From Chloroflexota bacterium (GTDB taxonomy: Bacteria; Chloroflexota; Limnocylindria; QHBO01), in NCBI GenBank assembly GCA_024636135.1, contig JAGXHP010000144.1, forward strand, positions 1 to 37,970: a stretch of 37,970 nt of DNA, in the 5' to 3' direction. Shown here in pieces: positions 1 through 37,970 of the stretch; the first letter of the stretch is position 1, and the number at the start of each line of letters is the position of its first letter. The position numbers were made by a program, and so were the translations under genes. Below the pieces are notes generated by a model, which was given only the letters and a program-made list of their open reading frames with translations, made no database searches and had not been told where the DNA came from.

Positions 1-575
<575 letters not shown>

Positions 576-590
576 GGAGTTCCTTCCTAC

Positions 591-1127
591 CTAGACGGCG
601 GTCAGCCGGGCGCGCAACCGCTCGAGGCGGCTGCGCACGCTTGCGTCATAGAGCCGGTCGCCGATGCGGACGCTCAGGCCCCCGATCAGCGATTCGTCGA
701 CCACTTCGTTCATCTCGATCTTGTCGCCGGTGAGCGACTTCAGCCGTTCGGCGATCGCCGATCGCTGCTCGTCGTCGAGCGGCAACGCGGTGCGGATCTC
801 GGCCAGGCTGATGCCGCGCTCGCGCCGAACGAGCTCGCCGAATCGGTCGACCATCGCGTGGATGGCAGCGGGACGGCCGCGCCGGATCATGAGCAGCGCC
901 AGGCTGAGCGCCTCGGGCACCACGCCCGTGACGACCTTGCGCAGCACCTGCTCCTTCTCGGCGAAGGGTACGGCCGGATGCTCGACCAGGCGCCGAAGCT
1001 CCTCGTCGGCGAGCGTGTCGCGCAGTGTGGCGAGGTCACGCTCCCACGCGTCGAGGTTTCCATCGGCCTTGCCGATCTCGAACGCAGCGTCGGCGTAGCG
1101 CCGGGCGACCGTCTCGCGTCGTGCCAT
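591..1127 (-). CDS. atpH: F1 ATP synthase subunit delta
   Basis: 178 aa ORF with delta/OSCP-like sequence (ARRYADAAFEIG...LIGGLSVRIGDRLYDASVRSRLERLRARL); position between atpF and atpA. Confidence 0.95.
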   Translation of the reverse strand: MARRETVARRYADAAFEIGKADGNLDAWERDLATLRDTLADEELRRLVEHPAVPFAEKEQVLRKVVTGVVPEALSLALLMIRRGRPAAIHAMVDRFGELVRRERGISLAEIRTALPLDDEQRSAIAERLKSLTGDKIEMNEVVDESLIGGLSVRIGDRLYDASVRSRLERLRARLTAV

Positions 1128-1130
1128 GGA

Positions 1131-1658
1131 TCAGCTGCGCGCCGACTTCGACGTGGGGCCCGGCTTGACCTCGGCGAGGAACTCCTCGACCAGGCGCCGC
1201 TGGGCCTTGTCGTCCATCTCGTGACGGATCAGCTTCCCGGCGGCCGCCAGCGCCAGCTCCGCGACCTGGCCGCGGATCTCGGCCATGGCCCGATCCTTCT
1301 CGGCCACGATCTCCTCGCGGGCCCGCGTGCTGACCTTCTCGGCCTCCGTGCGTGCCTCGCTGAGAATCTCGTTGCGCGTGTCCTCGGCGATCTTGTTGGC
1401 GCGGGCGATCATCTCGTTCGCCTCCTTGCGCGCCTCGGATACGGCGGCCTCACGCTCGGCACGAGCCAGCTCGCGGTCGCGCGCGGCCGCTTCGGCGTCC
1501 TCCAGCCCCTTGCTGATCTTCTCGCCGCGCTCGTCCAGCCTGGCCATGATCGGCTTGAACATGAACCGGTTGAGCAGGTACAGCAGGATCAGGAAGTTGA
1601 TGACCTGGAAGCCGAGCTTCAGGACATCAACGCTGAAGGCCTCGAAGAATGCGCCCAT
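1131..1658 (-). CDS. atpF: F0 ATP synthase subunit b
   Basis: 175 aa, one N-terminal TM helix then a long charged coiled coil; operon position. Confidence 0.95.
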   Translation of the reverse strand: MGAFFEAFSVDVLKLGFQVINFLILLYLLNRFMFKPIMARLDERGEKISKGLEDAEAAARDRELARAEREAAVSEARKEANEMIARANKIAEDTRNEILSEARTEAEKVSTRAREEIVAEKDRAMAEIRGQVAELALAAAGKLIRHEMDDKAQRRLVEEFLAEVKPGPTSKSARS

Positions 1659-1685
1659 GGACTGCCTCCTTGGCTTCGCGCCGGA

Positions 1686-1919
<234 letters not shown>

Positions 1920-1960
1920 CTACATGACGCCTGCGCACGCGGCAGGCGATTGATCATGCC

Positions 1961-2800
1961 CTAGGCTGCCGCGGCTCCTGCCGCGGGTGCATGGTCGGCG
2001 TGGGCCGCATCGGCCTCGCCGTGGTCGTCGTCGTGATCCGTGGTGTGGTGCTCCGCGATGGCGGTTGCGATGTAGGTCATCGCCAGGAGCGCGAAGACGA
2101 GCGCCTGGACGAATCCGAACAGGATCTCGAGGCCCAGGAAGACCGCCGGGATCAGGATCGGGGCGAGGGCGAGCATCGTGGCCAGCAGGACCTCGCCGGC
2201 GAAGACGTTGCCGAAGAGTCGCATGCTCAGGCTGATGAGGCGGCTCAGCTCGCTGATGAGGTTGATCGGGAACATGAGCGGCGCCATGTACAGCGGCTCA
2301 CCCATGAGCTCCTTGAGGTAGCCGCGCGCGCCGTTGGCCTTGATGCCCCAGTAGATGAACATCACGAACGCGACGATCGCCAGACCCAGCGTGAAGTTCA
2401 GGTCGGCGCTGGCCGGCCGCACGATCGGGATGACGGCCTCGTGGCCTGTCGGGTCGATGTGGGTGATCCCGATGGTTCCGACGCCGGGAAGGAGGCCGAT
2501 CCAGTTCGCGATGAGGATGATCAGGAAGAAGCCGAGGATGAGCCCGGCGTACCCGCGCCATCGGCTGCTGGACTCGCTGATGATGCCGGTCAGGAGCTCG
2601 ACGGGCAGCTCGAGCGCGCTCTGCAGCCGTCCGGGAACCAGCGTGGAGCGACGGGTGATGTACCACGCCGCCAGGCCGAGGACGACGGACGTCAGGAGCG
2701 CACCGACCATCGAGTTCGTGAAATGCAGCGGCCCGATGGCGAAGAGCTCCTCCGCCTCGATCGCCACGTGAATCAGGCTCTCGCCCTCTTCTTCCGGCAT
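1961..2800 (-). CDS. atpB: F0 ATP synthase subunit a with His/Asp-rich C-terminal tail
   Basis: 279 aa; conserved LISLSMRLFGNVFAGE with the essential Arg; C-terminal HHTTDHDDDHGEADAAHADHAP. Confidence 0.96.
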   Translation of the reverse strand: MPEEEGESLIHVAIEAEELFAIGPLHFTNSMVGALLTSVVLGLAAWYITRRSTLVPGRLQSALELPVELLTGIISESSSRWRGYAGLILGFFLIILIANWIGLLPGVGTIGITHIDPTGHEAVIPIVRPASADLNFTLGLAIVAFVMFIYWGIKANGARGYLKELMGEPLYMAPLMFPINLISELSRLISLSMRLFGNVFAGEVLLATMLALAPILIPAVFLGLEILFGFVQALVFALLAMTYIATAIAEHHTTDHDDDHGEADAAHADHAPAAGAAAA

Positions 2801-2807
2801 TCGTCTC

Positions 2808-3062
2808 CTACCGCTTCATTGCGTCGCGTGCGACGTTCCAGATCGTCACCATCGCCGCGCCGATGCCGAGCACCATTCCGATCAGCGTGAAGAGCGGGAT
2901 GGTCTTCAGCCAGTTGTCGAGCAGCAGCCCGCCGCCCAGTCCGATCGCCACCGAGACGCCGAGGCGGATGCCCAGGTCGAGTCCCAGTGCCCAGTTCGGT
3001 GGCCGCGTCGAGGGCGAACCCCCGTCTCCGCGGTCCCCGACCGAATCGGGGTCATCAGTCAT
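2808..3062 (-). CDS. AtpZ/AtpI-family small membrane protein (second copy)
   Basis: 84 aa, two predicted TM helices (LGIRLGVSVAIGLGGGLLLDNWLKTIPLFTLIGMVLGIGAAMVTIWNVAR); first position of the atp operon. Confidence 0.75.
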   Translation of the reverse strand: MTDDPDSVGDRGDGGSPSTRPPNWALGLDLGIRLGVSVAIGLGGGLLLDNWLKTIPLFTLIGMVLGIGAAMVTIWNVARDAMKR

Positions 3063-3297
3063 GCCGCTTCACTCCATCGGTGTAGCCCTTCCGCACGCCT
3101 GCGCGGATGAGCAGCCAGATCCCGACGGAGGAGAGCAGCGTTCCCGCCGCCAGCCCGAGCAGCACAAAAAGCGGCGAGGTCCCCATCATCCCGTCAACGA
3201 CGAGTCCGGCGACCGCGCCACCCACCATCGGGAACACCATGATCGCGGTCACCTGACCGAGAATCTTGACGAGCCCCAGCGGCGTCAGTTGTGACAT
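3055..3297 (-). CDS. AtpI/AtpZ-like small membrane protein (first copy)
   Basis: 80 aa, two TM helices with the same architecture as the next ORF; 8-nt overlap. Confidence 0.65.
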   Translation of the reverse strand: MSQLTPLGLVKILGQVTAIMVFPMVGGAVAGLVVDGMMGTSPLFVLLGLAAGTLLSSVGIWLLIRAGVRKGYTDGVKRHD

Positions 3298-3331
3298 GTT
3301 CAGGTTCGACTCACAGCGGTCGGACGCCGGG

Positions 3332-3337
3332 AGTATA
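3332..3337 (-). promoter_or_regulatory. Putative -10 element (TATACT) of the atp operon
   Basis: Reverse complement of agtata upstream of the first atp ORF; matches TANANT. Confidence 0.4.
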
Positions 3338-3424
3338 CCCGAGAGGGCTCACACGCACGAGTAGGGCCGCGCGACCCGGTGATCTGCACCCCGCGCAAAC
3401 GGCGGTGGCGACCACGGCCGGGCT

Positions 3425-4705
3425 TCAGGCGGGAAGGTCGGCGGCGGCGCGCGTTGCCGGCAGGCCGGGGACGGGGAACCGATCGGTGATCGTCCCGACG
3501 CGACGGCGAATCTCCGCCTGCGCGTCCTCGTCGCCGCGCGCGGCGATGCCATCCACGATGAGCGAGGCGATCTCGCGCATCTCGGCCTCCCGCATGCCGC
3601 GCGACGTGACCGCCGGGGTGCCGACCCGGACTCCCGAGCCGATCATCGGCTTCTCGGGGTCGTAGGGAATGGTGTTCTTGTTCACCGTGATGCGGACCTG
3701 GCCGAGCGCCGCATCGGCCTCCTTGCCGTTCACGCCAAGGGGACGGACGTCGACCAGCATGAGGTGGTTGTCGGTGCCGCCGGAAACGATGGACGCCCCG
3801 GCATCGGCGAGCGAGGCGGCCAGGACGCGGGCGTTGTCGACGGTCGCCTGCTGATCGGCACGGAACTCGGGGCTCATGGCCTCGCGGAAGGCCACCGCCT
3901 TGGCGGCGATGATGTGCATGAGCGGCCCGCCCTGGATGCCGGGGAACACGGCCTTGTCGATGGCCTTGGCGTGCGCATCGCGGCTGAGGATCAGCCCACC
4001 CCGCGGGCCGCGGAGCGTCTTGTGGGTCGTGGTGGTGACCACGTCGGCGTGCGGCACCGGCGAGGGATGAACGCCGGCGGCAACGAGCCCCGCGAAGTGG
4101 GCCATGTCGCACATGTGGAGCGCACCTACCTCGTCGGCAATGGCGCGGAACGCCTCGAAGTCCCACAGGCGCGAGTAGGCGGTGGCGCCGGTCAGAATCA
4201 TCCTCGGCTTGTGCTCTCGGGCCAACTCGCGGACCTCGTCCATGTCGATGCGATGCGTCTCGCGGTCCACGTGGTACGGCACGAAGTTGTAGTACTGGCC
4301 ACTGAAGTTGACGGGACTGCCATGGGTCAGGTGCCCACCCTGGTCGAGGCTCAGGCCGAGCACGGTGTCGCCGCGTTCGAGCAGGGCGTGGAAGACCGCC
4401 ATGTTGGCCTGCGCACCGGCGTGTGGCTGGACGTTGACGTGCTCGGCGCCAAAGAGCTCCCTCGCGCGGTCACGGGCCAGGTTCTCGGCCACGTCGACGA
4501 CCTCGCAGCCACCGTAGTAGCGCCGTCCCGGGTAGCCCTCGGCATACTTTCCGGTGAGGATCGTCCCCATGGCCTGCAGCACGGCAAGCGACGGGTAGTT
4601 CTCCGACGCGATGAGCTCGAGATGGGCGGTGGTGCGCGCCTCTTCGGCGCGTACGACGTCGGCGATCTCGGGATCGGCCGACACGAGCGGCTCCCACAGG
4701 TCCAT
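3425..4705 (-). CDS. glyA: Serine hydroxymethyltransferase
   Basis: 426 aa; [33 protein letters not shown]-lysine motif [16 protein letters not shown]. Confidence 0.98.
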
Positions 4706-4797
4706 GGGGTGAGTGTAGCCTCGCCCGGCGCCGTGGGGGGCTCGACACGGCGCCGATAATCAGCGACAGCAGACAGCGATCACGCGGAGGGTAGGGA

Positions 4798-5292
4798 ATG
4801 GACCTCTATGCCCTGGTGGTGTTCGTCCACGCGGCAACGGTTCTGATCTTCTTCATGCTCCACGGGACCTCGATGGCCGTCGCGTTCAAGCTCAGGCAGG
4901 AGCGCGAGCCGGCACGGGTGCGCGCCCTGCTCGACGTCTCGCGTTTCGCGCTGGGAGCGCCGACCATCGTCCTGGTCGTCGTCGGGCTGCTCAGCGGGAT
5001 CCTGGCCGGGTTCATGGGCGGCTGGTGGGGCACGCTGTGGATCTGGATCTCGCTCGTCCTGTTCCTCGGGGTGGGAATCGGCATGACGCCGCTGATGACC
5101 TTCCGACTGAATCCGATCCGGGCCGCTGCGGGTCTTGCACGGCCGGACGCGAAGCCCGACGAGGTGGCGCCGCAGGAGGATCCCGAGGAGCTCCAGCGGC
5201 TCATCGCGGCATGGAACCCGATGCCGGGCGCGGTGATCGGGATGACCGCGTTCATCGTGATCCTGTGGCTGATGCTCGAGAAGCCCTTCTGA
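4798..5292 (+). CDS. Integral membrane protein, DUF2269-like
   Basis: 164 aa, about four TM helices, start preceded by a GGAGGGTAGGGA Shine-Dalgarno. Confidence 0.6.
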   Translation: MDLYALVVFVHAATVLIFFMLHGTSMAVAFKLRQEREPARVRALLDVSRFALGAPTIVLVVVGLLSGILAGFMGGWWGTLWIWISLVLFLGVGIGMTPLMTFRLNPIRAAAGLARPDAKPDEVAPQEDPEELQRLIAAWNPMPGAVIGMTAFIVILWLMLEKPF

Positions 5293-5315
5293 CGGCGGAC
5301 AGGGTCAGGGGGCGG

Positions 5316-5747
5316 TCAGCGGCTTGATCGTGTTCTCGACGGGCCGCTCACCTGACTTCGCCCCAGGCCTCCGCGCGGGCCGATACGGAGCTCGGCGCCG
5401 TCGGCGATTCTGCGCGCGCGCTCCTCGGTGATCACGTGGACCGGGACACGAATCCCGTACAGCTCCTCCGCCACCGCCGAGCCGATCTCCAGAATGAGGT
5501 CGGGCTCAGCCAGCAGAAAGGCCGCCGGAGCCGTCCCGGCGCGCACCGATTCGGCGAGGATCGAGGCGGAGGACGACGAACCCTTCCCGGATCGCATGAC
5601 CACGACGCGCCCGGTCACAACGGCTCCGCGCTGCGGATGATGCGGGTCAATCAGACGACCCGTCCCGGGATCCATGCCGCCCCACAGGCTGAGCGGCTCA
5701 TCGAGGACCAGCGCTCGCCCGGTGACGACAGTCACGCACCACCCCAC
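5316..5747 (-). CDS. Aconitase-X swivel-domain small subunit (DUF126 type); 3' end may be frameshifted
   Basis: LSLWGGMDPGTGRLIDPHHPQRG...VMRSGKGSSSSASILAESVRAGTAPAAFLLAEPD is typical of the swivel domain; overlaps the 3' end of the large subunit. Confidence 0.85.
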   Translation of the reverse strand: MGWCVTVVTGRALVLDEPLSLWGGMDPGTGRLIDPHHPQRGAVVTGRVVVMRSGKGSSSSASILAESVRAGTAPAAFLLAEPDLILEIGSAVAEELYGIRVPVHVITEERARRIADGAELRIGPRGGLGRSQVSGPSRTRSSR

Positions 5748-7006
5748 GGCTCAAGGTCGAGCACGACCCGTCCGGCCACCGCCGAACGGATGCACTCGGC
5801 GGTCGAACCGAACACGACCGCGGCGCCGATGTTGCCCGGCGCGTAGTAGGCCCACTTGCCCGAGTCCGTCATCACCGGGCCGCTCGACGCGCGGAGGGTG
5901 GGGGCGACGTAGCTGCAGGTGTCGACCAGCAGCTCGACCCCCGCCTCGCGCAGGCGCTCGGTGATGCCGCGTTCCGCGGCGGTGGCCATGACATCTCGGC
6001 CCGTCGACACGAGGCATTCGACATCGTCATGGACCCTGCGTCCCCCGAGCATCACCGCGTAGCGCTCGAGCTCGGCCAGCGACGCGTGGGGCGTGCCCAG
6101 CGCGACTGCGGCCAGTCGTTCGCCCGATGTGGTGCTCAGCTCGTCGCGCGCCGCTCGGAGGTCGGCGAGACGGATGAGCTCGACGGCCTCGGGCGGGCGC
6201 CGCTGGAGCGCGTCATCCAGGCTGGCAGCCTCGGGAGTCGATCCCGTCACGTGGAACATCGCCACCGATCCCGACGAGGCGGCCGCGGCGCCGAGCGCCT
6301 TCAGGCGGTCCTCGGACTGGCCACGGGCAAGCCCGTCGATGACCGCGACCGAGGAGCCGGCACGCCGGCCGAGCACGATGCCAAGGACGGGGAACAGCAC
6401 GTCCGAATCGCGCAGCGCAGCGGGCACGTCGTCCGCCAGCCGCAGGACGAGCGTCGCGCGGCGCTCCTCGGTGCGGTGCAGCCCGGCGTCGGGAACCCGG
6501 CCGGTGATGGCCGCACCGATGTCGAGGAAGTCGCCATAGCGGTTTGTGCGCGCTCCGAGGACGCTGTTGCAGAAGGCAATGGCGTTGGACTCGCCCCAGG
6601 CGACCTGCGCCCCCAGTGCCGGGCGCGCGTCGACGAGCTGGTACGGCGCGCACGTGTAGGTCGGCCGGGCGCCGAGCGCCCGGTATCGGTTCATGAGCTT
6701 GCGGCCTGCGGTGGCGGTCCGCCGATCACCGCGGTAGAGCTCGGGATGCAGGAGGTCGAGCGCGCCCACGTTGAGCGTGGTCGGAACGCTCACGCGGGCC
6801 TCGCCGTCCGCCAGGCGATCGACGAAGTCCATCGTGGCCTTGCCGTGGTAGAGGCACGAGTCGACGTGCGCTCCCGTGATGTCGATCAGGCGCGCGGCGC
6901 CGGTCGCCTTCGCGGCGCGCACGACGAGCCGCATGGCAAATGCCGTCCCGGCCCCGTGACTGCCCGCCAGCATTTCGCGATCGCGGGAGGTGAGCGACGC
7001 GCTCAG
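5732..7006 (-). CDS. Aconitase-X catalytic large subunit (DUF521 type; phosphomevalonate dehydratase-like or cis-3-hydroxyproline dehydratase-like); possible CTG start at 7006
   Basis: HVDSCLYHGKATMDFVDRL, VPTTLNVGALDLLHPE, RPTYTCAPYQL, WGESNAIAFCNSVLGARTNRYGDFLDI; first in-frame ATG is at 6973. Confidence 0.88.
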   Translation of the reverse strand: MSASLTSRDREMLAGSHGAGTAFAMRLVVRAAKATGAARLIDITGAHVDSCLYHGKATMDFVDRLADGEARVSVPTTLNVGALDLLHPELYRGDRRTATAGRKLMNRYRALGARPTYTCAPYQLVDARPALGAQVAWGESNAIAFCNSVLGARTNRYGDFLDIGAAITGRVPDAGLHRTEERRATLVLRLADDVPAALRDSDVLFPVLGIVLGRRAGSSVAVIDGLARGQSEDRLKALGAAAASSGSVAMFHVTGSTPEAASLDDALQRRPPEAVELIRLADLRAARDELSTTSGERLAAVALGTPHASLAELERYAVMLGGRRVHDDVECLVSTGRDVMATAAERGITERLREAGVELLVDTCSYVAPTLRASSGPVMTDSGKWAYYAPGNIGAAVVFGSTAECIRSAVAGRVVLDLEPWGGA

Positions 7007-7455
7007 CCCCGTGCCTCCTCGGCCTCGACGCGCGCGATCTTCTCGATGCGCGGGATGTGCCGCCCGCCGGCGAACTCCCCATCGAGGAAGGCACGCACAC
7101 AGGCGCGGGCCACCTCGGTGCCCACGATCCGCGCGCCCATGCTCAGGACGTTGGCATCGTTGTGCTCGCGCCCCAGCCGAGCCGTCACCGGGTCCGCCGC
7201 CTCGACGCAGCGGATGCCGCGCACCTTGTTGGCGACGATCGCCTCACCGGTCCCGCTCCCCCCGAGCACGATGCCGCACTCAAAGTCGCCGCGAGCGACG
7301 GCGCGCGCGACCGGCGCGATGAAATCCGGGTAGTCGACGGGGTCCGAGCTGAACGTGCCGAAGTCGCGGTACTCGACCCGCAGCTCGTCGAGCAGCGTGC
7401 ACAGATCGCCCTTGAGATCGAAGCCGGCATGGTCGGAGCCGATGGCGACGCGCAT
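7003..7455 (-). CDS. rpiB: Ribose-5-phosphate isomerase B
   Basis: 150 aa; MRVAIGSDHAGFDLK, DYPDF, GIVLGGSGTGEAIVANKVRGIRC, REHNDANVLSMGAR. Confidence 0.97.
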   Translation of the reverse strand: MRVAIGSDHAGFDLKGDLCTLLDELRVEYRDFGTFSSDPVDYPDFIAPVARAVARGDFECGIVLGGSGTGEAIVANKVRGIRCVEAADPVTARLGREHNDANVLSMGARIVGTEVARACVRAFLDGEFAGGRHIPRIEKIARVEAEEARG

Positions 7456-7505
7456 CGATCGAGTGTAATCGGCGGCGGGCCGGGTGGGCCGCGACCGCCC
7501 GCGCG

Positions 7506-8111
7506 CTAGGTGGCAGCCAGCTCGATGAGGGCTGCGATCTCCGCATGCGAGATCGGTCCCTCGCGCAGGATGCGGGCCGGCGTCACCGACAGGTCCACGA
7601 CGGTCGAGGGGACGCCCCCGGGCACGGCGCCGCCATCGACGACCGCCGGAAGCTCGTCCTGCTGCAGTGCGAAGGCGATGAGGACCTCGTCCGCCGCCAG
7701 CGTGTCCGGCTCGAAGGACCGATTCGCCGACGTGGCGAAGATCGGCCCGGAGCGCCGAATGAGGTCGAGCGTGACCGGGTGGTCCGGCGCGCGGAAGCCC
7801 TGGGTCTCCGCGCCCGCGCCGATGACGAGCGTGAGCCCGCCCGGCCAGAAGCGCTCGGCGAGCGACCGAGCGCGGTCATCGGGTTCCCAACCGGCCTCGA
7901 CGACCTGGTCCAGGTCGGCCACCAGCAGGGCGATCCGCTTGTCGAGCGGCCGATCCTTCAGCGCAAAGAGCGCGACGAGCCGATCCGGGTGGTTGCTCGC
8001 GACGCCCACCCCGTACACCGTGTCCGTGGGAAAGGCGACGACCTGCCCGTCGCCGAGCAGTCGGGCAGCGCGCTCGAGGCCGTCGGGGGTGGGAGGCAGA
8101 ACGTCGGTCAC
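7506..8111 (-). CDS. tsaC: L-threonylcarbamoyladenylate synthase (Sua5/YrdC/TsaC)
   Basis: Start taken as GTG at 8111; GQVVAFPTDTVYGVG, KDRPLDKRIALLV, FWPGGLTLVI, IFATSANRS, STVVDLS. Confidence 0.93.
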   Translation of the reverse strand: MTDVLPPTPDGLERAARLLGDGQVVAFPTDTVYGVGVASNHPDRLVALFALKDRPLDKRIALLVADLDQVVEAGWEPDDRARSLAERFWPGGLTLVIGAGAETQGFRAPDHPVTLDLIRRSGPIFATSANRSFEPDTLAADEVLIAFALQQDELPAVVDGGAVPGGVPSTVVDLSVTPARILREGPISHAEIAALIELAAT

Positions 8112-8115
8112 CGGT

Positions 8116-9006
8116 TCAGTCTTGCAGGTCGAGGCGCAGAACACGGTCGAGGCCGGCGAGGTCCGGCACGATCCCGACCTTCGCGCCGACGGGACCGAGG
8201 GCGGCGATCTCCGCGGCCTGGCCCACCCCGATCTCCAGGAGGACGGTGGCGTTCCGAGCTGCCCGCGACGGCAGATCGGCGAGCAGCCGGCGCAGCACCG
8301 CGAGCCCATCGGGGCCACCATCCAGCGCGATCCGAGGCTCGAATCCCAGCGCACTCGCTCGGGCGTCGACCTCGTCACTGGCGACGTACGGCAGGTTGGC
8401 GATGACGAGATCCGGCCGCGGCAGGGACGCGCCCGCGGGGTCGAGCAGATCGGCGCAGGCGAGGGTCACGAGGTCGGTTGCCGCGTGATCGACGAGGTTC
8501 TCCGCGGCAAGCTCCAGCGCGTCCGGAGAGAGATCGCTTGCCACGAGCCGGATGCGGCCCAGGCGAATCGCCTGCCGAAACCGGGTCGCGATCGCGAGCG
8601 TCACGGCGCCCGTGCCGGTCGCGACCTCCCATGCGACGATCGGCGCGTCATCGCGTGCCAGCCGTCGCTCGAGCTCGGTGATCGCGGCTTCGGCGAGCAA
8701 CTCCGTCTCGGGACGTGGAATGAGCGCCCGATGATCGGTGCGGATCCGCAGCGACTGCCAGTCACGGAAGCCGCGGATGTAGGCGATCGGCTCGCCGGCG
8801 GCACGCCGGTCCACCACCGCGCGCAGACGAGCGACGACCTCGGGGCCGAGCGACGCCTCCGGGTGGGCGAGCACCCAGGACCGATCGCGTCCGGTGACGT
8901 GCGCGACGAGCACCTCGGCATCGAGCCGCGGGCTGGGCGAGCCGGAGGACCGCAGCCGTTCCGCGGCATCGATCACCGCGATCCCGACCGCGTCAGTCGG
9001 GGGCAT
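8116..9006 (-). CDS. prmC: Peptide chain release factor N5-glutamine methyltransferase
   Basis: PxxET (IPRPETELL), [10 protein letters not shown], catalytic NLPY (VIANLPYV); start MPPTDAVG at 9006; next to prfA. Confidence 0.94.
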
Positions 9007-10072
9007 CGGCGCCGATCTCCGCCAGTCGCCGGGCCTGGTCCGCCTCAATGAGCGGCTCGATGACGCGATCCAGGTCGCCCTCCAGCAGGCCGGGCAGGCT
9101 GTGCACCGTCAGCCCAATGCGGTGGTCGGTCACCCGATCATCGGGGAAGTTGTAGGTGCGGATCTTCTCGCTCCGCTCGCCGGAGCCGACCTGCGATCGA
9201 CGCTCGTCGCCACGCTCGGCCGCCAGGCGCTCCTGCTCCATCTCGAGGAGGCGGGCACGGAGAACGCTCATCGCCTTGGCGCGGTTCTTGTGCTGACTCT
9301 TCTCGTCCTGGATGGCGACCATGAGGCCCGTCGGCAGGTGGGTGATGCGCACCGCCGAGTCCGTGGTGTTCACCGACTGTCCGCCGGGACCGCTCGACCG
9401 ATAGACATCGATGCGGAGGTCCTTCTCGTCGATCTGGACCTCGACCTCGTCGGCCTCGGGAAGCACGGACACCGTGGCCGTCGACGTGTGGATGCGGCCC
9501 GATGCCTCGGTCACCGGCACGCGCTGAACCCGATGCACACCCGACTCGAACTTCAGCCGCGAGTAGGCGCCATCGCCGCGGACCTCGGCGATGACCTCCT
9601 TGAGGCCGCCGGAGCCACTGTCCGAGGTCGACAGGACCTCGACCTTCCATCGCCGGCGCTCCGCGTAGCGGGCATACATGCGGTAGAGGTCGGCCGCGAA
9701 CAGCGACGCCTCGTCGCCGCCGGTTCCCGCCCGCACCTCGACGATGACGTCGCGATCGTCGTTCGGGTCGCGCGGCACGAGATGAACGCGAAGGTCCTCC
9801 TCGATCGCCTCAGCCCGCGCCGTGAGCCGGTCGATCTCCTCGCGGGCCATCGTCCGCATCTCATCGTCGGGATCGTCGGCCATCGCCCGCGCGCCATCGA
9901 GCTCCTCGCGGACCGAGCGCCACTTGCGCAGCATCGCGACCACGGGCTCGAGCCGGGAGAGCTCGCGACCGAAGTCGGCAAGGGCCGACGGGTTGGCAGC
10001 CGCCTCCGGCGTCGACATCTGGCGGCCGATCTCCTCGTAGCGCGCCTCTAGCTCGGCGAGCCGGTCGATCAT
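8993..10072 (-). CDS. prfA: Peptide chain release factor 1
   Basis: [25 protein letters not shown] motif [25 protein letters not shown]; start [12 protein letters not shown] at 10072. Confidence 0.97.
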
Positions 10073-11103
10073 GCTCGTTGGGCGGCGGCAGCCTCGCGGT
10101 CGGAGGCCAGGCACGACTCCAGGCTGGCGATGCTGACCTCGAGCATCGCGCGGTCCGGTGGCCGGGTCGTCAGCGACTGGAGCCACAGCCCGGGCGCGTA
10201 GAACGCGCGGACGAGTGGACTGCCGTAGTTCCGCGCTCCGAACCGCACGAGCTCATACGCAAACCCGGCGATGATCGGCACGAGCACGATCCGAGACAGG
10301 AAGAGGAGCGGCAGGGGCACCCCGGAGCGCGGGACGAGGCTGAAGAAGAAGATGCTGATCACCACCACGATGAGGATGAACGTCGTGCCGCATCGGGTGT
10401 GGGCCGTGCCGAAGGCGTCAACCTCGTCCGGGGTGAGGGGGCGGTCGGCCTCGTAGGCGCTGATCGCCTTGTGCTCGGCCCCGTGATAGGCGAACACGCG
10501 CTTGATGTCGCTCATCATGCCGATGAGGGCGATGTAGGCGATGAAGATCACGAGCCGAATCAGCCCCTCGACCCCGTTGGCGAGGATGTCACTGTCCGTG
10601 GCGCCCTCGGCGAACGTCGAGAGGAACAGGGGCAACAGGAAGAACAGCCCGATGGCGAAGCTCAGGCTGATGATGACGGTCAGGACGATCGTGCCCCGTC
10701 CGAGCTCGATGTCCTCGCCCTCGGCTGCGATGGAGGCGGACCGCATCAGCATCCGGGTCCCGATGACCAGCGTCTCGTACAGCAGGAACATCCCCCGCAG
10801 TAGCGGGATCCTGATGAGCCGACGATCAGCCGACAGCGCGGCCGGCAGCGCCTCGGACATCGTCTGGATCTCGCCCGACGGCGGACGCACGCTCATGGCG
10901 ACCGTTGTTCGGCCGCGCATCATGACCCCCTCGATCAGGGCCTGGCCGCCGTAGAAGAAATCGGGCATGCGGAATCGGCGGCGGCCTGAGGGATCGGTCA
11001 CCGCGGCAATGACCAGTGGCCCGGCCGCCATGAGCAGCTCGGGAATGAGGAAGAGCAGGTGGGGCGCAAGATGCGCCGGCCACCGGGTCGGGCGCCGGCG
11101 CAT
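10069..11103 (-). CDS. DUF1385-family membrane protein
   Basis: [46 protein letters not shown]; position between rpmE and prfA. Confidence 0.88.
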
Positions 11104-11111
11104 CTGGCCGC

Positions 11112-11318
11112 TCAGCGCTGTGAGCGCTCCAGGCGCTTCGTGAACCGCTCCACCTGGCCGGCGGTGTCGACGATGTTCTGCGTGCCCGTGTAGAACGGGT
11201 GGCACTTGTTGCAGACCTCGACGCGGATCGACTCGGCGGTCGAGCCCACGGTGAAGGCGTTGCCGCAGACGCAGTGCACGTTCGCCTGGTGGAACTGGGG
11301 ATGAACTTCGGTCTTCAT
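11112..11318 (-). CDS. rpmE: 50S ribosomal protein L31, zinc-binding form
   Basis: 68 aa; C.CGN and CNKCHPFYTG. Confidence 0.97.
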   Translation of the reverse strand: MKTEVHPQFHQANVHCVCGNAFTVGSTAESIRVEVCNKCHPFYTGTQNIVDTAGQVERFTKRLERSQR

Positions 11319-11344
11319 GATGACTGGGTGCTCCGTGCCCGCCG

Positions 11345-11614
11345 TCAGGCGGACTGATACTCGCCGGCTTCGATGCTTACGCGCTTGCGATGTCGGGTTT
11401 CGTGGCTGAAGCGAACGTGGCCATCGGCGGTCGCAAAGAGCGTGTAGTCCCGACCCATCCCGACGTTCGTGCCGGGGTGGAAGGTGCTGCCGCGCTGGCG
11501 GACGATGATCGTGCCCGACAGGACGTACTGCCCGTCGCCGCGCTTGACGCCGAGTCGCTTGCCGGCGCTGTCGCGGCCGTTCCTGCTGGACGAGCCGGCC
11601 TTCTTGTGTGCCAT
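11345..11614 (-). CDS. rpmA: 50S ribosomal protein L27
   Basis: [29 protein letters not shown]...[28 protein letters not shown]. Confidence 0.98.
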
Positions 11615-11617
11615 CGG

Positions 11618-12199
11618 TTACTCCTTCGACTCGGCCTTCTTGGCGGGACTGCGGCGCTTCGCGGCCGGCTTGGGGGCATCCCCCTCATCGGCGGTCTTGC
11701 GGGCGCGCGACGGCTTGGCAGCCGCTGCCGGTGTTGCTTCCTTGGTCGACGCGACCTTCTTCGAAGCGGCCTTCTTCGGAGCGGCGGCGGCCTTCGGACC
11801 ATCCGCCTTCTTCGTCGTGGCCTTCGCGTTGGCCTTCGTCTCCGGCGCGGTGGCGTCGGACTTCTCGGCCTTCGCCGTGCGCTTGCCGTCAGCGTTGATC
11901 TCGTCGATCCGCACCCGAACGAGGTGCTGCCGGTGCCCGCGCGTGCGCCGGTACGTGGCCTTCTGCTTGAATTTGAAGATGATCAGCTTCGGTCCCAATG
12001 CCTCACCGAGAACCGTGCCGCTCACGGTTGCGCCCTGCACGGTCGGCGTGCCGACCGTGACGGCCTCGCCATCACCGACCAGCAGGACGCGATCGAAGGT
12101 CACCGACCCACCAGGATCCGCCGCCAGCCGCTCCATCACGAGCTCGCTGCCGGCCTCCACGCGGTACTGCTTCCCGCCAGACGTCACGACGGCGTACAT
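11618..12199 (-). CDS. rplU: 50S ribosomal protein L21 with Lys/Ala-rich C-terminal extension
   Basis: MYAVVTSGGKQYRVEAGS...KFKQKATYRRTRGHRQHLVRVRI then about 90 aa of Lys/Ala/Pro-rich sequence. Confidence 0.95.
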   Translation of the reverse strand: MYAVVTSGGKQYRVEAGSELVMERLAADPGGSVTFDRVLLVGDGEAVTVGTPTVQGATVSGTVLGEALGPKLIIFKFKQKATYRRTRGHRQHLVRVRIDEINADGKRTAKAEKSDATAPETKANAKATTKKADGPKAAAAPKKAASKKVASTKEATPAAAAKPSRARKTADEGDAPKPAAKRRSPAKKAESKE

Positions 12200-12299
12200 G
12201 TTTGTGCTCTCCTGGGATGTCGTGGGCGTCGCGCGGACGCTATTGAAGCGCCTCGGCGCACACCGAAACGGGCCGAGTGCTCAGCCCGCGGGACGGCAA

Positions 12300-12305
12300 A
12301 TTCTA
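12300..12305 (-). promoter_or_regulatory. Putative -10 element (TAGAAT) for rplU-rpmA
   Basis: Reverse complement of attcta about 95 nt upstream of rplU. Confidence 0.4.
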
Positions 12306-13019
12306 CCGGGCGATCGGGGGAGTGTCAACGAACAGGAGTCGAGTGCGGACGGCCTTGCGGACATGCAGGGCAAGGTCGAGGGCCTGGACCACGTCCTCGG
12401 GCCGACCGGCTCCGCTCGCATCGAGCTGGAGCACCGTGCGGAGGCGGGCGGTGCGTGCCGCCTCGTCGACCTCCAGCACCTCGACATCTTCGATCAGCGG
12501 GCGCAGATCACGGTCGCCCGCGTCGCTGCGCCGTTCGCTCTCGCCGCGACGTCGCTTGCCACTGAGCACGTCCGCCGCGAGCAGACGCACCACGGACCCG
12601 CGCAGGGCATCCGACGTCAGCTCGTCCCGGCTGGCGACCTCGATCTCGTACTCGGCCCCCCGGAGCTGTGACGAGGCCGAGGGGAATCCGTGCCACACCT
12701 CCTTCGCATCCTTCATCGCGATCCCCTCGGGAAAGTGCTCCGCGGCGGCGTGAATCTGGTCCGCCGGGACGAGGTCGTCGAAGTACGCCTCAACGACCTC
12801 GCCGCGGAGCTCGAGGCCGATCGGCAGGTTCGCCGCCAGCTTGATGCGCGGCTTCGGCTTCAGGGCGCCGGTGTACGAGAGCGGGAGGTTGACCTCGTGG
12901 AAGGCGCGTTCCAGCTCGCTGACGAGGTCGGCCTGCCGCATGCGCAGAGCTGGTTCGGAGCGGCTGAAGAGGATCTGCCAGCGCTGGCGGGGCGCGGCGT
13001 CGGGTGATCTGGTGGTCAT
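12303..13019 (-). CDS. DUF2344/TIGR03936-type radical-SAM-linked protein
   Basis: 238 aa; RWQILFSRSEPALRMRQADLVSELERAFHEVNLPLSYTGALKPKPRIKLAANLPIGLELRGEVVEAYFDD resembles DUF2344. Confidence 0.8.
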   Translation of the reverse strand: MTTRSPDAAPRQRWQILFSRSEPALRMRQADLVSELERAFHEVNLPLSYTGALKPKPRIKLAANLPIGLELRGEVVEAYFDDLVPADQIHAAAEHFPEGIAMKDAKEVWHGFPSASSQLRGAEYEIEVASRDELTSDALRGSVVRLLAADVLSGKRRRGESERRSDAGDRDLRPLIEDVEVLEVDEAARTARLRTVLQLDASGAGRPEDVVQALDLALHVRKAVRTRLLFVDTPPIAR

Positions 13020-13098
13020 GGCCGCCGATCGTACCCGCGATCGGCCGCCGGGGCCAGCGGCGGCGCAGACCTCCGAGGCGCCCGCCTGACGTAGGCGA

Positions 13099-14235
13099 TC
13101 ACAGGGTGGGCTTGTTGGCGCGCATGCGGATCGACTGGAGGATCCCCATCCCGAACAGGAGACTGATGAGGCTCGACCCGCCGTAGGTGACGAACGGCAG
13201 CGGGATCCCGGTCACCGGCATCACGCCGATGACCATGCCGATGTTCACCAGCACCTGGAACAGGATCATGCTGGCCAGGCCCGCCGCGATCATCATCCCG
13301 AAGGCGTCGCGCGCCTGCCACCCGATGAGCAGGATGCGCCAGATCAGCAGCCCGAACAGGGTCAGGACGACCACGCCGCCCACGAAGCCGAGATCCTCGG
13401 CGACCACGGTGAAGATGAAGTCGGTCGACTGGACGGGGATGTAGCCGCGCTGGCCCTCCCCGCCGACCGTGAGCCCGCGCCCAAGCCATCCGCCGGAGCC
13501 GACGGCATTGAGTGCCTGCACCAGCTGGAAGCACGCCCCCTGCGGGTCGGCCGACGGGTCCAGGAAGCAGAACAGCCGCTGGCGCTGGTAGTCGTGCAGC
13601 ATGCCGATGACGATCGGCGCCGCACCGATCACGCCGGCGGCGAACAGGCCCATCCAGCCAAGGCTCGCTCCGCTCATGAACAGCATGCCGATGAGGATGC
13701 CGATGAAGACGAGGGCCGTCCCCAGGTCCGGCTGGCGGAAGACGAGGAAAGCCGGGATGGCCATGAGAAGCGCGGCGACCAGGATCGTCGACAGTCGCCC
13801 GATGCGCTCCACCCGCCCGGCCAGGAATGCAGCGAGCACGGCGATCATGAGCACCTTGCTCACCTCGCTCAACTGGAAGTCGAGCCCGGCCACCGTGACC
13901 GACATCTGCGCCCCGAACAGGTTGGTGCCGATGAGCATGGTCAGCGCCAGGAGGCCCAGCACCGCGACGTAGATCGGACCGGCCAGCGTGCGCAGCCAGT
14001 GGTAGTCGACGCTGGCCACGACGAAGAACAGGGTCAGGCCGATGGCGGCCCAGATCATCGTCTTGACGGTCTCGGTCATCCCGCTGCCTGCCGCGCCGTC
14101 ATTGAAGCGGGCCGAGAACCCCATGACGACGCCGAAGCCGATGAGCAGGCTCACGTACAGGAGGAGCTGGAGGTCGAAATGGCGCCAGTCCCGGGCCCGG
14201 AACGAGTCGACGAATGTGGCAGTTGCGGCGCCCAT
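13099..14235 (-). CDS. rodA: Rod-shape-determining SEDS glycosyltransferase
   Basis: Many TM helices; FRQPDLGTALVFIGI, VVAEDLGFVGG, GIPLPFVTYGGSSLISLLFGMGI; start MGAATAT at 14235 overlapping the PBP2 stop (TGATG). Confidence 0.93.
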   Translation of the reverse strand: MGAATATFVDSFRARDWRHFDLQLLLYVSLLIGFGVVMGFSARFNDGAAGSGMTETVKTMIWAAIGLTLFFVVASVDYHWLRTLAGPIYVAVLGLLALTMLIGTNLFGAQMSVTVAGLDFQLSEVSKVLMIAVLAAFLAGRVERIGRLSTILVAALLMAIPAFLVFRQPDLGTALVFIGILIGMLFMSGASLGWMGLFAAGVIGAAPIVIGMLHDYQRQRLFCFLDPSADPQGACFQLVQALNAVGSGGWLGRGLTVGGEGQRGYIPVQSTDFIFTVVAEDLGFVGGVVVLTLFGLLIWRILLIGWQARDAFGMMIAAGLASMILFQVLVNIGMVIGVMPVTGIPLPFVTYGGSSLISLLFGMGILQSIRMRANKPTL

Positions 14236-16148
14236 CAGTTCGCCGTCACGAGGCTGAAGTCGTTGGGATCGAGCCGCAGGTCCTCGTCGAGCTCGTAGTA
14301 GAGCTGGAGGAAGTACTTGACGACCTCCGCGGAGACATTGCCGGGGACAACGGCCGAATAGTTGAAGGTGACGATGGCAAGATCGGCGTCGGTCGCCCCC
14401 GCCGTGCTCGGCAGATACGCGACGAACCAGGAATGGAAGGGCAGCGTGCCCTCCTCGGTCAGCTCTCCGAACTCTGCCGTTCCGGTCTTGCCCGACAGCG
14501 CTCCGGGGAGGTCGAGGTCGCGGATGTTGTAGGCATGTCCGGAGGTGATCACCTCGCGGGCGCCGATGCGCATCGTCTGCAACGTCTGCTCGGAGGCGCC
14601 CACCCGGTCCAGCACCTCGGGCTCGTAGGCGCGCGTCAGCGTGCCGTGCTCGTCGGTCTCCCCACGCACGATCATCGGCCGCATGAGGTTGCCGCCGTTC
14701 GCGACGGCCGCGTACGCATTGAGAACCTGGAGCGGCGTCACCGCGATGACGTTCTGGCCGATTCCGGCCTGGGCCAGCTCGCCGGTGAACACACCTGAGC
14801 GGCCCTGCTGCCGCGCCCACTCGGTGCTTGCGATGATCCCGGGCTCCTCGCCGGGAAGGTCGATCTCCGACAGGCGCCCGAAGCCGAGCTCGTTCGCCCA
14901 GTCGGCAAGCGGATCGATCCCGGTTTCCACCGCCATCTGGTAGAAGAAGGTGTCCGAGCTCTTGGCGAATGCATCGACCATGTCGAGCGGCCCGAAGCCC
15001 TGCCGGTTCCAGTCGTACAGGCACTCGCCCTCGGGAGCGCCGGGAATCTGGTAGCAGCCGTAGGTCGGCCATTGTCGCGAGGGCGTGGTCACTCCCTCCT
15101 CCATGGCGGCGATACCCGTCACCAGCTTGTAGGTCGAACCCGGCGGGTAGATGTCGCTGATCGCGTGGTTGCGCAGCGGCCGGTCGGGATCGGCCAGGTA
15201 GACGTTGAAGTCGTCGGTGCTGATGCTGGAGGCGAACTTGTTGTTGTCGTAGGCGGGAAGGGAGGCCATCGCCAGGATCTCGCCGGTCTGCGGGTTCATG
15301 ACCACCGTCACGCCCTGGCTGACGCCCGCCACGTCCATGCCCCAGGTGAGCGCCTGCGTCGCCAGTCGCTGGATCCTCGCGTCGATGGTGAGCATCAGAT
15401 TCCTGCCCGGAACCGGCTCCCGGATGGTGCGGATCACCTTGAGCTGACGCCCCGAGGCATCGCGCTCGACCAGGCGAGCGCCGTATCGACCGCGGAGCTC
15501 CTCCTCGAAGGAGGCTTCGACCCCGGCACGCCCGATCACGTCGTCGGGAAGATAGCCGCGATCGGAGAGACTCTCGAGCTCGGCGCGGTTGATCGGGCCG
15601 GTGTACCCCACGACATGCGACAGGAGCGGCCCGTTCGCCTCTCCGGCGTCGTCCAGGTAGCGCCGGATGGGATCAACGGCCACGACCACGCCGGGCAGGC
15701 TGACCGCCTCCTCGCCGATGATGAGCGCAGCCTCTCGGCTGACGCCTCGCGCGACGGGCACGAGGTCGAACGGAGAGCCGACGTAGGCCGACAGACGGGC
15801 ACGCACGCTGAGCCGATCGACGCCGACGAGCTCGGCGATGCGGTTGAGGACGCGGTGACGTTCCGACTCCGGCAGGTCGGCCGGACGCACCTGGATGGTC
15901 CACGACGGGACGCTGACGGCGATCGGCCGGCCCGCACGGTCGAACAGCAGGCCGCGCGGTGCCGGCAGGGGAACTTCGACGGTGCGATCGGCCGCCGCGC
16001 GGCCCGCATACACGTCGCCGTTCACCACCTGGAGCTGGAAGAGGCGGCCCCCGAGGGCGACGAAGATGAACGCGGCGACGACCGCGAATGCCACGAATCG
16101 GGCTCGGGACCGGTGGAGATCGACGCGGCCGTCGTTGAGATCAGCCAT
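14235..16148 (-). CDS. mrdA: Penicillin-binding protein 2
   Basis: 637 aa; SxxK in PPGSTYKLVTG, SSD, and SGKTGTAE; N-terminal TM anchor; next to rodA. Confidence 0.94.
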   Translation of the reverse strand: MADLNDGRVDLHRSRARFVAFAVVAAFIFVALGGRLFQLQVVNGDVYAGRAAADRTVEVPLPAPRGLLFDRAGRPIAVSVPSWTIQVRPADLPESERHRVLNRIAELVGVDRLSVRARLSAYVGSPFDLVPVARGVSREAALIIGEEAVSLPGVVVAVDPIRRYLDDAGEANGPLLSHVVGYTGPINRAELESLSDRGYLPDDVIGRAGVEASFEEELRGRYGARLVERDASGRQLKVIRTIREPVPGRNLMLTIDARIQRLATQALTWGMDVAGVSQGVTVVMNPQTGEILAMASLPAYDNNKFASSISTDDFNVYLADPDRPLRNHAISDIYPPGSTYKLVTGIAAMEEGVTTPSRQWPTYGCYQIPGAPEGECLYDWNRQGFGPLDMVDAFAKSSDTFFYQMAVETGIDPLADWANELGFGRLSEIDLPGEEPGIIASTEWARQQGRSGVFTGELAQAGIGQNVIAVTPLQVLNAYAAVANGGNLMRPMIVRGETDEHGTLTRAYEPEVLDRVGASEQTLQTMRIGAREVITSGHAYNIRDLDLPGALSGKTGTAEFGELTEEGTLPFHSWFVAYLPSTAGATDADLAIVTFNYSAVVPGNVSAEVVKYFLQLYYELDEDLRLDPNDFSLVTAN

Positions 16149-16154
16149 GGCGTG

Positions 16155-16619
16155 TCACCAGGCCGGCGCTTCCTCCGGCGCATACCGCTGGACCAGGGCG
16201 CGTGCCGGGACGATGAGCAGGGCGACGATTGCGGCGTTCAGCGTGGCGGAGCGTGCCAACAGATCGATCGGCGGGGCCGCGGGGATGGCGTCGGTCACCA
16301 GCTGCGAGATGACCAGCGAACCCAGGTCGGCGACGAGCGAGCCGACGAACGCTGCGGCGACCGGGTAGATCCAGACGAGTGACCCAAAGGCCTTCGCACC
16401 TCCGGCCACCAGGACCGCGACCAGGAGCAGGACGAGCGGCACCGATCCCAGGGGCTCGCCCACGAGGAGGTTCGCCATCAACCCCGCGACGAAGGCCCAG
16501 ATCACCCCGGGCACGAAGCCGAGCAGGGCCGTCACGATGACCACGGCGACGAGGACGAGGCTCGGCTTCACGCCGGCGATCACGATCACGGGGGCGACGG
16601 CGGCGTGCACGATCCCCAC
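16155..16619 (-). CDS. mreD: Rod-shape-determining protein MreD-like
   Basis: 154 aa polytopic membrane protein just upstream of pbp2-rodA. Confidence 0.7.
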   Translation of the reverse strand: MGIVHAAVAPVIVIAGVKPSLVLVAVVIVTALLGFVPGVIWAFVAGLMANLLVGEPLGSVPLVLLLVAVLVAGGAKAFGSLVWIYPVAAAFVGSLVADLGSLVISQLVTDAIPAAPPIDLLARSATLNAAIVALLIVPARALVQRYAPEEAPAW

Positions 16620-16734
16620 GATGACGGCCAGGAGCGGGCTGAGATACCTGATCGGAAGCTCTCCGGATGGTCGCGGCTGCGGTGGTCGACGTCGAGCCCA
16701 AGTATACGGCGCAGGGCAGGTGAGGATCGCCGAC

Positions 16735-16743
16735 TGTGGATAA
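16735..16743 (-). promoter_or_regulatory. Perfect DnaA box (TTATCCACA on minus strand)
   Basis: tgtggataa, exact reverse complement of TTATCCACA. Confidence 0.75.
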
Positions 16744-16744
16744 A

Positions 16745-16760
16745 TGCTTCACGTGAAACA
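16745..16760. promoter_or_regulatory. parS-like site 1
   Basis: TGCTTCACGTGAAACA, one mismatch to TGTTTCACGTGAAACA. Confidence 0.92.
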
Positions 16761-16788
16761 ACGTGCGGGCGGTGCGCCGCAAGGCGAA

Positions 16789-16804
16789 CGGTTCACGTGA
16801 AACT
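16789..16804. promoter_or_regulatory. parS-like site 2
   Basis: CGGTTCACGTGAAACT, central TTCACGTGAAAC preserved; centre-to-centre distance to site 1 is 44 bp. Confidence 0.88.
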
Positions 16805-16806
16805 GG

Positions 16807-16812
16807 TAGAAT
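16807..16812 (+). promoter_or_regulatory. Putative -10 element (TAGAAT) for parAB
   Basis: Two bp downstream of parS site 2 and 34 bp before the parA GTG. Confidence 0.5.
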
Positions 16813-16846
16813 TGAGGCTCACATCTGAACTCGCAGCGGAGCACTC

Positions 16847-17600
16847 GTGGTCCGGGTCACGGCCTGTACGAACCAGAAGGGCGGCGTCGGCAAGACGACA
16901 ACGGTCATCAACCTCGCGGCCTTCCTCGCGCTCTCCGGCACACGAACGCTCGTCATCGATCTCGACCCCCAGGGGAACGCGACCAGCGGCCTCGGGGTGG
17001 ACCGTCGGTCGGTCGACGGCTCCTCCTACAACGCGCTCGTGGATCGGCTCCCGATCTCCGAGCTGGTGGTGGAGACCGCCATCGACGGCCTGGATCTCGT
17101 CCCGTCGGCACCCGCGCTGTCGGGGGCTGAGGTCGAGCTCGTGGGGGCAACGGCGCGGGAGCGTCGGCTGAGTGCCAGCCTGGCTGAGCTGAACGGAAGC
17201 TACGAGCGCGTGCTCATCGATTGCCCTCCGTCTCTCGGCCTGCTGACCCTCAACGCTCTCACGGCAGCCGATGGCGTGCTGATCCCGATCCAAACCGAGT
17301 ACTACGCCCTGGAGGGCCTGAGCCAGCTGGTGAACACCATTCGACGCGTCCGGGAAGGCCTGAATCCACGCCTCGAGATCGAGGGCGTGCTGCTGACCAT
17401 GTATGACGCGCGCACCAACCTTTCGGCACAGGTCGCCACCGAGGTGCGGCGCCACATGAACGGGTCGGTGTATCAGACGGTCGTCCCACGCAACGTCCGC
17501 CTGTCCGAGGCGCCCAGCCACGGACTGCCGATTGCCCTGTACGACCCGGCGTCCCGGGGCGCCGATGCCTACCGGGACCTCGCGGGAGAAGTGGTGGCCC

Positions 17601-17608
<8 letters not shown>
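16847..17608 (+). CDS. parA: Chromosome partitioning ATPase ParA/Soj
   Basis: GTG start; CTNQKGGVGKTTTVINLAAFLA deviant Walker A; LVIDLDPQGNATSGLG. Confidence 0.97.
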
Positions 17609-20506
<2,898 letters not shown>

Positions 20507-20523
20507 AAGGCAGCCAGGGACCG

Positions 20524-20778
20524 ATGCCATCACGACACGCGGCCGACATTCGGCAGGTCGCCAATAAGACCGGGCGCACGCTGGACGAGTGGTGCGAACT
20601 GCTCGAGGCCAACGGGGTGGGGGATCGCCGCGAGGCGGTCAACATGCTCCGCGACTCCTACGCGGTCAGCCATGCCTTCGCGCTGGCCATCGCGGACCAG
20701 TGCCTCCGCCGCTCCGATGATGACGACGAGTGGGGAAGCGCCCAATACGACGAAGAGGAAGGCTCGGACCGCTGGTAA
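20524..20778 (+). CDS. Small DUF4287-like protein
   Basis: 84 aa; KTGRTLDEWCELLEANGVGDRREAVNMLRDSYAVSHAFALAIA resembles DUF4287; sits between gyrB and gyrA. Confidence 0.7.
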   Translation: MPSRHAADIRQVANKTGRTLDEWCELLEANGVGDRREAVNMLRDSYAVSHAFALAIADQCLRRSDDDDEWGSAQYDEEEGSDRW

Positions 20779-20780
20779 CC

Positions 20781-21293
20781 ATGGAAGACACGGGACGCAG
20801 CATCGGTGACAGCCGCTCGATCGTGGCGGATGACGGCCGGCGCTACGCGTTCGCGGACCACAACTGCTTCGCCTGCGGCGGCGAGAACCCGATCGGCATG
20901 CGGCTGCACATCGAGCTGGGCGAGGGGTCGGCGCGCGCCGCGTGGACGGCGGGCGACGACTACGTCGGCTGGAGCGACAAGGTCCACGGCGGGATCATCG
21001 CCACCCTCCTCGACGAGGTGATGGCCTGGGCTCCGTCAAGCTACGACTCGTGGGCCGTGACCGCCGAGATGTCGGTTCGCTACCGATCGCCGGCAATGCC
21101 CGGCGAGGAGCTGCAGGCCAGCGGCCGGGTCACGGAGCGACGGCGGCGCATCTACGAGGTGACCGGTGAGGTGCGCGGCGCCGACGGACGCCTGATCGCC
21201 GAGGGGCGTGGACGCTACCTTGGCGCGTCGCCGGCGCAGAAGGCGGAGCTCAAGGAGCGATATGGCGTGGCGCCGGGAGTGGGCGCCGAATGA
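20781..21293 (+). CDS. PaaI-like hotdog-fold thioesterase
   Basis: CFACGGENPIGMRL...DKVHGGIIATLLDEVMAW. Confidence 0.85.
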   Translation: MEDTGRSIGDSRSIVADDGRRYAFADHNCFACGGENPIGMRLHIELGEGSARAAWTAGDDYVGWSDKVHGGIIATLLDEVMAWAPSSYDSWAVTAEMSVRYRSPAMPGEELQASGRVTERRRRIYEVTGEVRGADGRLIAEGRGRYLGASPAQKAELKERYGVAPGVGAE

Positions 21294-21346
21294 CGACATA
21301 TGCGACACGGCATGGACCATCCAGGCCGGATGAGAGGGACTAGCTG

Positions 21347-23857
21347 ATGGAAATGCAGCGGATCGGCAACGTGCGCCCGGTGGCGATCGAGGACGAGATG
21401 CGCACGTCGTACATCGACTACGCGATGAGCGTGATCGTGGCGCGCGCGTTGCCCGACGTCCGCGACGGCCTCAAGCCCGTCCATCGGCGAATCCTCTACA
21501 CCATGCACGAGATGGGGCTGCGCTCGAATGCCGCCTATCGGAAGTGCGCCGGCGTCGTCGGCGAGGCGATGGCGAAGTACCACCCGCACGGCGACCTCGC
21601 GCTGTACGAGACGCTCGTCCGCATGGCGCAGGACTTCAGCCTCCGCTACCCGCTCGTCGACGGCCAGGGCAACTTCGGCTCCGTGGACGGCGATCCTCCC
21701 GCCGCCATGCGCTACACCGAAGCCCGCATGGCATCGATCACCGACGAGATGCTGGCCGACATCGAGAAGGAAACGGTCGACTTCGTCGAGAACTACGACG
21801 GCCGTCTGCGCCAGCCCACCGTCCTGCCGTCGAGGCTCCCGAACCTCCTCGTGAACGGCTCGTCCGGCATCGCCGTCGGGATGGCCACCAACATTCCGCC
21901 GCACCACCTCAACGAGATCTGCGACGCGATCCGCGCCCTCATCGACGACCCGGAGCTGAGCGTCGACGACCTGTGCGAGATCGTGACGGGGCCCGACTTC
22001 CCGACCGGCGGGACGATCTTCCGCTTCGAGGAGCAGCGGAACTCCCTGACCGGCGAGAAGGAGCGGATCGATGCGATTCGCCACCTCTACGCGACCGGCC
22101 GGGGTCGGATCATCGTGCGCGGCCAGGTTGCGTTCGAAGAGGCCCGCGGCGGCATGGCCGTCGTGATCACCGAGTTGCCGTACCAGGTGAACAAGACCAC
22201 CCTCATCGAGAAGATGGCCGATCTCGTCGCCTCGAAGAAGATCACGGACGTTCGCGACATTCGCGACGAAAGCGACAGAGACGGCATGCGGATCGTGGTC
22301 GAGGTGAAGCGCGACGGCTCGCCGCATACCGTCATGCAGCAGCTGTTCAAGCACACGCCGCTCCAGACCAGCTTCAGCGCCAATATGCTCGCTCTCGTCG
22401 ACGGCCAGCCGCAGACGCTCGGCCTGAAGAAGATGCTCGAGCACTACATCACGCACCGGCGCGACATCGTGCGGCGCCGGACGGAGTTCGACCTGGCGCG
22501 CGCCAAGGAACGGGCCCACGTCCTCGAAGGCCTGAAGATCGCCCTCGACAACCTCGACGAGGTCATCGCCACCATTCGAGCCGCCGCCGATGTCGACACG
22601 GCGCGCGCCGCGCTCATGAAGCGCTTCGGGCTGACCGACGTCCAGGCCAACGCGATCCTCGAGATGCAGCTCCGACGCCTGGCCGCGCTGGAGCGCAAGA
22701 AGATCGAGGACGAGTACAAGGCCATCATCCAGCTCATCAGCGAGCTCGAGGATCTCCTCGCCAACCCGCGCAAGGTCCTGCTCGTCATCAAGGACGAGCT
22801 CACTGACCTCGTCAAGCGCTACGGCGATGATCGCAAGACCCGCATCCAGGCCGACGCCAACCGCGAGCTGACCGCCGAAGACCTCGTCCAGGCCGAGGAC
22901 GTCGTCGTGACCCTCAGCCAGCGTGGCTACATCAAGCGCCAGCCGATCAGCACGTTCCGCTCGCAACGCCGAGGGGGCCGCGGCAAGCTCGCGATGCTGA
23001 CGCGCGAGGAGGATGCGGTCCGCCACCTGCTGGTGGCGAACACCCACGACAACATCCTGTTCTTCACGAACCGCGGGCGCGTGTTCATCACCAAGGTCCA
23101 CACCCTGCCGGATGCCTCGCGCCAGGCGAAGGGTCTGCCGATCATCAACCTGCCGGGCGTCCAGGTCGAGCAGCGCGAGTATGTCAGCGCGATCATCAGC
23201 CTCCCGCAGTTCGAGCCGGGCAGCTACCTGGTCATGGCGACCCGCAAGGGAATGATCAAGAAGACGTCGCTCGAGGACTACGCCAAGATCCGCGCCAACG
23301 GCCTGATCGCCATCAACCTGCTCGACGGCGACGAGCTTCAGTGGGTCGGGCTGTCGGACGGGCAGAACGACATCATCGTCGCCACGAAGAAGGGACAGGC
23401 GGCTCGTTTCAAGGAGTCCGAGGTCCGTCCGCTGGGCCGCGGCACGCAGGGCGTGACCGCGATCCGTCTCAAGAAGGACGACGAGGTCGTCGGCATGGAG
23501 GTCGTCGAGCACCTCTCCGAGCAGCTGCTCGTGGTCACCGAGCAGGGCTTCGGTAAGCGCACCGACGTCTCCGACTTCCCGGTCAAGCATCGGGCCACCG
23601 GCGGCGTGATCGCCAACTCGCTGAACAAGGACACCGGCGACGTCGCTGCGATCCGCCTGGTCGGCAAGGACGACGAGGAGCTCATGCTCATCACCGAGTT
23701 CGGCACGATCCTGCGGACCGAGGTCGGCGGCATCAACCGTTATCGGCGTGCGTCGCGCGGCGTGACGGTCATGAAGCCGCAGGACGAGGACCGCATCGTG
23801 AGCATCACGGTCTTCGTCGACGACCGTCCGCCCGAGGAGCTTCCGGAAGCCGAGTAA
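21347..23857 (+). CDS. gyrA: DNA gyrase subunit A
   Basis: 836 aa; [19 protein letters not shown], catalytic Tyr in [10 protein letters not shown], GyrA box QRRGGRG in the C-terminal domain. Confidence 0.98.
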
Positions 23858-23947
23858 GTGAGTGGGACGGACCGGGCCGAGGCCCCCATCCCCGGACAGG
23901 CCGGGCGGGCGACGCGGCCGTCGCGATGGAACCGCGGCTGCGTCCGG

Positions 23948-23953
23948 TAGAAT
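23948..23953 (+). promoter_or_regulatory. Putative -10 element (TAGAAT) for prs
   Basis: 38 bp before the prs GTG, which has its own AGGAGA Shine-Dalgarno. Confidence 0.4.
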
Positions 23954-23990
23954 CGGCGGTGCCTGACCCAGCGCCGCAGGAGACGACGCC

Positions 23991-25025
23991 GTGTACGCCG
24001 ACGAGTTCAGTATCTACGCCGGCAACGCCAATCGGCCGCTGGCCGAGCGCATCACGCGCTACCTCAAGACCCAGCTCGGCGAGGTCGAGGTGTTCCAATT
24101 CGCGAACGAGAACATCTTCGTCCGCGTCATGGAGAACGTCCGTGAGCAGGACGTCTTCCTGGTGCAGCCCACCAGCCGACCGGTCAACCAATCGATCATG
24201 GAGCTCCTGATCATGATCGACGCCTTCAAGCGCGCGTCCGCCGGCCGCATCACGGCGGTCATCCCGCACTACAGCTACGGACGGTCGGACAAGAAGGATC
24301 AGCCCCGCGTGCCGATCACGGCGCGCCTGATCGCCGACATGCTGACCGTGGCCGGAGCCGATCGCGTCCTGACCATGGACCTGCACCAGGGCCAGATCCA
24401 GGGCTTCTTCAGCATTCCCGTCGACGAGCTGACGGCCGTCAACCTGATCTGCGCGCACATCAAGGCCAAGCAGCTCGACGACATCGTGGTCGTCTCCGAG
24501 CTCGGCTTCGCCAAGAAGGCGCGCAACTTCGCCGAGCTCCTCTCCGCACCCCTGGCCATCGTCGAAAAGCGGCGCCTCGGTAACGAGGATCGCACCGAGG
24601 TGATGAACATCATCGGCGAGGTCGGCGGCAAGACGGCGGTGATCATCGACGACGAGGTCGACACTGCCGGCTCCCTGATGGAGGCGGTCGGCGCCCTCCA
24701 GGCTGCCGGCGCACGAGCGATCTACAGCTGCGCGACGCACGCCGTCTTCTCCGGATCGGCCCTCGAGCGCATCGCCGCCAGCGCGCTGACCGAGGTGATC
24801 GTGACCGACACCATCCCATTGCCGCCCGAGGCGGATGATCCCCGCATCACGGTCCTCAGCGTCGCCCCGCTGTTCGGGGAGGCCATCCGGCGCATCCACC
24901 GCGGCGAGAGCGTCGGCGCGCTCTTCAGCTCGGAGGTCCAGCTCGTCGAGGAGATGACGTTCTGGGACGAGGACGCCGACGACGAGCCACTGGCGGAACC
25001 CTTTCGCGTGAGCGCCGGCACCTGA
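23991..25025 (+). CDS. prs: Ribose-phosphate pyrophosphokinase, divergent subtype
   Basis: GTG start; PRPP-binding DDEVDTAGSL, MDLHQGQIQGFF, DQPRVPITARLIADML; several canonical motifs altered. Confidence 0.9.
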   Translation: MYADEFSIYAGNANRPLAERITRYLKTQLGEVEVFQFANENIFVRVMENVREQDVFLVQPTSRPVNQSIMELLIMIDAFKRASAGRITAVIPHYSYGRSDKKDQPRVPITARLIADMLTVAGADRVLTMDLHQGQIQGFFSIPVDELTAVNLICAHIKAKQLDDIVVVSELGFAKKARNFAELLSAPLAIVEKRRLGNEDRTEVMNIIGEVGGKTAVIIDDEVDTAGSLMEAVGALQAAGARAIYSCATHAVFSGSALERIAASALTEVIVTDTIPLPPEADDPRITVLSVAPLFGEAIRRIHRGESVGALFSSEVQLVEEMTFWDEDADDEPLAEPFRVSAGT

Positions 25026-25097
25026 GCGCTCGGTCCGGCCCTAGACTGGGACGGTGAAACACTTCCCCACGGGCTTCCGGCGCCCCGAGTCGGCACG

Positions 25098-26048
25098 GTG
25101 AGCGACGTCCGTCTCGGCGTGCTGCTCTGGAGCCAGGCAACGACCTGGGACGACTTCGAGCGGGCCGCGATCAGCGTGGATCGGCTCGGCTACGACTCGC
25201 TGTGGACCTGGGACCACCTCCACGCGATCTTCGGCGACCCGCATCAGCCGATCTTCGAGGGCTACACCACCCTTGCGGCCTGGGCCAAGGTCACGGAGCG
25301 GGTCGGGCTGGGCCTGCTGGTCGGGGCCAACACCTTCCGCAACCCGGGCCTCGTCGCGAAGTCGGTCACCACCATCGACCACCTGAGCGGAGGGCGGGCG
25401 GTGCTCGGCATCGGCGGCGCCTGGTTCGAGCTCGAGCATCGGGAGCATGGCATCGAGTTCGGCACCAGTCCCGGACGTCGGCTGACGTGGCTCGATGAGT
25501 CGGTCGGGGCCATGCGATCGATGCTGGACGGCGTCGCGGTCAGCTCGCCGCCCGACGGCGTCTATCAATTCGACGAGCTGCGCCAGTACCCCGCGCCCCT
25601 GCAGGAGCACCTGCCGATCATGATCGGCGGTTCCGGCGAGAAGAAGACGCTGCGCACCGTGGCGAAGTACGCCGACATGTGGAACGCCATGGGGAGCATC
25701 GAGAAGCTGCAACGCAAGGACGCGGTGCTGCGGGAGCACTGCGAGGCCGTCGGGCGCGACTCCACCGAGATCCTGCGGACCGTGGGCTGCAAGCCGATCA
25801 TCCGCGACACCGAGGCCGAGGCCCGGCGGGTCTGGGAAGCCCAGATGGCGCACAACCGCACGCCGATGGCCGACGTGATCGACGACAACACGTTCTGGGT
25901 CGGGACCCCGGACCAGATCGCCGAGACGATGATCGCCTGCCGCGACATCGGCTTCGAGACGTTCCTGGCGGAGCTGGCGGCTCCCTATGACGCCGAGACG
26001 CTTGAACGCTGGATCGGTGAGGTCAAGCCGATGGTCGACGCGGCCTGA
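25098..26048 (+). CDS. LLM-class (likely F420-dependent) oxidoreductase
   Basis: GYDSLWTWDHL, GLLVGANTFRNPGLVAKSVTTIDHLSGGRAVLGIGGAWFELEHREHG. Confidence 0.93.
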   Translation: MSDVRLGVLLWSQATTWDDFERAAISVDRLGYDSLWTWDHLHAIFGDPHQPIFEGYTTLAAWAKVTERVGLGLLVGANTFRNPGLVAKSVTTIDHLSGGRAVLGIGGAWFELEHREHGIEFGTSPGRRLTWLDESVGAMRSMLDGVAVSSPPDGVYQFDELRQYPAPLQEHLPIMIGGSGEKKTLRTVAKYADMWNAMGSIEKLQRKDAVLREHCEAVGRDSTEILRTVGCKPIIRDTEAEARRVWEAQMAHNRTPMADVIDDNTFWVGTPDQIAETMIACRDIGFETFLAELAAPYDAETLERWIGEVKPMVDAA

Positions 26049-26899
26049 GCAGGACCGCCCGCAGGTCGAATCTCGCGTCGCCACCTGGCGTTCCACCACG
26101 CGGGGAGGAGCCCCGCCTGGCGCACCGTGTCGAGCATGCGGCGGATGTCGTCGTACGCCGTCGACGGCAGTCCGACGAAGCCCTCGATGCCGGCCGCGTC
26201 GAAGACCGCCTTCGCCGTCTCGTCCGATCGAAGCGCGCAGAGGCCGGCCGTCAGCGTTGAGCGCTGGCGTGCGGTGAGTCGCTGGGATGACGCCACGACC
26301 GGCTGAATGGTGGACGGGCCGAGTGCCGCGACGATCCGGATCCTGCGACGAAGCGACCGGTCGGAGCGCATCCACACGCCGAGCACCTGGGAGTCGATGG
26401 CCGCCCAATCGGCGCGGCCGTCGAGGACCATGCGCAGCGCCTCGTCGTGGAACCCCGCCTCGATCCACTCGCCCAGAAAGTCGGGGCCGAGTCGTGATGC
26501 GGCGAGATGATGCAGCACGACCATGAAGCCCGAATGGCTGAACGGCTCGTTGTAGGCCCAGCGCAGTCCGCGCAGATCGGCGAAGTCCGAGGCTGGCGCG
26601 TCGGCACGAACGACGACGTCCGAAAAGTAGACGGGCCGGCCGCCGTACCGTCGGCCCCGCAGGATGGGCGCGGCCAGGACCTCCATGCGAATGGCCCCCG
26701 CATCTTCGAGGAGGAGGTACGGGATGCTGCACACGAAGCACACATCATCCACGTCCTGGGCGCAGCGCCGGTAGTTGGCCGCGACCACGAGCTCGGCCGG
26801 GCGTCGGAGCCAATCGCCCATCCGACGGGCGGCAAGGGCGTAGGCAGGGAGCACCCCGGGCGCGAGATGCGTCGCGACGTGCAGCGGCGCGGCGCTCAC
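25985..26899 (-). CDS. PhnD-like phosphate/phosphonate-type substrate-binding-domain protein without an obvious signal peptide
   Basis: 304 aa; [53 protein letters not shown]; 64-bp tail overlap with the convergent oxidoreductase gene. Confidence 0.75.
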
Positions 26900-27026
26900 G
26901 CGGCGCTCGCCATCGGCATCAACTCGTTCGACGTGTCCATGGGCGGACCCTCCAGCCTCGAATCATGTCGCTCGCCCGCTCGGCGGTCAAGGTGTGGCGC
27001 CGCAAGGAGCGGGCGGCGCATCGGGC

Positions 27027-27032
27027 TATACT
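27027..27032 (+). promoter_or_regulatory. Putative -10 element (TATACT) for secA
   Basis: Ends 10 nt before the secA ATG at 27043. Confidence 0.5.
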
Positions 27033-27042
27033 CGGCCTCCCG

Positions 27043-29916
27043 ATGTTCAAGTTCCTGTCCCGCCTGGGGGACTCCAACGACCGCGAGGTCCGCGGACTCG
27101 AGCCGCTCGTCGAGCGCATCAATGCGCTCGAGCCGGAGATCCAGGCCCTATCCGATGCCGAGCTCGCCGGGCAGACCGATGCGCTCCGCGGCCGGTTGCG
27201 CGAATCGATCGGCGAGATCATGGTCCCGATCGAGGCCCGCGAGAGCGATCCCGACGCGGACGCGGCCGAGTCAGCGCTGGCCGGCGCCGATGCGGCTCGG
27301 CTGGCGGACCAACTGAAGCGACAGCGCGAAGCGGAGCTTGCACGGATCAACGCCGCGCTCGAGGAGATCCTGCCGGAGGCCTTCGCGTCGGTCCGCGAGG
27401 CGATGGTCCGGGCACTCGGCAAGCGGCATTACGACGTCCAGCTCATGGGCGGCATCGTGCTCCACCGCGGCGCGATCGCGGAGCAGCGCACGGGCGAGGG
27501 CAAGACCTTCGTGGCACCCCTGGCGGCATTCCTCAATGCGCTCGTTGGTCGGGGCGTGCACGTCGTCACGACGAACGACTACCTCGCCAAGCGCGACGCG
27601 CAGTGGATCGGCGCCGTATTCCATCGGCTCGGGATGAGCGCCGGAAGCGTCCAGCATGCCGGCGCCTTCGTCTACGACCCGGACTTCCCCGCGACCGACG
27701 AGCGACTGCGCGACCTGCGGCCCGTATCGCGCCAGGAGGCATACGCGGCTGACGTCACCTACGGGACGAACAACGAGTTCGGATTCGACTTCCTGCGCGA
27801 CAACCTGGTCATCGAGCTTCCCGCGCGGGGGCAGCGCGGCCACTACTTCGCGATCGTGGACGAGGTCGACAACATCCTCATCGACGAGGCTCGGACGCCG
27901 CTCATCATCAGCGGCAATGCCGAGGAGTCGGCCGACAAGTACCTCCAGTTCGCCCAGCTCGTCCCTCGGCTGACGGCCGAGGAGGACTACGTCGTCGACG
28001 AGAAGTTCAAGCAGGTGGCGATCAGCGAGGCCGGCACGGACAAGATGGAGAAGTGGCTGGGCGTCGACAACATGTTCGCCGACGACTTCAGCCTGGCCCG
28101 GCACCTCGAGCAGGCGCTCAAGGCCCAGGTCCTGTATCAGAAGGACCGCGACTACGTCGTCAAGGACGGCGAGGTCGTCATCGTCGACGAGTTCACCGGC
28201 CGGCTCATGCCGGGGCGCCGCTGGTCGGAGGGGCTGCACCAGGCAGTCGAGGCCAAGGAGGGCGTCGCGGTCCGCAACGAGCAGCGCACCCTCGCCACAG
28301 TCACGTTCCAGAACTACTTCCGGATGTACGACAAGCTCGCCGGCATGACCGGCACCGCCGAGACAGAGGCGGAGGAGTTCGCGAAGATCTACGGGCTCGA
28401 GGTCGTCGTCATCCCGACGCACCGCGAGATGATCCGCGCCGACTACGCCGACCTCATCTACGCCACCCAGAAGGGGAAGTGGAACGCGGTCGTCGACGAG
28501 ATCGCGGAGGAGCACGAGAAGGGACGACCCGTCCTGGTGGGCACGATCAGCGTCGAGATCAGCGAGATGCTCGGCGACATGCTGAAGCGCCGCGGCATCA
28601 AGCACAACGTCCTCAACGCGAAGCTCCACGAGAAGGAGGCCGAGGTCATCGCGCAGGCCGGCCGATCCGGCGCGGTCACGATCGCGACGAACATGGCGGG
28701 CCGCGGCACGGACATCCTGTTGGGCGGCAACCCGGAGGTGCTCGCCACCGAGATGCTCCACAAGCAGGGCACGAACGTCCTCGAGGCGACGCCGGAGCAG
28801 TACGCGGCGGCGCTTGCCCAGGCCGAGGCGCAGTGCGCGGCGGACAAGGAGCGAGTCATCGAGGCCGGCGGCCTGCACATCGTGGGGACCGAGCGCCACG
28901 ACGCGCGCCGCATCGACAACCAGCTCCGCGGCCGTGCCGGTCGCCAGGGTGATCCCGGCAGCTCCCGGTTCTACCTGTCGCTCGAGGACGACCTCATGCG
29001 TCGCTTCGCCAGCGACCGCGTCCAGAGCATCATGCGCACCCTCGGCTTCACCGATGACACCGCGCTCGAGTCGAAGATGGTGAGCAAGACCATCGAGAAC
29101 GCCCAGACCCGGGTCGAGGGCTACAACTTCGACACGCGCAAGCACGTGGTCGAGTACGACGACGTCATCAACCGCCAGCGCGAGACGATCTACCGCGAGC
29201 GCGATCGCATCCTGCGATCCTCAAACCTTGGGCCGACCGTCGAGGCCATGCTCGACGAGGAGCTGGCCGCGCTGGTGGCCGAGCACACCGCAGCCGAGTA
29301 CGCCTCGGAGTGGAATCGCGACGGGCTGAAGACGCAGCTGGTCACGATGGCGCCGACACTGACCGATGCGGACCTGCGGGTCATCGACGAAGCGGCCGAC
29401 CCGGCGATCCTGGTCGAGACGCTGACCGAGACGATTCGGGAACGCTACGAGGCAAAGCGCCGCGAGGTCGGGGACGACGGGATCGGCGTGCTCGAGCGGC
29501 TCGTGCTGCTGCGCGTCATCGACTCGCTGTGGGTCGAGCACCTGACCGCGGTCGATGACATGCGGCGCGGCATCGGCCTGCGAGCCTACAGCCAGCGCGA
29601 CCCGTTGAACGAGTTCAAGATCGAGGCCTACCGAATGTTCGACGAGCTGAAGTCGACCATCCGCCACGACGTCACCCACACGATCTTCCGCGTCACCGTC
29701 CATGCCCATGCGCCTCAGCCGCGCCCCATGGCGCGCAACGTGGTCGAGGGCCGGGCCGCTGTCGCCGCGACCGCGTCGGCGGGAGGCGCGGCCACCGCGG
29801 TTGCGACGGCCGACAACGGGGCAGCCGCGCCCGCCCGCTCCGGGCCGAAGCTCGGCCGCAACGAGCCGTGCTACTGCGGCTCCGGCAAGAAGTTCAAAAA
29901 GTGCCACGGGGCGTGA
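27043..29916 (+). CDS. secA: Preprotein translocase ATPase SecA
   Basis: MRTGEGKT-equivalent [48 protein letters not shown]-terminal Zn motif [14 protein letters not shown]. Confidence 0.98.
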
Positions 29917-30419
29917 GCGAAGCAGCGATCCAGCCCGTCGAACAGACGCTCGACCTCGGCGTTGAGGCCGGTGACGCCTTCGCGGTGTTCACCGACGGGC
30001 TCCGCACCTGGTGGCCGTCCGAGGCGACCTGGTCAGGGGCCGGTCTGGAGTCGATCGGCATCGAGCCGTTCGTTGGGGGCTTCTGCTTCGAACGGGGCCC
30101 GCACGGCCTGCGGCTCGATTGGGGCCGGGTCACCGGTTGGGAGCCACCGCGCCGGCTCCACTTCGCCTGGCTCATCGGCGCGGATCGGACGCCCGAGCCG
30201 AATCCTGCGCATGCCAGCGATGTCGAGGTGACGTTCGAGCCGATAGCGCGCGGGTCGCGGCTGACGCTCGTGCATCGCGGGTTCGAACGGCACCGCGGCG
30301 ACGGGCGGGCATACCGCGCGGCCATGGCCGGGGAGGAGGGCTGGCCGATGCTGCTCGCACGCTACCGCGCCGTGGTCGTGCGTCGCACCGAGGCTCCGTG
30401 GGAGGGCCTGACGACCTAG
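29913..30419 (+). CDS. SRPBCC/AHSA1-like domain protein
   Basis: GTG overlaps the secA stop; [14 protein letters not shown]...RLHFAWLIG...[23 protein letters not shown]. Confidence 0.82.
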
Positions 30420-30425
30420 GCGGCG

Positions 30426-30563
30426 TCAGCCATCGTCGGGACTCTCCCCGCCGGATTCGTCGCTTCCGTAGCGCTTGCGGCGGCGTTGCCAGAGGCGCAG
30501 CGGGAACAGTAGGACGGTCGCGATGGCGATGATCCCCACGATGAACAGGAACGGGTCGGGCAT
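30426..30563 (-). CDS. 45-aa single-TM membrane protein
   Basis: Hand translation: MPDPFLFIVGIIAIATVLLFPLRLWQRRRKRYGSDESGGESPDDG; absent from the ORF track (below its size cut-off). Confidence 0.5.
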   Translation of the reverse strand: MPDPFLFIVGIIAIATVLLFPLRLWQRRRKRYGSDESGGESPDDG

Positions 30564-30602
30564 GGCCCCATCATGGCCGATGGATGGGAAGATCGTGCGG
30601 GG

Positions 30603-30630
30603 TTGCGATATCTGAGCGAGTCGCTACGAT
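30603..30630 (+). promoter_or_regulatory. Putative sigma-70-like promoter TTGCGA-N16-TACGAT
   Basis: Upstream of the Cys-rich ORF. Confidence 0.4.
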
Positions 30631-30695
30631 GAGCGCAACGATCGTCGCGAGGTCAACTCCGGGCCCCCTCGCGATGCCCATAGGTGGAGGGATTC

Positions 30696-30995
30696 GTGAA
30701 GCAACTGACCGCACCACCGAGAGCCTCTGTTCCGCTCCCCGTCAGCACGGCGGCTCACCTTCCACCGGTCACTCGCTTCCGAGATCCAGAGCTCCCCTAC
30801 GAAGACCTCATCATGTGTGAGCGCGACTGCATGCGCTGCACATACGCCGCGACGCTGAACTGCGACGGCAACTGTGGGGTGTGCCCCCGCCAGAGCTATT
30901 GCCCGTGCGTGAACCCGGCCAAGGTGCGGGCCAAGGGCAACCGGCTGGCCGACATGGCCGAGCTCCCGATGGCGGTGTCGATTGGACACAATTAG
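30696..30995 (+). CDS. Cys-rich small protein with two CX3CX2C motifs
   Basis: GTG start after GGTGGAGGG Shine-Dalgarno; MCERDCMRCTYAATLNCDGNCGVCPRQSYCPCVNP. Confidence 0.7.
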   Translation: MKQLTAPPRASVPLPVSTAAHLPPVTRFRDPELPYEDLIMCERDCMRCTYAATLNCDGNCGVCPRQSYCPCVNPAKVRAKGNRLADMAELPMAVSIGHN

Positions 30996-32110
30996 GGACG
31001 AGGCCCAGCGCCTGGCGCGCCTCGTGACCGAGACGTCGGTGCGCCTTTGACCACTCCAGCAAAGAGGCCGAGCTCGCCGAGCTGACCGAGCGCTCCGCCG
31101 ATCCCGACCTGTGGGATGACCCCGCCGCGGCGCAGTCGACCATGCGTCGCGCCGAGGAGCTGCGGTCGGAGATCGACCTGTGGCAGTCGCTCGGCGAGCG
31201 TGCCAACGGCCTGGCCGAGATCGCAGAGATGGCGGCGGCCGATCCCGACGAGGCGGAGACCCTGCGGCCCGACCTCGAGCGGGATCTCGCCGCGCTCCAG
31301 GCCGACTGGGCGCGACTCGAGCAGCAGCTCCTCCTGGGCGAGCCGTTCGACGAGCGGGGGGCGATTGTCTCGATCCACGCCGGCGCCGGGGGAACCGAGT
31401 CCCAGGACTGGGCCGAGATGCTCCTGCGCATGTACCTGCGCTGGGCGGAGCGTCACCGCTTCAAGACCGAGATCCTGGAGGCGACCGAGGGCGAGGGCGC
31501 GGGGCTCAAGAGCGTCAGCTTCACCGTCGACGGGCGCTGGGTCTACGGTCAGCTGCGCAGTGAGCGAGGCGTCCATCGGCTCGTGCGGATCAGTCCGTTC
31601 GACTCCCAGAAGCGCCGCCACACGACCTTTGCGCTGGTCGAGATCATGCCGGAGGTCCCCGAGGACGCGGCGGTCGAGATCGACGAGAAGGATCTCCGGG
31701 TCGACACCTACCGCGCCAGCGGGGCCGGTGGCCAGCACGTCAACAAGACCGACTCGGCGGTACGCCTGACGCATGAGCCGACCGGGATCGTCGTCGCCGT
31801 GCAGAGCGAGCGGAGCCAGCATCAGAACCGCGAGCGCGCCATGGCCGTCCTCCGCGCCCGACTCATCGAGCGGCAGGAGGAGGAGCGCGAGGCGGAGATG
31901 GCACGCCTGCGCGGCGAGCACGTCGAGGCTGGCTGGGGCAACCAGATTCGGAGCTACGTCCTCCAGCCGTACACGATGGTGAAGGACCTGCGAACCGGGG
32001 TCGAGACCTCGAATCCGACCGCGGTGCTCGACGGTGAGCTTGATGCCTTCATCGACGGCTACCTTCGCTCCCGCGTCGGCCAGGCCGAGGGCTCGACGCC
32101 GGCCGGATGA
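30982..32110 (+). CDS. prfB: Peptide chain release factor 2, expressed by programmed +1 frameshift
   Basis: Frame 1 from TTG 30982: MDTIRDEAQRLARLVTETSVRL then CTT TGA C (31045-31051); +1 frame DHSSKEAELAELTERSADPDLWDD...; GGQ motif GAGGQHVNKTDSAVRLTHEPTG. Confidence 0.9.
31045..31051 (+). promoter_or_regulatory. RF2 programmed frameshift site CTTTGAC
   Basis: In-frame UGA at 31048-31050 after CUU; GGTG Shine-Dalgarno-like tract 3 nt upstream. Confidence 0.88.
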
Positions 32111-32135
32111 ACTCGGCTACCATCGCGCCAAGCCG

Positions 32136-32873
32136 ATGACATCCCTTCTGCGCCGCCGGGCGCGCACCGATTCAGCCGAGGCGTCGGTCATCCGCATGGT
32201 CGATGTCGGCATGACCTACCCGAACGGCAAGGTCGCCCTGGCCGACGTCAGCGTCGAGATCCCGGCGGGCGACTTCGTGTTCCTGGTCGGGCCGTCGGGG
32301 GCCGGCAAGAGCACGTTCATCCGGCTCCTCATCCGCGAGCAGATTCCGACCGCCGGCAGCGTGCGGGTCGCCGGGCGCGAGCTCGTTCGCATGCGGCGAC
32401 GCCACGTCCCGGGGCTGCGCCGCCGGATCGGCATCGTGTTCCAGGACTTCCGGCTTCTGCCGAACAAGACGGTGTGGGAGAACGTCGCCTTCGCGCTCGA
32501 CGTGACCGGCGCGCCCGGGACGTTGGTCCGACAGCGCGTCCCGCAGCTGCTCAGCCTGGTCGGGCTCCAGGATCACGCCCACCACCTGCCGACCCAGCTG
32601 TCCGGCGGAGAACAGCAGCGCACGGCGATCGGGCGGGCCCTGGTCCACGATCCGGCCATCCTCATCGCCGATGAGCCGACGGGCAACCTCGACCCCGTCA
32701 CCAGCTGGGAGATCATCCAGCTCCTGATCCAGATCAACCAGCTCGGCACCACGGTCCTCATGGCGACCCACAACCAGGAGATCGTGAACGCCATGCGCCG
32801 CCGGGTGCTGGCCCTCGAGGGCGGGCACCTCGTGCGCGACGAGGCGGCCGCGGCCTACGAGCGGGAGTACTGA
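32136..32873 (+). CDS. ftsE: Cell division ATP-binding protein FtsE
   Basis: [37 protein letters not shown]; upstream of ftsX. Confidence 0.95.
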
Positions 32874-32877
32874 GCCG

Positions 32878-33771
32878 ATGCCCTTCGCGCGCTTCATCGG
32901 CTTCAGCATCGTCCGCGCCTGGCAGGGCTTCTGGCGCAACGCGATGATGAGCCTGGCCGCCACCGCCACCGTCATCCTGATGCTCGTCCTCCTGTCGGGG
33001 CTGTTCATTGTCATCGCCGGGCTCAACTCCGGCCTCGAGTTCATCGAGAGCAAGGTGGCCGTCACCGCCCAGCTGGTCGACGACCTGCCGGTCGCCGACC
33101 GGATGCAGCTCGTCTCCGAGGTCGAGGCCTTTCCGCAGGTGGCCTCGGTGGCCTACGTCTCACCGGCCGAGGCCATGGAGCGGCTCCGCGCCTCGTATCG
33201 CGAGGCGGGGCAGGAGCTCGACACGGGCGGCGCCACGATCCGGCTGTTCGCCAGCCTGGAGATCAACCTCGTCGACCCGAATGCGGCCGGGGACGTGGGC
33301 GAGTTCCTGGCCTCCCACGACGACGTGGCGCGCGTTCTGACCAAGCAGGCCGAGTACGACACGCTGCTCGGCATCATCAACGTCATCCGGACGGTCGGCC
33401 TGGTCGGCATCGGCCTCGTGGGGCTGACCGTGCTGTTCATGATCATCAACACGATCCGGATCGCGGTCTACAGCCGGGCAGGCGAGATCGAGATCATGCG
33501 GCTGGTCGGCGCATCGGACTCGTTCATCCGCTGGCCGTTCATCCTCGAGGGCGTGCTGTGCGGACTGATCGGCGCGCTCGTGACGATCGTCCTGGTGGCG
33601 ATCGTGTGGGACCCGATCCAGCCGGCGATGGTGACGATCTTCCAGATGCCGACCGCCGTCAGCGCCCGCTTCCTCACCACGCTGTCGATGATCCTGCTCG
33701 GCGCCGGCCTGGGCGTCGGGGCGCTCGGCTCCTGGATCAGCGTGCGGTCCTACCTCTCCGCCGCCCGATGA
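32878..33771 (+). CDS. ftsX: Cell division permease FtsX
   Basis: 297 aa, four-TM ABC permease with extracellular loop; LVGASDSFIRWPFILEG. Confidence 0.95.
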   Translation: MPFARFIGFSIVRAWQGFWRNAMMSLAATATVILMLVLLSGLFIVIAGLNSGLEFIESKVAVTAQLVDDLPVADRMQLVSEVEAFPQVASVAYVSPAEAMERLRASYREAGQELDTGGATIRLFASLEINLVDPNAAGDVGEFLASHDDVARVLTKQAEYDTLLGIINVIRTVGLVGIGLVGLTVLFMIINTIRIAVYSRAGEIEIMRLVGASDSFIRWPFILEGVLCGLIGALVTIVLVAIVWDPIQPAMVTIFQMPTAVSARFLTTLSMILLGAGLGVGALGSWISVRSYLSAAR

Positions 33772-33836
33772 CCCACGGCTCTCGGTGCATAAGGAAACGT
33801 AACCTGCCCGCGATCTCGCCCAACGGGGAGCGACGC

Positions 33837-33842
33837 TAGACT
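33837..33842 (+). promoter_or_regulatory. Putative -10 element (TAGACT) for ctpA
   Basis: Ends 10 nt before the ctpA ATG at 33853, same spacing as secA. Confidence 0.5.
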
Positions 33843-33852
33843 TCACGCCCCG

Positions 33853-35211
33853 ATGAACGAGCACGTGCCCCCAGCCCCCGCCCCGCGGCGGGGCGGATCG
33901 ATTCCCTGGATCATCTCCATCGCCCTGGCGGCGGTGGTCGGTGCCCTGCTGTTCGCCGGCGGGTTTCTCGCGGGCGGCGGCTCCGAAGCCGGTGGTTGTG
34001 CGGCCCCCGACGATGCCTTCGCCGCGTTCTGCGAGGCCTACGATCAGCTCCAGAACGACTATGTCGATGAGCTCGACCCCGACGCGCTCGTCGAGGGCGC
34101 GATCCGCGGCATGTTCCAGTACGGCGTCGCCGATCCGTACTCCGGCTACATGCCCCCGGAGCAGTATCGCCAGGCGCTCGGCGACCTTTCCGGCGCCTTC
34201 AGCGGCATCGGGGCCGAGATGGCGATCCGCAACACCCGGGATGCCGCGGACCTTGCCGCGTGTACCGAGCTGAGCGACGTCTGCCGCCTGATCGTCGTCG
34301 CGCCGTTGTCGGACTCGCCGGCCGAGCGGGCCGGGCTCCAGACGGGCGACTTCGTCGTGGCCGTGGATGGGACGTCGGTCAACGGCACGACCATGGAGGA
34401 CCAGATCGGCCAGATCCGCGGGGAATCGGGCACCGACGTCACGCTGACGGTCCTGCGCGATGACGGCGAGCCATTCGACATCACGATCACGCGCGCCGAG
34501 ATCACGATCCAGGAGGTCGAAGCACGGATGATCGACGGGCACATCGGCTACATCGGCCTCAACCAGTTCTCGGCGCCGGCCGCCGACCAGTTCCGTGATG
34601 CGCTCGCCGACCTGATCGACGAGGGCGCCGACCAGGTCGTGTTCGACCTCCGCGACAACCCCGGCGGCTACATCGATGCGGCGCAGCAGATCGCCAGCCA
34701 GTTCGTCGACGACGGGCTGATCTTCACGCAGGAGTCGGCCGGCGACGACGTCCGCGAGTGGCCGGCAACCGGCGACGGCGTGGCAACTGATCGCGAGATT
34801 CCGGTCGTGGTGCTCATCAACGGCGGGTCTGCCTCGGCATCCGAGATCGTCGCGGCGGCGCTCCAGGAGAGCGGACGCGCGACCCTCATCGGCGAGCCAT
34901 CATTCGGAAAGAACACGGTACAGGTCTGGAGCCGGCTCGAGAACGAGGGCGGGGTCCGCATCACGATCAGCCGATGGTTCACGCCGCAGCACAACAGCGT
35001 TGCGCCCGACGGGATCCAGCCCGACGTCGACGCGGCACGCACCGCGGAGACGCCGCCGGAGGAGGATCCGGTCCTCGACGCCGCCATCGCCTTCCTCGGC
35101 GATCAATCCGTGGCCGACGATCCCTTGACGCCGAAGCCGTCCGGTTCGCCATCCGCGGGGCTTCCGGGAGCGGTCGTCGTGGGCGTTGTGGGCGCTCGAC
35201 CCATCTGCTAG
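33853..35211 (+). CDS. ctpA: Carboxyl-terminal processing protease (S41, PDZ)
   Basis: N-terminal TM, PDZ domain, INGGSASASEIVAAALQE and GEPSFGKNTVQ catalytic region. Confidence 0.95.
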   Translation: MNEHVPPAPAPRRGGSIPWIISIALAAVVGALLFAGGFLAGGGSEAGGCAAPDDAFAAFCEAYDQLQNDYVDELDPDALVEGAIRGMFQYGVADPYSGYMPPEQYRQALGDLSGAFSGIGAEMAIRNTRDAADLAACTELSDVCRLIVVAPLSDSPAERAGLQTGDFVVAVDGTSVNGTTMEDQIGQIRGESGTDVTLTVLRDDGEPFDITITRAEITIQEVEARMIDGHIGYIGLNQFSAPAADQFRDALADLIDEGADQVVFDLRDNPGGYIDAAQQIASQFVDDGLIFTQESAGDDVREWPATGDGVATDREIPVVVLINGGSASASEIVAAALQESGRATLIGEPSFGKNTVQVWSRLENEGGVRITISRWFTPQHNSVAPDGIQPDVDAARTAETPPEEDPVLDAAIAFLGDQSVADDPLTPKPSGSPSAGLPGAVVVGVVGARPIC

Positions 35212-35214
35212 CAT
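35186..35214 (+). promoter_or_regulatory. Putative promoter TTGTGG-N17-TAGCAT at the 3' end of ctpA
   Basis: -35 at 35186-35191, -10 at 35209-35214, overlapping the ctpA stop. Confidence 0.5.
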
Positions 35215-35238
35215 CGCCGGCAACGAAAGGAGGTGGTG

Positions 35239-35286
35239 TTGCTGATGGATAGTTCCAAGCACGCCACCACCGAGGCAGTGGCCTAA
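35239..35286 (+). CDS. Candidate mini-ORF (MLMDSSKHATTEAVA or MDSSKHATTEAVA)
   Basis: GAAAGGAGGTG (35225-35235) matches the typical 16S anti-SD complement over 11 nt; TTG at 35239 or ATG at 35245; TAA at 35284. Confidence 0.5.
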   Translation: MLMDSSKHATTEAVA

Positions 35287-35314
35287 CACAGCTTCGCGTG
35301 GTGTAGCGACGGAG

Positions 35315-35338
35315 GAGCCGGCCGAATGCGGCCGGCTC
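35315..35338 (+). terminator. 9-bp GC hairpin, terminator- or attenuator-like
   Basis: GAGCCGGCC-GAATGC-GGCCGGCTC, followed by TCTCC but no clear U-tract. Confidence 0.55.
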
Positions 35339-35384
35339 TCTCCATGTCCGCCCCGATCGAACCCGCACGCTGAGCCCAGGACCG

Positions 35385-35849
35385 ATGCCCGACGAGACGA
35401 TCGCCGTCAACCGACGCGCCCGCCATGACTACACCATCGAGGACACCCTCGAGGCTGGCCTCGTGCTGACCGGGACCGAGATCAAGAGCATCCGCGAGCA
35501 CAAGGTGAACATCGCCGAGGCCTATGCCAGGGTCGACAAGGGCGAGGCCTGGCTGATCGGCGCCCACATCGCGGAGTACTCGCAGGGCAACCGCAACAAC
35601 CACGCTCCGACGCGCACGCGCAAGCTGCTGCTGCATCGCGACCAGATCGCCGAGCTCACCGGGCTGCAGTCGGCAAAGGGACTCACGATCGTCCCGCTGC
35701 GGCTCTACATCAGCCGCGGACGGGCGAAGCTCGAGCTCGGGATCGCCAAGGGCAAGAAGACCCACGACAAGCGCCGATCCATCGCCGAGCGCGACATGCG
35801 CCGCGAGCTCGATCGCGAGTCGAAGCAGGCCGGGCGCATCAAGCTCTAG
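35385..35849 (+). CDS. smpB: SsrA-binding protein
   Basis: AVNRRARHDYTIEDTLEAGLVLTGTEIKSIREHKVNIAEAYA; KGKKTHDKRRSIAERD. Confidence 0.98.
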   Translation: MPDETIAVNRRARHDYTIEDTLEAGLVLTGTEIKSIREHKVNIAEAYARVDKGEAWLIGAHIAEYSQGNRNNHAPTRTRKLLLHRDQIAELTGLQSAKGLTIVPLRLYISRGRAKLELGIAKGKKTHDKRRSIAERDMRRELDRESKQAGRIKL

Positions 35850-35913
35850 GTCCTGGCGGGTCGCTTCGTCGATCGCTTGCACCCGTGGACGCACCCACGT
35901 CCCCTGCAGCTCT

Positions 35914-35927
35914 AGAACAGGTGTTCT
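35914..35927. promoter_or_regulatory. LexA/SOS-box-like palindrome
   Basis: AGAACAGGTGTTCT fits GAACRNRYGTTC; overlaps the putative ssrA -35. Confidence 0.5.
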
Positions 35928-35946
35928 CATCGGCGCGTCGGTCTGC

Positions 35947-35952
35947 TAGAAT
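35947..35952 (+). promoter_or_regulatory. Putative -10 element (TAGAAT) for ssrA
   Basis: 20 nt before the mature tmRNA 5' end; TTCTCA 17 bp upstream. Confidence 0.55.
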
Positions 35953-35972
35953 GGGCAGTCCAATCGGCTCGT

Positions 35973-36335
35973 GGGGATGTCAGGATTCGACAGTGCCCAG
36001 GAACCGAGAATCGCAGGTCGAGGTTGCTCGCAGGCCTCGTTAAACAGCGGGCAATTGCTGTAACTGGCAACGATAGTTACGCCTTCGCTGCTTAGGCAGT
36101 GAACATCGACGCCGTCCCCCCTCCCCGGGCGGCGAAGATGTCATTAGGGGAGGTGCGGCGTCGCCGACTCCGGTGAGTGGCGTCAAAGAGCCGAAAGGCA
36201 TCACCGGATAGCAGGCGAAGCACCCCGCCGGTCGGGGGCCCGCATTGCGAAGCGCAAGTTGGCCGGAAATACCTGTAGGAAGTTCTCGGCGACTGTGTTC
36301 TGGACGGGGAGTTCGATTCTCCCCCATCTCCACCA
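35973..36335 (+). ncRNA. ssrA: tmRNA (transfer-messenger RNA)
   Basis: 5' GGGGATG pairs with 3' CATCTCC-ACCA; T-arm GGGGAGTTCGATTCTCCCC; tag ORF 36051-36095 encodes AIAVTGNDSYAFAA*. Confidence 0.96.
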
Positions 36336-36357
36336 CTTCACCCTCGGCGGCCGCTCC

Positions 36358-36373
36358 GCGCCGGACTCGGCGC
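36358..36373 (+). terminator. Possible ssrA terminator hairpin
   Basis: GCGCCG-GACT-CGGCGC perfect 6-bp stem; no U-tract. Confidence 0.3.
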
Positions 36374-36467
36374 TGCGTCAAGCGGACCCGAGCGAGTTGA
36401 CCCGCTGTGCTACGGTCCGTCGCGGGTCGGGGGGCCCTTTTGGTCGACATGGAGGGTGTTGGATCGG

Positions 36468-37040
36468 ATGGACTTCTCGAAATTGAGCCAGACCGAAAAA
36501 CTGGCCGTCTACGGATCCGCGGCGGTCATCATCGGCGGTCTGGTGGGATACAGCTACGGACTCACCGTGCTCGCTGTGCTCGCCGCAGTCGCGATGCTCG
36601 TCATCGTCCTGCTGCCGCAGCTGTCGCCGGGCACCACCTTGCCGGGCTCCCGAGGCAGCCTGATGGTCGCCGCCGGTGGCGTGGCCGGCGTGACGATGCT
36701 GCTGGCCCTGCTCGTCGGCATCGGGCTGGTGTTCGTCAACTTCAACGTTCGCGACCTGTTCTTCCTGATCGCCGTGGTGGGCGCCGCCGTGATGGCGTGG
36801 GCTGGCTGGCAAGAGTTCCAGGCCGAGGGCGGCAAGTTCAAGGTCGGAACCTCATCGGCCTCCGAGCGGCCGGCCGCGTCCCCAGCTCCCGCGGCTACCG
36901 CAGCCGAGCCGGTAGCGGCCGAGCCGGTTGCGAGCGAGCCGGTCGCCTCCGAGCCGGTCGCGGCCGAGCCGGTAGCCGCCGAGCCCGCTGCCGCCGAGCC
37001 GGCGGCCGAGCCCACGGACGACGATCGCCCGGTCGGCTAG
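36468..37040 (+). CDS. Membrane protein with C-terminal Glu-Pro-Val-Ala repeat tail
   Basis: Several hydrophobic helices then (A/S)EPVA repeats; alternative ATG at 36456. Confidence 0.7.
   Translation: MDFSKLSQTEKLAVYGSAAVIIGGLVGYSYGLTVLAVLAAVAMLVIVLLPQLSPGTTLPGSRGSLMVAAGGVAGVTMLLALLVGIGLVFVNFNVRDLFFLIAVVGAAVMAWAGWQEFQAEGGKFKVGTSSASERPAASPAPAATAAEPVAAEPVASEPVASEPVAAEPVAAEPAAAEPAAEPTDDDRPVG
36903..37007 (+). repeat. Imperfect 15-bp tandem repeat, 7 units, in coding sequence
   Basis: Units such as gccgagccggtagcg/gccgagccggttgcg/agcgagccggtcgcc. Confidence 0.85.
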
Positions 37041-37044
37041 AGGA

Positions 37045-37470
37045 TCAGTCCTCGGCCAGCAGCTCTCCGACGCGGCCGCGAATCATCGCGGTCGCGTCAC
37101 GTCCTTCCCCCAGCGCGCGCCCGATGCGCGTGATCGTCACGTCCGCGGCAAGACCGTCATCGACGGCATCCACCGCCTCGGCAAGGAGGCGTCGGCGGGC
37201 TGCGTCCGTCTCGTGCTCGGCGACATGGCGGACGAGTGAGCCGATGTCACCCAGCGTCGCGGCCAGCTCCTCTGGCGGCGGTTCGAGCGCCTCCTCGAAA
37301 TAGAGAATCGCAAGCGCCAGTAACTCACCCGCACCGGCGTCCGAGCGGACCCCGGTGCGCTCATCGACTCCGATGACGAGGGCGTACCCGTCGTCCAGCG
37401 TCGGCGCGAACCCCACCCACGGGCCGTCGGGCTCCAGGCGCCCGACGGCGCACGCTGCGCCTTCCATCAC
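37045..37470 (-). CDS. Hypothetical protein
   Basis: 141 aa ORF between jag and the convergent membrane protein gene; no family recognised. Confidence 0.55.
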   Translation of the reverse strand: MMEGAACAVGRLEPDGPWVGFAPTLDDGYALVIGVDERTGVRSDAGAGELLALAILYFEEALEPPPEELAATLGDIGSLVRHVAEHETDAARRRLLAEAVDAVDDGLAADVTITRIGRALGEGRDATAMIRGRVGELLAED

Positions 37471-37490
37471 CCGCTCCCGGGTGAGCCGCC

Positions 37491-37970
37491 CTACTCCTTG
37501 ACCTGGTTCGCCGGGAGAACGACGATCCGCCGGTTCGGCTCCACGCCGACGCTCTGGGTCCGGATCCTCGGATTCTCGAGCAGCGCCATGTGAACCACGC
37601 GGCGCTCGATGGCGGGCATCGCCTCGAGCTGAATGATCTTGCCGCTCTGGATGACGCGCTTGGCGGCCCGGTCGGCGACGTCGCGCAGCTGCTGCTCGCG
37701 GCGACCCCGATAGTTCTCGACATCGATGGCGATTCGGTGGTGCTGGCCCTCGCGTCGACCCACGATGAGGTTCACGATGTGCTGAAGGCTCGCGAGCTTC
37801 TCGCCTCGGCGGCCGATGAGCGCCCCGAGATCATCGCCCTTGACGTTGAGACGAGCGGTGTCGCCACCGCTGGCAATCTCGACGGTTCCCGACAGCTCCA
37901 TGAGGCCGAGCATCTCGGTCAGCACGGTCTGCGCCGTCTCCAGCGTCGAGCGCTCCTCCTCGCTGAGCTC
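37491..37970 (-). CDS. jag: Jag/KhpB-like KH-R3H RNA-binding protein, C-terminal part (truncated by window edge)
   Basis: KH motif ALIGRRGEKLASLQHIVN; R3H-like ALLENPRIRTQSVGVEPNRRIVV; frame stays open to the window end. Confidence 0.93.
   Translation of the reverse strand, partial: ELSEEERSTLETAQTVLTEMLGLMELSGTVEIASGGDTARLNVKGDDLGALIGRRGEKLASLQHIVNLIVGRREGQHHRIAIDVENYRGRREQQLRDVADRAAKRVIQSGKIIQLEAMPAIERRVVHMALLENPRIRTQSVGVEPNRRIVVLPANQVKE

Follow-up and report, generated by a model that had tools for sequence, protein, structure and literature searches.

The window, the whole 37,970-nucleotide stretch of DNA that we analyzed (GC content 68.4%), is from a soil-type Chloroflexota bacterium and contains a short RNA gene, referred to here as the element, between two protein-coding genes on the same (+) strand. 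Upstream is a ctpA-like gene for an S41 peptidase (33853-35211; PF03572, E = 1e-47), and downstream, as elsewhere in its class, is smpB (35385-35849; PF01668, E = 1.2e-59). A putative promoter, TTGTGG - 17 nt - TAGCAT (35186-35214), lies over the end of ctpA, with the -35 at 35186-35191 and the ctpA stop codon (35209-35211) inside the -10 (35209-35214). The predicted RNA is about 120 nt (35221-35345), with its 5' end placed from the -10 box and its 3' end at a hairpin. At its extreme 5' end is a Shine-Dalgarno (SD) sequence, GAAAGGAGGTG (35225-35235), whose 11 nt complement this genome's own 16S tail (...GGATCACCTCCTTTCT). The SD is followed by a mini-ORF, MDSSKHATTEAVA and a stop codon (35245-35286), that runs from ATG at 35245 to TAA at 35284-35286; an alternative in-frame start, TTG at 35239, would give 15 codons.

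Two predicted pairings use the same part of the mini-ORF. In the first, S1, a 5' arm that overlaps the SD (GGUGGUGU, 35232-35239) pairs with 35261-35268, or else GGUGGUG (GGTGGTG in the DNA, 35232-35238) pairs with CACCACC (35265-35271). The 3' arm of S1 is thus an anti-SD inside the ORF (35261-35271); part of it is also the 5' arm of a hairpin, P1 (35262-35308), and here S1 and P1 are mutually exclusive. P1 is in the minimum free energy fold of the 128-nt RNA, has the stop codon in its loop, and pairs part of the ORF with sequence 3' of the stop codon through CGC/GCG, CACCAC/GUGGUG (35265-35270/35298-35303), CGAGGC/GCUUCG (35271-35276/35291-35296), and GUG/CAC (35278-35280/35287-35289, the GUG being part of GTGGC at 35278-35282). 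Beyond P1 is a GC-rich hairpin with a perfect 9-bp stem (35315-35338) that is likely a terminator or 3'-end element. An earlier note on this DNA had listed the promoter, SD, mini-ORF, repeats, and hairpin, and we found all of them where it had placed them; the 11-nt match that it described between the SD and the usual 16S tail holds for this genome's own 16S tail.

The element is more than a chance arrangement, based on its predicted folding, its single occurrence in the genome, and its conservation between diverging flanks. The computed folding energy of the 128-nt RNA is -69.5 kcal/mol, compared to -45.7 +/- 3.5 kcal/mol for dinucleotide shuffles (z = -6.85). The earlier note had proposed searching the genome for other copies: the draft genome (2.04 Mb) has GAAAGGAGGTGGTG only once and lacks AAAGGAGGTG at the N7 spacing to the start codon found in relatives. 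It had also proposed aligning the region between ctpA and smpB in relatives. In the family alignment the flanks diverge around a conserved SD, anti-SD, and end hairpin; across relatives, the ORF frame and the folds are kept, and P1 covaries in two groups.

Three other features of the window were noted. The prfB gene has the canonical RF2 +1 frameshift site CTT-TGA-C at 31045-31051, after which the main ORF continues in another frame. A tmRNA (35973-36335), missed by ARAGORN, matches Rfam with 139 bits, and its tag, VTGNDSYAFAA and a stop, is read at 36060-36095. The region at 36456-37040 encodes a small membrane-type protein whose tail repeats EPVA/AEPVA and whose weak match to LysE is below the cut-off.

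Distribution of the element in the phylum

The element was found by DNA search in 20 of the 22 genomes of the window's family (f1). The two without it are incomplete, and smpB was also unmatched there. The gene order was ctpA - element - smpB wherever both flanks were present. A homologue was upstream of smpB in all 59 further genomes of four other families of the class in which that region could be read (one further upstream region, ended by its contig end, was left out), and two more loci in the class were found separately. In total, every genome of the class with a readable ctpA-smpB gap, about 80, had a homologue. About 43 more genomes with a homologue belong to other classes of the phylum; these searches used patterns built on the 5' block, with one pattern match (G249) left out of the genome counts, and a reversed control pattern gave zero matches in the same searches. 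In a Ktedonobacteria-like order, the pattern had missed 20 genomes, of which 12 gave a homologue by DNA search. Matching genomes had one copy each, except for one genome with two, each beside its own copy of smpB. Large parts of the phylum gave no match, which may reflect absence or divergence. A search of plasmids gave no match to the element, and a search of phages gave only one weak 24-nt match (E = 0.09).

The architecture was constant: promoter, an SD of 11-13 nt at the predicted 5' end, ORF of 13-28 codons, P1, S1, and end hairpin. The SD was invariant in f1 and nearly so across the phylum, and its complementarity to the 16S tail was 11-13 nt across homologues. The element is longer at loci L121-L130 (families f2/f4), where it includes a 10-bp helix (CCAAAGACCC/GGGTCTTTGG). 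A short second frame with an ATG start also occurs there and ends in EV-A-like codons, and the first frame varies between these genomes.

Promoter and 3' end

The promoter of the element that the earlier note proposed is a weak match to consensus when taken alone. TTGTGG has 3 of the 6 bases of the -35 consensus, and a consensus promoter scan of the window did not report the site. We nevertheless consider the promoter credible because relatives retain its TTG, spacer, and TAnnnT. Within the family, the -35 begins with TTG in 19 of 20 genomes, the spacer is 17 nt (16 genomes) or 18 nt (4 genomes), the -10 is TAGCAT, TAGGAT, or TACGAT, and the distance from the -10 to AAAGG is 10-11 nt. In every large group the -10 is 10-12 nt from AAAGG, and across these groups the TTG is retained and the spacer is mostly 17 or 18 nt; f2 and small groups fit this geometry more poorly. 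The spacing from the -10 to AAAGG places the predicted start of the RNA a few nucleotides 5' of the SD.

The end hairpin, described in the earlier note as strong, does have a perfect stem, and the stem covaries in the class, but in the window it has no clear U-tract (the tail is TCTCC) and a terminator scan did not report it. In other classes, unlike in the window's own, the element is followed by U-tract terminators. The promoter scan found no promoter-like site in the 46 nt between the hairpin and smpB, and within the class expression of smpB may depend on read-through from the element. A promoter-like TTCTCA-N17-TAGAAT (35924-35952) is located just 5' of ssrA, so ssrA need not rely on transcription of smpB.

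Two predicted pairings compete for the anti-SD

Of the pairings that the earlier note had drawn from CACCACC, two hold. The one with GGTGGTG over the SD (S1) was favored over codon-shuffled controls in the window's class, and the one with the downstream GTGGTG is part of P1, a helix that other families also have but with a different sequence.

We tested P1 by permuting arms because its 3' arm is put in the wrong place when f1 and f3 are aligned together. The true arms beat all 5000 permuted arms in both f3 (z = -7.3) and the Ktedonobacteria-like order (z = -7.5), figures that are not probabilities because the permutations ignore the relatedness of the genomes. Double changes were present at 5 of 13 P1 pairs in the Ktedonobacteria-like order, and, with P1 and S1 taken together, at 6 pairs (0/500 shuffles). 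Comparisons of own with crossed arms gave no discrimination in f1, f5, and f2/f4, where the arms are too alike or the search stretch was possibly too long. By eye, P1 is present with different sequence in f2 (CCAAAGACCC/GGGUCUUUGG) and f5 (ACCGC-UCUCG/CGAGA-GCGGU).

S1, in which the SD is paired with the anti-SD inside the ORF, is nearly invariant in the window's class and shows no covariation there; its 8 pairs are invariant or U-G in 19 genomes. It beat the codon-shuffled median in 20/20 genomes of f1, 10/10 of f5, and 38/38 of f3, and was weakly favored in the Ktedonobacteria-like order (79% of genomes; mean rank 0.34). A single compensatory event was found in that order, at L205, where a G-to-A change on the SD side is matched by a C-to-T change in the ORF; the same SD change is uncompensated at L156 and L157. 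After the mini-ORF stop at L156 is a sequence, CATCACCTCCTTTCGT, that is a long complement of that locus's own SD region and almost duplicates the 16S tail.

S1 and P1 have bases in common in the window's class and use different bases in the Ktedonobacteria-like order. In the former, their energies appear to be close, and the minimum free energy fold holds one or the other depending on the 5' bases that are included. Because the two compete for the same bases, ribosome loading would choose the fold there.

The reading frame of the mini-ORF is kept

In all 38 genomes of f3, the distance from the start codon to the CACCACC landmark was 24, 27, 30, or 33 nt, all multiples of 3, and the distance from the landmark to the stop codon was 15 or 18 nt. 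A control distance, from the landmark to the 3' arm of P1, was not in phase (18/11/9 over the three phases). Of 33 genomes in the Ktedonobacteria-like order, 26 have an ORF of 24 codons and the others one of 23-26. In relatives, start codons GTG and ATG interchange freely, as do stop codons TAA, TAG, and TGA. In f2/f4, the frame of the long ORF was not constant between genomes.

Neighboring genes and alternative explanations

The neighbor was smpB at every examined locus of the window's class with that flank. This would fit a cis attenuator, in which the element regulates the next gene (smpB in the class) by partial termination and read-through set by translation of the mini-ORF; the 46-nt distance from the hairpin to the smpB start, with no promoter-like site by scan, and a class hairpin whose missing U-tract permits read-through also fit. 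Outside the class, however, the neighbors were birA-lysS, greA-lysS, a Fur-like gene, DUF4031, or, as at L157 and L218-L220, no adjacent gene on the same strand. The biotin ligase neighbor, often with lysS, had Pfam support at three directly tested loci; the remaining biotin ligase and lysS neighbors were called from sequence motifs, and one tested fragment gave no match. The Fur-like protein scores just under its cut-off. In addition, the element is present once per genome and not in front of several genes, and the 3' arm of P1 does not overlap the end hairpin, so that no anti-terminator is visible. We consider a cis attenuator possible but improbable. The changing neighbors favor a gene of its own over the leader of one target, judging from gene order, and the sensor controlling trans-translation that the earlier note had suggested is not supported, given these neighbors and the promoter-like site of ssrA. 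A dedicated smpB/ssrA switch is not supported, and read-through into smpB could matter.

The C-rich segment of the ORF (CACCACC, CACACCUUCC) is conserved down to third codon positions. Such conservation would fit a trans-acting or decoy RNA: the SD, when exposed, would capture 30S subunits, or the C-rich segment, when untranslated, would pair with the SDs of other mRNAs. The 11-13 nt match to the 16S tail and the existence of the element as a standalone unit in some genomes point the same way, and UCCCC motifs of RNAIII and RsaE are known to pair with target mRNAs in trans (PMC3868564). We think this unlikely, as the C-rich segment already has a partner within the RNA and titration of 30S subunits would need very high abundance.

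Conservation of the frame and the strong SD could also indicate a functional micropeptide, which the earlier note had offered as a standalone conserved gene. It appears to be standalone, but variability by codon position speaks against the peptide being selected: across one set of 19 genomes it was 0.154/0.121/0.097 for the mini-ORF and 0.109/0.069/0.264 for smpB, so that smpB has the usual third-position excess and the mini-ORF has none. Other groups had the same trend, flat or falling at the third base, and the sequence and length of the peptide vary freely between families. Constraint on the RNA at third positions could mask weak selection on the peptide, but the first and second positions show no special protection either. 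A micropeptide gene is therefore very unlikely. We also considered cysteine attenuation, as many of the peptides have CC or C, and rejected it because the window's own genus has no Cys. Because the frame is kept while third positions are as conserved as the others, we infer that translation and the RNA are under selection and the peptide hardly is, which the comparison of genomes supports. Least credible of all is a leader on which ribosomes stall so that rescue by SmpB/tmRNA feeds back on smpB: the element does sit before smpB in its class and has a structured region around the stop codon, but there is no conserved stalling peptide, homologues outside the class adjoin other genes, and ssrA has its separate promoter-like site.

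A model for the element

We favor, at about an even chance, a model in which the element is a normally single-copy small RNA gene, conserved in Chloroflexota, whose fold depends on whether a ribosome has loaded by the time the anti-SD leaves RNA polymerase. Comparison among relatives supports conservation of the promoter geometry, SD, frame, P1, and, in the window's class, S1. The SD would leave RNA polymerase first. If a 30S subunit bound before the anti-SD emerged, the ORF would be translated and the fold would stay open; with no 30S subunit in time, S1 would close over the SD and initiation would be locked out. In the window's class, where S1 and P1 compete, ribosome loading would pick the fold and the RNA would read out the capacity for translation initiation. 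Candidate later steps that could read the fold are RNA stability, pairing in trans, and read-through into the next gene. The translation-responsive leader or small RNA of the earlier note is in keeping with this model, given a frame that is kept, a peptide that hardly is, and two pairings that compete for the same bases.

More tentatively, and as something we would not expect to be the case, the RNA might measure free initiating ribosomes throughout the phylum, with translation of an ORF of unconstrained peptide as the signal, captured in the short interval after the SD has emerged and before the anti-SD does, and with the fold setting a trans-acting output.

If these proposals are correct, then the element is a regulatory RNA selected for being translated and not for its product, a new kind of RNA sensor. 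Much of the phylum would carry a normally single-copy RNA that is missing from the catalogue searched and in which selection acts on translation itself, and the element would be a defined object for testing how bacteria sense ribosome supply. It would also caution against assuming that a conserved small ORF encodes a functional peptide. With the curated scores of Rfam 15, the window gave only the tmRNA and 15 homologous loci gave only a tRNA; the best score in a relaxed scan of the element was 16.9 bits (cut-off, 70). A literature search, with coverage short of most subscription journals, found no description of the element.

Comparison with known systems

Leader attenuators such as those of trp, his, and erm use translation of a short ORF to choose between mutually exclusive hairpins. 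The element has a short leader ORF and, by prediction, mutually exclusive folds. Those attenuators respond to a particular amino acid or drug and regulate a single downstream operon, whereas the element has no conserved codon or peptide and its neighbors change.

The peptides encoded by the dual-function sRNAs RNAIII and SgrS are functional. Dual-function sRNAs with short ORFs include RNAIII/hld, SgrS/sgrT, and VcdRP (PMC8672173, PMC5521070) and have in common with the element a short structured transcript (predicted here), their own promoter, an SD, and a small ORF. In the element, in contrast, the peptide appears to be unconstrained and the frame and RNA are conserved.

In icaR mRNA of Staphylococcus aureus, an anti-SD in the 3'-UTR (UCCCCUG) pairs with the SD (PMC3868564). 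An internal anti-SD is likewise predicted to sequester the SD of the element. The anti-SD of icaR is in the 3'-UTR of a normal gene, whereas that of the element is inside a tiny ORF, so that translation itself would remove the pairing. STAB-SD 5' stabilizers (Agaisse and Lereclus 1996, cited in PMC7509114) also have an SD in the 5' untranslated region, where binding of 30S protects the RNA; that SD takes no part in translation, whereas the SD of the element serves a conserved start codon. SD sequestration, leader ORFs, and dual-function RNAs are all familiar, and the element appears to bring them together in a combination new to us: normally single-copy, with an unconstrained peptide, and across much of a phylum.
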